Shown here: one piece after another, positions 1 through 57,921 of the stretch | Numbering within the stretch: position 1 is the first letter of the stretch | How the letters are laid out: each line of letters begins with the position of its first letter | DNA from: Nitrosopumilaceae archaeon | GTDB taxonomy: Archaea > Thermoproteota > Nitrososphaeria > Nitrososphaerales > Nitrosopumilaceae | DNA: 57,921 bases | Direction of reading: 5' to 3' | Assembly (NCBI GenBank): GCA_028279545.1 | Contig: JANQNN010000010.1 | Location: forward strand, 1-57,921 | Translations under genes and position numbers: made by a program | The notes under the pieces: generated by a model | The model's database searches: none | What the model saw: only the letters and a program-made list of their open reading frames with translations | What the model was told of the DNA's origin: nothing

Positions 1-1
1 A

Positions 2-967
2 GATACAGATGCCGCACTTAAAGAACATCCTGAAATTTTCAAAAAATATTTTGGTAAAATAATTCCACCTGAAGATAACAAATTTGCTGCTCTAAATAGC
101 GCAGTATGGAGTGGCGGTTCATTCATTTACATTCCACCAGGCGTTAAAGTAGATATGCCATTGCAAGCATATTTTAGAATCAACGCTGAAAACATTGGAC
201 AATTTGAACGAACTTTGATAATCGCAGATGAAGGCTCTGAAGTTCATTATATTGAAGGATGTACAGCACCTGTTTATTCTTCTGAATCATTACACTCTGC
301 AGTTGTAGAATTGGTTGCTCATAAAGATGCAAAATTACGATATACTACAATTCAAAATTGGAGTAGCGATGTATACAACCTTGTTACTAAACGTGCTTAC
401 GCGTATGAGGGTGCAACAGTTGAATGGATTGATGGAAACATTGGAAGCAAACTCACAATGAAATATCCTGGAATTTATTTGATGGGAGAACGTGCATATG
501 GTGAGACTTTGTCAATTGCATTTGCTGGAAAAGGGCAGCACCAAGATACAGGAGCTAAAATGGTTCATCTTGCTCCAAACACTACCTCAAAGATTACTTC
601 TAAATCAGTAAGCAGACTTGATGGAAGGTCGACATACAGGGGACTACTCAATGTTGCAAAGGGTGCTAATAATGTAAAAGCCTCAGTTAGATGTGATGCC
701 TTGTTGTTAGATGATACCTCAAAGACTGACACCTACCCATATATGGAAATAAACCAAGAAGATGCTACCATTACCCATGAGGCAACCGTAGGGAAAATTG
801 GTGATGAGCAGATTTTTTACTTGATGAGCAGAGGATTTTCAGAAGAAGATGCACTTTCTTTAATTGTTAATGGGTTCATGGAGCCTTTTACCAAAGAGTT
901 ACCAATGGAATACGCAGTAGAACTAAACAGACTCATCAAAATTGAAATGGATGATTCTGTAGGTTAG
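2..967 (+). CDS. sufB: Fe-S cluster assembly protein SufB (5' end outside window)
   Basis: SufB is the core of the SufBCD scaffold that assembles Fe-S clusters in the cytoplasm. The reading frame is open from base 2, so the start lies before the window; about 321 codons are visible. The visible part carries typical SufB text: [19 protein letters not shown], then the beta-helix core, and near the end the motif with [19 protein letters not shown]. The C-terminal EMDDSVG ending is complete. It is followed after 16 bases by sufD, so the two are almost certainly cotranscribed. Only the missing N-terminus limits the call. Confidence 0.95.
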
Positions 968-983
968 ACAGAAATGATTAGAC

Positions 984-2381
984 ATGTCTCAAACACTTTC
1001 TACTATCAGCTCTTCTCATATTGATGAAATTTCTTCATCTAAAAATGAGCCTGATTGGCTAACAAGTTATAGGAAAAATTCTTTATCTCTTTATGAAAAT
1101 CTCCCAATTGAAACCTCCCCTCTATACAATAAATACACAGATGCTAAGAAAATGGATCCTCAACAAGTTTCAATTTCAGTATCTACTACCGACAAGGTAC
1201 CTGATTTTTTACAAAAAAGATTAGGGGAATTAGAAGATAAAACCTGTATAATACAAATTGGTACTCACATTCATAAAATCAACATTTCTGATGATCTAAA
1301 ATCCAAGGGATTGGTAATATCTTCTATTGAAGACGCGGTAAAAAATAATTCGGATTTAATAAAAAAATCACTAGAAGCTTCCAATTTGAAAAACGACAAG
1401 TTTACAGCATTAAATAGTGCTGCATTTAATTCTGGAATTTTTATTCACATACCAAAAAATTTGATTTTAGAAGAGCCAATTCATTTGGTTACTTGTTTAT
1501 CTGATGACGGAATTTCTACTATCTCTAGGAACATTATTTTTGCAGATGAGAGCAGTAAAGCAACTATTGTTCAGGAGCTATATTCATCCAAATCCGAAAA
1601 ACAACAAGCATACCTGGAATTGTTAAACACAAACGTGGGACCAAATGCTCAGATTGATATGACCACTTTGCAAATGATGGATCAAAGCACAGTAAATTTT
1701 TCTACAAGAATAGCTGATCTTGGGAAGGATGCGAAACTAAATTCTTATTCTGGATTATTTGGTTCAATTTTATCAAGATACAAAATAGAGTACTATCTAA
1801 ATGGACCTGGAGCATCTTCGAATGATTCTGAAGTAGTTTTTGGAAACGAAGAACAAACTTTTGATATTCAAACAGATGTTAATCATGAGGCTCCTGCAAC
1901 AGAGGGAAGAGTTGTTGAAAAATCAATTCTTCAAAACAAATCGAAATCTTTGTTCAAAGGCATGATTAGAATTAAAGAGAATGCAACAAAATCAAACTCC
2001 TTTTTGTCTGGACGCTCAATTTTGTTGGATAAGGATGCGAAATCAGATGCAATACCAGGACTCGAGATATTTACCAACGATGTAAAGGCAACTCATTCGG
2101 CATCAGTAGCCCAAATCGATGAGGAGCAAATTTTCTATCTTAAAACCCGATGCTTAAGCCATGAGGAGGCAGAAAGGACAATTGTAGAAGGATTTTTGGA
2201 ACCACTATCCCGAAAAATGTCTTTTCAGGTAAGAGCATGGATTGCACATTTGATTGAATCAAAATGGGATCAAAAAGAACTTTCAATAAATACAGATGAA
2301 GAACTTGCAAAGTTTATCGAGGTTGAAGAGACTAGATACAATGAAGACGCTGAAATCGAACAGCATTACAAATACAGGTAA
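984..2381 (+). CDS. sufD: Fe-S cluster assembly protein SufD
   Basis: Second structural subunit of the SufBCD scaffold, a paralogue of SufB (465 aa). The C-terminal half has the SufB/D beta-helix signature: a GMIRIKENATKSNS stretch, SDAIPGLEIFTNDVKATHSA, and DEEQIFYLKTRCLSHEEAE, in which the conserved His of SufD is seen (ATHSA). The N-terminal part (about residues 1-130) is variable, as usual for SufD. The ATG at 984 follows the sufB stop by 16 bases and the Rieske gene begins 5 bases after its stop. Distinguished from SufB by gene order and by the weaker core motif. Confidence 0.93.
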   Translation: MSQTLSTISSSHIDEISSSKNEPDWLTSYRKNSLSLYENLPIETSPLYNKYTDAKKMDPQQVSISVSTTDKVPDFLQKRLGELEDKTCIIQIGTHIHKINISDDLKSKGLVISSIEDAVKNNSDLIKKSLEASNLKNDKFTALNSAAFNSGIFIHIPKNLILEEPIHLVTCLSDDGISTISRNIIFADESSKATIVQELYSSKSEKQQAYLELLNTNVGPNAQIDMTTLQMMDQSTVNFSTRIADLGKDAKLNSYSGLFGSILSRYKIEYYLNGPGASSNDSEVVFGNEEQTFDIQTDVNHEAPATEGRVVEKSILQNKSKSLFKGMIRIKENATKSNSFLSGRSILLDKDAKSDAIPGLEIFTNDVKATHSASVAQIDEEQIFYLKTRCLSHEEAERTIVEGFLEPLSRKMSFQVRAWIAHLIESKWDQKELSINTDEELAKFIEVEETRYNEDAEIEQHYKYR

Positions 2382-2386
2382 TCAAG

Positions 2387-2695
2387 ATGTCTCAATGGAT
2401 TAAGGCTTGTAATTTAGACCAAGTAAAGGAAGGACAATTGTTTGGATTTAATACCAATGATAAAAAAATCCTATTGGCTAATCAAAAAGGAAATATCTTA
2501 GCAACGGATTTAATTTGTACACATGCAGATGCAGATTTATCAACTGGTTTTTTAAGTGAAGAAGGTGTTAGATGTCCATTACATCTTTCTATTTTTAATT
2601 TAGAGACAGGAGAACCTCAAAATCTTCCTGCAGAAACTCCATTAAAGACATATAATGTTAAAATAGAACAAGATGAGGTTTACGTGGAGGTATAG
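2387..2695 (+). CDS. Rieske [2Fe-2S] ferredoxin-like protein in suf operon
   Basis: A 102-aa soluble protein with a complete Rieske cluster-binding pair: C44-T-H46 and C63-P-L-H66, the spacing of NirD/biphenyl-dioxygenase-type Rieske ferredoxins. There is no transmembrane segment, so it is not the Rieske subunit of a bc complex. It sits between sufD and sufS with gaps of 5 and 3 bases, so it is cotranscribed with the Fe-S machinery. A role as electron donor for cluster assembly is inferred from position only; it could equally serve another soluble oxygenase or reductase. Confidence 0.9.
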   Translation: MSQWIKACNLDQVKEGQLFGFNTNDKKILLANQKGNILATDLICTHADADLSTGFLSEEGVRCPLHLSIFNLETGEPQNLPAETPLKTYNVKIEQDEVYVEV

Positions 2696-2698
2696 AAA

Positions 2699-3943
2699 AT
2701 GCAAAGCGCTCAAGCTACTTTAGAAAATATTAGAAAAGACTTTCCCATTTTAAATAGAACTGTTAGAGAAAATAAGACTCTTGTTTATTTGGATAACGCT
2801 TCTACCACTCAAAAACCAAATCAGGTAATCGATGCAATAAATGATTATTACAAAAATCATAATGCCAACATTCACAGAGCAGTATATGCTCTAGCAGAAG
2901 AAGCAACTGAGTTATATGAAAAAACAAGAGATAAAGTTGCAAATTTCATAAATGTTAAAGATAGAACCGAAATTATTTTTGTTAGGGGTACAACTGAGGC
3001 AATAAACCTCGTTGCATATGCATGGGGACGAGACAAAATAGAAAAAGATGACATTATTGTTACTACAGAATACGAACATCATAGTAATATTGTCCCATGG
3101 CAATTATTGGTCCAAGAAAAAGGTGCCAAACTTGAATACATTAGAACTGATGATAATGGAGAGTTAATTTTAGATGATCTGGACAAATATCTGGCAACTG
3201 GAAAAGTTAAACTTGTTACCTTTAGCTTGATGTCCAATGTTTTAGGAACAATATCTAATTCAGATGAAATTATTTCAAAATGTAAAGCTGCAGGGGTTTT
3301 GACCTTAGTTGATGGTGCACAGGCAGTACCTCATATGAAAGTCGACATTGAAAATTTAGGCTGTGATTTTTTTGCCTTTTCAGGACACAAAATGTTAGGG
3401 CCAACTGGGATTGGAATCTTATGGGTTAGAAAATCAGTTTTGGAGACAATGAGCCCATTTCATGGAGGGGGTGATATGATTAGAGAAGTTCACAAATATG
3501 AAACAACATGGAACGATTTACCATACAAGTTTGAGGCAGGAACTCCAAACATTGCAGATGTTGTTGGATTTGGAGCTGCAATTGATTATCTTTCCAATAT
3601 TGGGATGGATTCAATTAGACAGCACGAAATTGAATTAACTAAATATGCTTTAGAAAAATTTTCCCAAGTTAAGGGATTACATGTCTATGGAACTCCAGAT
3701 ATCTCAAAACGTGGAGGAGTAATATCTTTTAATTTTGCAGACGTGCATCCACATGATGTGGCTCAAATAATTGATGAAGAAGGAATAGCCATAAGATCAG
3801 GCCATCACTGTGCTCAGGTTCTTATGGAAAAATTAAATGTTGCAGCAACTTCTAGAGCAAGCTTTTACATTTACAATACTAAAGAGGAAGTCGATAAATT
3901 GGTAGACTCACTAAACAAAGTTGCGAGGATATTCAAGCTATGA
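2699..3943 (+). CDS. sufS: Cysteine desulfurase SufS
   Basis: PLP enzyme that takes sulfur from cysteine as a persulfide and passes it to the SufU/SufBCD scaffold (414 aa, normal for group II desulfurases). The PLP lysine is K231 in FSGHKMLGPTGIG, and the persulfide-carrying cysteine is C371 in RSGHHCAQ. The N-terminus has the family motif VYLDNASTTQKP. The stop overlaps the sufU start by 4 bases (ATGA), indicating translational coupling. The set sufB-D-Rieske-S-U forms one operon without sufC. Confidence 0.96.
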   Translation: MQSAQATLENIRKDFPILNRTVRENKTLVYLDNASTTQKPNQVIDAINDYYKNHNANIHRAVYALAEEATELYEKTRDKVANFINVKDRTEIIFVRGTTEAINLVAYAWGRDKIEKDDIIVTTEYEHHSNIVPWQLLVQEKGAKLEYIRTDDNGELILDDLDKYLATGKVKLVTFSLMSNVLGTISNSDEIISKCKAAGVLTLVDGAQAVPHMKVDIENLGCDFFAFSGHKMLGPTGIGILWVRKSVLETMSPFHGGGDMIREVHKYETTWNDLPYKFEAGTPNIADVVGFGAAIDYLSNIGMDSIRQHEIELTKYALEKFSQVKGLHVYGTPDISKRGGVISFNFADVHPHDVAQIIDEEGIAIRSGHHCAQVLMEKLNVAATSRASFYIYNTKEEVDKLVDSLNKVARIFKL

Positions 3944-4380
3944 GTAACGCTGACATTTATCACGAAATGATTATTGATTATTCAAGAAATCCTGTTAATT
4001 ATGGAAAAATTGAAGATCATGACGTCACTTTTCATGATGCTAATCCTTTATGCGGAGACAGTATTGACATTGATATGAAGATAGACGAAAACAAAGTGTC
4101 TGATATTAAATTCCATGGCAAAGGATGTGCAATTTGTATGGCTTGCTCATCAGTATTGACAGAAATTACAAAAGGAAAAAATCTTGATGAGGTAAGAAAA
4201 ATCTCAAAAACCGATATTTTAGGAGAGTTGGGTTTGGAAAATTTACAAGCAGTTAGAATAAAATGTGCATTACTTTCACTAAAGGTTTTAAAATCAGCTC
4301 TTTACTCTTATCTGGCAAAACATATGCAAGATTCACCTGATGTAGATAAGTTAAAAGAAGAGGCTGCAAGCTTATACTAG
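3940..4380 (+). CDS. sufU: SufU/IscU-like sulfur-transfer scaffold
   Basis: 146-aa protein of the NifU N-terminal/SufU family, which accepts persulfide sulfur from SufS or holds nascent clusters. Metal/sulfur ligands are visible: C38-G-D40, C63 within GKGCAICMACSS (with extra C66 and C69) and C109 in RIKCALLSLK. The insert between the second and third ligands is of SufU length rather than IscU length. The ATG overlaps the sufS stop. The extra cysteines next to C63 are a little unusual, but the three family ligands are intact. Confidence 0.9.
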   Translation: MSNADIYHEMIIDYSRNPVNYGKIEDHDVTFHDANPLCGDSIDIDMKIDENKVSDIKFHGKGCAICMACSSVLTEITKGKNLDEVRKISKTDILGELGLENLQAVRIKCALLSLKVLKSALYSYLAKHMQDSPDVDKLKEEAASLY

Positions 4381-4383
4381 TGT

Positions 4384-4731
4384 ATGAGTTCATTTACCCC
4401 TACTGTTCCTATTCAATTACAAATACGAAAAATAATTTTTGAAAAATTTAACAACGTCGATAATAAATTTACAAACGATGAAATTTTTGAAATTATAAAA
4501 TCTGGTGGAGATTGCAATCCTTCATGGATAATAGATGATTTAGAACCTTATATTCAAGAGATTTGCAATTCTGGTCTAACCCGGAATATTGCCCAAAACT
4601 TCACTACAATTTGGCTCAAATTATTTAGTTTGGTAAAAAAACATCGTTGCGATTCATGTAATCAGGATGTTTATTTCGGAGAAACTGAAAAACAAGAGTG
4701 TCCAAATCCCTCTTGTGGTGCAAAAATCTAA
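4384..4731 (+). CDS. Hypothetical protein with C-terminal zinc ribbon
   Basis: 115 aa, starting with ATG 3 bases after sufU. The first 85 residues look helical and may form a winged-helix-like region. The C-terminal 25 residues hold a four-cysteine zinc ribbon: CDSC, then CPNPSC close to the end. No catalytic motif is recognised. Its place directly behind sufU suggests cotranscription with the Fe-S operon. It runs into the convergent pgk gene with a 4-base overlap. Function unknown; a small transcription-factor-like or RNA-binding role is possible but unproven. Confidence 0.75.
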   Translation: MSSFTPTVPIQLQIRKIIFEKFNNVDNKFTNDEIFEIIKSGGDCNPSWIIDDLEPYIQEICNSGLTRNIAQNFTTIWLKLFSLVKKHRCDSCNQDVYFGETEKQECPNPSCGAKI

Positions 4732-5993
4732 CTTTGATGTTTCTTAGCAGCTGCCTCTAATGCCTTAATCATTGGAAGTTTTTCGCCAGTAAGATAAAGG
4801 ACTAAAGCCCCTCCTGCCGTGCTGATATGATTAATCTTACTTTCTAATCCCTGGCTTTTTAGAACTGAGGTTAGATGACCTCCACTAACTATGGTTGTTG
4901 CCATGGAATTTGCAACTGCTTCTAACATGCTTATGGTACCATATCTGAAATTATCTTTTTCAAAAAAGCCTGCAGGACCACTGATAAAAACAGTTCCCGC
5001 ACCAGCAATTAATTTTGAATAGAACTCTACTGTTTTGGGACCAAGATCGTAAATTTTATCTCCTTTTTGAATCTCCCTTACATCCAATTCTACTCGTTCC
5101 CCATCTTTGTCAATTGCAATATCTACAGGAGTAGAAAAGACATCTGGGTACTCTCCTATTAGAGAATGTGCTTTTGCAACTACTTCTTCTTCTCTTTTTA
5201 TTCCCAAAGGAAATTTTAGTCTAGCTTGTGCCCGCATAAACACATTTGCAATAACTCCAGTTAACAAAACATGATCAGCTCGCCCATTTTCAATTAACAT
5301 TTTAATTGCTTCAAGTCTATCTGGAACTTTGGATCCTCCTAAAACAATCACATGAGGTGCTTTGGCTACTGTCATTATTTCATCAAGATTCCTAACTTCT
5401 CTTTCCACAATTCGTCCTGCACATGCAGGAAGCATATGAGGAAATCCAACAATTGAAGGATGAGCTCTATGTGCACTAGGAAAAGAATCCAAAACACAAA
5501 GATCAAAGAGTTTGGATAGTCTCTTTACCATAATCGTTTTAGCTGCATCTTCTGGGGAGAATTCATAGTTTTCTTCGGCACATAAGCGAAGATTATCTAA
5601 TAATAATACCTCGCCATTTTTTAAATTCTTTATTTCATTTTGTGCAGCAATTCCAATTACATCTTCAACGTACTTTACTTTTTTATTCAATAATTTTTCA
5701 AGGACAAGAGCGTGTTTGTCCATTCCCGTATAGTCTTTATTTCCTACTCTACCCTGATGAGAAGTTATCACAACTTTTGCTTCTTCTAATGATTTAATGG
5801 TCTCAATAGCTTCTTCAATCCTCTTCGTTCCACTAATTTCCATAGATTCAGGATCGATTGGGCAATTCATGTCGACCCTTAAAAAAATAGTCTTACCTTT
5901 TAGATCAAAATCATCTAATGTGAGCACATTCACGCTGTTCCTATTTTCCTCTTGGTTAAATTCTTTGAGTTGTTCAAAATGAAAATTTTGCAA
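4728..5993 (-). CDS. pgk: Phosphoglycerate kinase
   Basis: Interconverts 1,3-bisphosphoglycerate and 3-phosphoglycerate in glycolysis/gluconeogenesis (421 aa). Seen motifs: KTIFLRVDMNCPID near the N-terminus, SHQGRVGNKDYTGMD, HRAHPSIVGFP, VLGGSKVPDRL and the C-terminal glycine-rich STAGGALVLYL. The first codon used is TTG at 5993, with a T/A-rich TATA-like element about 20-28 bases upstream on the minus strand. An in-frame GTG at 5933 (before NVLTLDDFDL) would give a length closer to the usual archaeal enzyme, so the exact start is open. With apgM at 40-41 kb it represents lower glycolysis/gluconeogenesis. Confidence 0.94.
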   Translation of the reverse strand: MQNFHFEQLKEFNQEENRNSVNVLTLDDFDLKGKTIFLRVDMNCPIDPESMEISGTKRIEEAIETIKSLEEAKVVITSHQGRVGNKDYTGMDKHALVLEKLLNKKVKYVEDVIGIAAQNEIKNLKNGEVLLLDNLRLCAEENYEFSPEDAAKTIMVKRLSKLFDLCVLDSFPSAHRAHPSIVGFPHMLPACAGRIVEREVRNLDEIMTVAKAPHVIVLGGSKVPDRLEAIKMLIENGRADHVLLTGVIANVFMRAQARLKFPLGIKREEEVVAKAHSLIGEYPDVFSTPVDIAIDKDGERVELDVREIQKGDKIYDLGPKTVEFYSKLIAGAGTVFISGPAGFFEKDNFRYGTISMLEAVANSMATTIVSGGHLTSVLKSQGLESKINHISTAGGALVLYLTGEKLPMIKALEAAAKKHQS

Positions 5994-6066
5994 GAAAATT
6001 GAGGATTTTTTTAAACTATATTTTACCCAGAAAAAATTAGAAATGATGCCAAAGGGGAAAAACTAA

Positions 6067-6735
6067 TTGCAAAATTGGATTTTTGATTTACGATCTAGAT
6101 CTTTTGTGCTTTTGGTGATATTATTTTTGGTGGTGTTGGCCTTGGTTTATTTTGAGATTAGTGAAGAATTTGACCAAAGTATACTGCTTTTTGTTTCTGA
6201 AAGTGTTGGAAATCCAGTTTTGGATGTAATAATGCAATCCATTACCGAAAGTTCAGATATTTTCTATATGTTGGGATTTGGTATTGTTGTACTCTTAATA
6301 AAAAAAACAAGAAGAATTGGAATCACATTAATGATTTTGATAATCCTTTCTACATTGCTAACGGGCTACATAAAATGTGGCGTAGATCGGGATAGACCTG
6401 ATTATAATTACGAAGGAGTGGTATTTCCTGTAGATATTAGTAGAGATACCTTTGCCCTGTTTTGTGAAGGAGGAGCGGTAGCATCATTCCCCTCTGGACA
6501 TGCTGCTAGATCAATGGTTTTTGGAATAATCTTAGCATATGTTTTATCAGAGCGTTTCCCTAGAGGCTGTTACCTGTTATTCTTGTACCCTGTTTTAGTA
6601 TCAATTAGCAGGGTCTATGTTTTACAGCATTTTCCCATGGATGTATTTGGAGGGGCGATTTTAGGCATAATGCTTACAGGTGTTTTGTCATATAGGACAA
6701 AATTGTATAAAATTTTTGAGAAATCAAAAATCTAA
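6067..6735 (+). CDS. PAP2-family membrane phosphatase
   Basis: 222-aa integral membrane protein with five to six hydrophobic segments. The three acid-phosphatase motifs are present in order: K-x6-RP (KCGVDRDRP), PSGH (FPSGHAARS) and SR-x5-H-x3-D (SRVYVLQHFPMD). These active-site residues face the outer side in the family and dephosphorylate lipid phosphates such as prenyl pyrophosphate or phosphatidyl groups. The start is TTG at 6067, the only in-frame start before the first membrane helix. It converges on the next gene with a 12-base overlap. The substrate cannot be told from sequence. Confidence 0.88.
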   Translation: MQNWIFDLRSRSFVLLVILFLVVLALVYFEISEEFDQSILLFVSESVGNPVLDVIMQSITESSDIFYMLGFGIVVLLIKKTRRIGITLMILIILSTLLTGYIKCGVDRDRPDYNYEGVVFPVDISRDTFALFCEGGAVASFPSGHAARSMVFGIILAYVLSERFPRGCYLLFLYPVLVSISRVYVLQHFPMDVFGGAILGIMLTGVLSYRTKLYKIFEKSKI

Positions 6736-7035
6736 TTCTTCAAGTACTTTATTGCTAATCAAAGTAATTGCATAATGATCACTATCATGATGATATGTCC
6801 AGTATTTTATATCTCGGAGTTCATTTTTTTTCCTTAATTCGTAATTAATTCCAGTTGTCACGGTATATCCAATCCTTTTTGCAATTTTCGATTCTTTTGG
6901 CATCAAGACCTTAAAACCGTTTTTTCGATTACTAAATCCTAGGTTTACCATATCTATTACGGCGTCATTTGCTTCTTTTTCACTCTTCAAGTCATAAGTT
7001 TTAAAAATCGGCAAATCTTTTGGATGAAAATCCAT
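6724..7035 (-). CDS. Hypothetical protein, 103 aa
   Basis: Small soluble protein, not recognised. It is lysine-rich and has a HHDSDHYAI stretch near the C-terminus that could bind metal, but no known motif is matched. An ATG start (MDFHPKDLPI) opens it, with A/T-rich sequence upstream on the minus strand. Its 3' end overlaps the convergent PAP2 gene by 12 bases. The composition and good ATG support a real gene rather than chance. Confidence 0.6.
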   Translation of the reverse strand: MDFHPKDLPIFKTYDLKSEKEANDAVIDMVNLGFSNRKNGFKVLMPKESKIAKRIGYTVTTGINYELRKKNELRDIKYWTYHHDSDHYAITLISNKVLEELDF

Positions 7036-7277
7036 ATTTTTTTAAAATACCTTTTACCTAATATTTTTAATTCTGACAAAGGTTTCAGGATTCTCTTTTC
7101 TAAAATTACTTTTCCTTTTGTGAATCGATCAATTTTTTTAGAATTTTTTATTTTTTTTAAAAAACCCAAATCAAAAATTATTGAAAGGATTATTAGCGAT
7201 CTTTAGATGTTAATTTTCTTTACAGGGAAGTCAAATCCTGATTATATTAACAACTTAATCCCGTCAAACTTTGCTTT

Positions 7278-8051
7278 ATGATATTGGTCTCATTAGAAAA
7301 ATTAGTAGTGAATTTGAGAAAGAAAAAACAAGAGGCTTCAAGACTTCGATTAAAATCTGAAAGACAGCTTAAAGAACTAAGATCTATTGAACGAAGATCA
7401 TCATCTGGATTAGCATCTCTGGATAGAAAGATAGAGTCGGAACGTGAAGATTCTACTGATGTGTCAAATATTTTGACCCAAAAAAATGCCCAAATAGAAA
7501 GCATAGAAAGACTAGTTTCTGCAGCTGAAGAACGTCTGGACCAAGAAAAGGAGGCCCTTATTGAGGCAGGTCAACAGATAGATTTTGCAGAAAATGATTT
7601 TGAGAAACAAATAGCAGAAAATAGGGTAAAATCAATTAAAAATCACATAGAGGAATTAGAATTTGAAATAAAATCTAGGAAAAAAACAGCAAAAAAAATT
7701 GCCGACCAAATAGAAGAAAGTACCAAGGTAAAATCCAAAATAACCTCAAAAATTAAAAAACAATTTCAAACCAAACCCTCTCTTAGAGAAGCTATTTCTT
7801 CAAGCCATAAACAAGCAGAGAAATTTTCTAAGGAATTGGAAAAAAATACCAAAAGAGAAGAAACTGCCCAAAAATCCTTGGATAAGGCCTTGGTAAAACT
7901 TCAAGAATTACGATTAAAACAGAAAAAATCAGCAAAAACTAGGAGTGCAAAGAAATCAGCTCCAAAACGCAAAGCACCAAGAAAGACAGCTAAAAAAGTT
8001 GCAAAGAAATCATCTCCAAAACGCAAAGCACCAAAGAAAAGAAAATCTTAA
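7278..8051 (+). CDS. Coiled-coil protein with histone H1-like lysine-rich tail
   Basis: 257 aa. Residues about 5-210 are almost continuous charged coiled coil (E/K/R/L/S), with no globular domain or membrane segment. The last 45 residues are a basic tail of Lys, Ala, Pro, Arg and Ser with repeated SPKRKAPKK-like and KKSAPKRKAP units, resembling eukaryotic linker-histone or bacterial HctB-type tails. Such tails bind DNA or RNA non-specifically. A role in nucleoid organisation is an inference from composition. The tail is encoded by a recent DNA duplication (listed separately). A perfect inverted repeat just after the stop should terminate transcription. Confidence 0.8.
   Translation: MILVSLEKLVVNLRKKKQEASRLRLKSERQLKELRSIERRSSSGLASLDRKIESEREDSTDVSNILTQKNAQIESIERLVSAAEERLDQEKEALIEAGQQIDFAENDFEKQIAENRVKSIKNHIEELEFEIKSRKKTAKKIADQIEESTKVKSKITSKIKKQFQTKPSLREAISSSHKQAEKFSKELEKNTKREETAQKSLDKALVKLQELRLKQKKSAKTRSAKKSAPKRKAPRKTAKKVAKKSSPKRKAPKKRKS
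7947..8034 (+). repeat. 34-base direct repeat inside the lysine-rich tail
   Basis: Bases 7947-7980 and 8001-8034 are two copies of a 34-base unit differing at one base (g versus t), with a period of 54 bases. They encode the AKKS(A/S)PKRKAP units of the coiled-coil protein. The near identity at the DNA level points to recent tandem duplication of the basic tail. Confidence 0.9.
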
Positions 8052-8100
8052 AAAAATATTATTTTAAATACATTTTTAAATTTTAAATAATATTTTTTTA
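8049..8100. terminator. Perfect 16-bp inverted repeat between convergent genes
   Basis: TAAAAAAATATTATTT at 8049-8064 is exactly complementary to 8085-8100. The arm starts inside the stop region of the coiled-coil gene and ends 8 bases before the stop of the convergent gene. A/T-only stem with T runs on both strands, fitting a shared bidirectional terminator. Confidence 0.65.
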
Positions 8101-8108
8101 AATAATTT

Positions 8109-8384
8109 TTATTCTATTTCAAGCATTAAATTATAACATTTTTCAATTTCTTCTTTTTTAATATGTGATATCCTTTCTATATCCTCAAAGGTAATTCTTT
8201 TTGGAATCATAGGCGAAATTGCATAAATGCATACTGCTGCGATTAAATAAAATGATTCATATCTAAATGGACTTTTCTCAATTAGCTCTAAATGTAAATT
8301 TTCTGCATCCATAATTGTTGATTCATCAATTTCAAAATCCTTTTGAAATTTTTTATAAATGGTTATTGTCTCTGCTTTATTCAA
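8109..8384 (-). CDS. Single cyclin-fold (TFB-like) protein, 91 aa
   Basis: The second half (about residues 45-90) reads like the last helices of one TFIIB/TFB cyclin repeat: FYLIAAVCIYAIS followed by RITFEDIERISHIKKEEIEKCYNLML, compared with AAAALYAACR...TLDEIA...VSRKEI..TYR in TFB. There is no zinc ribbon, B-reader or second repeat, so it cannot be a complete TFB. It may be a stand-alone regulator binding TBP or polymerase, or a remnant. Assignment is by pattern reading only. ATG start; converges on the lysine-rich coiled-coil gene. Confidence 0.6.
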   Translation of the reverse strand: MNKAETITIYKKFQKDFEIDESTIMDAENLHLELIEKSPFRYESFYLIAAVCIYAISPMIPKRITFEDIERISHIKKEEIEKCYNLMLEIE

Positions 8385-8607
8385 CTTTTTTTATTGTCAA
8401 TTTGTGAGTTATCAATAGTTAATTGTTCAAAAATTCAACCACTCTTTTAAATCAAAATTTTTCCCATGAAAATCTTATTAGTATTGATATTTTGTCATAA
8501 ATATTTGTTATTATTTTCTGAGGCTATTTTTTAATTGTTCAAATTTTTTGATACAGAGGATACGCTTTAAGTACTGTTTTTACTTTATCCAATTAGGCGA
8601 TAGAAGG

Positions 8608-8778
8608 GTGAATATTAAGAGCAAGACTCTTGCGTATGAAATTGATACTGTAGTTCAAAAGGCTGTTGATAATGGCCGCAGTCATCTAAATGATGAAGAG
8701 GCCAAACATCTTATCAAATTGAGCGAAAAACTAGTTCAAGAATACATGCGCGCTCTCGAAAAAATGCCTGATAAGTAA
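8608..8778 (+). CDS. Small conserved-looking helical protein, 56 aa
   Basis: Begins at GTG 8608 (M)NIKSKTLAYEID and ends DEEAKHLIKLSEKLVQEYMRALEKMPDK. The frame is open 20 codons further upstream, but that part (IQRIRFKYCFYF) is hydrophobic and unlike the rest, so the GTG is preferred. It is predicted all-helical and acidic/basic mixed. No known family recognised. Confidence 0.55.
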   Translation: MNIKSKTLAYEIDTVVQKAVDNGRSHLNDEEAKHLIKLSEKLVQEYMRALEKMPDK

Positions 8779-8863
8779 ATTTTTTGAAAAATTCTATGGT
8801 TTTAAAAGGGAAAATTTGAGTTTTAAAACAATGATGCGTTTTTTTGAAATAATCTAAAACTTC

Positions 8864-9175
8864 CTAAGGATTAACTTCCATTTTTCCATATTTTCCTTTG
8901 GTTAAGGAAATTTCATCTCTAAATGAATTTGTATATCCATTTGTAATAACCACAGTATCTCCTGTATTTACTGCCTTTATGTCATCTCCCCAAAGAGTTA
9001 ATTTTATTTCATCATTTTCTGTTTCACCATCTGCCATTATTGCGTCGCAAACATCGATTGTACCTCCACTTTTTAGGTTGACAGTCCTTGGGTCGCCCAT
9101 ACTTTTAACAACCCCTTTGGTATTAATCCCGCTTCGCATGTTTTTAACTTGGGAAATTGGTTGATATTCTTCCAT
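8864..9175 (-). CDS. OB-fold nucleic-acid-binding protein (RPA/tRNA-anti type)
   Basis: 103 aa from the ATG at 9175 (MEEYQPISQVKNMRSG). The pattern ISQVKNMRSGINTKGVV, then GTIDVCDAIMAD, then IKLTLWGDDIKAVNTGDTVVI is typical of a single OB fold of the archaeal RPA/SSB-like class, with the LTLWGDD strand and the xNTGDxVxI loop. It probably binds single-stranded DNA or RNA. The frame extends to 9220, but the extra residues (MIFKAFNCVNYFPKY) do not belong to the fold. It stands alone, without a helicase or primase neighbour. Confidence 0.8.
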   Translation of the reverse strand: MEEYQPISQVKNMRSGINTKGVVKSMGDPRTVNLKSGGTIDVCDAIMADGETENDEIKLTLWGDDIKAVNTGDTVVITNGYTNSFRDEISLTKGKYGKMEVNP

Positions 9176-9216
9176 GTATTTTGGAAAATAATTCACACAA
9201 TTAAAAGCTTTGAAAA

Positions 9217-9426
9217 TCAATTTTTGAGGGGATTTATTAATAGTTCTAAGCGATCAATTTTTTTAAAAACTATTTTCATGTATTTTTCAAGAGAATACCA
9301 AAAATTCCCCAAATTAATTAATTTGAAAAATAGTTTTTTTATTTTTTTAATAAATTGCCTAAATAAAATTTTAGAATCCAACTCATATTCTCCTTCCAAA
9401 TAACAAGGGTAAAACTTTGAATTCAT
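9217..9426 (-). CDS. Possible small protein, 69 aa
   Basis: ATG-started minus-strand frame MNSKFYPCYLEGEYELDSK, rich in Lys, Phe, Leu and Ile. No motif recognised. It fills the gap between the tRNA-Leu gene and the OB-fold gene. An overlapping plus-strand frame (9149-9403) is less protein-like. I see no strong TATA box at the right distance, so this may be chance coding. Confidence 0.35.
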   Translation of the reverse strand: MNSKFYPCYLEGEYELDSKILFRQFIKKIKKLFFKLINLGNFWYSLEKYMKIVFKKIDRLELLINPLKN

Positions 9427-9480
9427 TTTTTCAATATCCTAATAGCAATTGAAAAATATCGGTGCTTATTTAATTTCCTT

Positions 9481-9579
9481 GCAGGGGTATCGAAGCCCGG
9501 TCAACCGAGAAGGACTCAAGATCCATAATAGGAAATCCTTTCTCTTAGGAGTTCGTGGGTTCAAATCCCACCTCCTGCA
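9481..9579 (+). tRNA. tRNA-Leu (CAA) with 14-base intron
   Basis: Class II tRNA. Acceptor GCAGGGG (9481-9487) pairs with CTCCTGC (9572-9578, one G-U), discriminator A73 at 9579. The T arm is GTGGG-TTCAAAT-CCCAC, with a long variable arm CTC-TTAG-GAG. Anticodon CAA at 9517-9519 in loop CTCAAGA, stem AAGGA/TCCTT. The stem closes only if 9521-9534 is removed, the canonical archaeal position 37/38; that segment folds as TCC-ATAATA-GGA. Mature length about 85. No CCA is encoded. Confidence 0.92.
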
Positions 9580-9678
9580 TTAAGATTTTTATTATTTTAT
9601 TCTATTGATAATTAACAAGATTTTTTCAAAATTTTTTTGCTATTTTAATAAAATGGAAATTGGAATTTTAATTTTTGA

Positions 9679-9801
9679 TTAAACCGTTATTGATTTTACC
9701 TTAGATACTGAATGATTCGAAATTTCTTTATGTAGATTTGCCAAATTTTCTTCTTTAAAAGACAGATTACACCGAAAACATTTCCAAACCTCTTCAGACA
9801 T
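9679..9801 (-). CDS. Small C2H2-like zinc-finger protein, 40 aa
   Basis: From ATG 9801 the product begins MSEEVWKCFRCNLSF and contains C-x2-C followed by two histidines (NLHKEISNHSV), a C2H2-like zinc-binding pattern. The open frame extends upstream, but MSEE gives a compact finger protein. A T/A-rich TATA-like stretch lies upstream on the minus strand. Single-finger proteins of this size are frequent in these archaea; function unknown. Confidence 0.6.
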   Translation of the reverse strand: MSEEVWKCFRCNLSFKEENLANLHKEISNHSVSKVKSITV

Positions 9802-9987
9802 GGAGTAATAAGTGCATAAATTCCTTATAAGGATGTTGAATGATTCATTCAAAATGTTACAAATCATTTGAAAAATTTCTGATTTTATGAAATTTCTTTA
9901 TAATTTGCGATCTTTTTTCCATTTCCACATGGCTAAATGTAAAAACAAGGGTTTAGAAACAAAATAACTAAATTCTAAGAGGGTAAT

Positions 9988-10608
9988 ATGGCTGATATTT
10001 TTGAAATTTTCGGGGAATTATCTTATTTTGGAATTTTTCTGGTTCTAATTGGCGTAAATGCAGCTCCAATCTTAATGCCTCCTAGTTGGCTGGTATTGAC
10101 CTCATTTTATCTACTAGACCCTAACTTAAACATCATTTTGTTAGCGGTAGTTGGTGCCACTGGAGCTACTATAGGACGTTATATTTTAAAAAAAATAAGT
10201 GGATTATTTAGAAAATTTGTAGGATCTGAACAAAAATCAAATTTGGATATAATTGGCGATTATCTTAACAATAAAAAATTTGGTTACGCTATTGCTTCCT
10301 TTCTGTTTGGTGCCACACCACTTCCAAGTAATTTTCTTTTTATAACTTATGGATTAATGCGTGCAAAAAGCATTGGTATTTACATAGGATTTTGGTTTGG
10401 AAGGGTGATTTCTTATATAATTATGATTTATTTTGGAAACGCAGTTTTAAAACCCTTCTTGGAAATTTTTGAAGATAGACTTTTAGGAATTTTACTAGTT
10501 GATGCTGCAGGAATTGTTATAATTATTTTCTTTGCTTCTATTAATTGGTCTATTTTGATTACTCAGCGAAAACTAAAATTTGTAAAACCCAAACTTTGGA
10601 GATTCTAA
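9988..10608 (+). CDS. VTT/DedA-like (SNARE-associated) membrane protein
   Basis: 206 aa with about five hydrophobic segments and short loops. The central region has the VTT-domain features: a re-entrant stretch with GATGATIGRYILKK, and later FLFGATPLPSNFLFITYGLMR, corresponding to the G-x-x-P-x-P re-entrant loop of DedA/VTT proteins. Family members act in membrane lipid flipping and proton-coupled homeostasis. It is directly followed, with no gap, by an HD-domain gene, so the two share a transcript. Substrate unknown. Confidence 0.75.
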   Translation: MADIFEIFGELSYFGIFLVLIGVNAAPILMPPSWLVLTSFYLLDPNLNIILLAVVGATGATIGRYILKKISGLFRKFVGSEQKSNLDIIGDYLNNKKFGYAIASFLFGATPLPSNFLFITYGLMRAKSIGIYIGFWFGRVISYIIMIYFGNAVLKPFLEIFEDRLLGILLVDAAGIVIIIFFASINWSILITQRKLKFVKPKLWRF

Positions 10609-11229
10609 ATGACAGTTATTGATGTTTTAAAGGAACAAGTAAAAGACAGAATGAAAAATGATGCAGCACATGACTTTAACCACATAATGAGGGTTTTCAA
10701 CAATGCTAAGAAAATTTGTAAAACTGAAAATGTAGATAAAAAACTTGTACTTAGTGCAGTTTTACTTCACGATATTGTATCATATCCAAAATCGAATAAA
10801 CGATCAAAACTTTCATCAATAAAAAGTGCTCAGGAAGCAAAAAAGATTTTAAAAAAACTAGATTTTTCTTTTGAAGAAATTGAAATTATTTCTGAAGCTA
10901 TTAAAGACCACAGTTTTTCAAGAGGAAAAACCCCAAAAACTCTTGTGGGAAAAATTCTTCAGGATGCCGATAGATTAGATGCAATTGGTGCAATTGGAGT
11001 TGCCAGAGTTTTTACAGTGGGTGGGTTTGAAAAACGACCAATATACAATCCTGTAGATCCCTATTGTACAACAAGAGATCCAGATGATTCTAAATGGACA
11101 CTTGATCATTTCTATAAAAAATTACTAATACTGGAATCTTTAATGAATACAAAATCTGCTAAAAATGAGGCTAAAAGAAGGACCAAAATAATGAAGGGTT
11201 TTTTATCAGAATTTAAAAGAGAAATTTAG
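10609..11229 (+). CDS. HD-domain phosphohydrolase
   Basis: 206 aa. Metal ligands of an HD fold are visible: AHDFNHIMRV (first His), VLLHDIVSYP (HD dyad), AIKDHSFSRG, and QDADRLDAIGAIGVARVF with the distal Asp. This arrangement matches the uncharacterised YedJ/PH-type HD hydrolases that act on nucleotides or cyclic phosphates. The ATG directly abuts the stop of the upstream VTT protein. Specific substrate not predictable. Confidence 0.82.
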   Translation: MTVIDVLKEQVKDRMKNDAAHDFNHIMRVFNNAKKICKTENVDKKLVLSAVLLHDIVSYPKSNKRSKLSSIKSAQEAKKILKKLDFSFEEIEIISEAIKDHSFSRGKTPKTLVGKILQDADRLDAIGAIGVARVFTVGGFEKRPIYNPVDPYCTTRDPDDSKWTLDHFYKKLLILESLMNTKSAKNEAKRRTKIMKGFLSEFKREI

Positions 11230-11244
11230 TTTTTTTATTTTTAA

Positions 11245-11556
11245 TTAACCATAATCTACATATCTTTTGTATCGTTTTTCCACTTCTGGATTCAAACCAT
11301 CTAAAATTTTTTGAATCTCTTCCTTTTCCCTAAATTTAATATATTTTTTAATATCTTGAAATTTTTCATCTTCTGGATATGATTCAAAAATTGGCTCCAT
11401 CATTTTAAAATAATCTATTGTTTTTTTTCTAAACTCATCTGGAGTAGGATGCTTTATCTTATTCATTCTAAACCAGATACTAGCCCAACTACAACCTAGC
11501 ACATGTGGAAGTAAATCAAAAGCCCTTTGAATTTCAAATCGTTCATCATCCCTCAT
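11245..11556 (-). CDS. Conserved hypothetical protein linked to hemB, 103 aa
   Basis: Not recognised. Start ATG at 11556 overlaps the hemB stop by 4 bases (ATGA), so it is translationally coupled to the tetrapyrrole operon. The product is helical, acidic/basic, with CSWASIWFRMNKIKHPTPDEF in the middle and no cofactor motif. The location makes a role in heme or siroheme formation possible, but this is only guilt by association. Confidence 0.65.
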   Translation of the reverse strand: MRDDERFEIQRAFDLLPHVLGCSWASIWFRMNKIKHPTPDEFRKKTIDYFKMMEPIFESYPEDEKFQDIKKYIKFREKEEIQKILDGLNPEVEKRYKRYVDYG

Positions 11557-12533
11557 GATTCTTGAAGAAATTTTGCAGCAGATTTTGCAAAATAAGTGAC
11601 TATCATATCTGCACCGGCTCTTTTAATTGAATAAAGGATTTCCTTTGTTATTTCCTTCTCATCCACCCATCCCTGTGTAGCAGCTCCTTTAACCAAAGCG
11701 TATTCTCCTGAAACACTGTAAGCTGCTACTGGAATATTGAATCGCCTTCTAGTTTCTGCAATCAAATCTAAATACGATAAAGCAGGCTTTATCATTACAA
11801 TATCTACTCCTTCATTAATGTCAGTTTCAACTTCTCTAATTGCTTCGCGCGCATTAGTATATGGAACTTGGTAGGTTTTTCGATCTCCAAATTTTGGAGC
11901 ACATTCTGCAGCATCTCTAAAAGGTGAATAAAATGAAGAGCGATGTTTTGCTGAATGTGACATAATAGATACATCTGAAAATCCTTCATCATCCAAAGCT
12001 TTCCTTATTGCTTTTACTTGACCGTCCATCATTGCAGATGGGGAAACAGTATCAATTCCTGCTTTTGCTTGACTAATTGCTATTTTTGATAAGGTCTCTA
12101 TACTTGAATCATTTTCTATTTTTTCTCCTTGAATAATTCCACAATGGCCCGATGATGTGTATTGACATAAGCAAACGTCTGCCATAATTACCATCTTGTC
12201 TCCAAAATTTTTTCTAATTTGAGATATGGCTTTTTGAACAATACCATTTTCATCAAATGCAGACGATCCTAAATCATCTTTTTTGGTTGGAATTCCAAAT
12301 AACATTATTGCAGGTATATTCAAATCTGAAATTGTTCCAACCTCATCATTTATGTCATCTAAGGGCAGTCTTTCAATTTCTGACATTGATTCAACTTTAA
12401 CTCTAGTTTTTAGATCTTCTTGAACAAATACTGGACAAATCAAATCACTAGGATTTAGAGTTGTTTCTTGGACAAGTTCTCTAAATTTTTCTGATGTCCT
12501 TAATCTCCGAAGTCTTTTTGAAGGAAATGACAT
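11553..12533 (-). CDS. hemB: Porphobilinogen synthase (delta-aminolevulinate dehydratase)
   Basis: Condenses two 5-aminolevulinate molecules to porphobilinogen (326 aa, family length). The cysteine-rich zinc site is seen as C121, C123 and C131 in DVCLCQYTSSGHCG, so it is a Zn-type enzyme. The Schiff-base lysines lie in SAKHRSSFYSPFRDA and MIKPALSYLD. The N-terminus FPSKRLRRLRTSEKFRELV is typical. It follows hemA by 35 bases on the same strand. Confidence 0.96.
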   Translation of the reverse strand: MSFPSKRLRRLRTSEKFRELVQETTLNPSDLICPVFVQEDLKTRVKVESMSEIERLPLDDINDEVGTISDLNIPAIMLFGIPTKKDDLGSSAFDENGIVQKAISQIRKNFGDKMVIMADVCLCQYTSSGHCGIIQGEKIENDSSIETLSKIAISQAKAGIDTVSPSAMMDGQVKAIRKALDDEGFSDVSIMSHSAKHRSSFYSPFRDAAECAPKFGDRKTYQVPYTNAREAIREVETDINEGVDIVMIKPALSYLDLIAETRRRFNIPVAAYSVSGEYALVKGAATQGWVDEKEITKEILYSIKRAGADMIVTYFAKSAAKFLQES

Positions 12534-12568
12534 ATCAAAATTTTAGGGGAGTAAAATATAACCCTAAT

Positions 12569-13837
12569 CTATTCTTTTTTAGTTTTATTATAGTCAAAAA
12601 GCTTTCCTGCAGCCTCTAGTAAATTTGGTTTTCCTTGTTCTGAGGCTTTTCTAATATTATTCATTGGTGTAGAAACAATACTCTCGACTACAGCTTTTGT
12701 TAATTCATCAATAATTTTGATTTTTTCTTCATCTTTTTCATTTAACATAGAAAGCGCCTTTTCAAGTTCTTTTTGTCGAAGAGAATCTATATTTCTGAAA
12801 ACGTCTTTTACAAGTGGTTCTGCGTCTAATCTTTTCATGGATGCCTCTAATACCGTAACTTCTTCGTTAATTATATTTTCAACTGTTTTTACCTTGTTTA
12901 ACCTTGCATTCATGTTCTTTTCAACCATCTCTGCAATCTGATCAAGATTCATTAATTTTATGCCCCCAATTGTTGCAACTTTTTCATCTACTGTTCTAGG
13001 ATTTGATAAATCCAAAATCATCATACCATTCTTTCTTTTACCAACGGCTTTTTCAATTCTATCAAATGTAACTAGAAAATATGGGGCAGTTGTGGCCACA
13101 AATAACACGTCATACTTTTCAAAACTAGATAGCACGTTTTCAAATTTTTCGGGGTTTCCCCCCATTGCATCACAAAAATTTTGAGATCTCTCAAGAGTTC
13201 TGCTTGTAACCGTAAAGTCATACCCTCTTCTTTGAAGTGATTTTGCAACTAAAGTTGATACTTCGCCAGTACCAATCACCAATATTTTTTTAAATTTTAA
13301 CTCGTCAACATTTTCTTCTGCTAATTTTACTGCCATTGAACCTACTGATATTCCCCCTTGACTTATTCCACTAGAATTTCTTATTCTTGTACCAATGCGA
13401 ATTGCTTTATCAAAAAGAGTATTGAGGTGTTTACCTGATGCCTTTGTGTTTCTAGCAGATGAAATGGAATTTTTTATTTGTCCTAGAATTTGTTCTTCTC
13501 CAATAACCATTGAATCTAAACCAGAAGTCAGTTTTAACAAATGTTGAAAGGCTTTATCGTTTTCATCAATTTGTAGATTTTCATCAAATAATTCTTCATC
13601 CAAACCTGCCAAAGAGGCCCATGTTTTCTTTATTTTATTTTGATCAAAATTTTTAGATTTTGCAAATAATTCTATTCTGTTACAAGTTTGAATGATTACA
13701 CATTCATCAAGCTCAGAGTTTTCTTTAAACTGGGAATAAGCTCTCTGAATATCTTTGATAGTAAATTTTTCTAAAATATGAATTGGAGAATTACGAAAGG
13801 TAACACGTGCGTTTATTATTTTTTGATTCATTTCCAT
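12569..13837 (-). CDS. hemA: Glutamyl-tRNA reductase
   Basis: First committed step of C5-pathway tetrapyrrole synthesis: reduces Glu-tRNA(Glu) to glutamate-1-semialdehyde (422 aa). Catalytic cysteine C52 in IIQTCNRIELFA. Later landmarks: LTSGLDSMVIGEEQILGQIK, the NADPH site VIGTGEVSTLVAKSL, DLSNPRTVD and the C-terminal dimerisation helix. It overlaps the end of the upstream precorrin-2 dehydrogenase gene by 10 bases, so the order of transcription is sirC-hemA-hemB-hypothetical. HemL and hemC/D are not in the window. Confidence 0.96.
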   Translation of the reverse strand: MEMNQKIINARVTFRNSPIHILEKFTIKDIQRAYSQFKENSELDECVIIQTCNRIELFAKSKNFDQNKIKKTWASLAGLDEELFDENLQIDENDKAFQHLLKLTSGLDSMVIGEEQILGQIKNSISSARNTKASGKHLNTLFDKAIRIGTRIRNSSGISQGGISVGSMAVKLAEENVDELKFKKILVIGTGEVSTLVAKSLQRRGYDFTVTSRTLERSQNFCDAMGGNPEKFENVLSSFEKYDVLFVATTAPYFLVTFDRIEKAVGKRKNGMMILDLSNPRTVDEKVATIGGIKLMNLDQIAEMVEKNMNARLNKVKTVENIINEEVTVLEASMKRLDAEPLVKDVFRNIDSLRQKELEKALSMLNEKDEEKIKIIDELTKAVVESIVSTPMNNIRKASEQGKPNLLEAAGKLFDYNKTKKE

Positions 13838-14481
13838 TTACTCAACACTGCTACAACACGGTTTTCAGCCTTTTCTGACTCTCCTTCTTTTATTAACTGT
13901 TTAATCTTGTTATCATTCATGATACTTTTTAGGAAGGCTTTTCTTTGAATTTGAGAACCTATTTTCTTTTTAGCGAGGGTTCTTGCGATCTCTTGGATTT
14001 TAATTTGACAGGTATCTTCTTTGGTAATTGATTGTTTTAAAAAAATCTCAATTTGCTCTTTAATCTTTTTTGACATAGCTGGGCTTTTTCCACCTGTAAA
14101 TACAGCAATTTGTATTAAATTCTCAAAATCTATTATTGCGGGATTTGAAAAATCACTGGTTTTGGAACTGTCAGAACTATATGCTAAAATTCCTTTATTT
14201 TTCGCATTTTTGATTATTGCTTGGTTTAATTTTATGTCATCAGTTGTTGTAATTATCAGAAAAGGTCTTTCCTTTGATAAGAAATTTGCATTTTTCAGTT
14301 TTTGATTTTTATAAACAATTTTTTTCTTTTTTACCAGGCTTTCTATGGGCTTTGATATTTTATCACTGATTAAGGTAATTTCACATTTCTGATTTAATAC
14401 GGAATTAATTCTTTTTAGAGCCTCTCTTCCTCCTCCAACAATAACGATTTTTTTGCCCTCTAAATTTAGATTAATTATCAA
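13828..14481 (-). CDS. Precorrin-2 dehydrogenase / sirohydrochlorin-forming enzyme
   Basis: 217 aa, similar to the N-terminal part of CysG/Met8 (SirC). The Rossmann nucleotide site is KKIVIVGGGREALKRINSVL at residues 10-29. Mid-protein landmarks are ITTTDDIKLNQAIIKNAKNKG and IQIAVFTGGKSPAMSKKIKEQIE, the sirohydrochlorin-binding part. It oxidises precorrin-2 to sirohydrochlorin and may also chelate iron as Met8 does. First gene of the operon, divergent from the siroheme decarboxylase gene with an 85-base intergenic region. Confidence 0.9.
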   Translation of the reverse strand: MIINLNLEGKKIVIVGGGREALKRINSVLNQKCEITLISDKISKPIESLVKKKKIVYKNQKLKNANFLSKERPFLIITTTDDIKLNQAIIKNAKNKGILAYSSDSSKTSDFSNPAIIDFENLIQIAVFTGGKSPAMSKKIKEQIEIFLKQSITKEDTCQIKIQEIARTLAKKKIGSQIQRKAFLKSIMNDNKIKQLIKEGESEKAENRVVAVLSKWK

Positions 14482-14566
14482 CGATCAAAGACTAGGAAAA
14501 TTCTATTTATAGATTTTAAATTAATGCGTAAATATCTAGCTACATTTTTAATTGAAAAGAAAATTT

Positions 14567-15601
14567 ATGGAAAATATGGTATCAATGAATGAATTAGATA
14601 AAGAACTATTAAATGAAATTCAATGGACATTTCCACTTGTTACCAGACCCTTTGATGCAATCGCAAAAAAATTTGATACAAGCTCTGAGATTGTTAAGGA
14701 GCGATTGAATAATCTAAAAGAAACAGGTGTGTTAAGACAACTAAGTGCAATTTTTGATACAAGAAAGCTAGGATATACAAGTTCACTAGTTGCAATGGAA
14801 ATTGAACCTGAGCAATTAGAATATGTGGCAAATCAAATTAATCGTCATCCAGGTGTGAGTCATAATTATGAACGTGATCATCAATTTAATCTCTGGTTTA
14901 CTTTGGCAGTTCCTCCCGGGTCAGATTTAAAATCAGAAGTAAACAAATTCAAGGTCTTAAAAGGAATTAAAAAAATTAGAATGCTTCCCACCTTACAACT
15001 TTTCAAAATTGGAGTAAAACTTGACATGGTGGAAGATAAGAAACATGATGTTAAACCATCAGAGGAAAAAAAAGAAATTAGAAATGTAAATTTTGAACCA
15101 ACAGAACAAGACAAGGATTTTATCCGAGAACTCCAAAAAGATATGGAAATTATTGATGAGCCTTTTGTAAAGGCTGCAAAAAACCTTGGAATTACAGAAC
15201 AAGAATTATTTGAAAAGATGAATCATTTTCAAGATATTGGCGTAATGAGACGATTTGCAGCAATTTTAAGACATAGACAGGTTGGTTTTACAGCAAATGG
15301 AATGATTGTTTGGAAGGTTCCGACAAATAGAATTTCTGAAGTTGGAGAAAAATTGGGTTCTTTCCCTCAAGTTAGCCATTGTTATGAAAGGCCTACTTAT
15401 CCAGATTGGCCTTACAATGTTTTTTCAATGATTCATTGTAAAACGCACGATGAGGCAAATGAAATGGCAAGGACTATTCAAGGGCAAATTAATGTGGATG
15501 ATTATAAAATTCTCTTTAGCTCTCGTGAATTTAAAAAAACACGTGTAGAATATTTTGTAGAAAATTCCTTTAGTTTAGAAGAGACTATTCCTGCATCTTA
15601 G
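14567..15601 (+). CDS. Fused siroheme decarboxylase (AhbA-AhbB-like)
   Basis: 344 aa from ATG 14567 (TTG 14552 also in frame). It has two tandem HTH + Lrp-like (RAM) halves, about residues 8-150 and 175-340. The first half has GVSHNYERDHQFNLWFTLAV (H99) and the second has VSHCYERPTYPDWPYNVFSMIH (H271). These are AhbA/AhbB signatures, not those of amino-acid-sensing Lrp regulators. Ahb proteins decarboxylate siroheme to 12,18-didecarboxysiroheme in the alternative heme route. It is divergent from sirC-hemA-hemB. Databases often label such proteins as AsnC regulators. Confidence 0.85.
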   Translation: MENMVSMNELDKELLNEIQWTFPLVTRPFDAIAKKFDTSSEIVKERLNNLKETGVLRQLSAIFDTRKLGYTSSLVAMEIEPEQLEYVANQINRHPGVSHNYERDHQFNLWFTLAVPPGSDLKSEVNKFKVLKGIKKIRMLPTLQLFKIGVKLDMVEDKKHDVKPSEEKKEIRNVNFEPTEQDKDFIRELQKDMEIIDEPFVKAAKNLGITEQELFEKMNHFQDIGVMRRFAAILRHRQVGFTANGMIVWKVPTNRISEVGEKLGSFPQVSHCYERPTYPDWPYNVFSMIHCKTHDEANEMARTIQGQINVDDYKILFSSREFKKTRVEYFVENSFSLEETIPAS

Positions 15602-15933
15602 AATTCATTTTCGTCGTGCCCTACTACATGAATTGTACAAAAATATTCGTCATTCATGTTACAATAGAACTCTGATTTTTCTTTACAGATTTTACAAGGT
15701 GGTTTAACATCAAGGTCTGACAATCTGATGTGATAATTCTTGCTTCTTGGAGTTATGGTTGAATTTTTGTAAATTCTAGTAAAATTAGAAAAATAACTTC
15801 TTTCTATCTGTGATAATTCTTCTGCTCTTTTTATCTTCTTGATTATTGCTTCCCATTTTCTATACTCTCCAATTTGAGCTAGTTTCATACGCTCAATAAT
15901 TTCTAGAGTTTTTTTATCAATAGGTTTTGTCAT
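15598..15933 (-). CDS. Hypothetical zinc-binding protein, 111 aa
   Basis: From ATG 15933 (MTKPIDKKTLEIIERMK). The N-terminal two thirds are helical and basic; the C-terminus holds CKICKEKSEFYCNMNDEYFC followed by HVVGHDENE, a Cys/His cluster fitting a zinc-binding B-box-like or ribbon fold. An upstream extension to 15981 overlaps the aldo/keto reductase end and is not preferred. It overlaps the siroheme decarboxylase stop by 4 bases in convergent orientation. Function unknown. Confidence 0.65.
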   Translation of the reverse strand: MTKPIDKKTLEIIERMKLAQIGEYRKWEAIIKKIKRAEELSQIERSYFSNFTRIYKNSTITPRSKNYHIRLSDLDVKPPCKICKEKSEFYCNMNDEYFCTIHVVGHDENEF

Positions 15934-15938
15934 TAAAT

Positions 15939-16937
15939 TTAATTTGCTTGAGGTGTTGCCTTTAGTTCGTATGAAGGCCATGTATTATACAACTCGTCAA
16001 TTTCCTTCATGTCTGAATTTGGAATATATTTTCCATTGGCCATTTCTGCGTAATTAATAATTTCTTCCTCACTTACAACTGTTGGTAATACAGAGGCAAA
16101 TCCTTTTTTTGTCATAATAAACTTCATTGCCAATTCTGTAATTGTTAAATCATTTCTCTGAGCAATGGGTCTAAGCTGCTCTACTTTTTCTAATGATGCT
16201 TTAATCCATTCTCCTTTTCTTACTGATCTGTGGTCTTTTTCATCAATCTTAGTATCTGCATTTACTTTTCCCGTTAAAATTCCAGAAGCTTCTGGCACTC
16301 TAACTAAAATTCCAACATCTTTTTCTGTAGCTCTTTTCATCAATTCATTTCCTGGAGTTTGTTCTAAGATATTGTAAACTGTTTGCACGGCACTAAGATT
16401 TGGTCTTTCCATTGCCTCCATTCCTTCTTGTGTCCATCCAATTGCAGGACCTAAAGCCACCTGATAAGTCTTAATGGTTTCATCTGCGATGAGGCTATCA
16501 AGCACATTAAAAATGGAATCGTCCCTAATGTTTACAAGTTTTGGATTATGTAACCCATACATATCAAGATGATCTGTTTGTAACCTTTCTAGACTATTTC
16601 TTAAAGCTCTTCGTGTAAAATCTTCATCAAATTTCTGAGGAAGTTCACTGTGTCCTATCTGATCAACTCCTTCAAAATCATAACCATATTTTGTAGAAAT
16701 TACAATCTCATCTCTCATATCTTTAAAAACTTCTCCAATTAGTTTCTCGCTTTTTCCTTTTCCATACATATCTCCCGTTTCAAAAAAGTTTATTCCTACA
16801 TCATATGCTTTTTTTAACATTCGTTTTGCTTCATCTTCTTCTATTTTTTTTCCCCACCAATCAAGGGCTATAGCCCACGCTCCAAAACCTAATTCTGATA
16901 CTTTGATGTCTGTTTTTCCAAGTTTATTGTAATTCAA
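15939..16937 (-). CDS. Aldo/keto reductase
   Basis: 332-aa TIM-barrel NAD(P)H-dependent oxidoreductase. The catalytic tetrad is visible: Asp and Tyr in FETGDMYGKGKSE, Lys in ISTKYGYDF, His in MYGLHNPK. N-terminal MNYNKLGKTDIKVSELGFGAWAI is typical of the YajO/AKR11-like group. The substrate is not predictable. It lies between two tetrapyrrole-related genes and 5 bases upstream of the zinc protein, with which it is likely cotranscribed. Confidence 0.9.
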   Translation of the reverse strand: MNYNKLGKTDIKVSELGFGAWAIALDWWGKKIEEDEAKRMLKKAYDVGINFFETGDMYGKGKSEKLIGEVFKDMRDEIVISTKYGYDFEGVDQIGHSELPQKFDEDFTRRALRNSLERLQTDHLDMYGLHNPKLVNIRDDSIFNVLDSLIADETIKTYQVALGPAIGWTQEGMEAMERPNLSAVQTVYNILEQTPGNELMKRATEKDVGILVRVPEASGILTGKVNADTKIDEKDHRSVRKGEWIKASLEKVEQLRPIAQRNDLTITELAMKFIMTKKGFASVLPTVVSEEEIINYAEMANGKYIPNSDMKEIDELYNTWPSYELKATPQAN

Positions 16938-17090
16938 TTTTATACCTACTTTTTTTTGATTTTATATTTTTACTCTACTAAAAAAATTTCATCATTTATG
17001 TTTATCCAAGATTTGCAAATATGATATTGGTATTTTAAAGAAATTTCTGTTTTAGATTTTGTATTTGGGCAAATATTGTATGAAATAACT

Positions 17091-17765
17091 CTAACCTAAA
17101 CTCGAAATTAGGGGTACAATTTCTTTCTTTACACACACTATCATGGGAATATCATTTTTGACATAGGATGATACTTGAGTCTCTCGTAAATCCATAATTA
17201 GATCTTGAAAATCTCTAATATCGTCTACTTCAAAGGCCAGCATAAAATCTTCATCATGAATGCCAAAAGAATATGTTGTATTTAGGACAACTTGAGGATA
17301 TTTCTTGCTTACTTCAATATGTTCATCCATAATTTCCTGGCGTTTTTCTTTTGGCAAAAGATACCATTCTCGAGTTTTTGTAAATGGGTATACTACCACA
17401 TGTTTTTTTTGTTCTGCACCTGAAACAAAACCATGGGTTTTTCCCTCCTTCACATAAATCGATGGTCTAGTACAAGAAAGATATGTTTTTGATGGCAAGA
17501 TATATTTTCCAAAAACGGTTTTGTACAATTTCTCAATTACTTTTTGAATCTCATCAATTGATTTTGCAGCAAACCAAAATAAGAAATCAGTATCATCTCG
17601 TAATCCTAAATTAGAATAAGACCTAAACATAATTCCTGAATTTTTAATTACATTTTCTACTTCTTTTGCTGATTCTTCTTTAGCTAAATCGGCCATCCAT
17701 CGCCATTTTGGGTCTATCTTAAAGAATGAAAAATTGAAAAAATATTGCTCTGCATTTGTCTCCAT
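17091..17765 (-). CDS. Chlorite dismutase-superfamily heme protein, ChdC/HemQ-like
   Basis: 224 aa with two ferredoxin-like halves. The C-terminal half carries VVYPFTKTREWYLLP and EIMDEHIEVSKKYPQV, then LNTTYSFGIHDEDFMLAFE. Aligned by eye to coproheme decarboxylases, Y126 matches the catalytic Tyr of the YP(M/F) motif and H149 matches the proximal heme ligand. ChdC converts coproheme to heme b; true chlorite dismutases lack this Tyr. The nearby siroheme decarboxylase makes a heme-forming role plausible. Specificity is inferred, not shown. Confidence 0.8.
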   Translation of the reverse strand: METNAEQYFFNFSFFKIDPKWRWMADLAKEESAKEVENVIKNSGIMFRSYSNLGLRDDTDFLFWFAAKSIDEIQKVIEKLYKTVFGKYILPSKTYLSCTRPSIYVKEGKTHGFVSGAEQKKHVVVYPFTKTREWYLLPKEKRQEIMDEHIEVSKKYPQVVLNTTYSFGIHDEDFMLAFEVDDIRDFQDLIMDLRETQVSSYVKNDIPMIVCVKKEIVPLISSLG

Positions 17766-17966
17766 GCTTTTTCCATTTCTAAACCCTATTTAAACAAAAA
17801 CTATAATTTCTTAAGTTGAATTTAAAAATCCTTTTTTGACTTCAATTCATTTTTTATCTAAATACAGAACACTAAGAATAAGTTTTTTAATTTTCAAAAC
17901 TTTATTGTTTTTCCTTTTACAAGCTTTAGGTCGTTAAGTATTTTTTTGAATTCAAAAAATTTTAGA

Positions 17967-18737
17967 CTATGCGTGTTGCTCTAGTGCCCATTCGTAGCCT
18001 TCTGTTTCTAGTTTGTCAGCAAGGGCTGCGTCACCTGAGGTGAGAATTTTCCCTTTTGCAAAAACATGAACAAAGTCAAGTTTTTTTAAGAATTTTAAAA
18101 TTCTTGCATAGTGAGTAATAATGATTATCGTAGCATCTTTTACTGCTACTTCACTAATTGCTTTTGCAACTGATTGAACTGCATCAATATCCAAACCAGA
18201 ATCTGGTTCATCTAGAATTGAAATTTTTGGTTTTAAGACTGCCATTTGTAAAACTTCAGCACGTTTTTTCTCTCCTCCTGAAAACCCTTCATTAAGATAT
18301 CTTGAGAGAAATTCTTCTTTTAATCCAACTTTTGTCAAGTTTTCTTTGAGGTATTTTTGAAATTCTCTAACTGTAATGAAGACTTCTCTGTCATCGCCTT
18401 GAAGAGCCTTACTTAGGGAATTGTAAGCAGTTCTAAGAAAATGTGAAAAACCCACGCCTGAAACTTCTGTAGGGTATTGAAATCCCAAAAAAAGTCCTTT
18501 TTTTGCACGCTCGTCTGCAGTCAAGTCCAAAATACTCTCGCCATCCAATAGAATATCTCCTTGAGTGACTTCGTATTTTGGATGTGCTAACAAAGTATAT
18601 GCAAGAGTGCTTTTTCCAGAACCATTTGGTCCCATAATGGCATGTACTTCACCTGGACCTGTTTTCAAATTCACTCCCTTTAGAATCTCTTTACCTTCTC
18701 TAGTTACATGAAGGTCTCTAATTTCAAGCACTGCCAT
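17967..18737 (-). CDS. sufC: Fe-S assembly ATPase SufC
   Basis: ABC-type ATPase of the SufBCD complex (256 aa). Walker A is GPNGSGKST, the signature is FSGGEKKRAEV and Walker B is ISILDEPDSGLD, the last being characteristic of SufC. No membrane partner is adjacent. It lies 13 kb from the sufB-D-S-U operon, on the opposite strand and with its own promoter (T/A-rich sequence after 18737), so it must be regulated separately or constitutively. Confidence 0.96.
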   Translation of the reverse strand: MAVLEIRDLHVTREGKEILKGVNLKTGPGEVHAIMGPNGSGKSTLAYTLLAHPKYEVTQGDILLDGESILDLTADERAKKGLFLGFQYPTEVSGVGFSHFLRTAYNSLSKALQGDDREVFITVREFQKYLKENLTKVGLKEEFLSRYLNEGFSGGEKKRAEVLQMAVLKPKISILDEPDSGLDIDAVQSVAKAISEVAVKDATIIIITHYARILKFLKKLDFVHVFAKGKILTSGDAALADKLETEGYEWALEQHA

Positions 18738-18824
18738 GTGGCCATTTCTTTTGTTTCTATATATAATACCGACGAAATTTAGCTAATCCTAAGAATTTTT
18801 AATAAAATGAAAAAGGGGAGGGGA

Positions 18825-19781
18825 TTAATTTTTGGCCAGAGATGGTCTCAAAGAAATTTTGAGTTGGTAATTTGTTAGAATCTCTTTACATCTATTTCTG
18901 ATAGTAACTTCAGTAACACCTGAAATATTTGAAACATCTCTTTGCAAGATGCTTTGGCCCAATAACACAGAGGCCACATACAAATATGCTGCTGCTATTC
19001 CATTGGGGGCTTTTCCATCGGTTATGTTACTATCTCTTGTTTTTTCTGCAATTTCCAAGGCAAGTCTTTCGACTCTAACTTCGGTTTGCGTCATATTTGC
19101 AATCTTTGAGATGTACTTGTCCATAGTAACTATGGGAGCTGTTTTTTGTCCCATCTCCATTACCATAGTTCTATAGTATTTTGCTGCAAGTTTTGTTTTT
19201 GACTTTACATCTTTTGGTACACATAATCCTCGGACAATTTCTTCAAGGGATCTTACTACGTGACATTGTTTACATGCCATGTAAATGGTAGCTGCAGTAA
19301 TACTTGCAACTGATTTCCCTTTTACATCAATATGTTCGTCCAAGTTTCTGTATATCATTGAAGCAGTTTCCAAAACATTTTTTGAAAGTGACAAGCCATT
19401 ACATGTTTCACCCATTTTGGCTAATACATTTGCTAATCTTCTTTCTCTTGGTGAGGACACACGGACTCTTTGCTGCCATTTTCTGAGATTATGCATTTGA
19501 TTTGCAACTTCATGGTTAATTGATTTTCCACTAAAATCTTTGGTACTTATGGAAATCTCAGTTGCTATTCCCAAATCATGTTGAGAATAAGTTGTTTGTC
19601 CTGTTGCTCTTGCAAGCTTCATTCTGTCTTCAAGATTCGAACTTTTTGTTTCTGGACCTGAATCTGCAATTTGATCTGCGACAACTACGCCACAACCTGT
19701 ACAGATTATTTCGCCGTTTTGAATGTCATCTACTAATGATGATTTACATTCTGGACAGCTTTGGATTTCTAGTACGTTCAT
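18825..19781 (-). CDS. tfb: Transcription initiation factor TFB
   Basis: Archaeal TFIIB homologue that bridges TBP and RNA polymerase (318 aa). N-terminal zinc ribbon C9-x2-C12 and C27-x2-C30, a B-reader region around DRMKLARATGQTTYSQHD, and two cyclin repeats (about 115-210 and 215-315) with AATIYMACKQC and AAAYLYVASVLLG. The start overlaps the gar1 stop by 4 bases, giving the operon S8e-SRP19-gar1-tfb. Thaumarchaea carry several TFBs; which paralogue this is cannot be said. Confidence 0.95.
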   Translation of the reverse strand: MNVLEIQSCPECKSSLVDDIQNGEIICTGCGVVVADQIADSGPETKSSNLEDRMKLARATGQTTYSQHDLGIATEISISTKDFSGKSINHEVANQMHNLRKWQQRVRVSSPRERRLANVLAKMGETCNGLSLSKNVLETASMIYRNLDEHIDVKGKSVASITAATIYMACKQCHVVRSLEEIVRGLCVPKDVKSKTKLAAKYYRTMVMEMGQKTAPIVTMDKYISKIANMTQTEVRVERLALEIAEKTRDSNITDGKAPNGIAAAYLYVASVLLGQSILQRDVSNISGVTEVTIRNRCKEILTNYQLKISLRPSLAKN

Positions 19782-20044
19782 TTTTTTCGTCTCCTAAATT
19801 TTTCTTTTTTTGCAGGAGTTAGTTCAAGAGCAAAAACTCTTTTGCCAACATATTTTTTGATACTATTTGTTAATGGAGTAGCTGATGCAAACGGTCTTTT
19901 TACTGGACCAATCAATTCCATTACTTTTGCAACCTTTGTTCCCTTTTCGTCACAAAGAATCACTCCTTCAGACAATACACCTGATAGTTGAATGATCACT
20001 CTGCCACTACCGGCAAGGTGCATTATTTCGCCTACCTCCTGCAA
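19778..20044 (-). CDS. gar1: H/ACA RNP protein Gar1
   Basis: 88 aa. The reduced Gar1 core is seen: VGEIMHLAGSGRVIIQLSG, then KVAKVMELIGPVKRPFASA, then KKYVGKRVFAL, ending with a basic KKEKFRRRKK tail. Gar1 assists rRNA pseudouridylation with Cbf5/Nop10. The TTG at 20044 is chosen because EVGEIMHLA belongs to the family; the internal ATG at 20023 would cut the first strand. Cotranscribed with tfb, whose ATG overlaps the stop. Confidence 0.85.
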   Translation of the reverse strand: MQEVGEIMHLAGSGRVIIQLSGVLSEGVILCDEKGTKVAKVMELIGPVKRPFASATPLTNSIKKYVGKRVFALELTPAKKEKFRRRKK

Positions 20045-20117
20045 TTGAAATTAATAATACTCAAACTCTTTTCATAGAGTTCTGTCAACAATACTTTAGC
20101 TAAAGCTAGATTAGATC

Positions 20118-20417
20118 TTATTTTGATTGCTTTGTCCGCTTTAAAATCAATTTTTGAGAAATTTTGTTAAGAATATTTGTCTTGGGGAGTTTTTTTGGTA
20201 ACACAATGTACCCCGACCTTACATAGGGCCTTTTTGGATATCTTACTTTTTCTTCAGTTTCAGTTATTTCAAATCCTGCTTCTTTTGCAGCTTCTGTTAA
20301 TTCTTTTAATGATGGATCAAAAATACATTTTTCTTTTTCTAATCGTCTTCCTTTTGCTCGTGGTAATGTTTTATTGAAATAATCTAACCAGATTACGACA
20401 TGTTCGTAATCTTTCAT
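20118..20417 (-). CDS. srp19: Signal recognition particle subunit SRP19
   Basis: 99 aa. Recognisable as SRP19 by VVIWLDYFNKTLPRAKGRRL at the N-terminus, an RNA-binding block with conserved K-x-x-G-R-R, and YPKRPYVRSGYIVL in the second half. It binds SRP RNA helices 6 and 8 and allows SRP54 loading; srp54 itself is at 34-35.6 kb. The ATG follows the S8e stop by 4 bases. Confidence 0.92.
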   Translation of the reverse strand: MKDYEHVVIWLDYFNKTLPRAKGRRLEKEKCIFDPSLKELTEAAKEAGFEITETEEKVRYPKRPYVRSGYIVLPKKLPKTNILNKISQKLILKRTKQSK

Positions 20418-20421
20418 TTTA

Positions 20422-20802
20422 TCACTTTACTAAAACCGCATTAACTGTCCCGGATTGTCCTGGTCTTGAAACAACTCTACACTTTCCTTCTTTTGTTTCA
20501 AGAATTGCTCCTTTTGTAATGATACCTCTTCTTTTGTAATCATTATTTGTAGAGTTATCTAAGACTTTCAAAATTTTTATTTTCTTAACTTTAGAATCTC
20601 CTGTTGCTAAATTAACAAAGTCAATTGCTTTCAAAGCTGTTTTGGTATTTTTGCCGCGAACTTTTCTTGTAACAGTAATTTGTGCATCATTTACTGGTTC
20701 ATTTGGAAATCTATCGGTTTCATATTTTCGTCTTATTCTTAGAGGATGTCTTCGCCCACCTGTAGTTTTACTGGTTGCTAAATTTTCTACTGATTTTCTC
20801 AC
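20422..20802 (-). CDS. rps8e: Ribosomal protein S8e
   Basis: 126 aa from GTG 20802 (MRKSVENLATSKTTGGRRH). The diagnostic TGGRRHPLRIRRKYE is present, followed by the KVRGKNTKTALKAIDFVNLA and IITKGAILETKEG strands. An in-frame GTG at 20820 would add IRLRFY-like residues not expected in S8e, so the second GTG is preferred. It heads the S8e-SRP19-gar1-tfb cluster, with scpB just upstream. Confidence 0.92.
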   Translation of the reverse strand: MRKSVENLATSKTTGGRRHPLRIRRKYETDRFPNEPVNDAQITVTRKVRGKNTKTALKAIDFVNLATGDSKVKKIKILKVLDNSTNNDYKRRGIITKGAILETKEGKCRVVSRPGQSGTVNAVLVK

Positions 20803-20866
20803 GTAAAATCTTAAAATCACTCTAATTTATACAAAACGCTATAATTTGCTCATAGAACAATAATTT

Positions 20867-21445
20867 CTAAATAATTTTTTGTAAAACCTGAGTTTCTGAA
20901 GGTGGATTTGTTTGGGTGGCTGTTTTTCTAATTTTTGAAAATAATCTTTGTTTTAAATTATCAACATCTCCTTGTATGCCAAAATATTTTTGGAATTTTT
21001 CAGTTGTACTGTAAATTTTTAATCTTCCGACATTTTGATGAGTAATAAAATCAAGTTGTCTTAATTCTTTTAGATGAGAATAAACTCCAGAACCTCTGGT
21101 TTCTACTAATTGTTTGGAAGAGATTGGTTGCATGTATGCAATATATGATAATGTCTTTAGTGTTGCTTTTGGAAGAACCGGTTTTGAAGCATATTTTTTA
21201 ACAGTGGAGCTGTACTCTGGTTTTAGCTGAAATACATATGATTCATCTGGAAGGGTTACAATTTCAATTGCTTTGAATGCGGATTTTGATTTTTTCATAA
21301 TACTATTGAGGATGTTGTATGTTTTAGTTCGCGATTCAGTTCCTGATGCCCTAATTAGATCCTCAATTTTCAAAGGGCGGCCTGCTGAATAAAGGGCAGC
21401 TTCAACTCTGGCAGTTGCCTCGTCTTCATTTTCTATTTTTGCCAT
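20867..21445 (-). CDS. scpB: Segregation and condensation protein ScpB
   Basis: 192 aa with two winged-helix halves. EARVEAALYSAGRPLKIEDLI near the N-terminus and LKTLSYIAYMQPISSKQLVETRG in the second half are typical ScpB. It pairs with ScpA to form the kleisin subcomplex of SMC condensin in chromosome compaction. The gene begins 47 bases after scpA, so they form one transcript. The SMC ATPase is not in the window. Confidence 0.9.
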   Translation of the reverse strand: MAKIENEDEATARVEAALYSAGRPLKIEDLIRASGTESRTKTYNILNSIMKKSKSAFKAIEIVTLPDESYVFQLKPEYSSTVKKYASKPVLPKATLKTLSYIAYMQPISSKQLVETRGSGVYSHLKELRQLDFITHQNVGRLKIYSTTEKFQKYFGIQGDVDNLKQRLFSKIRKTATQTNPPSETQVLQKII

Positions 21446-21491
21446 TTTTTTATTCTCCCATCAAACATACCATTTTTTCACCAATCTTGGT

Positions 21492-22166
21492 TTATTCCCC
21501 CCCCTGATTAATCAGGCTGATTTTTATATCATCTTCTACTTGTTCGATATCAATTTTTTCGTCTCTTGCCAAAAATAAAATAGCAAAAAAACAACGAATT
21601 GAATCAACCATATCCAAATCCACAATTATGTTTTGTAAAGTTCCATGCCCAGTATTGGCAATTTTTTTAATTATTAGATCCTCATATTTGCCTATTATGC
21701 TTTCTAGGGAAATAAAATACTCTTGAAAGTCAGGAGGATTTATGGGCTCAATGGTAAGTTGTTTATTCCTTCTTGACTGGGGATTTGCGATTGATCCAAT
21801 TAAATTTTGGAGAAGACCAAGTAAATCATCTAACGATACCGGGTAGGTAGATTCATGACGGTAAGGAATGTCAATTAATTCAATATCAACGTCAGTTCTT
21901 TGCCTAATTGGTTTCTTTTCCATCGCAGCTTTTTGTAATGCAAAGATGCTTTCCACCTTCATCCTGTAAATCAAAGAAGATGACAAAGCTGCCATTCCTG
22001 CAACTCTTAGATCTTTTTTTTCTGCTTTTTCTAATATTCGAATTAATAAATTTAGAATTTCAATTAAATCTATATCCCAAACATCTTTTTTTACTACCGA
22101 ACCAGGGTTGAATAGAATACTTACAGGTTCTTGGGAAATACTACTAGGTTGACTTTCCTCACTCAC
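21492..22166 (-). CDS. scpA: Segregation and condensation protein ScpA (kleisin)
   Basis: 224 aa. N-terminal WDIDLIEILNLLIRILEKAEKKDLRVAG-type helices contact the SMC neck, and the C-terminal winged helix has IIVDLDMVDSIRCFFAILFLARDEKIDIEQ. Both features are diagnostic of ScpA. The middle is low-complexity linker. Starts with ATG (MSEESQPSS). Operon with scpB downstream; divergent from the alcohol dehydrogenase at 22.3 kb. Confidence 0.88.
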   Translation of the reverse strand: MSEESQPSSISQEPVSILFNPGSVVKKDVWDIDLIEILNLLIRILEKAEKKDLRVAGMAALSSSLIYRMKVESIFALQKAAMEKKPIRQRTDVDIELIDIPYRHESTYPVSLDDLLGLLQNLIGSIANPQSRRNKQLTIEPINPPDFQEYFISLESIIGKYEDLIIKKIANTGHGTLQNIIVDLDMVDSIRCFFAILFLARDEKIDIEQVEDDIKISLINQGGE

Positions 22167-22260
22167 AGATGGGCTGTTATTTAATTAAATAATATCTAGG
22201 CGCTCTATTTTTTTCTAATATCCTGTCAACTCTTATATTGTTATTATCAAAATTCAACCT

Positions 22261-23337
22261 ATGCAATCTGCCAGAATTCCCGGTCCAAACGAACCTCTTT
22301 TAGTTTCTGAGTCTGAAACACCTAAACCCCAAGGAAACCAAGTTTTGGTAAAGGTCAAATCCGTAGGTGTTTGTCATAGTGATCTTCACTTATGGGAAGG
22401 TGGATATGATCTAGGAGATGGTCAAACTATGAAAGTTACTGATAGAGGTGTAAAATATCCGGTAACCCCAGGTCATGAGATTGCAGGAATTGTTGAAGAA
22501 ATTGGCGAGGGAGTTTCTGGTATTTCCATAGGAGATAAAGTTCTAGTATTTCCATGGATTGGATGCGGAGAATGCCCTGGATGTAAAGCAGGAAATGAAA
22601 ACCTTTGCGACACTCCAAAATCAATGGGCGTTTTTCAAGATGGTGGGTATTCCGATTATGCCCTAATTCCTAATTCTAAATATTTAGCCAAACTCGGCGA
22701 GGTTGATTTGGATTCAGCAACATCTTTAGCTTGTTCTGGATTGACCGCCTACAATGCTGTAAAAAAAGCAAATGCAAATTCTCCAGAATTTTTGTTAATT
22801 ATTGGTGCTGGAGGTTTAGGTTTAATGGCAATTCAAATTGCTAAAGCAATTACAAATGCGAAAATAATTTGTATTGATAACGATGACAAAAAATTTGACA
22901 CAGCCAAAAAAATGGGAGCAGATTTTGTCGTAAATACCAATGTAACTGGTTCAATAGCATCTGGTGGAGGAACCCCAGCTGAAAAAATTATTTCTATTTG
23001 TAATGGTAAAGGGGCAGATAGTGTTATTGATTTTGTAAATGCTCCTCAAACTGTAAAAACAGGACTGGGAGTTTTACGAAAAAGAGGAAATTTGGTTCTA
23101 GTTGGACTTTTCGGAGGCTCTATCGATATTTCTTTGGTCACAATTCCTCTAAAATCCATTATCATTCAAGGAGCTTATACTGGTAACTTTAATGATATGG
23201 TAGAACTAATTGATTTAGCCAAAAAAGGTGTGATAAAACCTGTAATATCGAAAAGATATTCTCTTGAAGAAGCAAATACTGCTTTAGAAGATCTTAAGTC
23301 TAGAAAAATTATTGGAAGAGCAGTAATTAATCCTTGA
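22261..23337 (+). CDS. Zinc-dependent alcohol dehydrogenase (MDR family)
   Basis: 358 aa. Catalytic zinc ligands: C in GVCHSDLHLWEGG and H in TPGHEIAG. The structural zinc loop has four cysteines in GCGECPGCKAGNENLC. The NAD(P) site is IIGAGGLGLMAIQIAK. Substrate is unknown. In ammonia-oxidising archaea, zinc alcohol dehydrogenases are candidates for the semialdehyde reductases of the 3-hydroxypropionate/4-hydroxybutyrate cycle; that role is only a possibility here. Its stop overlaps the convergent YkgJ gene by 11 bases. Confidence 0.92.
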   Translation: MQSARIPGPNEPLLVSESETPKPQGNQVLVKVKSVGVCHSDLHLWEGGYDLGDGQTMKVTDRGVKYPVTPGHEIAGIVEEIGEGVSGISIGDKVLVFPWIGCGECPGCKAGNENLCDTPKSMGVFQDGGYSDYALIPNSKYLAKLGEVDLDSATSLACSGLTAYNAVKKANANSPEFLLIIGAGGLGLMAIQIAKAITNAKIICIDNDDKKFDTAKKMGADFVVNTNVTGSIASGGGTPAEKIISICNGKGADSVIDFVNAPQTVKTGLGVLRKRGNLVLVGLFGGSIDISLVTIPLKSIIIQGAYTGNFNDMVELIDLAKKGVIKPVISKRYSLEEANTALEDLKSRKIIGRAVINP

Positions 23338-23908
23338 GCAAATCATTTTCCTCTAAGAACCATCCATTTCTTATTTGAAATTCGTCCTCTTTCTCACCGA
23401 TTCCCGTAGCGTACCGCCACAAAAAAGGAGCATTAGTATTCATTTTTGATTTTATTTTTATCAGAGATTCAATTTCGGAATTCAGATTTTTATCTGCTGT
23501 TTTATTTTCTTCACAAAATTTACATTTTTGATCAAGGGTAATTGGATTTTCTTCTATCAGAGGATAGGTCCTACATGCCAAAGGACGTTGGTCATAAATC
23601 ATACAAGGAAACCCTCCGTGAGGAGATTTTTTTCCAGTCTCTGTGTCAAGAAAAGGACAAGTGTTACCATTTTTTTCTATTCCCATCATTTGGTATGCTA
23701 AAATTTTGATTAGCTTGGTGTCCTTTTGTTCCGAAGTTCCAATTCTAGGTAAAATCTTAATATTTAATTTGTTGATTTTAGCCAATTTTTCCATTATTTC
23801 TTTTTCTTCTGGCATTATCAAAACCCCAATTTTACCAAATTTTTTATTTGGAAAATACTCTCGGTCAACACAACATTGAGAACAATCCGGAACACAGCTA
23901 AATTCCAT
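23327..23908 (-). CDS. YkgJ-type zinc/iron-chelating cysteine-rich protein
   Basis: 193 aa. The family cysteine pattern is clear: CVPDCSQCC at the N-terminus, FPCMIYDQRPLACRTYPL in the middle and CKFC further on. Proteins of this family bind Fe-S or zinc and are often called Fe-S oxidoreductases without a proven reaction. ATG start with A/T-rich upstream sequence. No operon partner. Confidence 0.85.
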   Translation of the reverse strand: MEFSCVPDCSQCCVDREYFPNKKFGKIGVLIMPEEKEIMEKLAKINKLNIKILPRIGTSEQKDTKLIKILAYQMMGIEKNGNTCPFLDTETGKKSPHGGFPCMIYDQRPLACRTYPLIEENPITLDQKCKFCEENKTADKNLNSEIESLIKIKSKMNTNAPFLWRYATGIGEKEDEFQIRNGWFLEENDLLKD

Positions 23909-23985
23909 TAATTTTTTGAATTTCCTTTCAATAAAATTGATTTGGTAGTGTTTTAATGAAAATTTCTTAATATTTTAAAAAACTT

Positions 23986-24009
23986 CACAGTTATATTGTT
24001 AAAACTGTG
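23986..24009. promoter_or_regulatory. 7-bp dyad flanking the aIF1A TATA box
   Basis: CACAGTT (23986-23992) and AACTGTG (24003-24009) are perfect inverted repeats 10 bases apart. Between them lies TTATATTG (23991-23998), which is 21-28 bases before the ATG at 24019 and fits an archaeal TATA box for a leaderless aIF1A mRNA. A factor bound here would cover the promoter. Confidence 0.5.
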
Positions 24010-24018
24010 ATAAACATC

Positions 24019-24330
24019 ATGGGAAAACGTCAAGTAAAAAACGAAAGTGCATTAAAAGAAATCCGAATTCCTGAAGAAGGGGAACTTTTTGGAAGAGTGC
24101 TAAAAATGCTTGGAGGAGAAAATGTTATGATAAAATGTACCGATGGAATAACTAGAAGAGGTAGGATTAGAGGGAAATTAAAAAGAAGAGTGTGGATTCG
24201 AGATAATGATATTGTAATTATTGCTCCTTGGGATTTTAAAGACAGTGAAAGGGGAGATATCGTTTGGAGATTTACATTACCTCAAGTTCAATGGCTCAAA
24301 GACAATAACCATATTCCAAAAGATTTCTAG
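24019..24330 (+). CDS. eif1A: Translation initiation factor aIF1A
   Basis: 103 aa from ATG 24019; a GTG at 24007 is in frame but lies inside the dyad/promoter. The OB fold is complete: ELFGRVLKMLGGENVMIKCTDG, RRGRIRGKLKRRVWIRDND and IVIIAPWDF, all diagnostic for eIF1A/aIF1A. It stabilises initiator tRNA binding on the small ribosomal subunit. Promoter just upstream. Confidence 0.96.
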   Translation: MGKRQVKNESALKEIRIPEEGELFGRVLKMLGGENVMIKCTDGITRRGRIRGKLKRRVWIRDNDIVIIAPWDFKDSERGDIVWRFTLPQVQWLKDNNHIPKDF

Positions 24331-24399
24331 AAAGATAACTTTTCAAAAAAGTTTGATCTAAAAAAGGCTGATTTACAGGTCATATTTTTATGGACTTAT

Positions 24400-24409
24400 C
24401 TTAATATAC
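24400..24409 (+). promoter_or_regulatory. TATA box for cspA
   Basis: CTTAATATAC at 24400-24409 lies 24-33 bases before the ATG at 24433, placing the transcript start at or next to the ATG (leaderless). Confidence 0.5.
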
Positions 24410-24432
24410 GGAGTCATTTTTCAGTAAACTAA

Positions 24433-24624
24433 ATGGAACAAGGCACTGTAAAGTGGTTCAACCGTACTAAAGGCTATGGTTTTATCGAACGAGAATCTGG
24501 TGACGATCTATTTGTTCACAAAACAGATGTTGAGGGATTCATCAATGAAGGCGATAAAGTCGAATTTGAAATAGGCGAAGGACAAAAAGGACCAGCAGCA
24601 CAAAAAGTCAAAAAATCAGCATAG
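24433..24624 (+). CDS. cspA: Cold-shock domain protein CspA
   Basis: 63 aa. Bacterial-type cold-shock domain with RNP1 (KGYGFIERE) and RNP2 (DLFVHKTDV) and the opening [13 protein letters not shown]. It binds single-stranded RNA/DNA and melts structures. CspA is rare in archaea but known from marine thaumarchaea, where it is thought to have come from bacteria. It has its own promoter behind aIF1A. Confidence 0.95.
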
Positions 24625-24729
24625 AAAAGAAGTTTATATTAATTTAAGATTTTATTTTAATTTTCTTAAATTAGACTATTTTTCATTTTTTTATTTTTCA
24701 TATTGATAAATATGGACTATTCCTAATGT

Positions 24730-25206
24730 CTAAACCAAATCTTTTAGAAATCCTGTAAACTCATCACTAGGAACAACTGTCTTAATTTCAAGAAATCCTA
24801 AATGTTTTAGACGTTCACGTTTGTCATAATATTTGTAAATTCCTTCCTCTAATGGGTAAATTGTAATCACATCTTCTTGGCCAGGCTCTAGCAAATCTGT
24901 TTGAATTTCAAATCCCTCAATGTATAACCGATGGTGGGTTTCTCCATTATTGACCACTGTGAGAATATAGGCAAAACCTGTCCTACTAATTAGATGAGGA
25001 TTGACTTCTCCAGAAACTCCCGATTTTCCTGTCAATTGTACTTTACCATCAATATCTTCAAAGACAACTGTTTGCTCAACTTTTTCTTGCCAAAAAATTT
25101 CTACATGACGTACATTTCCTTGGCCTATAAACCCAATCATGACTACTAACCCAACAACACCAGCAACAATTCCAATTATGATTATTTTTTTACCATTGGC
25201 AGCCAT
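24730..25206 (-). CDS. Membrane-anchored cupredoxin-like domain protein
   Basis: 158 aa. Residues 7-28 form one hydrophobic anchor (IIIIGIVAGVVGLVVMIGFIG), placing the rest outside the cell. The following domain resembles a cupredoxin barrel: ETHHRLYIEGFEIQTDLLEPGQ and YPLEEGIYKYYDKRERLKHLGFL, in positions where cupredoxins carry copper ligands. The Cys ligand of a type 1 site is absent, so a blue copper site is unlikely, though His residues remain. Function unknown; outward-facing cupredoxin-like proteins are plentiful in ammonia-oxidising archaea. Confidence 0.65.
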   Translation of the reverse strand: MAANGKKIIIIGIVAGVVGLVVMIGFIGQGNVRHVEIFWQEKVEQTVVFEDIDGKVQLTGKSGVSGEVNPHLISRTGFAYILTVVNNGETHHRLYIEGFEIQTDLLEPGQEDVITIYPLEEGIYKYYDKRERLKHLGFLEIKTVVPSDEFTGFLKDLV

Positions 25207-25409
25207 AAATTATTTTTAATTTTATCATATTTTAATTGAAACACGTTTCTTAAACTTGAAATTTCGTTTCCAATAGTTACTAAACATGAAGAATAATTTT
25301 CAAAATTGAAAAATTTATTGTTTTCAGTATTCTATATCTGATGAATCAATTTTTAGAATTCTGGTTTTATCAAAAAATATTTCTACGAGTAATTTTCTAT
25401 TCAATTGTA

Positions 25410-25631
25410 ATGCAATGTAATGGGTCCTGTAAAAAATACAAGGCCACTAGTAATACCCATGAAGGGGGGAGATATGAACAAGGACAAAAAAGATGCCATC
25501 GTTGCGAAATCTATATGCATTGGGAAGGACTTTGGTGTCCCTGTTGTGGATATCTGTTGAGAACTAAACCTAGAGGAACAAAATTAAAACGACGTCTTCT
25601 ATTAATGAAAATGGCTAGGCAGAACTCATAA
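25410..25631 (+). CDS. Small zinc-ribbon protein, 73 aa
   Basis: From ATG 25410 (MQCNGSCKKYKATS). Zinc ligands occur as CNGSC, then CHRC, then CPCC near the end (GLWCPCCGYLLRTKPRG). The pattern C-x3-C...GRYEQGQKRC-x2-C...C-x-CC...LRTKPR looks like a dedicated family with several copies in thaumarchaea (from general familiarity, not a search). The upstream in-frame ATG at 25341 adds a hydrophobic stretch and is rejected. Function unknown; likely nucleic-acid binding. Confidence 0.7.
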   Translation: MQCNGSCKKYKATSNTHEGGRYEQGQKRCHRCEIYMHWEGLWCPCCGYLLRTKPRGTKLKRRLLLMKMARQNS

Positions 25632-26000
25632 CAAATAATTTTTAATTAATTTCATATTCTAATATTTGGAATTAAGAGGCTTATTCATTAGCCTTAGTTT
25701 TTCCTAGTAGTTAGATAATTTTTTTTAAAATTTTTAATTGCTTGTAATTTGGTAGGTTTCGAAATGGTATGTAATAACCACTACTTACTATTAACTAAAT
25801 AATTTTGTTTTTTTTAAATAGTATGCAAGATGATTCCATTGAACTATGCAAAAGAAGGGTAAAATATTTTTCAAACTTGAAAAAACTCAATTCTTTAGCC
25901 ATACAGGAATGATCTTTGGTGTAGGTCATCAATAACTATTCCCAATTATTTAAAATATTTTCAAAAGTAAATTGATAATATTCTATGAATAAAATCGTAT
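25632..26000. other. AT-rich non-coding stretch
   Basis: I see no convincing gene here. Only short frames exist, e.g. a 29-codon ATG frame at 25822 with no motif. Homopolymer T and A runs are frequent. It joins the decaying glycosyltransferase region downstream. Confidence 0.5.
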
Positions 26001-26090
26001 TTAACCCAGTAATTTTCCACAATGAATACAATAAAAAGAACCATTTGGTTGCCTGTAATGGGAACAATTGAGTATTTCCAGATTGGGCAT
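26001..26090 (-). CDS. Possible 29-aa zinc-ribbon microprotein
   Basis: ATG at 26090 opens MPNLEILNCSHYRQPNGSFY and closes CIHCGKLLG-stop. Four potential ligands, C-x-H and C-x2-C followed by GKLLG, match half of a zinc ribbon and resemble the CxxCG knuckles of other tiny proteins in this genome. A TTAATA-like element lies about 27-31 bases upstream on the minus strand. It may be a gene or the remnant of one. Confidence 0.4.
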   Translation of the reverse strand: MPNLEILNCSHYRQPNGSFYCIHCGKLLG

Positions 26091-26269
26091 TATGTAATTC
26101 CATTTTTTAGGGTATTAAGCCAATGTTTGTAACTTAAACTACACTTTTGTCATCAATTTTTCTCTAGTTTTATCCAACTCAAAAACAATAAAGATTACAT
26201 TTCCAAAAACCATTCATAATAAAATTTTTCTTAAAAGGTTATTTTAGATTAAAAATCTTAATTGTATGT

Positions 26270-27381
26270 TTGTCTCAAATTCGAGTTTTAATTTTTTCTG
26301 AAAAGTTTGTAGGAGAAAAAGAACCTAGTTTACAATCCAGACTGTATGGAGAATACTTTATGTTTGCAAAGAAAATTAAATTGGTAATAATTTCAGGGAA
26401 CGTTCACGATAAAAATTATGAAAATATAAAAATTGTCAAATCATTTTTCCCAAAATTTTCTTTTTTGCAACGGTTTTTTAAAACTCTTAGTTTTTTATTT
26501 ACTGCAATAAAAATTAGAAATGATTACGATCTTATTTTTTCGCGAATGCTTGACCCTACACACATTTTTCCAGCAATTGTGGTATCTCTTTTGTTTAAAA
26601 AAAAATAATTTCTTGGTTTTCTGATGCAAAATATATTCGAAAAGGCGGTCTGGATAAAAAAATAATTCGAACTGGACTTAACTGTTCAGACTATTTTGGA
26701 TGCCCTAATGAATCTCAAGTTACTGAGATAGAAAATCTAGGAATTAAAATTGAAAGGCATAAAGTTTTTCATATTAACCCAGGTGTAAATTTATCAAAAT
26801 TTAAACCAGAATTTAAAGCTGGTCTAGAAAATGTTATCCTTAATGCCTGTCGAATAAACCCCGTAAAAGGAATTGAAGATTCTATCAGAGTAATTCCTCA
26901 CTTGAAAGAAAAATTCCCCGACCTAAAGTTAAAAATTGTGGGCCCAATTACAGATGAAGTATATTTTAAAAATTTGAAAAATTTAGTTTCAGATTTGAAC
27001 TGTAAAAAAAATGTAGAGTTTGTTGGACCAATTCCAAACAACAATATGAATTCTATATACAATTCATCAAAATTATTCTTATTTACCTCAAAACATGAGG
27101 GACAACCTGGTGTAATTTTAGAAGCGATGGCTTGTGGATTGCCAATACTATCCACACCCATTGGAATTGTACCTAAATTAATTCATGAGGGAAAAAATGG
27201 TTTCATAATCGAGAAAAATAATCCAAAAATAATCGCAGAGAAAATTTCTCTTTTACTTTCAAATGAAAAACTTAGAAAGAAAATTGCTATAGCCTCAAGG
27301 GAAACCATGGAAATTGAATATTCCCTTGAAAATTTCACTGACAATTTGATATGTTATTTTAAAAAATCTTTAGATATTTGA
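26270..27381 (+). pseudogene. Group 1 (GT4) glycosyltransferase split by a frameshift
   Basis: The N-terminal part (26270-26608, TTG start) ends at a TAA straight after nine A residues (26597-26605). Adding one A restores a frame that runs without a stop to 27381, giving FKKKIISWFSDAKYI and then a normal GT4 C-domain: NACRINPVKGIEDSIRVIP, the EGQPGVILEAMACGLPIL donor site (E-x7-E) and HEGKNGF. Combined length is about 370 aa, normal for GT4. It could be a pseudogene, a homopolymer sequencing error, or -1 slippage on the A run. Sugar donor unknown. Confidence 0.8.
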
Positions 27382-27559
27382 CAATTTTTCAAATTCATTG
27401 ACCTTAAAAATAACTACATTTTCATTTGTTAGCTATATGATTTCGTCATAAAGAATCCACACCTAAAGAGAATTTTCAGAAATAATTTTTCCAAAAATGA
27501 AGTTAGCACTAGAAAATTGTAGGGTCCTCTGTTAAATACAGTAATTTTTTTTTTGGTTT

Positions 27560-27736
27560 ATGGTAGAAATTTCAAAGTTTAAGAACAAACGAATTTGTGT
27601 ATTGATAGATGATGATGTTGATAAAAAACTTAGAACACATCAGGCACAATTAATTCGAAAAAATAATAGAACATGGAGTTATTCTAAGGCCCTCAATCAC
27701 GCTCTAAGAATTGCTTTAGGTGTAAAAAATGAATAG
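27560..27736 (+). CDS. Ribbon-helix-helix-like protein, 58 aa
   Basis: ATG 27560, MVEISKFKNKRICVLIDDDV. The order beta strand (RICVLIDDDV), helix (DKKLRTHQAQLIRK) and helix (SYSKALNHALRIALG) fits an RHH/Arc-type DNA-binding dimer, often an antitoxin or small repressor. Its stop overlaps the ATG of the following zinc-ribbon frame (ATGAATAG), so the two were translationally coupled. No toxin is recognised beside it. Confidence 0.6.
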   Translation: MVEISKFKNKRICVLIDDDVDKKLRTHQAQLIRKNNRTWSYSKALNHALRIALGVKNE

Positions 27737-27848
27737 CTTTACAAAATGTTAAAAATGTTCTGAGGAAGGATTAACAATTCCCATGTCTATAGAGAATAAT
27801 TTCTTTGTTTGCTCTTTATGTGGAGCAAAAAAATACTTGTTTAACTAA
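27729..27848 (+). pseudogene. Zinc-ribbon small protein interrupted by TAA
   Basis: The frame opens with ATG at 27729 inside the end of the RHH gene: MNSFTKC, then TAA at 27750-27752, then KCSEEGLTIPMSIENNFF-VCSLCGAKKYLFN and a final TAA. Read through, it gives a 39-residue four-Cys ribbon (C-x2-C ... C-x2-C) with the stop exactly between the first two ligands. An AAA-to-TAA change explains it. Downstream ATG 27784 could still give a 21-residue fragment. Likely a recent nonsense mutation, or a read error. Confidence 0.6.
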
Positions 27849-27940
27849 TCTATTTTCGATAGTAATTATCTTAATAAATTAAAAACCCTTCGTAATATTT
27901 TTTTGATTTCATTAAAATAGGATATTAAAGAACAAAGAAT

Positions 27941-28360
27941 ATGGATGTTATTACAAAGTATCTCAATATACATTCAAAAGTTGAAAATGAAGTTATTGAT
28001 ATTACAGACCAGATTTCTGAAAAATTAAAAGAATTAAAAATTTCTAGCGGTATTGTCACAATTTTTGTCTCTGGTTCCACCGGAGCATTAACCACTATTG
28101 AATATGAGCCAGGTTTGGTAAAAGACTTTCCTGAAATGTTAGCTCGAATCGCTCCCAACGAAATAACTTATCAACACGAACAAATGTGGCACGATGGCAA
28201 TGGACGGTCTCATGTTAAAGCATCCTTAATTGGCCCTTCTATAACGATCCCATTTAACGACAAAAAATTATTGCTAGGAACTTGGCAACAAGTGGTCTTT
28301 ATTGAATTAGATACTAGAAGTAGAGATAGAAACATAATTCTACAAATTTTAGGTGAATAG
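27941..28360 (+). CDS. yjbQ: YjbQ/UPF0047 family protein
   Basis: 139 aa, full family length. Motifs seen: IVTIFVSGSTGALTTIEYEPGL, WHDGNGRSHVKASLIGPS and LLLGTWQQVVFIELDTRSR. YjbQ proteins have weak thiamine-phosphate synthase activity in some bacteria and bind metal through conserved His, but the physiological role is unsettled. ATG start. A 12-bp inverted repeat directly follows the stop. Confidence 0.92.
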   Translation: MDVITKYLNIHSKVENEVIDITDQISEKLKELKISSGIVTIFVSGSTGALTTIEYEPGLVKDFPEMLARIAPNEITYQHEQMWHDGNGRSHVKASLIGPSITIPFNDKKLLLGTWQQVVFIELDTRSRDRNIILQILGE

Positions 28361-28398
28361 AAAATAAAATTCAAAAAATAATCAAAAATTTTATTTTC
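28360..28398 (+). terminator. 12-bp hairpin after yjbQ
   Basis: GAAAATAAAATT (28360-28371) pairs perfectly with AATTTTATTTTC (28387-28398), beginning at the last base of the yjbQ stop codon. A U-rich stretch follows (cttttgtaag...ttttttt). Probable transcription terminator. Confidence 0.55.
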
Positions 28399-28572
28399 AT
28401 CTTTTGTAAGAAAATTTTTTCATTGGTTTTTTTATTTTCCTTGAAGATATTTTTTCTGAGAAAAAAGATCTGAATTAAAAAATGGAAAATGTAATATTTT
28501 TATTGTTACTTTTTTGTTTTCATTTTTGATTTATGTTCCATAAACATATTCTATGAATTTAAATTAAACTTG

Positions 28573-28699
28573 TGGTCCCAAGCGAAGGAATTGAACCTTC
28601 GACAACCCGGTTTCTGTATGCCTGATATGCTGTTTTTCGGTCAGCCATCTAAAGCCAACAACTACAGCCGGAAGCTCTACCAGGCTGAGCTAGCTTGGG
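28573..28699 (-). tRNA. tRNA-Tyr (GTA) with 50-base intron, CCA encoded
   Basis: On the minus strand: acceptor CCCAAGC pairs with GCTTGGG, giving the C1-G72 pair typical of archaeal tRNA-Tyr, then discriminator A73 and encoded CCA (28573-28575). D arm GCTC/GAGC; T arm GAAGG-TTCAATT-CCTTC. Anticodon GTA at 28663-28665, stem TCCGG/CCGGG with one G-U. The loop closes only after removing 28612-28661, a 50-base intron at position 37/38. Mature body is 74 bases plus CCA. Confidence 0.92.
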
Positions 28700-28809
28700 A
28701 CAAAACATTCGACTTTTTCTAGTATTAAAAAACTATCGAAGATTACAAAATTTTAGGGATCTTGAGCCTAGCCAAGAAACAATAAATACTCTGGTCCAAA
28801 TTTTTGGTT

Positions 28810-29421
28810 GTGTCAAAGTTAGAACTTTCGTACTCTGGTTATGTTTGCGCACCTTATCTTCATAATCATGAATCTATTGAATTAAAAGATTTGTGGATAA
28901 AATCAAAAAACATTGAAAAATTATTTTTTGCAACCGGCACCTTCTCTAGTGATAGTAAACCCTATTTTGCTGAATCTTCAAACCATTATCTTGTTGCAAA
29001 ATTCAAGGATAACCATGAAATAGCAAAAGATCTTACCAAATATAATCAAGATAAAATTTCCTTTGTTTTTGATATTAAAGATGATTTGTTTCAACTAGAA
29101 ACAAGTGATGAAACTAATTTTATTTCAGTTTATTATTTAGAATATGGCGAATCTGACGAAGATATAAGAGAAATAGCATCTTTACTAATACACAGAGACA
29201 AAATAGATGTTGCAAGTTTTGGACGAATGGATACGTATTGTAACATCCCATCAAAATTTACCTTCCCTTACACTGAAAATATTTTAGTTTTGGAAGTTTC
29301 AAGTGAAAAGAGTCATCAAAGCGTAAAAAAATATTGTGACCAAACAAGAAAAGATGCTAATAGGAAAGGTTTGACTATGACAAGTTTGGTAAGTCTATCA
29401 ATTCTTGAAAGTCTCAAGTAA
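28810..29421 (+). CDS. Hypothetical protein, 203 aa
   Basis: Not recognised. GTG at 28810 (MSKLELSYSGYVCAPYLHNH) is preferred over the TTG two codons upstream. It has mixed alpha/beta character, no membrane segment and no known motif. A regular alternation of strands such as YLVAKFKDNHEIAKDLTKYN and ISVYYLEYGESDEDIREIAS suggests an enzyme-like or binding domain. It converges on a CBS protein gene. Confidence 0.6.
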   Translation: MSKLELSYSGYVCAPYLHNHESIELKDLWIKSKNIEKLFFATGTFSSDSKPYFAESSNHYLVAKFKDNHEIAKDLTKYNQDKISFVFDIKDDLFQLETSDETNFISVYYLEYGESDEDIREIASLLIHRDKIDVASFGRMDTYCNIPSKFTFPYTENILVLEVSSEKSHQSVKKYCDQTRKDANRKGLTMTSLVSLSILESLK

Positions 29422-29433
29422 AATATTAAAAAT

Positions 29434-30324
29434 CTAACGCGGTTTAACTTCTGCTAAGACATTAACAATATCTGTTTTTGTTACTATTCCAACTAGTTTT
29501 TTGTTCACTACAGGAATTCCACTAATGTCATGCCTTATCATCATAATTGCTGCTGTGTATACAAATTCGTTGGGACCCAAAATTAATGGAAATTTTGTCA
29601 TAATGTCTTTTGCTGAAAATGTAAGTAGGTAGCTTAATCGATTTACATTAAATTCATTTATTTGGGAATTTTTGACAATTTCTGCAATTTCTTGCGAAAG
29701 TGGAAGATCTCTTTGTGCCTCCAAAGTCTTTGCAGGAATAAAATCACGATAGGTAATTATTCCTACAGGACTCTTATTTTTTACAACTATTACTCTTCGA
29801 ATTTTATTGTTAAATAAAACACTTTGAACTTCAAATATAGAGTCATCAGGTTCAACCGTTATTACTTTTTTTGACATAACATCTGAAATTTTCAGTACTG
29901 CTGTGCTTTGAACCAAAAAAGTCGAAACTAGGTCAGTTTTAGTCACTACCCCCACTAGTTTATCTTTATTATTAACGACAACAACAGAACTAATTCCGTG
30001 TTTTTTCATTAGTTTAGCACAATCATGGACGGAAGCTTCTACAGGAACACTTACTAGTTTTTTTGACATTATTTCTTTGACTAAAATCTTCTTCAACGGT
30101 TTTTCACTAAATATTGAAACACTTCTAGCCAAGTCTTTTTCGGTGACAATTCCTAATGGTTTTTTATCAATCGTTATTACCAATCTTCCAATTCTATGTT
30201 GAACTAGAATATCTCTTGCCTCTAAAATTGATGTATTTGGAGGAACTGTTACAGGTATTTTAATTATTGATTTTATCTCAACTGGAATATTTTGTAAAAT
30301 TTTTTGTTTTCTTTTTTTCATCAA
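29434..30324 (-). CDS. Four-CBS-domain protein
   Basis: 296 aa composed of four CBS motifs in two Bateman pairs. Repeated marks are PxNTSILEARDILVQHRIGRLVI, GIVTEKDL, IMSKKLVSVPVEASVHDCAKLM, VMSKKVITVEPDDS and IMTKFPLILGPNEF, each followed by a VGIVTKTDI-type strand. CBS pairs bind adenosine nucleotides and sense energy state. No catalytic domain is attached. It is one of two similar genes in tandem on the same strand, 92 bases apart. Confidence 0.9.
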   Translation of the reverse strand: MMKKRKQKILQNIPVEIKSIIKIPVTVPPNTSILEARDILVQHRIGRLVITIDKKPLGIVTEKDLARSVSIFSEKPLKKILVKEIMSKKLVSVPVEASVHDCAKLMKKHGISSVVVVNNKDKLVGVVTKTDLVSTFLVQSTAVLKISDVMSKKVITVEPDDSIFEVQSVLFNNKIRRVIVVKNKSPVGIITYRDFIPAKTLEAQRDLPLSQEIAEIVKNSQINEFNVNRLSYLLTFSAKDIMTKFPLILGPNEFVYTAAIMMIRHDISGIPVVNKKLVGIVTKTDIVNVLAEVKPR

Positions 30325-30416
30325 ATTAAATTATAATCGTAGGTATATCAATAGGGCCGAGAATTTTCAATGTTGAAAATTTCTAAAAACGTTTTATTAT
30401 GTTTTGAGTTTTCTCC

Positions 30417-31256
30417 TTAATAGGATTCTGCATATTTTTCTAAAAGTTCTTCATTTAGAGAAACTTTTGCTAAGGCCCTAACCACATCAGAGTTACTTAC
30501 AATTCCTACCAATTTACCTGAATCATCGACCACTGGAATTCCACTTACATGGTTTTTTATCATCTTTTGTGCTGCCAGAGACAAATCATCATCGGGATTT
30601 ACATTTAGGACTACATCTTTTACAAGGTCCCCAATACAAATTTTTTCTGATTCGGCTGAAAAACGTTTTTCCGAAAAGTCTTTGGTTTTTGTGGAAAAAT
30701 TTCTATGTTTTAAAAAGGTATTAGTTGTAATGACACTTATTGGATTCCCTTCAAAGTTTGTAACAATTAGCCTTGATACTTCATTTTGATTAATCATATT
30801 TAATGCGAATTCAAGTGAATCGGATTTCCTACAGGTAAACACTTTGTTACTCATGTAATCTTTTACTTTGAATTTTCCACCAAAAACTACGCTGTATGCT
30901 TTGGTAACATCTGATTTGGTAATTAAATCAATTAGTTTTCCATCAGAATCAACAATTATGACAGATCCAATTTTAAGTGAAACCATGCGAGATGCAGCCT
31001 TGCTAAGATTTGGTTTGCCATTCTTTAAGGTAACTGGATCTTTTTTCATTACCTGATTTGCTGTAATTTCGTCAATTGAACTTGAATCTTTAAAGGTTTC
31101 AAAAAATCTAGAAATGTCTTTTTCAGTTATAACACCTACTGGTTTGTTTTCATCTGTTATTACAATATGCTTAACAAAATTGGTTTGCAATTTTTGAATA
31201 ACATCTTTTATTGAAGAATTAACTCCTGCCGTAATTATTTTTGAAGGATTTTTCAA
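30417..31256 (-). CDS. Four-CBS-domain protein (second copy)
   Basis: 279 aa with four CBS units: PSKIITAGVNSSIKDVIQKL, QVMKKDPVTLKNGKPNLSKA, YMSNKVFTCRKSDSLEFALN and VVLNVNPDDDLSLAAQKM, each with the closing GVITEKDI/GIVSNSDV strand. Adenosine-nucleotide sensing is the usual role. It is related to the downstream gene but clearly diverged, so it is an old duplication. The target is unknown. Confidence 0.9.
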   Translation of the reverse strand: MKNPSKIITAGVNSSIKDVIQKLQTNFVKHIVITDENKPVGVITEKDISRFFETFKDSSSIDEITANQVMKKDPVTLKNGKPNLSKAASRMVSLKIGSVIIVDSDGKLIDLITKSDVTKAYSVVFGGKFKVKDYMSNKVFTCRKSDSLEFALNMINQNEVSRLIVTNFEGNPISVITTNTFLKHRNFSTKTKDFSEKRFSAESEKICIGDLVKDVVLNVNPDDDLSLAAQKMIKNHVSGIPVVDDSGKLVGIVSNSDVVRALAKVSLNEELLEKYAESY

Positions 31257-31387
31257 AATGGATCATAAGGATTGAAACTATTATTACTTAAAACTCTACA
31301 TGTCCTCTATCAATTTTATAAATACGACAACCTTTACCATTTCTTCAAAAAATTATAGATGAAAAATACCTATGAGATTTAACAATC

Positions 31388-31415
31388 TTTGACAAAACAT
31401 TATGTTTATGTCAAA
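31388..31415. promoter_or_regulatory. 28-base interrupted palindrome upstream of the Mrr-like gene
   Basis: TTTGACA (31388-31394) and TGTCAAA (31409-31415) are perfect inverted repeats, with an inner AACAT/ATGTT pair. It lies in the divergent region between a CBS gene and the Mrr-like gene. It could be an operator or a small hairpin. Confidence 0.4.
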
Positions 31416-31553
31416 ACAACCATTTTTGGAATTAAAACATTTGTAATTTATAAAATTAGCATTATTTTGTCTATTGTCTCAAAAATAAAAGGACTTTTCT
31501 AAAAAATGATAATTAGAATTCATCTATTTATAATAAGATGGTTGGAACGGATT

Positions 31554-32411
31554 ATGCCAATCCCAAAATATCAACAGACGATTTTGCCTTTACTAAAGCT
31601 GTTGTCTGATGGAAAACGCTATACCAACCAAGAAATTCATGAAAACTTGTCAATTCATTTTAAAATATATGAAGAAGAAAAAGAAATTACACAAACAAAC
31701 GAGACCCAATCATTATTTCAAAAAAGGTTGGGGTGGGGAAAATACTTCCTAGAAAGGGCAGGTCTAATTGAGGTTAAAAATCAAGAGACTTTGATTACAC
31801 AATTAGGCAGGGACCTTCTTAAACAAAATCCCGAAGAACTCAATAAGGAATTTTTAATGAGTATTCCACAATTTACCACTGCAGTTGGGAAAACCAAATC
31901 TATGGAAAACCAAGGGCTTGAAAGCATTATGGCCAATAGTTTTTTTGAAATTAGAAAAAAAATGGAAGGAAAAATTTTGGAAACCCTGAGAGAAACATCC
32001 TCATACCATTTTGAGAAAGGAATAAAAGAAATGTTGGGAAAAATGGGCTACAAAATTGGGGAGGTAACCAGCTGGGGCGGAGATGGTGGAATAACTGGGA
32101 TTATTTTTGATGATGAGCTAGGAATCAATGAAGTTTTCTTGGTAGTCAAAAGATGTAATAAAATAGTTCCAGACAAAGAAATTAATGCTTTTACAGATTC
32201 TATAGGGGAAAAAGAATTGACCAAAGGAATTTTCATCACCACTAGTGATTTTTCAAAAGAACAAAAAAAGTTTGTAGATTCACTTTACTATAAAATCACT
32301 TTATTAAATGGAGAAGACCTTGCTGGGTTCATGTATGACTATGGTGTAGGTTTCAAAACTTTAAACTCATATGATATAAAAAAACTTGATAAAAATTATT
32401 TTTCCAATTAA
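31554..32411 (+). CDS. Mrr-like restriction endonuclease fold protein, active site degenerate
   Basis: 285 aa from ATG 31554 (MPIPKYQQTILPLLKLL). Residues 1-90 are the Mrr_N winged helix (DGKRYTNQEIHENL, LTQLGRDLL-like). Residues 150-260 are the Mrr catalytic fold: FEKGIKEMLGKMGYKIG, WGGDGGITGIIFDDELGINE, VFLVVKR and GIFITTSDFSKEQ. In Mrr the signature reads GIDG and QxK; here D is T181 and Q is V197, with K199 kept. It may therefore bind methylated DNA without cutting. Stands alone with no methylase. Confidence 0.82.
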   Translation: MPIPKYQQTILPLLKLLSDGKRYTNQEIHENLSIHFKIYEEEKEITQTNETQSLFQKRLGWGKYFLERAGLIEVKNQETLITQLGRDLLKQNPEELNKEFLMSIPQFTTAVGKTKSMENQGLESIMANSFFEIRKKMEGKILETLRETSSYHFEKGIKEMLGKMGYKIGEVTSWGGDGGITGIIFDDELGINEVFLVVKRCNKIVPDKEINAFTDSIGEKELTKGIFITTSDFSKEQKKFVDSLYYKITLLNGEDLAGFMYDYGVGFKTLNSYDIKKLDKNYFSN

Positions 32412-32584
32412 TATTCATTGAAAAAAATCTACCAGATTACTCTTTTCCTAAGTTTCCCCTCACAAGTTTGGAAATGCTTTGAAAGTTCTTTTTGTGTTTG
32501 ACTTGAAAAAGAACAAAAAACACAATATGATGTCATAAAAAGTATTTGTCCTTTTGAATATAATCAACAGGTTATTATGAAAAG

Positions 32585-32594
32585 TTAAATATTC
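32585..32594 (+). promoter_or_regulatory. TATA box for the aIF5A gene
   Basis: TTAAATATTC at 32585-32594 lies 19-28 bases before the ATG at 32613, consistent with a leaderless transcript starting at the ATG. Confidence 0.5.
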
Positions 32595-32612
32595 GTCTAA
32601 AAATGCTTGAAC

Positions 32613-33023
32613 ATGAGTAAACCTTCTGATCTTGGTTCATTAAAAATTGGTTCCTATATTTTGTTACCTCATTCAGATCAACCCAGTGGTGAACCCTGCA
32701 GAATTGTAGAATATGATACGTCAAAACCTGGAAAACACGGTGCTGCCAAAGCACGAATTGTTGCTGAAGGAATATTTGATAGTCAAAAAAGACCTCATGT
32801 GGGCCCAGTTAGCATGCAAGTCCATGTGCCTTTGATAAATAAAAAAATTGGACAAATTATTTCAATCACAGATAATATGGTCCAGGTTATGGACTCTGAA
32901 TCATTTGAAACACTTGATGTTACCTTAATTGATGACGAGGTTAAAGGAAAATTGGAAAATGGCCAGAATGTTGAATACTGGGTTGTAATGGATAAAACAA
33001 AAATAATGCGTATTAAGGGTTAA
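32613..33023 (+). CDS. eif5A: Translation factor aIF5A
   Basis: 136 aa. SH3-like N-domain with the hypusination loop SKPGKHGAAKAR (Lys41 is the modification site) and an OB C-domain ending VVMDKTKIMRIKG. It relieves ribosome stalling at difficult peptide bonds. ATG 32613 matches the leaderless promoter; a TTG two codons earlier is unlikely. Deoxyhypusine synthase is not in the window, while the diphthamide gene dph6 follows at 33.5 kb. Confidence 0.96.
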   Translation: MSKPSDLGSLKIGSYILLPHSDQPSGEPCRIVEYDTSKPGKHGAAKARIVAEGIFDSQKRPHVGPVSMQVHVPLINKKIGQIISITDNMVQVMDSESFETLDVTLIDDEVKGKLENGQNVEYWVVMDKTKIMRIKG

Positions 33024-33180
33024 AAATTCTAATTTAGTTAAGATACTAGAACAATTTTTTCATTCCTTTAAAAATTCAAAAATTCTTTTGAAAACCATAC
33101 ATTCCTGAATATTTTCAAAAAACTTGCAAATGATTAGATTATTCTTCTCAAAAAACCAACAGTGTTAAACCAAATCTAAT

Positions 33181-33190
33181 TTAAAAAATA
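33181..33190 (+). promoter_or_regulatory. TATA box for the 33.2-kb RNA gene
   Basis: TTAAAAAATA at 33181-33190 is centred 26-27 bases before base 33212, the first base of the RNA's closing helix. That is the archaeal TATA spacing and supports plus-strand transcription. Confidence 0.5.
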
Positions 33191-33211
33191 ATTTATTAAT
33201 CAATATAATTC

Positions 33212-33319
33212 GGAAGCTGACTAATGCTGGCCGCATCCTTTACGTAGTGTTGAGCGTAATCTTCACCAGTAAACCGATGCCAGTATTGACTCGATAGTGA
33301 AAATATCGTATCAGCTTCC
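33212..33319 (+). ncRNA. Candidate structured RNA with a three-way junction
   Basis: The 108-base element is closed by a perfect 9-bp helix GGAAGCTGA/TCAGCTTCC (33212-33220 with 33311-33319). Inside are a 10-bp helix (33222-33231 with 33279-33288, two G-U), capped by a TTACG/CGTAA hairpin (33240-33244 with 33255-33259), and a 5-bp hairpin CGATA/TATCG (33292-33296 with 33304-33308). A TATA box sits at -27 and a terminator 42 bases downstream. G+C is well above the surroundings. It lacks the 5S rRNA, tRNA, SRP and RNase P signatures. Class unknown. Confidence 0.7.
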
Positions 33320-33360
33320 TATCTATTGTACGTGTAAATAGAATAAAAAGAGATCATTTT

Positions 33361-33382
33361 AGGCATTTATTGCCTTTTTTTT
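33361..33382 (+). terminator. Hairpin plus U-run after the structured RNA
   Basis: AGGCA (33361-33365) pairs with TGCCT (33371-33375), followed directly by eight T. This fits termination of the RNA transcript that starts near 33212. Confidence 0.6.
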
Positions 33383-33429
33383 ATTTTTTATAGCAAGAAA
33401 CTAAAATATTTTGTAATATGACTTGGCCA

Positions 33430-33496
33430 TAGATGCTGATGATGAGCGGAAAAGCCATCTGAAATATGATGAAGATTATGAGTAATGAAGCATCTA
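33430..33496 (+). ncRNA. C/D-box guide sRNA
   Basis: Box C ATGATGA (33439-33445), 13-base guide, box D' CTGA (33459-33462), 3-base spacer, box C' ATGATGA (33466-33472), 12-base guide, then box D read as ATGA (33485-33488). The whole is closed by a perfect 8-bp stem TAGATGCT/AGCATCTA (33430-33437 with 33489-33496). Spacing matches archaeal sRNAs guiding 2'-O-methylation. The D box is ATGA rather than CTGA, which is unusual. Targets are not determined. Confidence 0.75.
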
Positions 33497-33554
33497 AAAA
33501 TTTTTATTTTCGGTAATCTTTATTCCTGCGAAATTGAAATTATGAATTAATAAC

Positions 33555-34247
33555 ATGAAAATTGCATCATTATTTTCTGGAGGCAAGGATAGTACCTTTT
33601 CAATTTATCTAGCAAAAAAACAGGGACATGAAATAAAATGTCTTTTAACTATTTTTCCAAAATCCGATGAAAGTCACCTTTTACATCATCCAAACTTGAA
33701 ATGGACTCGTCTTCAATCAAAATCAATGAATATTCCATTCTTAACCATGAATTCAGATTCAGATGACTCTGATCAAGAACTAGGAATCATGGAAAAATTA
33801 TTGGCTAAAGCCAAAAATGATTTTAATATTGAAGGTGTGGTGCATGGAGGAATAAAAAGTAATTTTCAAAGAGATTCATTTGAGACACTTTGCAGGAAAT
33901 TGAATTTAGAACTAATTTCACCTCTATGGAAAATAGATTCTAGGAAATATCTTGATGACTTGAATTCTTCAAAGTTTGTTTTTATTATTACAAGTGTTTC
34001 TTCTGGAGGTTTGGATGATTTTTGGCTAGGTAAAACAATTGGAAAAATTGAAATAAACAAGTTAGAAATTTTATCGGAAAAATTTAAGTTCAATCTAGAT
34101 TTTGAAGGTGGTGAAGCTGAGACGTTTGTACTGGATTGTCCCTTATTTTCAAGTCCTATTGAAATTATTAAAAAAAGAAAAAAATGGGATGGATATCGTG
34201 GAAGGTTTGAAATAATAGATGCGAGGCTAAAAAACGATGTTAGATAA
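33555..34247 (+). CDS. dph6: Diphthine-ammonia ligase Dph6
   Basis: 230 aa, PP-loop ATPase: SLFSGGKDSTFSIYLAK at residues 5-21. The family block EGVVHGGIKSNFQRDSFE and the C-terminal DFEGGEAETFVLDCPLF are diagnostic of the MJ0570/Dph6 family, which amidates diphthine on translation elongation factor 2. The stop overlaps the srp54 ATG by 11 bases, so dph6-srp54-pus10 is one transcript. Confidence 0.93.
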   Translation: MKIASLFSGGKDSTFSIYLAKKQGHEIKCLLTIFPKSDESHLLHHPNLKWTRLQSKSMNIPFLTMNSDSDDSDQELGIMEKLLAKAKNDFNIEGVVHGGIKSNFQRDSFETLCRKLNLELISPLWKIDSRKYLDDLNSSKFVFIITSVSSGGLDDFWLGKTIGKIEINKLEILSEKFKFNLDFEGGEAETFVLDCPLFSSPIEIIKKRKKWDGYRGRFEIIDARLKNDVR

Positions 34248-35562
34248 TTTAAAAGAAAGCCTCCGAGGAGCAATTCAAAAAATAGTAAAATCTTCAGGAA
34301 TAGACAAGGAACTTATTAAAGAACTATCTAAAGATGTTCAAAGAGCACTTCTCCAATCTGATGTAAATGTTAAATTAGTTTTAGAAATAACAAAAAACCT
34401 TGAAGAACGATCTCTAAATGAAACTCCTCCTCCTGGTCTTTCAAGAAAAGATCATATTGTTAAGATCTTATATGATGAACTTTCTAAATTACTTGGAAAT
34501 GAGACAGAATTTAAATTCCAATCTGGAAAGCAAAACAAAGTAATTCTTCTAGGAATTCAAGGTAGTGGTAAAACAACTGTTGTAGCAAAACTCTCAAAAT
34601 TTTTGACAAAACAAGGGTATTCTGTAGGGGTAATAGGTGCAGATACTTACCGGCCAGGAGCTCTGGTTCAGTTGCGTACCATGTGTGAAAAATCAAATGT
34701 TGAAGTTTACGGAGAGGAAAACAACAAAGATTCTCCTGATATTGTAAAAAATGGTTTAAGACATTATGAAAATTTACCTTTAGATATTATTCTAATTGAT
34801 ACTGCTGGGAGGCATAAACAGGAACAAGATCTTCTGGAAGAAATGGAGAGAATAAACAAAGTTACGAATCCAGATCTTGCTTTGCTAGTTATTGATGGAA
34901 CTATCGGACAGCAATGTTTCAATCAAGCAGAAGCTTTTCACAAAACAGTCCCTGTTGGTGGAATCATAGTAACCAAGTTGGATAGCTCTGCTAAGGGTGG
35001 AGGTGCAATTGCAGCATCAGCAGCAACAGGAGCTCAGATAATGTATATTGGAACCGGAGAACGAATAGATGATTTAGAAAAATTTTCTCCAACTAGGTTT
35101 GTTGGACGATTACTTGGAATGGGAGATATACAAGCCGTTTTGGATCTTGCCAAACGGTTAGAAAACGAAGGAGATGATGTTAGATTGAAACGGATTTCTA
35201 GTGGAAAAATGAACATGGAAGATTTTTTCTATCAACTTGAAGAAGTAACAAAGGTTGGTTCTTTGCGAGGTTTTCTAGATAATATGCCCGGTCTATCTGG
35301 AATGGTAAAAGATGATCAACTTGATCAAATGGAAGGAAGAGTATCAAAATGGAGATTTATTATTCAAAGTATGACAAAAGATGAAAAAGCCGATCCGGAT
35401 TTGTTAAATTCCTCTCGAATAAAACGCATTGCAAGAGGTTCTGGGTCGTCTGAACATGAAGTAAAAGAATTACTGAAAAATTATAAAAATTCCAAAAGTA
35501 TGATGAAAGCATCCAAAGGCAGGCAGATGCAGGGCAACCTCCGTAGATTGGGATTTGGTTAA
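34237..35562 (+). CDS. srp54: Signal recognition particle GTPase SRP54
   Basis: 441 aa with N, G and M domains. G motifs: GIQGSGKTTVVAKL (P-loop), DTYRPGALVQLR, DTAGRHKQEQDLLEEM and TKLDSSAKGGGA. The C-terminal M domain is methionine-rich and ends with SKGRQMQGNLRRLGFG. It binds signal peptides and SRP RNA and delivers ribosomes to the membrane receptor. Partner SRP19 is at 20.1 kb. Overlaps dph6 upstream. Confidence 0.97.
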   Translation: MLDNLKESLRGAIQKIVKSSGIDKELIKELSKDVQRALLQSDVNVKLVLEITKNLEERSLNETPPPGLSRKDHIVKILYDELSKLLGNETEFKFQSGKQNKVILLGIQGSGKTTVVAKLSKFLTKQGYSVGVIGADTYRPGALVQLRTMCEKSNVEVYGEENNKDSPDIVKNGLRHYENLPLDIILIDTAGRHKQEQDLLEEMERINKVTNPDLALLVIDGTIGQQCFNQAEAFHKTVPVGGIIVTKLDSSAKGGGAIAASAATGAQIMYIGTGERIDDLEKFSPTRFVGRLLGMGDIQAVLDLAKRLENEGDDVRLKRISSGKMNMEDFFYQLEEVTKVGSLRGFLDNMPGLSGMVKDDQLDQMEGRVSKWRFIIQSMTKDEKADPDLLNSSRIKRIARGSGSSEHEVKELLKNYKNSKSMMKASKGRQMQGNLRRLGFG

Positions 35563-35590
35563 TGATAAAAATAAAAAATTTTACAAAACA

Positions 35591-36751
35591 ATGTCAAAGC
35601 TTAATGAGGTAATTCCAAAAGCCAACCACATTTTAAAAAAATTTTATTTATGTGATTACTGTCTAGGTAGATTTTTTTCAAAAAATATCAAATCATCATC
35701 TTATAGAATTTTAGGAAAAAAAATAAAACAAGAGGTAAAATTACCTGCCCAAAAATGCTATATTTGCAAAAATCTATTTGAAAATCTTTCTCAATATGTA
35801 GACCTTATGCTAGAATCATCATACCATCATGATTTTTCTACTTTTGTTGTCGGAGTAAAAATAAAACCATCTTTGATAGATTGTGACGATTTTGTAAGAT
35901 CTAAATTCAAATTGCAAGGTGTAGATAGCATTAAAACTGGAATTACAAGAGAAATTTCGAAAAGTTTTGCCAAAAAAACAAAAAAAGAAATTGACTTTTT
36001 AAATCCCGACATCACCTTCACCTTAAATTTTAAGGAAAAATTTTGTCAAATACGCTCAAAACAGGTTTCAATACAAGGCAGGTATAACAAACTCAAGCGA
36101 GGATTTTCACAGAAAAAAAAATCTTGTGAAAATTGCTTAGGAAAAGGATGTCGAAAGTGTAATTTTCATGGGTTTTATGAACATGAGAGCGTAGAGGCAA
36201 AAATTTCAAATTTTCTTTTGAGTAGATTTGGAGGAACTGTTGCAAAATTTACCTGGATTGGCGGAGAAGATAAATCAAGTTTGGTTTTAGGGCTAGGTAG
36301 ACCTTTTTTTGTTCGTATTCAAAACCCTATCAAAAGGAAATCAAAATTTTCAAAAAACATAAAATTAGATTCTTTGAAAATTAAAAATTGTAAAATAATA
36401 AACGAGGTTCCAAAGAAACCTTTACCCTTTATTTCTACAATTAAAATGAATATAAACTCAGAGAATAAAGTAGAATCTGAAAGTTTAAAACAACTCAAAA
36501 TTTTACTAAAAAAACCTGTTGTGATTTATGAAAATAATGGTAAAAGATCAGAAAAAAAAATTTTAAATTCACATTTTAAAAAAAATTCCAAAAAGAGATT
36601 TACTTTGGTAATTGATGTTGAGGGAGGATTTCCGATTAAAAGATTTGTAAAAGGCGATAACGTAGTCCCGGGAATAAGTCAAACAATTGGAACAAAATGC
36701 ACATGTGACGAATTTGATTTTCTAGAAGTTAAAATCATAACAAATAACTAG
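35591..36751 (+). CDS. pus10: tRNA pseudouridine synthase Pus10
   Basis: 386 aa from ATG 35591; a TTG at 35555 is also in frame but overlaps srp54. N-terminal zinc site CDYC and CYIC, a THUMP-like domain, and a second Cys cluster CENCLGKGCRKC. Catalytic Asp227 lies in GGEDKSSLVLGLGRPFFVRI, the Pus10 motif II. Archaeal Pus10 makes pseudouridine 54/55 in the tRNA T loop. The sequence is lysine-rich. Follows srp54 in the same transcript. Confidence 0.9.
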   Translation: MSKLNEVIPKANHILKKFYLCDYCLGRFFSKNIKSSSYRILGKKIKQEVKLPAQKCYICKNLFENLSQYVDLMLESSYHHDFSTFVVGVKIKPSLIDCDDFVRSKFKLQGVDSIKTGITREISKSFAKKTKKEIDFLNPDITFTLNFKEKFCQIRSKQVSIQGRYNKLKRGFSQKKKSCENCLGKGCRKCNFHGFYEHESVEAKISNFLLSRFGGTVAKFTWIGGEDKSSLVLGLGRPFFVRIQNPIKRKSKFSKNIKLDSLKIKNCKIINEVPKKPLPFISTIKMNINSENKVESESLKQLKILLKKPVVIYENNGKRSEKKILNSHFKKNSKKRFTLVIDVEGGFPIKRFVKGDNVVPGISQTIGTKCTCDEFDFLEVKIITNN

Positions 36752-36771
36752 TGTAAATTAATGATAGTGGT

Positions 36772-36873
36772 ATGCCAATACGAAAAAAGAACAAGCATTT
36801 AAGACGTGCAGATCAATCCGCGACTCGTAGGCGGGTTAAGATGGCAAAAGGTGGAAAACCAAAAGCTAGATAA
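36772..36873 (+). CDS. 33-aa highly basic microprotein
   Basis: ATG 36772: MPIRKKNKHLRRADQSATRR, continuing to MAKGGKPKAR-stop. Fifteen of 33 residues are Lys or Arg, with no hydrophobic core. The codons are more G+C-rich (e.g. GCG ACT CGT AGG CGG) than those of the neighbours, which suggests real coding under selection. Size and charge recall eukaryote-like L41e or S30e ribosomal peptides, but no homology is recognised. It lies between pus10 and the HExxH protein, in the same direction. Confidence 0.6.
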   Translation: MPIRKKNKHLRRADQSATRRRVKMAKGGKPKAR

Positions 36874-36911
36874 ATAAATTTTCTTAAATCCCTATTGTTC
36901 AGGAAAAAAAG

Positions 36912-37619
36912 TTGGATCCCTTAATTCGGTTTAAAGATGCTCATCTCAAAGGACTAATTAGTGACGATGTTTATGATTTAGTCTTAAACCGATTTCCAAT
37001 TATGGTAGGAGGAGTAAATCGTATAGAGAAAGCTTCTGGAATTCAGTATCCTATGGCTTATGTTGAGCCTTCAGTAGTGGTTTCATCCCATGGTCCAAAC
37101 TCCTATGAATTTGGAATATTATTTGCACGCACAATTCCTGTGACTACAGAAAAAAAACTTTCAATCGTAATTCAGGTTTCGGCACCCCTTATAGCGTATG
37201 GACTAAAAGGAACTATTCATGCCATATTGGCGCATGAATTTTTACACTATTTGGAATTAATGCGTAAAATATCAAAAATGGATTTACTTTCAGATGAAAT
37301 TTCAGGAAATTTATTTGAAAATATTTATTCTGATCAAACTCGCTTATTTGAGGCCAAAGCAGTTTTTAAAGACAGGACATTGTTAAATCATATTACTAAA
37401 AAATTCCCTTCGGGTTTTCGTGATTATAAGTTAGAAGATAAAGTTCTAAAATATTGGATAAACAAAAATTTGCCTCAAACGAATGTTTCTCTAGATACTA
37501 ACACAGTAAAATTGTCTGTTGAATTATTGTCTAAAATTAGATTAGATCCAAAATTTTTAAAAAAAATTAACGAATTAGAAGAAAAAAGTCAAAAAATACG
37601 TAAAAAGAAACTTTATTGA
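36912..37619 (+). CDS. HExxH putative metallopeptidase-like protein
   Basis: 235 aa, TTG start. HEFLH at H108-E109-H112 (GTIHAILAHEFLHYLELM) is a zincin motif inside a helix, preceded by a likely edge strand (LSIVIQVSAPLIAYG). A third ligand is not obvious. There is no signal peptide or membrane segment, so any protease would be cytoplasmic. The C-terminus is basic. It follows the microprotein by 38 bases. The family is not recognised. Confidence 0.65.
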   Translation: MDPLIRFKDAHLKGLISDDVYDLVLNRFPIMVGGVNRIEKASGIQYPMAYVEPSVVVSSHGPNSYEFGILFARTIPVTTEKKLSIVIQVSAPLIAYGLKGTIHAILAHEFLHYLELMRKISKMDLLSDEISGNLFENIYSDQTRLFEAKAVFKDRTLLNHITKKFPSGFRDYKLEDKVLKYWINKNLPQTNVSLDTNTVKLSVELLSKIRLDPKFLKKINELEEKSQKIRKKKLY

Positions 37620-37683
37620 AAATTCAACTACGAATGAAATATTATTCCAAGCAAAAAATCAAAAAGTCTTAATTTTACCTATT

Positions 37684-38181
37684 TTGAGATTACACGTGTC
37701 TTCTTCTGAAATTAATTGGTACGGTAATTTTTATGGAATTTATTGGGCTAATGAAAAAGGCAGATTAGTAGTTTCACCAGTGTTTGAAGATAAAAAAGAG
37801 GCATCTGTACTTTCAAAAGAAATTGAAACTTGGAGTGACAAGTTTACTCGTATGACAATAATTGAAAAAAATAATGATGAATATGCAATTTGTTGTTACC
37901 AAGACCCACAAATTTCAAAAAGTAAAAAAAATTTAGGGATATATCGTACTGGAATGATAAAATTTGGTGCATATGAACAAGCCAAACCTATTATCCAACA
38001 AAGACCACCACTTTTTCAAATCCTATATGCTTCAGACGCACGAGTTATCAATACTTATGAGCAAATTTCTCGACTTGTAACTATTAGAAAATGTCGAATA
38101 ATACAAGAATCTGAATTAAAAAAACAAGAATATTTTTACGAAAAGACAGCTGACGAAAAAAGTTTAAAGGAAAATCAATAA
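37684..38181 (+). CDS. Hypothetical protein, 165 aa
   Basis: Not recognised. TTG 37684 is used, but GTG 37696 (MSSSEINWYGNFYGIYW) is an equally good start. It is an aromatic-rich alpha/beta protein with a basic C-terminus. It is followed 9 bases later by another unknown gene in the same direction, so the pair is probably cotranscribed. Confidence 0.6.
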   Translation: MRLHVSSSEINWYGNFYGIYWANEKGRLVVSPVFEDKKEASVLSKEIETWSDKFTRMTIIEKNNDEYAICCYQDPQISKSKKNLGIYRTGMIKFGAYEQAKPIIQQRPPLFQILYASDARVINTYEQISRLVTIRKCRIIQESELKKQEYFYEKTADEKSLKENQ

Positions 38182-38190
38182 AGAATTAAT

Positions 38191-38559
38191 TTGTCACAAA
38201 AACCAATTTCATATCCACTTGTTTTTTCTGCAGATAAAATACATATCCATCAGTGGCCAATGGATTCTACGCCTTGGAGTCAAATTTTAACAAAAAATAT
38301 AGATAAAGATTTGAATAAAAATATTAAAAAAAAGAAAATCTTGATTTATCCAAATCAAATTAAAATTGATAATTATAATTTTACCAAGATAAAAAAAGTT
38401 GGTCTTACTATTCCATTATTCAAAAAACAAACCACCATGATTTTTGAAGCTCATTTTAAAGAGGTTGAAGGCCACATACACGTTACTACTAATTCTGAAA
38501 ACTATCTTGAAATATTTAATAAACTAATGTTCTGGAAAAATAGATTTTTTCCAGATTAA
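38191..38559 (+). CDS. Hypothetical protein, 122 aa
   Basis: Not recognised. TTG start (MSQKPISYPLVFSADKIHIH). The product looks beta-rich, with a KILIYPNQIKIDNYNFTKIKKVGL stretch and GHIHVTTNSENYLEIFNKLM at the end, resembling a PH-like barrel in strand order; that is only an impression. Likely cotranscribed with the preceding unknown gene. Confidence 0.6.
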   Translation: MSQKPISYPLVFSADKIHIHQWPMDSTPWSQILTKNIDKDLNKNIKKKKILIYPNQIKIDNYNFTKIKKVGLTIPLFKKQTTMIFEAHFKEVEGHIHVTTNSENYLEIFNKLMFWKNRFFPD

Positions 38560-38665
38560 TTATGATGGTCTTTACCTTTGATTTACTTTTTTTAAAAATT
38601 AATTTCAAAAAAATGTTGTTTAAATTACATAATTTTTTACTTTAATCTAAATCGTTATTTTTTGC

Positions 38666-38770
38666 TCAACAATCACATTGTTTCCAGTTGCATTTTGGGC
38701 AATCATATGGAGTTTCACTATTTTTACAATCTAAAGGTAGGCAATTGCAACGTGGACATTTTGTTTCCAT
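38666..38770 (-). CDS. 34-aa cysteine-rich zinc-ribbon protein
   Basis: METKCPRCNCLPLDCKNSET, then PYDCPKCNWKQCDC. Eight of 34 residues are Cys, including two CPxC knuckles, giving a minimal zinc ribbon (or possibly an Fe-S site) with extra cysteines. ATG start on the minus strand. Function unknown. Confidence 0.6.
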   Translation of the reverse strand: METKCPRCNCLPLDCKNSETPYDCPKCNWKQCDC

Positions 38771-38881
38771 CGTTAAAGACAAAAAATCATTTTTAAATAT
38801 TTAAATTTTTTATGAAGGTTATTCTTTTTTCATTTGTTTAACTAGAATTCCAAATAAATTTTCGTTTGATTCTATCAGGAA

Positions 38882-39055
38882 TTATTGATTAAATTCGGTG
38901 AGTCCACATTTTCCACAAGTATGTCTATCCTTATGTGAAGACATGTAAACTCCTTTGCCACAGCGAGAACAATTTTTTTTTACTCTACTTATCTTATCTC
39001 CTTCTACTTTGAAATATTGGTATATATTTGGACTAAACCCTTTTTTACTGGCCAT
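38882..39055 (-). CDS. rps27ae: Ribosomal protein S27ae
   Basis: 57 aa: MASKKGFSPNIYQYFKVEGD, followed by the C4 zinc finger NCSRCGKGVYMSSHKDRHTCGKCG. It is the archaeal S27a without a ubiquitin fusion. Its ATG overlaps the S24e stop by one base (TAATG), so the two are translationally coupled. Confidence 0.93.
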   Translation of the reverse strand: MASKKGFSPNIYQYFKVEGDKISRVKKNCSRCGKGVYMSSHKDRHTCGKCGLTEFNQ

Positions 39056-39456
39056 TATTCGGTTTTCTCCTCTTTTGGTTTATCAGAACTTGATTCATCT
39101 GATTTTATTTCTTTTTCATCATCTGGTGTTTCACTTTTTACTTCTTCTTTCTTTTCTCCCTCCTCGCTTTTAGCTTTTGATTTTTCTAATCTTGAAAAGA
39201 TCGTAGGATTGACATGTTTTTTTGCTAATTCCTCATTATCATAAACAAAGAAGGTTCCGGTGATTAATGATTTTCCTGATTGATTTTTTAATCTGATTGG
39301 GATGATGAATTTATCATTTAAATTAAATTCCTTGGAAATCATATCTATTGCCTCAAGTTTTTTTAGTTTACCTGCTAATCCTGTAAAATTACAAGTAAGC
39401 TCTCTTCTAGAGAGAAATGTGTTATTTACATCACTAATCGTTTGGATTAAAGACAT
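39055..39456 (-). CDS. rps24e: Ribosomal protein S24e with acidic C-terminal tail
   Basis: 133 aa from ATG 39456 (MSLIQTISDVNNTFLSRREL); an upstream ATG at 39483 is possible. The S24e core covers about residues 1-90: FLSRRELTCNF, KKLEAIDMISKEFNL, SGKSLITGTFFVYDNEELAKKHVNP. After IFSRLEKSK the protein continues for some 40 residues of almost pure Glu, Lys, Ser and Asp, which ordinary S24e lacks. Coupled to S27ae downstream. Confidence 0.88.
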   Translation of the reverse strand: MSLIQTISDVNNTFLSRRELTCNFTGLAGKLKKLEAIDMISKEFNLNDKFIIPIRLKNQSGKSLITGTFFVYDNEELAKKHVNPTIFSRLEKSKAKSEEGEKKEEVKSETPDDEKEIKSDESSSDKPKEEKTE

Positions 39457-39539
39457 GTATCGAAAATTTTTTTGGTATTTCATATAAATCTTGATTGTAA
39501 TCCAAGAACAAATTTATGAAATAACAAATTATTACGAGC

Positions 39540-40100
39540 ATGGCTAGATTTATGATCCACCTTAAGAATGAAAAATTTAAACCCTCAGATTCCAGGGAAC
39601 TTGTCAACAAAGCTAGAGACCTTTGTTCTGATATTAAATCATCAGTTAGAGTAGCACGAGTAGCCTCAAATTTTGTAGAGTTTGACGTTGAAGTTGAAAA
39701 AGAAAATTTAGATTTGCTTATTAAAAAATTAAATCCAATCGGTCAGTTGGATAATGTCAGACATATTGTAGAAGAAAAAATTGAAAAAGAAGTTGGAATA
39801 AAGGATGGAATTAATTATTTTAACAACGAACGGTTCTGGGAATGTCATGAGGCATTTGAGGGTGTTTGGAAAGGTTGTTATGGTAGAGAAAAAGAATTGG
39901 TTCAAGGAATTATTTTACTTGCTGTTGCCTTTGCCCATTCTCAAAAAAATGATAACTTGATTGGAATTGGAATGTTAGATAGGTCCTTAGAAAAACTCGG
40001 TAAATCCCCAAGCTCATATTATGACATAGATGTTGATAGAATTCGAAATAAAATTGTTGAAATGAAAAAATCAAATAATTTGGCTAGGTTTGAGATTTAA
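39540..40100 (+). CDS. DUF309 protein with N-terminal RNA-binding-like domain
   Basis: 186 aa. Residues 1-75 are an alpha/beta domain starting MARFMIHLKNEKFKPSDSRE. The C-terminal part has the DUF309 signature YFNNERFWECHEAFEGVWKG and IILLAVAFAHSQKND. DUF309 proteins are small helical bundles of unknown function, with conserved His/Glu suggesting metal binding. The stop lies inside the convergent apgM end (17-base overlap). Confidence 0.8.
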   Translation: MARFMIHLKNEKFKPSDSRELVNKARDLCSDIKSSVRVARVASNFVEFDVEVEKENLDLLIKKLNPIGQLDNVRHIVEEKIEKEVGIKDGINYFNNERFWECHEAFEGVWKGCYGREKELVQGIILLAVAFAHSQKNDNLIGIGMLDRSLEKLGKSPSSYYDIDVDRIRNKIVEMKKSNNLARFEI

Positions 40101-41370
40101 TCAAATTTAGAGCAGTTGTTACTACTTCCGCACCTTCCAATAACCCAATACTGCCTTTTTTTGCTTGTTCTTCTGTCATTCTTGAAGTGCCATCTTTTTT
40201 AATAAAATCTCCCGAAACTAAAACAGGAACTGGGTCATCGCTGTGTCCCTTGTTAATACACGGAGTAGAATGATCAGCTGAAATTACAATAGCAACTTTA
40301 CTTGAATCAATATTTTCTAAAAGTGTTTTAAAAAACCTCTGGTCAATTTCCTCGATGTTTTCTTTTTTTCCAATTGCATCCCCATCATGTCCAAATTCAT
40401 CCGGACCTTTTAGGTGCACATAAATGGCATTTTGACTCTCCATTGCTTTTGCTGCTACTTTTGCTTTTTCTTCATAATCCGTTAGCCCTCCGGCCTCAAA
40501 GGCTTTCATTTTTAAAACCTCTGAAATGCCTAATTCTACGGGCATATCTACAATACAGGAAAACTTCATAGAGTGTTTTTCATTAATTGGGATAACATCA
40601 GGATACTTATTTCCAGCATCACGTAGCAAGATACAGCTTAATTTTTTCTTGTTCAATTCATCTCTCTTTTTATTTATGCTACTTTCTTTCATTATTTTCA
40701 AGGATTGATTGGTAAATTCATTAACTAAATTTGCAGTAATTTTTGAATTTTCTGTTTCTTCTAATGGTAAACATTTTTCAATTCGCATGAAATCTCCAAC
40801 AGCTTTTGCAATACCCATTCCTTCTACTCTAGCATAGGCAGGGTCGGTGTTGGTAATTTCAGATGACAAATTTATTCCAGGAGATCGTATCCTGACAGTA
40901 ACCCGGTGTCCAATTGTAGGGGAAACGACCACGTTGGAATTTGGTATTGAAAATTCAATTTTATCTTCCAACTCTTTTGCAATCCCAATTGCATCTTCCT
41001 TTTCAATTTTTCTTCCTGCTCTTCGGTCAATAATTACACCCTCTTCGTCCAACGTTGAAAAATTACCTCTTAAGGCCAAATCACCATTCTTAAAATCAAT
41101 TCCAACCCCTATTGCTTCAATAACTCCTCTTCCAGCATAATCAGAATGATGAAATTTGTATCCTAGCATGTTGAAAACTGCAATGTCTGATTCAGGAGCA
41201 ATGCCTTTTCCAACCGATATTACTTCACCTATTGAACCATTTTTTGCTATTTTATCCAAAAAGGGAGTATTTGCCGCTTCAAGAGGTGTGTTTCCATCTA
41301 AATCCGGGTGAGGCAAGTCCCCAACTCCATCCAGGAGAACATAAATCAGGTGAAGGTCAGAGTTTTCCAT
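40084..41370 (-). CDS. apgM: Cofactor-independent phosphoglycerate mutase (archaeal type)
   Basis: 428 aa, alkaline-phosphatase fold. N-terminal LLDGVGDLPHPDLDGNTPLEAANTPFLD is the ApgM signature. GKGIAPESDIAVFNMLGY contains the phospho-Ser region, and metal ligands appear in HLKGPDEFGHDGD and ISADHSTPC. It interconverts 3- and 2-phosphoglycerate. Monocistronic. Confidence 0.95.
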   Translation of the reverse strand: MENSDLHLIYVLLDGVGDLPHPDLDGNTPLEAANTPFLDKIAKNGSIGEVISVGKGIAPESDIAVFNMLGYKFHHSDYAGRGVIEAIGVGIDFKNGDLALRGNFSTLDEEGVIIDRRAGRKIEKEDAIGIAKELEDKIEFSIPNSNVVVSPTIGHRVTVRIRSPGINLSSEITNTDPAYARVEGMGIAKAVGDFMRIEKCLPLEETENSKITANLVNEFTNQSLKIMKESSINKKRDELNKKKLSCILLRDAGNKYPDVIPINEKHSMKFSCIVDMPVELGISEVLKMKAFEAGGLTDYEEKAKVAAKAMESQNAIYVHLKGPDEFGHDGDAIGKKENIEEIDQRFFKTLLENIDSSKVAIVISADHSTPCINKGHSDDPVPVLVSGDFIKKDGTSRMTEEQAKKGSIGLLEGAEVVTTALNLIKSQT

Positions 41371-41560
41371 ACAACTTTGCGATTTTTTATGTCTCCTTTA
41401 AAGCTTGCATGAAAATAACCGATCTTTTTTTGTTCAGGTTTTTTGATTTTTAATTAATTTTAACTCAGTATTTGGAAAATTAATTTTCTAAAATTCATAT
41501 TTGTATTAATTTAAAGATCGACGTAAACATTTTAACATACGTTTTTTGTCATTAAAAAGC

Positions 41561-42577
41561 ATGGGAGATATGAGAAAGGATTATGTTTCTGAGCGTTTTA
41601 TGATAATTTCAAAAAAAAATGATAAGATAATAGATCCAAAAAAAATGCCTTTTGCACCAGGTAATGAATCCATGACTAATCCTTCTGTTCTTTCTTTGGT
41701 GGCAAAAGATGGTATGTTGCAGCGCCTTCAGGATAATGAGGATGAATATGTTAAAAATTGGTCAATTAGAGTTTTTGAAAGTAAAAATCCCGTGGTTTCC
41801 ATTGAATCAGAAAACTCCTACAGTGATAAGCCTCACTATAGTGAACCTGCATATGGATATCATTATGTTGTTGTGGCTTCACCTAAACAAAAAGATACTT
41901 TTGCAACAATTGATCCAGAACAATGGTCAAACGTGCTTGTTGTAATTCAAGATAGACTAAGATGGTTGTATACTCAAAAAGGAGTTACTTATGTTTCGAT
42001 TTATGGTGACCAAGGGGAAGAGGCTGGAAATAACAATCCTCATCCTCATCTGAATTTAATAACTTTTTCAACAATTCCCCCCGTCATTGAAGCTGAAGCA
42101 GAAGCATCTCATAATATTTTAAATGAAAAAGGTGTTTGTGTTATGTGTCAAACCATCAATGCTGAAACTAGCAGTCCACGACAGGTTCTTCAAACAGAGG
42201 GATTCATTGCTTTTTGCCCTTGGTCTCCATCATATCCTTATGAATTTTGGATTGTTCCAAAAAAACACACGACTAGTTTTTCAAAAATTACACAAAAAGA
42301 AATTAATGATTTAGCTTTAATCCTAAGAGCTACTTTGGGAGGTTTATCTAAATCAATTAAAAATGTATCATATAATCTAGTATTCCATTTATCTCCTGAA
42401 AAGAAAAATAGTCGACAAATTCATTGGCATATTGAAATTTACCCCATAACTAAATCATGGTCAGGCTTGGAACGAGGATATGGAATTTTCTTAAATGATA
42501 TCTCTCCCGAAGAAGCAGCAGAAAAGCTAGGCGCTGCATGCAGAAAAGAATTGGCCAATCTAGTGGGAATTCTTTAA
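41561..42577 (+). CDS. GalT-like HIT nucleotidyltransferase
   Basis: 338 aa from ATG 41561 (MGDMRKDYVSERFMII); TTG 41546 and ATG 41570 are alternatives. Two HIT-like halves. The catalytic triad region reads NNNPHPHLNLI, where GalT has NPHPHGQ, so the nucleophilic His is kept but the stabilising Gln is replaced by Asn. The second half has IHWHIEIYP. CVMC in the middle could bind zinc. It probably transfers NMP to a sugar phosphate; substrate (UDP- or ADP-sugar) uncertain. Confidence 0.85.
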   Translation: MGDMRKDYVSERFMIISKKNDKIIDPKKMPFAPGNESMTNPSVLSLVAKDGMLQRLQDNEDEYVKNWSIRVFESKNPVVSIESENSYSDKPHYSEPAYGYHYVVVASPKQKDTFATIDPEQWSNVLVVIQDRLRWLYTQKGVTYVSIYGDQGEEAGNNNPHPHLNLITFSTIPPVIEAEAEASHNILNEKGVCVMCQTINAETSSPRQVLQTEGFIAFCPWSPSYPYEFWIVPKKHTTSFSKITQKEINDLALILRATLGGLSKSIKNVSYNLVFHLSPEKKNSRQIHWHIEIYPITKSWSGLERGYGIFLNDISPEEAAEKLGAACRKELANLVGIL

Positions 42578-42617
42578 ATTTTAATGGTTTAATTATTGAA
42601 AAAATTGAATAATTTTT

Positions 42618-43058
42618 ATGGGAATTGAAAAGTGGGTTGCTGCAATAAGTTTAGGTTTATTTTTTATGTTTATTGGGGAAATGATTTCAATTTATTCCTT
42701 CATGACAAATGTTCCAGAGGATTTTAAATTTGGGATGGATTTTGACCCGGCCCCTAAAATCCTTCAGTTTATCTCTATTGGTGTAGCTCCAGCATCAATA
42801 ATGGTAGGACTTTCTTTTTTGATGGCAAAAAGGTACGGTTCAAAGATTATTGGATATTTGATAATTGCAGGTGGTATAGTAATGATGATTGGAATGGTAT
42901 ATTGCTATCTTCTAGTAGATAAAATTGAGGAACATTATATTTCAGATACCGTAATTTATACTCCAATAGTTTTTATCGTTTTATCATTTCCAGTTATGGT
43001 GGTAGGTGCTTCTTTGTTAAAAATAAAAAAGAGGCGCCCAAAAAAAGAATATTTCTAA
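42618..43058 (+). CDS. Small membrane protein, four helices
   Basis: 146 aa with four hydrophobic segments, at about residues 8-28, 55-72, 78-98 and 113-133, and a positively charged C-terminus (KIKKRRPKKEYF), so the tail is likely cytoplasmic. No family recognised. It follows GalT by 40 bases in the same direction and overlaps the convergent acetyltransferase end by 4 bases. Confidence 0.7.
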   Translation: MGIEKWVAAISLGLFFMFIGEMISIYSFMTNVPEDFKFGMDFDPAPKILQFISIGVAPASIMVGLSFLMAKRYGSKIIGYLIIAGGIVMMIGMVYCYLLVDKIEEHYISDTVIYTPIVFIVLSFPVMVVGASLLKIKKRRPKKEYF

Positions 43059-43492
43059 TTATGATCAAATCTTAATGCATTTGCGTTATGTTTGAAACCC
43101 AATTTTTCATAAAATGGTTTTACATCATCAGAACAATCTAGAATCGTTTTGTAACATCCCTTTTCTTGTGCAGTGTCTAATAAAAATTTGATAATTTTCT
43201 CTCCAATTTTTTTTCCTTGAAAATTTTTATCTACTACTACGTCCTCAATATGTCCCACCATTCCACCTTTGTGAATAAATTTTGGTTCAAGCAAAAGAGT
43301 TGCTGCCCCTATTACTTCTTTGTTGATTAAGGCAACAGCAATTAGGTGGTTTGAATTTTTTTCAATAATCTCAAAAACATTTTTTGCAATATTTTTTTCA
43401 ATATCGCTTGTATAACGTAAGGAATCTAATGTATTTAAGAACCCATTCCATAAATCTTCAAGTTGAAGTTCTCTAATTGTAATATTTTCCAT
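43055..43492 (-). CDS. GNAT-family N-acetyltransferase
   Basis: 145 aa from ATG 43492 (MENITIRELQLEDLWNGFL). The acetyl-CoA site is VVDKNFQGKKIGEKIIKFLL (V..xxxQGKxxGxxL motif), and the end CYKTILDCSDDVKPFYEKLGFK resembles glucosamine-6-phosphate N-acetyltransferase (GNA1). The frame upstream of 43492 overlaps the nucleotidyltransferase and is not used. The pairing with a sugar nucleotidyltransferase supports an amino-sugar role by inference. Confidence 0.85.
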   Translation of the reverse strand: MENITIRELQLEDLWNGFLNTLDSLRYTSDIEKNIAKNVFEIIEKNSNHLIAVALINKEVIGAATLLLEPKFIHKGGMVGHIEDVVVDKNFQGKKIGEKIIKFLLDTAQEKGCYKTILDCSDDVKPFYEKLGFKHNANALRFDHN

Positions 43493-43499
43493 TTTTTTA

Positions 43500-44201
43500 T
43501 TATATGTTTCCAAGCTTTTGAATGAATTCTCTGTTTGCCTTTTCATAGGTTTCTTTATTTCCTATATCTACAAATTCATTTTTTCCAATAAAACTATGCA
43601 CAATTTTTTTCTTAGCCATTACATTTTTAATAACACTATCCATCCCATAGGGCTTATCTTTAGGAATGAATTTCATTATTCCTGGCTCCATTACATAACA
43701 ACCCATATTGATATTTGCCTTGATTTCAGGTTTTTCTTTCCAAGCAATAACTCGATTATTTTTACTAGTTTCAATAACTCCATAGGGAAGTTTGGTTTTG
43801 TATTCTTCTAAACTCATTGTTACAAAAGATTTTTTCTGTTTGTGCTGTTTAATCATTTTACGTAAATTAAAATCATAAATTGAATCTCCATACATGCACA
43901 CAAAAGTACTATCAACAAAATTTTCGGCAGTTTTTAATTGTCCAGCGGTTGCTAAGGGTTTGTTAGATCTTGCATATTCTATACTTACACCGAACTTCTT
44001 TCCATCCTCAAAATAGTCCTCTATGGATTTTCTTAAGTAACTTACGCATAACACAATTGATTTTATCCCATTTTTCTTGGACCATTCTATTAGGTGCTCT
44101 AAAATTGGTTTCTCACCTAAAGGCAACATAGGTTTAGGCAGAAATGTAGTATATGGTTGCAGCCTGGTCCCTAAACCGCCTGCAATAATGACAGCTTTCA
44201 C
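43500..44201 (-). CDS. Sugar-phosphate nucleotidyltransferase
   Basis: 233 aa. N-terminal VIIAGGLGTRLQPYTTFLPKPMLPLGEKP is the canonical NTP-binding signature. CMYGDSIYDF holds the metal-binding Asp, and IGNKETYEKAN is the typical end. It lacks the left-handed beta-helix of GlmU, so it is a short RmlA/GMP-type enzyme. It precedes the GNAT gene by 7 bases, so the two likely act in one nucleotide-sugar pathway for surface polysaccharide or glycolipid. Confidence 0.9.
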   Translation of the reverse strand: MKAVIIAGGLGTRLQPYTTFLPKPMLPLGEKPILEHLIEWSKKNGIKSIVLCVSYLRKSIEDYFEDGKKFGVSIEYARSNKPLATAGQLKTAENFVDSTFVCMYGDSIYDFNLRKMIKQHKQKKSFVTMSLEEYKTKLPYGVIETSKNNRVIAWKEKPEIKANINMGCYVMEPGIMKFIPKDKPYGMDSVIKNVMAKKKIVHSFIGKNEFVDIGNKETYEKANREFIQKLGNI

Positions 44202-44255
44202 AAATTTTCTCTAATTTCTCACTATTTATGTCCAAGTGTGTGCGTAAAATATACT

Positions 44256-45557
44256 CTAATTGATAAAAATTTTTGAAACCTTATCTAGAACCACTTTAGG
44301 AGTTGTTCCAAAAATAATTATCATAGGTTCTTTTCCGAAATATCCTTTATGAAAAATTGCATCAGGTGGAGTTTTGAAATCTTTTAGTACATTTTTTACT
44401 CCCCATTTGATAGAATGACCGTCTTTACTCTTAATTGATTTGGGTTCTTTTGCTCTATCATAACTAGCCACAATAAATCCATTTTTTTCCAAATTAGTAA
44501 TTGTTCTTTTTTGAAATTTTACATTGATTGCAGAGCGAATTTGAGGAAATTTTTTGTTCATTTCTAGTGTTGCTGCCGCAACATGTTTTGAGCCACCATA
44601 TTCTAAATTTCCTATTTTAGTTACACTGTCTCCCGTTTTTACTATTCTTCCAGAAATACCTAAAATATCTTTAAGGGTTCTTGGATATTTTTTTGAGAAT
44701 ACAAAATTTGTTTGGCATTCAGGAATTTCTTTTGAAATTCCCCTAATTTTAGAAAAATTGTTTATTGCTTCGGATAATTCTGAAAATAAAGTATTTTTTT
44801 TTCTTTGAGCAATGGTGACACCTTTTCCAAGCTTTTGGGAGTTTTTAATGGATTCCCAAGCAAAATTTTGTGCTAATTTTACAGAATCTGAAATGGATTT
44901 ACCCTGAGCCATAAATGTCAACAAAGAAGAAGAATAATTACAACCACTTCCATGAGAAACAGTTTTCAATTTCCTTCTATTAAACACATAAATTTTTTCT
45001 GCCAATAAAAAATCTGAAATGTATTTTTTTTTTAATTCTACTCCAGTAATTACTACATTTTTTGGTCCCATCTCTCTAATTTTTTCTGCCACTTTTTTTA
45101 AGGACTCTTTATTGGTAATTTTTTTACCTGTGATAAACTCTGCTTCAAACTTATTGGGAGTAACTGCAGTTGCCAAAGGAAATAGATAATTTTTTAAATC
45201 ATTGACTGCAGATTTTTTAATTAACATCTTTCCAGTTGTAGATTTTATAATAGGGTCTACTACTATTGGTATAGATAATTTTTTTATTTTATTATGGATT
45301 ATTTTTATTATTTCGGAATCATATACCATTCCTATTTTTATTCCATCTATTGTAAAATCTGAAAAAACAAAATCTAATTGATTTTTTAAAATTTTTTTTG
45401 GTATGGGGTGTATCAACCCAAATCTAGACGTGTTTTGGCTTGTAATTGTGGTTAAAACAGTTAAACCATACATTTCTAAGGAGGAAAATGCCTTTACATC
45501 ACTTTGAATTCCTGCTCCTGAAGAGGGATCTGAACCTCCAATCGAAAGTAAATTCAT
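44256..45557 (-). CDS. thiDN: Bifunctional HMP-P kinase / thiamine-phosphate synthase ThiD-ThiN
   Basis: 433 aa. The N-domain (about 1-255) is ThiD: SIGGSDPSSGAGIQSDVKAF and the SHGSGCNYSSSL anion hole. The C-domain (about 265-433) is ThiN: RKLGGSKHVAA-like GSKHVAAATLEMNKKFP and GWGVKNVL-like IKWGVKNVLKDF. ThiN replaces ThiE in archaea and joins HMP-PP with the thiazole phosphate. Divergent from thiC over a 108-base shared promoter region, consistent with joint thiamine control. Confidence 0.93.
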   Translation of the reverse strand: MNLLSIGGSDPSSGAGIQSDVKAFSSLEMYGLTVLTTITSQNTSRFGLIHPIPKKILKNQLDFVFSDFTIDGIKIGMVYDSEIIKIIHNKIKKLSIPIVVDPIIKSTTGKMLIKKSAVNDLKNYLFPLATAVTPNKFEAEFITGKKITNKESLKKVAEKIREMGPKNVVITGVELKKKYISDFLLAEKIYVFNRRKLKTVSHGSGCNYSSSLLTFMAQGKSISDSVKLAQNFAWESIKNSQKLGKGVTIAQRKKNTLFSELSEAINNFSKIRGISKEIPECQTNFVFSKKYPRTLKDILGISGRIVKTGDSVTKIGNLEYGGSKHVAAATLEMNKKFPQIRSAINVKFQKRTITNLEKNGFIVASYDRAKEPKSIKSKDGHSIKWGVKNVLKDFKTPPDAIFHKGYFGKEPMIIIFGTTPKVVLDKVSKIFIN

Positions 45558-45636
45558 GTTTTCCTCTGCCCTTTAAGGTATTTTATTTTTCTTTAATTTT
45601 AATGGAAAATTAAAAAAATTATCTTTTTTAATATTG

Positions 45637-45644
45637 TTTAAATC
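45637..45644 (+). promoter_or_regulatory. TATA box for thiC
   Basis: TTTAAATC at 45637-45644 lies 22-29 bases before the ATG of thiC at 45666. The leader would be nearly absent, leaving no room for a TPP riboswitch. Confidence 0.45.
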
Positions 45645-45665
45645 AGGTTAAAGCTTAGAGTTTAC

Positions 45666-46979
45666 ATGGGAACACAAATGAGCTCCGCTAGAAGAGGAGT
45701 TGCAACTGAAGCGATGAATCAAGTGGCTAAAGATGAAGATGTGACAATTGATTGGTTAATCCCAAAGGTTGCAAATGGTTCAATAATTATTCCAAATAAC
45801 AATGAAAGAAAGCAGAAAATTCATAACGTGGGTATTGGAAAGGGACTAAAAACCAAAGTAAACGTAAACATTGGAACATCTACATTAAACGTAAATGTTG
45901 AGGAGGAAATTGAAAAAGCCAAGATCGCAGTCAAATACCATGCTGATACAATAATGGATTTAAGTGATGGCGGTGACGTAAAAAAAATTCGAAGAACTTT
46001 ACTTGAAGAAGCACCCATAACTTTTGGGACAGTCCCCATTTATGAGGCTTATAATTTTGGGGTAGAAACCCACAAAAATCCCTTAAATTTAACAGAAGAT
46101 GATTTTCTAAAAGCATTTGAAAATAATGTCAAAGACGGTGTTGATTACACTACAATCCACTGTGGAATTACAAAAGAAATAGCCAAAAAAATTTTGAAGG
46201 TTCAAAGGTATGGTGGGGTTGTAAGCAAAGGAGGAACATTAACTGCAGCTTGGATGCTCAAATACGACAAAGAAAATCCATACATTACTCATTATGATTA
46301 TTTGTTAGAATTGGCAAGAAGTTATGATGTGACTTTTAGCCTAGGCGATGCTTTACGGCCAGGTTCGATTCTTGATTCGCATGATGAATTACAAGTTCAG
46401 GAGATGATAAACATGGCAAATTTAACCAAAAGAGCACACGAAAAAGATGTTCAGGTGATGATTGAAGGCCCAGGTCACGTTCCATTAAATGAAGTAGCAA
46501 CCAATGTAAGGTTAGCTAAATCTCTTATTGGAAATGTACCATACTATGTTTTGGGACCATTAGTAACTGATGTTGCTTCAGGACATGATCACATTGCAAG
46601 TGCTATTGGAGCAGCCGTTTCTGCAAGTGAAGGTGTAGATCTTTTGTGTTACCTTACCCCTTCAGAACATTTAGCACTTCCAAATGCAGAGGAGGTTAAG
46701 GCGGGTCTTATTGCATATAGAATCGCTGCCCATGCAGGAGATCTGGTTAAAATTCGAGAAAAAGCCATTAAATGGGATGCAGCCATGAGTGAAGCTCGGC
46801 GTACCCTTGATTGGGAAAAACAATTAGCCTTATCAATTGATCCGGAAGAAGCAGCTAAAATCCATAGTAGAACTGGACAACATCCTGGAAATAATGTACC
46901 ATGTACAATGTGTGGTGGTGCTTGTGTTTACATTATGCTTCCACAACAAAGGGGATACGAAAAAGAAACTTCACAGTAA
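45666..46979 (+). CDS. thiC: Phosphomethylpyrimidine synthase ThiC
   Basis: Radical-SAM-type enzyme forming HMP-P from AIR (437 aa). Landmarks: MSARRGVATEAM-like start, KVNVNIGTSTLN, DTIMDLSDGGDV, GTVPIYEA, EGPGHVPLNEV and YVLGPLVTDVASGHDHIASAIGAA. The [4Fe-4S] site near the C-terminus is CTMCGGAC, i.e. C-x2-C-x3-C, one residue shorter than the bacterial C-x2-C-x4-C. Divergent from thiDN; convergent with the NUDIX gene with a 9-base overlap. Confidence 0.96.
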   Translation: MGTQMSSARRGVATEAMNQVAKDEDVTIDWLIPKVANGSIIIPNNNERKQKIHNVGIGKGLKTKVNVNIGTSTLNVNVEEEIEKAKIAVKYHADTIMDLSDGGDVKKIRRTLLEEAPITFGTVPIYEAYNFGVETHKNPLNLTEDDFLKAFENNVKDGVDYTTIHCGITKEIAKKILKVQRYGGVVSKGGTLTAAWMLKYDKENPYITHYDYLLELARSYDVTFSLGDALRPGSILDSHDELQVQEMINMANLTKRAHEKDVQVMIEGPGHVPLNEVATNVRLAKSLIGNVPYYVLGPLVTDVASGHDHIASAIGAAVSASEGVDLLCYLTPSEHLALPNAEEVKAGLIAYRIAAHAGDLVKIREKAIKWDAAMSEARRTLDWEKQLALSIDPEEAAKIHSRTGQHPGNNVPCTMCGGACVYIMLPQQRGYEKETSQ

Positions 46980-47375
46980 ACTTGATAAAACTTTGTCGAT
47001 ACTTGGGACAGTTTTGTAGTTTTTAATTTCATTTTCTTTAATCCAAACATAGTCCGAGTTTTCCCAATTCAGTTTAACATTTGGATTTTCTACTTCAAAT
47101 AAAAAAGGAAAAATTATCCATTCATGATTTTCATATTGAGGAGAACTTACATTCATTTTAGGAGCTGTCCTTAAAAATTTAATTTGTTTCTCTACAATTC
47201 CTAATTCTTCGAAAATTTCTATTTTTGCTCTTTTAATGGGTTCTTCATCTTGTTCTATGATGCCACTTACACCTGCCCATAAACCTTTCATAGTTTTTAC
47301 TTTTTCACTTCTTTTAAGAAGAAGAAATTTATCATTATTTTTCAGAAACGAAGTAACTATTTTTGTAGAACGCAT
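46971..47375 (-). CDS. NUDIX hydrolase
   Basis: 134 aa. The Nudix box is GIIEQDEEPIKRAKIEIFEELGI; all acidic metal ligands are present, but the usual Arg of REUxEE is Ile. It hydrolyses a nucleoside diphosphate linked to some moiety; substrate unknown. ATG start, 5 bases after the tyrA stop, so it is the last gene of the aromatic operon. Confidence 0.85.
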   Translation of the reverse strand: MRSTKIVTSFLKNNDKFLLLKRSEKVKTMKGLWAGVSGIIEQDEEPIKRAKIEIFEELGIVEKQIKFLRTAPKMNVSSPQYENHEWIIFPFLFEVENPNVKLNWENSDYVWIKENEIKNYKTVPSIDKVLSSLL

Positions 47376-47380
47376 TTTTG

Positions 47381-48238
47381 TTATTTTTTTTCTATGGCAT
47401 TTACCATCTTGGTTAATTTTTTGTAAGATGCCTCTAAATCAGTTTTAGAAGATAATCGTTCTTTGCATGTATTTATGTAATTAATTACTTCTTCTGTTTT
47501 GGATTCTTGCACAGCGGTGAGTAATCTTCCCACATCTTTCCATAAATCTTCTGCCACTCTTCTGATCTCAGGGTTAGCGATAATAGTTTCAATTAATTCT
47601 GGAGATTCTGTCATAATACTTTCTGCAAGAGTTTTTTGAACTCTAAATGTTGTTCCAGACATTTTTTCAGTAAGTGCAATTTTCTCATCCTTGGAAATAA
47701 TATTTGCAAATACAAGATTCAAGAGATGAGTCAATCCTAATATCACTGCAATTTTTTTATCATGTTCGGAGGCATCTATTGTTACAAAATTTGCCCCTTC
47801 AAAAAGATTTTTTGCAATTGTTAATTCTTTTTTCGCATCTCTTACTGGAACTGAAATAATATTTTGTCCTTTAATGTTTTTTATACCTGGACCAAACATT
47901 GGATGGATACAAATTGGATTTATTTTTGTAGGCATCTTCGTTAAAGATGATACGGCTTTTGTTTTTTCGGAAGAGATTTCAATTAGAAAAGTACCTCTCT
48001 TCATTTCTTTTGCAATTAACCTTATAATTTCAGGAGTTTTTCTAGTAGGAGTGCATAACATAACATAATCTGCCTTTAAAATTGCACCCACAAGAGAATC
48101 TGCTTGAGTGATATGTTTTCCTTTAATTTTATTTTCTTCATCATATCCAGTAACCTGAAAATCATTATCTGAAAAATATTTGGCAAACCATTGGCCCATT
48201 TGCCCACCTACCCCAATTATTGTAATGGCTTTCTTCAT
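47381..48238 (-). CDS. tyrA: Prephenate (or arogenate) dehydrogenase
   Basis: 285 aa. NAD(P)-binding IIGVGGQMGQWFAKYFSDN, then VMLCTPTRKTPEIIRLIA, ICIHPMFGPGIKNIKGQN (catalytic His region) and the helical dimer domain with LTHLLNLVFANI. It oxidatively decarboxylates prephenate or arogenate toward tyrosine. Overlaps the upstream chorismate mutase-aminotransferase gene by 4 bases (ATGA). Confidence 0.9.
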   Translation of the reverse strand: MKKAITIIGVGGQMGQWFAKYFSDNDFQVTGYDEENKIKGKHITQADSLVGAILKADYVMLCTPTRKTPEIIRLIAKEMKRGTFLIEISSEKTKAVSSLTKMPTKINPICIHPMFGPGIKNIKGQNIISVPVRDAKKELTIAKNLFEGANFVTIDASEHDKKIAVILGLTHLLNLVFANIISKDEKIALTEKMSGTTFRVQKTLAESIMTESPELIETIIANPEIRRVAEDLWKDVGRLLTAVQESKTEEVINYINTCKERLSSKTDLEASYKKLTKMVNAIEKK

Positions 48239-49605
48239 TGGTTATTTCTCACACATTCGGTAAGTATATTCATTCCGTCCTCTAATACCTCTTCTGCTTG
48301 GCAGGCAGATAATCTGATAAAATTTTTATAATTTCCAAATCCCTCTCCTGGAGCCACAGCCAATCCTTTGTCTAAAAGTTCATTTGCGAATTTTATACCG
48401 TCAAAACCCTCTTTTTTTACCCTTGCAAAAATATACATCGCTCCATCAGGAACAACAAATTCAAGATTTGCTTCTTTAGCTTTTCTTGCCAGTAATCCTA
48501 ACCTTTTCTGCATAATTTTGGAGTTATCCTCAGTATTTGCCTCAAGTGCCCTCATTGCAATATATTGAATAGGTTCTGAAACATTGGTTAAACAAAGTGC
48601 CATAAATTTTGATAATTTTTCAATAATATCTTGATGTGCAATTGTATATCCTATCCTAAAACCTGTCATTGCGTGAGATTTTGAAAAGGACTGAGTAACT
48701 ATGCTTTTTTCATAATTATAACAGAGTATACTTTTCCAATGTTCATGAGCATATTGGGAATAGATTTCGTCACTAAGAATGTACAAATTTTTTCTAATTG
48801 CTAAATTTACAATTTCATCTTGTAATTTTTTTGGTAGAATTTTTCCTGTGGGATTATTTGGATAATTAAGCACAATCATTTTTGTGTTTGAATTAATTGT
48901 TTTTTCTATTTGAGATAATGATGGTTCCCAATTATTTTCTAGTGTGGTATTAATTGTTCTAACCTTAACTTCTGATTTCAATGCACAATCTTTGTATGCT
49001 GGCCATGCAGGTTCAATAACAATTAATTCATCGCCTGGACTTAGCAATGTGTTTATGGCAGTAAATACTCCAAATCTAGCTCCTGGATTTACAATTATGT
49101 TTTCAAATTTAATATCTGCATTAAAGTTTCTAGAAAGATAATCTGCTAATTTTTTTCTAAATTGAGGAATTCCTTTTGCTGGACCATATTTTAAATATTT
49201 TTTTTCATAAACTTCTTCAAGAGCGTTCTTTACAATTTGGGGAGGTAAAAAATCTGGTTCTCCAACCTCCATGTGTATTATTTTTTTTCCTTCTGATTCA
49301 AGCTCTTTAGCTTTTAAAAATATTGAAAGATGTGTTTCCTTTTCAGAAGATTGTATTTTTACAGATTCAATTAAAAGAAAATTTAAAAATTTTGTAGCAA
49401 TGTCCTCGTTGAAATTAATTTCTTTACATATTGTAATTATTTTTTCACGGAGGTTTTCTTCACGCTTTTCATCAGTTACAATCTTTCCAGAATTTTTTTT
49501 AACTTGGCCAATCTCTTTTGCAATTTCAGTTCTTGTCTTTAACATTTTTATCATCTCAATTGTAATTTCGTCCATTTTGGTACGAAGTTCGTTAATATCA
49601 GACAA
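48235..49605 (-). CDS. Chorismate mutase fused to class I/II aminotransferase
   Basis: 456 aa from TTG 49605 (MSDINELRTKMDEITIEM); a start at 49638 would overlap aroC. Residues 1-80 are an AroQ chorismate mutase helical bundle (MIKMLKTRTEIAKEIGQVKK, EENLREKI). The rest is a fold-type I aminotransferase: VGEPDFLPPQIVKNAL, YGPAKGIPQFRKKLA, NYPNNPTGKIL, SDEIYSQY and the PLP lysine in QSFSKSHAMTGFRIGY. The fusion turns chorismate into prephenate and can then transaminate prephenate or aryl-pyruvates. Confidence 0.93.
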   Translation of the reverse strand: MSDINELRTKMDEITIEMIKMLKTRTEIAKEIGQVKKNSGKIVTDEKREENLREKIITICKEINFNEDIATKFLNFLLIESVKIQSSEKETHLSIFLKAKELESEGKKIIHMEVGEPDFLPPQIVKNALEEVYEKKYLKYGPAKGIPQFRKKLADYLSRNFNADIKFENIIVNPGARFGVFTAINTLLSPGDELIVIEPAWPAYKDCALKSEVKVRTINTTLENNWEPSLSQIEKTINSNTKMIVLNYPNNPTGKILPKKLQDEIVNLAIRKNLYILSDEIYSQYAHEHWKSILCYNYEKSIVTQSFSKSHAMTGFRIGYTIAHQDIIEKLSKFMALCLTNVSEPIQYIAMRALEANTEDNSKIMQKRLGLLARKAKEANLEFVVPDGAMYIFARVKKEGFDGIKFANELLDKGLAVAPGEGFGNYKNFIRLSACQAEEVLEDGMNILTECVRNNQ

Positions 49606-49609
49606 TTTT

Positions 49610-50704
49610 TTACAAAACGGGCTTAATTTTCCCTGCAAGAAGAGCGTGATCCGCTAATGTTAAAGATACCAGAGAATCTACAACGGGTGGTGCCCTAGGA
49701 ACAACACAAGGGTCATGTCTTCCTTTAACTTGTAAATTCGTAATCTTTTTGGTTTTTATGTCTACAGTACTTTGTTTTTGTGCAATTGAGGATGCTGGTT
49801 TGAAAGCTATTCTAATTGTTATCGGCATTCCATTTGAAATTCCACCTAAAATTCCACCAGAGTTATTTGTTTTGGTAACAATATTACCTTTTTTTATTGT
49901 ATAAAGGTCATTATTCTCAGAACCTTGGAGTTGGGATCCTTCGAATCCCGAACCAAATTCTATTCCTTTAACTGATGGTATAGAAAATAATGCTTTACTT
50001 AAGTCTGATTCTAAAGAACTGAATATTGGTTCTCCTAAACCAACTGGAACATTAGTAGAGATAGATTCAATTATTCCTCCGAGAGAATCTCCTTCTTTTC
50101 TTGCTTTGATAATTTCTTTTTCCATTTTATTTGCAATGTTTTCATCAGGGCATCTAACTTTATTTTTGTAAATTAATTTCATCATTTGTTTCTCTAATTT
50201 TTTTTTTAATTTTATTTTACCAATTTGACATGTAAAAGAATTTGTTTCAATGCCGAGTGTTACTTTTAGTAATTTTCTTGCAATTGCTCCCCCCATCACA
50301 TGTGTTGCTGTTAACCTACCTGAAAATCTTCCCCCTCCTCGAAAATCATTGAAGTGATTATACTTTACCATTGCAGGATAGTCAGAATGACCTGGCCTTA
50401 ATTTTGTTTTTAGATTTTCATAATCTTTTGATTTTTGATCACTATTCCAAATCACCATGGTAATGGGTGCACCTGTGGTAAAACCCCTAAATACACCAGA
50501 AAGAATTTCTACCTTATCACTTTCTTTTCTTTGAGTTGTAATTAAAGAGGTACCAGGCTTTCTATAGTCAAGCATTTTTTGTATTTCTTTTTCAGAAATC
50601 TCTAATCCTGCAGGACATCCATCCAAAGTGGCTCCTACTAGTTTCCCATGACTTTCACCAAAACTAGTTAAAATCAGACGATTACCGATAGAATTTCCTG
50701 ACAT
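49610..50704 (-). CDS. aroC: Chorismate synthase
   Basis: 364 aa, FMN-dependent last step to chorismate. Landmarks: ILTSFGESHGKLVGATLDGCPAG, RKPGTSLITTQRKESDKVEI, RPGHSDYPAMVKY, RGGGRFSGRLTATHVMGGAIA and GRHDPCVVPRAPPVVDSL. The next gene starts 4 bases after its stop if TTG 49605 is used. A 318-base gap containing a structured element separates it from aroA upstream. Confidence 0.96.
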   Translation of the reverse strand: MSGNSIGNRLILTSFGESHGKLVGATLDGCPAGLEISEKEIQKMLDYRKPGTSLITTQRKESDKVEILSGVFRGFTTGAPITMVIWNSDQKSKDYENLKTKLRPGHSDYPAMVKYNHFNDFRGGGRFSGRLTATHVMGGAIARKLLKVTLGIETNSFTCQIGKIKLKKKLEKQMMKLIYKNKVRCPDENIANKMEKEIIKARKEGDSLGGIIESISTNVPVGLGEPIFSSLESDLSKALFSIPSVKGIEFGSGFEGSQLQGSENNDLYTIKKGNIVTKTNNSGGILGGISNGMPITIRIAFKPASSIAQKQSTVDIKTKKITNLQVKGRHDPCVVPRAPPVVDSLVSLTLADHALLAGKIKPVL

Positions 50705-50913
50705 TGCTCTATCTTTGTTTACTGATGCTTATAATTCCTCATTTGGTTGAATCCTTTTTTTCCTCGAGATCTATTTACTTTAATTTTTCAATAAGGTCTT
50801 TATGAAATTTATAAAAAAATTATTAAATTTATCAAATAATTTTAAATAAACATTAAATATTATAATATTATACATATAATATGACAAAAAGTGCAAATTT
50901 TTATGAATAATTT
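50705..50913. other. AT-rich intergenic stretch upstream of aroC
   Basis: No gene seen. It holds runs such as AAATATTATAATATTATACATATAAT near 50856-50880, usable as TATA elements for the structured RNA (plus strand) or in reverse for aroC. Part of the 318-base gap in the aromatic operon. Confidence 0.4.
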
Positions 50914-50996
50914 GCGCGGCTCTACGAAAAATACATGTTGTTAGCGCAAAAGCGTTTGAGTGAGGAGAATGCTTTTCACTCTATATAGAGTCGCGC
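50914..50996. ncRNA. Candidate structured RNA between aroA and aroC
   Basis: 83-base element closed by an 11-bp helix GCGCGGCTCTA/TAGAGTCGCGC (50914-50924 with 50986-50996, one G-U). Two inner hairpins: GCGC-AAAA-GCGT (50944-50955) and GAGTGA/TCACTC with a 12-base loop (50958-50963 with 50976-50981). G+C-rich in a very AT-rich gap. Strand unclear: a plus-strand reading has TATACATATAAT upstream and T-rich sequence after it; a minus-strand reading would make it part of the aro mRNA. Confidence 0.55.
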
Positions 50997-51022
50997 CTTT
51001 TGATTTTTAAAAATTTTTTATT

Positions 51023-52291
51023 TTACACCATTGAAATTTTTGCTCCGACCTTCTTCATATCCTGAATGAATTCAGGGAATGAAACTTTGATTGATTCCGG
51101 ATTGGTTACTGTGCAATTTCCAACATACATTCCGGCTATACAAAATGCCATGAATAATCTATGATCATTCTCAGAATTCAAAAATCCTCCTTTAAGCTCA
51201 TTTGAATTCCATAAAATTAACCCATCTTCTCTTTCCTCCACCTTAATTCCTAATTTAATAATCTCTCTTGCGATTATTGCTATCCTATCTGTCTCTTTTA
51301 TTCTAGCATGTTTTACATTTACAATTTCAATGGGATTAGTTGTCATTAAGGAAAGAATGGCTAAGGGGGGAAGTAAATCTGGTGAATTACTCAAATCAAA
51401 TTTTCCTCCTGTTAATTTTTCAGGGGATTTTACAGAAATTTTATTTTCTTCAAAGGTTACAGTGACTCCTAAATTTTCTAGAATATCAATGAACACTTCG
51501 TCTCCTTGAGGTAAATTCCCCATTGAACCTTGAATTACAAAATTCTTTCCACATAATACCGCAGCAGAAAGAAGTAATGCAAGACTAGAAAAATCAATGG
51601 GAACTGAAAATGTTGCAGGTTTGTATATTTGTGGTGATACATTATATCTTTTGTAGGGAATTAATGTTTGAACAGTAACACCAAAGTGTCTCATAGTGGA
51701 AATGGTTGCATCCAAGTATGGTTTTGAAACTAAATTTTCACCAATTTTTAAATTCATACCTTTCTCCGTTAAAGGCGCAGTAATTAATAATGAAGAAATA
51801 AATTGACTTGAAAAATTTCCTGGGATAGTTACTTCGCCTCCTTTTATTTTTCCTTTAATTTTTATTGGTGGTTTTCCCTTATGGGATGAACATGTTGCTC
51901 CCATAGTTTCTAAGGCTTCTAATAATGGTTGCATTGGTCTAGTTTGAAGACTGGAATCACCTGACAACAAAATTTCACTTGAAAAAATACTCGCTATTCC
52001 CGAGGCAATCCTAATAGTTGTTCCCGAATTACCTGCATTTATTTCGGTAGCAAGGCTTCCAGTTCCAATTGGGTTTTTTACTACTAGTGAATGGTTAATT
52101 AATTCTATTTGGGCTCCCAAATTTTTACAAGCGTTTATTGTTGCTAAAGTATCCTCTGAATATAGTATATTTTCTACTTTACTCTCATTTCCCGCCAAAG
52201 AGGCAAGAAAAATAGCTCGGTGGGTATAACTCTTGTTTGGGGGGCAAATTAATCCCCCTGATAATTCTGATTTTTCTATCTTACAATTCAT
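51023..52291 (-). CDS. aroA: 5-enolpyruvylshikimate-3-phosphate synthase
   Basis: 422 aa. Landmarks: GGLICPPNKSYTHRAIFLASLA (shikimate-3-P site), NAGNSGTTIRIASGIA, DSSLQTRPMQPLLEAL, SSQFISSLLITAP, PDLLPPLAILSL and KETDRIAII. It adds the enolpyruvyl group to shikimate-3-phosphate. The start overlaps the shikimate kinase stop by 11 bases. Confidence 0.96.
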   Translation of the reverse strand: MNCKIEKSELSGGLICPPNKSYTHRAIFLASLAGNESKVENILYSEDTLATINACKNLGAQIELINHSLVVKNPIGTGSLATEINAGNSGTTIRIASGIASIFSSEILLSGDSSLQTRPMQPLLEALETMGATCSSHKGKPPIKIKGKIKGGEVTIPGNFSSQFISSLLITAPLTEKGMNLKIGENLVSKPYLDATISTMRHFGVTVQTLIPYKRYNVSPQIYKPATFSVPIDFSSLALLLSAAVLCGKNFVIQGSMGNLPQGDEVFIDILENLGVTVTFEENKISVKSPEKLTGGKFDLSNSPDLLPPLAILSLMTTNPIEIVNVKHARIKETDRIAIIAREIIKLGIKVEEREDGLILWNSNELKGGFLNSENDHRLFMAFCIAGMYVGNCTVTNPESIKVSFPEFIQDMKKVGAKISMV

Positions 52292-53138
52292 ATACTTCAG
52301 CTTTTTCGTTATTTACATTTGCAACAATAATATTTCCATCGAGGGAAGAAAATACCTTTTTTACGTTTTGTTTGTTCTCTTTTTTTACAATTGCTGCGAT
52401 TGCTGGACCATTGCCAGAAATTGATGCTGCTAGGGCTCCTTTTTCAAGAAGATTGACAATAATTTTTGGGTCAGAGTTTAATATTGCCGCAGTTGCTAAA
52501 CCGTTTATTGTCATAGATTCCCAATAATTTTTATTTTCAGCTAATTTCCATGCATTTTCAAAAACAGAAGTTAAAATTTTTAATTTTTTTACATTTCCAC
52601 GTTTTCTATTTTTAGGGACAAAAATTATAGCCAATAAGTTTGTAGGAATTTTTTCAGATTGTATAATTTTTCTTCTTTTATTATCCGTTACATTAAATCC
52701 ACCAAAATAGCAAGAGCAAGCATCATCAAATGCGCCGGTGATACTAACTTGGGATTCTATAGAAGCATCAACTCCAGCAAGAAGGATTTGTTGATCTGTA
52801 AATCTGGGCTTAAATATTTTTGAGCAGGCAAGGGCAACTGCCGAAGAAATCGCACTAGAACTTTTTAACCCATAACCTGTTGGAATTTCTGATTTAACAT
52901 TAATGTTTATTTTATTTTGATCCAATTCTTTTTTGGTTAAGATTTTTTCAATAGTTTTTGTAATAAGTCTAGAACTCAATGTTTTATTCTCTGATTGAAT
53001 AATAATCCCTTTTCCAGGAGTTGTTTCTATTGTCACTTCTACTTTAAGTGAAATCCCTAATGTAGCTCCTTTTTTATTTGCAATCGCGTTTACCAAAGAT
53101 ACTGCTCCATGAACAATGGCTTTTACTTTCGTCATCAA
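52281..53138 (-). CDS. aroK: Archaeal shikimate kinase (GHMP type)
   Basis: 285 aa. GHMP-kinase ATP loop EIPTGYGLKSSSAISSAVALA and C-terminal AASISGNGPAIAAIVKKE. It is unrelated to bacterial AroK/AroL; the archaeal enzyme belongs to the homoserine-kinase superfamily. Start overlaps aroE by 4 bases (ATGA). The position between aroE and aroA confirms the assignment. Confidence 0.93.
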   Translation of the reverse strand: MMTKVKAIVHGAVSLVNAIANKKGATLGISLKVEVTIETTPGKGIIIQSENKTLSSRLITKTIEKILTKKELDQNKININVKSEIPTGYGLKSSSAISSAVALACSKIFKPRFTDQQILLAGVDASIESQVSITGAFDDACSCYFGGFNVTDNKRRKIIQSEKIPTNLLAIIFVPKNRKRGNVKKLKILTSVFENAWKLAENKNYWESMTINGLATAAILNSDPKIIVNLLEKGALAASISGNGPAIAAIVKKENKQNVKKVFSSLDGNIIVANVNNEKAEVYEL

Positions 53139-53971
53139 AATCCTCCTAACAAAGCTTTTTTCATAGCATTATATGGTGCTTCTACCCCATGCCAAATTTC
53201 AAATGCTCTTACAGCCTGGCCTAGAAGCATCTCATACCCATAAATGATAATTGCTTTTTGTTCTTTTGCTTTTTTTATAAAATTAGTGTTCATTGGTAAA
53301 TATACTATATCGTAAACAACCGTGTTGGAATTTATTGATTTTAAGGAAATTGGACTTTGCTCATTTTTTAATCCCACTGATGTAGCATTAACTATGATTT
53401 TGAATTCCTCCAGATTTTCAATTTTATTAATTTCCGTGGGTATTGAAGATAAACCAATTTTTTTAGCTAAAATTGATAAATTATTTGCTTTTTCTAAGGT
53501 TCTATTTGCTATTGTTATAGATTTGGCTTTTTCTTTAGCAAAGCCTGCAACAATTGCTCTTGCTGCACCTCCTGCTCCTAGTAATAAAATCCTAGTATCT
53601 TGAATTTTTATTTTCTTTTTTTTAAGAGGATCTAAAAACCCTTCCATATCTGTATTGTATCCTTTTAAAATTCCCTCATTATTCGTTACCGTGTTTACCG
53701 CGCCGATAATACTGCATGATTCATCAATTTTGTCCAAGTATTTCATCATCTCTATTTTATGGGGGATGGTGACATTAAATCCATTAATTTTAATTTTTTT
53801 AAGAGATTCTATTCCTTCTTTTAATTCGCCTTTGGGTATTCTATATGCAATATAGGAACAATCGAGATTTAATTCCCTAAATGCTGCACTGTGAATATTT
53901 GGAGATAGGGAGTGGTCAATTGGATCTCCAATTACTGCAAATGTTTTAGACACGTTTTTTCTGGTTAACAA
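53135..53971 (-). CDS. aroE: Shikimate dehydrogenase
   Basis: 278 aa. Substrate part: AVIGDPIDHSLSPNIHSAAF and GFNVTIPHKIEMMKYLD (catalytic Lys), then NTDMEGF. NADP part: LLLGAGGAARAIVAGFAKE, ANRTLEKA and YGYEMLLGQAVRAFEIWHG. Reduces 3-dehydroshikimate to shikimate. Upstream gap to aroD is 75 bases. Confidence 0.96.
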   Translation of the reverse strand: MLTRKNVSKTFAVIGDPIDHSLSPNIHSAAFRELNLDCSYIAYRIPKGELKEGIESLKKIKINGFNVTIPHKIEMMKYLDKIDESCSIIGAVNTVTNNEGILKGYNTDMEGFLDPLKKKKIKIQDTRILLLGAGGAARAIVAGFAKEKAKSITIANRTLEKANNLSILAKKIGLSSIPTEINKIENLEEFKIIVNATSVGLKNEQSPISLKSINSNTVVYDIVYLPMNTNFIKKAKEQKAIIIYGYEMLLGQAVRAFEIWHGVEAPYNAMKKALLGGF

Positions 53972-54046
53972 GATTGATTTAAACTCTCAATTTTTATTCA
54001 AGTTGTGTTTGAATTGATATCTTATTTTCTTAACGGGGTTTGTAGT

Positions 54047-54724
54047 TTAAGCTCTTTTATTCAAATCAATAATTTTCTTAACTTCGTCTATACTAAATTG
54101 ACCTGGTGCGATTGGTTTTCCTAACGAAACATAAGTAAATGGACTTCCTAAATATAAACTCAAAATCCTAGATATTCTACCAAAATCCCCCATTGAAAAT
54201 GCAATTAAATTTATTTTTCCTTTTTTATTATAAAGCTGTAAAACTGTGGTTGCATCGTTGGTTGATTTTGCAGTAGTAACAATTTTTACGTTTGAGGAAA
54301 ATTTTTTCATTTGATTTAATTTCTTTTTTAAGTCAGTTATTTTGGGGGTTTTTTTAAAATCATGTTCAGAAATCAGTAGATTGGTTTTCGTTAATTTTAG
54401 ATATTTTGCTAAATTTGAATTTTTTTTCATGGTACTAAACTCTACATCTAGTAAAAATGGATCATATGTTGCAATTAATTTTAAAATTGAAATTCTTTCT
54501 TTTTCGTTTCCTAAGAATTTTCCTCCTTCAGATTTTGGTCTTAGTGTGCAAATGACATTATTTAGATTCTTTTTTACGCTTTCTAAAACCTGCGGAATTT
54601 GGTCTTGGTTTAAAAAGTCAAATCTAATTTCAACCAAATCTGATTTTTTTAAAGCAATTTTTAGATTTTGTTCAAGTTTTTGGGGGGAATTTTCTCCAAT
54701 TGATATGCATGTTTTAAATTTCAT
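54047..54724 (-). CDS. aroD: 3-dehydroquinate dehydratase, type I
   Basis: 225 aa, class I Schiff-base enzyme. VEIRFDFLN, ICTLRPKSEGGKF (substrate Arg), LLISEHDFKKTP (catalytic His) and VKIVTTAKS (Schiff-base Lys), then SMGDFGRISRILS and PGQFSIDEV. Follows the DHQ synthase gene by 5 bases. Confidence 0.95.
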   Translation of the reverse strand: MKFKTCISIGENSPQKLEQNLKIALKKSDLVEIRFDFLNQDQIPQVLESVKKNLNNVICTLRPKSEGGKFLGNEKERISILKLIATYDPFLLDVEFSTMKKNSNLAKYLKLTKTNLLISEHDFKKTPKITDLKKKLNQMKKFSSNVKIVTTAKSTNDATTVLQLYNKKGKINLIAFSMGDFGRISRILSLYLGSPFTYVSLGKPIAPGQFSIDEVKKIIDLNKRA

Positions 54725-54729
54725 TTTAA

Positions 54730-55791
54730 TTATTTTTCTAAAATATATTCATCATCTACTTCCATTCCAAAATGCCTTCCTGTTGCTGCCTTGGAATAGA
54801 CCATAACAATATCTCCTTTTTTTAGATGTGTAACAGAAACAAGTTGTCCATTTGGTTTTACAAATCTAATTGTTTCAGCATCTTGTGCTATTATTCCTCC
54901 AATCTCTCCATTTACCAAAGCTTTTATCATCAACATTGGTCTTCTTTCAATTTTTGATCGACCAACAGTTGCTCTTCTAGCTTTTCCTTTGGAATTAACT
55001 ATTAGCACTTCAGCTCCCGTTTCAATTTCAGAAAGATAGTTTGTGGTTCCATTAGGGGATAAGGTATAGCAATGTACTGCTCCTGCGTTTACCCTAAATG
55101 GTCTGGGGGAGGTAAATGAAGATCCCACCGATTCATTATGCACCAAAAACATAAAGTTTGACCTACTACCAATTAACATTCCTTCTCCTTTATGTAACAT
55201 TGAAGCGGTATCTACACAAACTCTTTCACCATCTCCTACTTCTTTAATTTCAATTATTTTTCCTTTTTCCAAATCAAAACTCCTAGTTCCTAAATATACC
55301 ATCATTTCTCTAACCTCTCCTATTGATGAAGAACTAAAGATCACTCCATCAACTCCAACTTCTAGGATTGAAAACATTTTTCTAACTTCTCTAGAATTTT
55401 TTGCAATGGCGTAAATTTTTGTATGTAATTTGTGAAGCTTGGCAATTATATTTTCAAGAGGAATAATTTTCCAATCTTTTACTTCGATTATAACAAAATC
55501 AAGACCTTTTTTTGCCAAATCGAGAACTTTTTCAATGTCTTCATTTGATAAAATTTCAAATTTTTTACCGATTTTTTTCCCTTTTCCTTTTTTTATATTA
55601 TCTTTATCAAATACAATGTGTTTTGCATTTGGCGACGGAAAAATGGTTTCAAGTTTGGTTTTTGTTTTAGCAATTTTCTTTGGATCCAAATAGACCATTT
55701 TAACACCTTCTTCTTCTAACTGATGAAGAAATTTCGGAAGTTGAGCTTGAGAGACTTTTGGAGAAACTATTAATTCCCTTTTTTTACTCAA
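54730..55791 (-). CDS. aroB': 3-dehydroquinate synthase II (archaeal AroB')
   Basis: 353 aa. MSKKRELIVSPK start, ISIL-type barrel, then GEGMLIGSRSNFMFLVHNES, PRPFRVNAGAVHCYT and EIETGAEVLIV, all hallmarks of MJ1249-type DHQ synthase. It oxidises and cyclises ADTH to 3-dehydroquinate using NAD. Overlaps the ADTH synthase gene by 8 bases. No bacterial AroB is needed. Confidence 0.95.
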   Translation of the reverse strand: MSKKRELIVSPKVSQAQLPKFLHQLEEEGVKMVYLDPKKIAKTKTKLETIFPSPNAKHIVFDKDNIKKGKGKKIGKKFEILSNEDIEKVLDLAKKGLDFVIIEVKDWKIIPLENIIAKLHKLHTKIYAIAKNSREVRKMFSILEVGVDGVIFSSSSIGEVREMMVYLGTRSFDLEKGKIIEIKEVGDGERVCVDTASMLHKGEGMLIGSRSNFMFLVHNESVGSSFTSPRPFRVNAGAVHCYTLSPNGTTNYLSEIETGAEVLIVNSKGKARRATVGRSKIERRPMLMIKALVNGEIGGIIAQDAETIRFVKPNGQLVSVTHLKKGDIVMVYSKAATGRHFGMEVDDEYILEK

Positions 55792-56566
55792 TTTTTCTCA
55801 TTGCTTCCTTTGCCGACTCTTTTTTAAAAATAATTGATGCTAATGCTGCAACCATTTTTTCGGGTGCTTTATGTGCAAAAATGTTTCTACCATAAGTTAC
55901 GCCTTTTGCTCCTGCATTCATGGCATCTTCAGTCATTTGGAGAATATCTAAATCAGTTTTTGCCTTTGGCCCACCGGCAATAACAATTGGAACGGGAGTA
56001 GTTTTTACAATTTTTGAAAAAGAATCTATGTCTCCGGTGTACAATGTTTTTACAATATCTGCTCCACATTCAGCACCAATTCTTGCAACATGTCCTACAA
56101 TTTCAGGATCATGTGGATTTTTTACATTTTCACCTCTTGGATACATCATAGCCAAAAGAGGAATATTCCATTTGTGGCATTGATCTGCAGTTAACCCTAG
56201 TTGCTCTAACATTTCAGGTTCTTCATTCCCTCCAATATTGATATGAAGGGAAACTCCATCAGCTCCCAATCGTAGCGCCTCTGTAACTGTACCTGTTAAC
56301 ATTTTTCTATTTGGAGTCGATGAGAGACTTGTACTACTTGAAAAATGAACTAATACTCCGATTTTTGTTGGCTTAGGTAATGATTTGATAATTCCTTTGT
56401 TAAGAATAACGCTTGTAAGTCCTAATCTTTCACACTTGTAAATTGTAGAAAGTGGATCCTCAAGACCCTCAATTGGCCCATTTGAAATACCATGATCCAT
56501 TGGTATACAGAGCATTTTGCCCTTTCTTAAAATTCGATTAAGTCTAATTTGATGTCCTGATACCAT
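55784..56566 (-). CDS. aroA': 2-amino-3,7-dideoxy-D-threo-hept-6-ulosonate (ADTH) synthase
   Basis: 260 aa, class I aldolase fold. IPMDHGISNGPIEGL, VSLHINIGG, MYPRGENVKNPHDPEIVGHVARIGAECGAD, VKTLYTGD (Schiff-base Lys) and IAGGPKAKTDLDIL match MJ0400. It combines a ketose phosphate fragment with aspartate semialdehyde, the first archaeal step to dehydroquinate. First gene of the operon, with 309 bases of upstream sequence. Confidence 0.95.
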   Translation of the reverse strand: MVSGHQIRLNRILRKGKMLCIPMDHGISNGPIEGLEDPLSTIYKCERLGLTSVILNKGIIKSLPKPTKIGVLVHFSSSTSLSSTPNRKMLTGTVTEALRLGADGVSLHINIGGNEEPEMLEQLGLTADQCHKWNIPLLAMMYPRGENVKNPHDPEIVGHVARIGAECGADIVKTLYTGDIDSFSKIVKTTPVPIVIAGGPKAKTDLDILQMTEDAMNAGAKGVTYGRNIFAHKAPEKMVAALASIIFKKESAKEAMRKIE

Positions 56567-56875
56567 GGGTGAATCTCTTTTTTGTACCCTACTTAAAAAT
56601 TATTAAAATTTAGTATGCCTAATCTATTCCGAAATAAAAAATTTTTTTAAATTAAAAAATAACTTTACATTTTTTCCTTCAAATTCAAATTTTTACAAAA
56701 TCATTATTTTAATTGCTAACATGTTGGATCAAACTTTTTCTTTATTTTTAAGACAGAAAATTTGTAATAAAACATTGTTTAGATTTTTTAACTCTCATTA
56801 ATTGCATTTTAAAATTAATTAAAATCATGTTCTGAAAATCATAACTATTAAATTCATACTTTTAATAGCAAAAAC
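56567..56875. other. Divergent intergenic region, operon promoter
   Basis: 309 bases without a gene. It should carry the minus-strand promoter of the aromatic operon (AATTTTTTAAATTAAAAA-type T/A runs near 56640) and the plus-strand promoter of the small membrane protein (CTTTTAATAGC near 56860). No riboswitch-like or repeat structure seen. Confidence 0.4.
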
Positions 56876-57037
56876 ATGAGTTCCTTAACTACAGCTTTAT
56901 TGATCCTTACTATTCTTGGAATAATTGGGGGATTTGTTTTAGGATATACATTCTTGACAGGTAATTCTATTCTAGAAATTGATTTAATTCCTAAAGAAAT
57001 TTTGCCAACCAATGAAACAAATTCTGAGATCCCTTAG
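56876..57037 (+). CDS. Small single-pass membrane protein, 53 aa
   Basis: ATG 56876: MSSLTTALLILTILGIIGGF, continuing VLGYTFLTGNSILE and ending in a polar tail TNETNSEIP. One hydrophobic helix (about residues 6-28) and an acidic, Asn/Thr-rich C-terminus, probably outside the cell. No family recognised. Too short for most gene finders but well formed. Confidence 0.6.
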   Translation: MSSLTTALLILTILGIIGGFVLGYTFLTGNSILEIDLIPKEILPTNETNSEIP

Positions 57038-57847
57038 TGGCACTTATAGTTATTCATTCGATTACAGAAAAAAATCAGCCGCCTCTTAGAATATGAAAAA
57101 TATTGAACCTACAATAACCCTTTTTCTCAAATTTAGAAAATAATCATTTCAAATAATGTGAATAATTCTGAAGAAAATTAAATTTATTTTAACTTGGGGA
57201 TATCGAAGTAACTTGGGACACAAGATAATTGGGTAAGATGATACCGACGAATTTGTAAGGTGATTCTACAAATAGTGTATCTTATCTCTATTGTAACACT
57301 GGAGTAGTTTGAAATCAAAAAAATTATGGTATCTATTTCTTTTATGATAAAGCTGAATTTAGTCAATGTAATAAATACAAAATTCTAGGTTGGACGTACA
57401 ATTCAAAATTTAGAGTGATAAAATTTAACGAACCAACCATTCTATTCAAAATTATTCCATTTGTTAATCTATTCATTAAAAATACTGATGATAAATTTTA
57501 GAAATTCCTATTGTAGTTTATAGAAAATGCATTTTTGATAACATTAATCAAAATCCTAGGTTTCAAGCTGTAACAACTTTTCTATTAGATGCTGAGATGA
57601 ATTATTTTTTCTGCAATATTTTTACAGTTTATACTACCAAAAAACCTTGCATATGACTCGATAAATAATAGAATTACAATTAAAATGATTGGAAAAAATT
57701 TTGTAACTATCTATTATTACATCTAGCGTAACTACTTAAATTATGAATAATCAAATACCATATTTTTTTGGTTTGAGTTATGAAATAATATTACACACAG
57801 CTAGCTTTAATAAATTAATTCAAATGAATTGATTTGGCGATAGAACA
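57038..57847. other. Long non-coding stretch
   Basis: 810 bases with no convincing gene. Frames are short and unlike proteins (for example a minus-strand 60-codon frame at 57184-57366 with no motif). A hairpin element lies at 57232-57286. It may hold 5' or 3' regulatory sequence, or decayed genes. Confidence 0.5.
57232..57286. other. Extended hairpin in non-coding region
   Basis: Three stacked helices: GGTAAG/CTTATC (57232-57237 with 57281-57286), ATAC/GTAT (57241-57244 with 57277-57280) and ATTTGTA/TACAAAT (57251-57257 with 57267-57273), with a 3-base bulge and an internal loop. Possible small RNA; no class assigned. Confidence 0.35.
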
Positions 57848-57921
57848 ATGGATAAATTATTTGATGGAAAAATACTAGTTATTGGTTTGGGGGAAATTGG
57901 TTACACGGGATCTGAGTATCT
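57848..57921 (+). CDS. Nucleotide-binding (Rossmann) enzyme, 3' end outside window
   Basis: ATG 57848: MDKLFDGKILVIGLGEIGYT, then GSEY at the window edge. Residues 9-20 form a Rossmann NAD(P)-binding strand-turn-helix with G-x-G-x-x-G (GLGEIG). It could be a nucleotide-sugar dehydrogenase or a related dehydrogenase; only 24 codons are visible. Confidence 0.55.
   Translation, partial: MDKLFDGKILVIGLGEIGYTGSEY

Follow-up and report, generated by a model that had tools for sequence, protein, structure and literature searches.

Structured RNA element and its covariation

According to our analysis, the minus strand of the window (the whole analysed stretch of Nitrosopumilaceae DNA, 57,921 nucleotides) almost certainly carries, from 33320 to 33212, a gene of a structured non-coding RNA of about 105-108 nt. 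The RNA family, its strand and its structure are well supported; the family is previously uncatalogued and confined to one lineage, six genera of Nitrosopumilaceae. Taken as a whole, the best explanation, which we hold to be reasonably probable, is a lineage-restricted stand-alone RNA acting in trans as a protein-bound regulator.

The initial annotation described here an unassigned structured RNA with a distinct base composition, and both statements are confirmed: no Rfam family matches at the cut-off and pairs covary in relatives, while G+C content of 33212-33319 is 45.4% against 31.7% in the window and 20-26% in the flanks, with just 0.7% of 108-nt windows as rich in G+C. Folding recovers the 9-bp closing helix, both arms and the three-way junction that had been read from the letters. 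The fold of 33212-33319 has a z-score of -5.0 with none of 200 shuffles as good (-4.3 for the minus strand of the element), and its energy is reached by none of 1071 tiled 108-nt windows. Perfect 9-bp inverted repeats of the same span begin at 30 positions of this AT-rich window, most of the others being themselves AT-rich, and the exceptional feature is the whole fold of the element, not the closing helix alone.

When 20 copies are taken in the minus-strand sense and aligned by MAFFT, a 35-pair structure is supported, with 93.1% of cells paired and double changes at 13 pairs; none of 500 shuffles scored as high, and slid partners yielded at most 5 pairs with double changes. With 62 copies, 93.2% of cells are paired in the 35-pair three-way junction, and the covariation score is 0.394 compared to 0.213 +/- 0.006 in shuffled alignments and at most 0.098 for slid partners. 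Of the alignments used, A4 and A5 had been fitted to the model and so tend to favour the structure, unlike A2; as the 62-copy alignment is a fitted one, the independent 20-copy MAFFT alignment is the cleaner test. The covarying pairs expected in relatives are thus found, with double changes at 25 of 35 pairs in a conserved element, and the lack of conservation that the initial annotation named as counter-evidence is not seen, the element being present in all ten genus members and in 100 of 250 family genomes.

The core of the RNA, a three-way junction at 33212-33320 (minus strand), is defined by hits of covariance models R1 and R2, by the structure on 62 copies and by G-U asymmetry, and the hits of both models place its 5' end at 33319-33320 and its 3' end at 33212. 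Helix I is formed by the 5' strand GGAAGCUGAU (33310-33319) and the 3' strand GUCAGCUUCC (33212-33221), with 96.6% of cells paired and double changes at 7 of its 10 pairs in the 62 copies. Hairpin II (CGAUAUUUUCACUAUCG, 33292-33308), seen in the alignment and in the 62-copy structure, takes the form ACAAU-AUCCU-AUUGU in other genera. Arm III (33227-33283), delineated in the same way, is long and irregular: its basal stem, CUGG/CCAG and CAUC/GAUG, lies below a conserved internal loop and is the weakest part of the structure (74% of cells paired in 62 copies), and the upper stems, UUUAC/GUAAA and UGGUG/CACUA, lead to a terminal loop with a UAC conserved in nearly all copies (95-100% after weighting). 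Folded alone, the minus-strand sequence of the window's copy reaches its minimum (-35.7 kcal/mol) in a structure other than the consensus (-32.7 kcal/mol). No closed reading frame longer than 22 aa lies inside the RNA in the 62 copies. A contact between AUCC and GGAU loops was considered and dropped, since it is not accompanied by covariation.

Strand, promoter and terminator

The RNA had been proposed on the plus strand; the G-U asymmetry and the conserved minus-strand promoter place it on the minus strand instead. Both strands fold, and the strand was earlier misassigned, because the closing helix (GGAAGCTGA/TCAGCTTCC) is almost self-complementary. The strand test is based on the fact that a G-U pair on one strand is A-C on the other. 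Across the family copies the minus strand has 225 G-U versus 34 A-C cells, and in the window's genus alone 21 versus 0, these cells reflecting only about four or five pairs; as G-U cells outnumber A-C cells across the family, it is the minus strand that corresponds to the RNA. The RNAalifold consensus is also stronger on this strand (-21.2 versus -16.6 kcal/mol). Energies of the single sequence slightly favour the plus strand (-36.9 versus -35.7 kcal/mol), and such energies do not decide on the strand. The minus strand has been chosen, therefore, on the G-U asymmetry, the stronger consensus fold and a minus-strand promoter locked in position.

This promoter is composed of GATC (33352-33355 in the window), located just upstream of a TATA-like box (33341-33349, TTTTTATTC region, about -22 to -30 of the RNA gene), followed by a proximal element (33325-33332, CGTACAAT region) with the family consensus RCGTAWTA, whose CGTA ends at 33329; all three are read on the minus strand. 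Among 70 distinct copies from unrelated loci, the box TTTTTATT keeps its distance from the minus-strand start, about 22-28 bases ahead of it, and its information reaches 1.4 bits per position; nearly every copy has its own promoter. The promoters of thirty tRNA genes in this genome have TTTAAWA at -32 to -26 together with an A-rich element, and they lack both GATC and RCGTAWTA. Within the 1.92-Mb genome, the gapped pattern GATC-TTTTATT-CGTA has a single match, located at the RNA (33329-33355, minus strand). An earlier ungapped search for the promoter pattern in this genome (158 matches versus 133 in the control) was uninformative because the spacing had been fixed. Transcription is predicted to start at the first G or A of GGAAAGCUGAC on the minus strand, and a T-run at approximately 33182-33190 is, from the sequence, the likely terminator; in many other copies a T-rich stretch directly follows helix I.

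The signals initially assigned to the RNA do not belong to it, as they were read for the plus strand and the RNA is on the minus one: the conserved promoter is not the plus-strand TATA box at -27, and relatives lack the hairpin with a T8 run, which in the window (about 33360-33380) is situated upstream of the minus-strand promoter. There is also a promoter-like block on the plus strand, ACCAAATCWAATTTAA (about 33169-33184, roughly -43 to -28 of the plus-strand helix), which is conserved in the window's genus and resembles tRNA promoters of the same genome. Some antisense or bidirectional transcription in this genus is therefore possible, and the block may equally belong to the 3' region of the RNA read from the minus strand.

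No position stood out as a conserved operator palindrome over 73 upstream regions. Single copies have palindromes upstream of the promoter, TTAAACATGTTTTAA in L080 and L081 and GTTTGTTTGAAA..AACAAAC in L075 and L090, which may possibly be sites of regulators and are not general in the family.

Distribution and gene neighbourhood

DNA search of 151 family genomes found the element in all ten sampled members of the window's genus and in others, and with covariance model R1, 100 of 250 Nitrosopumilaceae genomes, belonging to six genera, proved to have copies, while a class sample of 300 contained none beyond the family. For model R2, sampled members of most other Nitrosopumilaceae genera yielded nothing convincing, and the remaining phylum sample was without copies. 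Some genomes have 3-5 diverged copies according to R1. The exact family pattern has 16 matches in genome contigs, including, among named genomes, Candidatus Nitrosomaritimum khambatensis and several Nitrosopumilus sp.; two matches are bacterial and probably arose by chance. In viral contigs this pattern has no match, and BLASTN against phage records returned none. One copy, L070, scores weakly (29.5 bits), has no promoter and may be decayed. At L020:1379-1450, in a genus without model hits, the strong inverted repeat TGGAAGCTGTAGG...CCTACAGTTTCCA resembles the element at its ends but not in its interior; it may be a coincidence or a very remote relative.

In the window the RNA converges on the aIF5A gene (32607-33023, plus strand) and is flanked on the other side by DPH6, encoding diphthamide synthase (33555-34247, plus strand), which is the divergent neighbour in 10 of 10 members of the genus, while the other side varies. 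In another genus a DUF72 gene follows many copies on the same strand at a distance of about 35 nt, other copies are about 107 nt upstream of a gene with an Lrp/AsnC domain, and a transporter-like gene is a further neighbour of some. Neighbouring genes and their strands vary between genera, many of them being on the opposite strand. It follows from these differences that we deal with a stand-alone RNA gene and not with a riboswitch, and, since no single gene follows the RNA, not with a cis leader. Diverged paralogues (L066/L087, L075, L090/L091, L056/L082, L103, L104) adjoin genes for CheW, for proteins with an MCP signalling domain or for histidine kinases, and some of the diverged paralogues abut a kinase gene tail to tail.

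Comparison with known RNA classes

The initial annotation saw no RNA class with known hallmarks here, and the Rfam scans agree. At the curated gathering cut-off of Rfam 15 no family matches the RNA in the window, and scanning 33100-33450 and 20 loci of diverged copies at permissive thresholds gave no credible match over it. Models of tRNA match the window only at 9481-9579 and 28576-28699. The archaeal C/D box sRNAs are likewise small stand-alone genes, but the RNA lacks their C box (RUGAUGA in none of 62 copies). RNase P RNA (RF00373) is similar in being structured and having its own promoter, and the genome has its own copy elsewhere (C51:1569-1846, 175.5 bits).

Archaeal H/ACA guide RNAs also have a long hairpin with an internal loop and a short 3' tail, and some copies of our RNA have AAA right after the closing stem. 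However, the RNA has a second hairpin at its base and no Rfam match, and an ANA box 3' of the closing stem is not consistent: AAA is found there in many copies of two genera, and the window's genus shows GAA, TTA, AAG, AGA and other triplets. No RUGA/GA kink-turn pattern was seen in the alignment read by eye. With its promoter at a fixed distance, no reading frame and a structure under selection, the element has the marks of a stand-alone non-coding RNA gene.

Stand-alone structured RNAs have been revealed by comparative genomics before, and the 104 motifs of Weinberg et al. 2010 (PMC2864571) are likewise intergenic, with covarying structure and a function that is not known; the main text of that paper names neither Nitrosopumilus nor Cenarchaeum. 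Tan1, an abundant non-coding RNA of marine group II Euryarchaeota (PMC5069720), is also a marine archaeal stand-alone RNA, but it is reported from a different phylum. In the open-access literature (most subscription papers lay outside the search) we found no description of this RNA family, and no paper on a structured regulatory RNA in ammonia-oxidizing archaea.

Proposed function and alternative explanations

Ammonia-oxidizing archaea are among the most abundant marine cells. Clear covariation, a fixed promoter and paralogues provide defined genes, start sites and structures that can be tested in cultured Nitrosopumilus, and restriction to six genera of one family makes this a tractable case of lineage-specific RNA.

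A stand-alone, trans-acting RNA is the reading we consider likely, and several others have to be weighed against it. A cis-acting riboswitch or leader of a downstream gene would agree with the structured, aptamer-like core and with the copies placed shortly before DUF72 (about 35 nt) and Lrp/AsnC-domain genes (about 107 nt); it is nevertheless very improbable, as in the window's genus DPH6 is divergent, the RNA of the window converges on aIF5A, neighbours change between genera with many on the opposite strand, and in many copies a T-run comes immediately after the helix. Slightly less credit still goes to an RNA on the plus strand, as first proposed. The marginally stronger minimum fold, the ACCAAATCWAATTTAA block conserved in the window's genus and the T8 hairpin downstream in the window speak for it, and it is opposed by the G-U/A-C asymmetry, both family-wide and within the genus, by the minus-strand promoter locked in position across genera and paralogues, and by a terminator that is not conserved. 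The least probable is a miniature mobile element or a DNA-level repeat, in which helix I would represent terminal inverted repeats: the 10-bp inverted ends, a length of about 105 bp and several copies at different loci in some genomes resemble such elements, but the promoter, situated outside of the repeat, travels along with it, the element adjoins DPH6 in 10 of 10 genus members, and its exact family pattern is absent from viral contigs. The copies are also diverged, with compensatory and G-U-preserving changes, which argue against a mobile element since only an RNA would enforce them.

How a trans-acting RNA would work is a narrower question. Multicopy bacterial sRNA families have paralogues with different targets, and the main rival is a base-pairing sRNA of this kind, where the UAC loop, the AUCC-like loop or the linkers would pair with mRNAs and paralogues would have different targets. 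The 3-5 diverged copies in several genomes, with differing linkers and upstream regions, and the stand-alone gene with its own promoter are what such an sRNA would have. We still consider it rather unlikely, though far from negligible, because the unpaired linkers show little conservation, helix I sequesters the 5' end, and the conserved unpaired runs are all shorter than six bases. After weighting of similar copies, conservation is 0.77 in paired and 0.61 in unpaired columns; linkers are free to change, and the few conserved unpaired bases are clustered in the UAC loop, in the AUCC-like loop that caps hairpin II and, within arm III, in the G-rich internal loop. Over the 62 copies this pattern contains no long seed, and conserved loops with variable linkers fit recognition of shape better than long-seed pairing with mRNA, for which reason a protein-bound RNA is favoured. 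A protein-bound regulator rather than a base-pairing sRNA would be our preference, held at a little below even chances.

We propose that a host protein would recognise arm III, through its internal loop and the UAC terminal loop, together with hairpin II, and that helix I may close the RNA and protect its ends. A dedicated factor would read the GATC/RCGTAWTA promoter and set the expression, and the RNA itself would serve as a regulatory scaffold or a decoy for the bound protein and not as a base-pairing antisense RNA. We may even suggest, quite tentatively, a new archaeal ribonucleoprotein class, made of a multicopy RNA family of ammonia-oxidizing archaea with a promoter type of its own (GATC / TTTTTATT / RCGTAWTA); on this speculative reading some paralogues would be embedded in chemotaxis and sensor-kinase loci, and the family would form an RNA-based regulatory network without counterpart elsewhere.

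Other features of the window

The two tRNA genes of the window, at 9481-9579 (plus strand, 99 bases) and 28576-28699 (minus strand, 124 bases), were found by the Rfam model and missed by ARAGORN in bacterial mode, and their lengths suggest that both contain introns.
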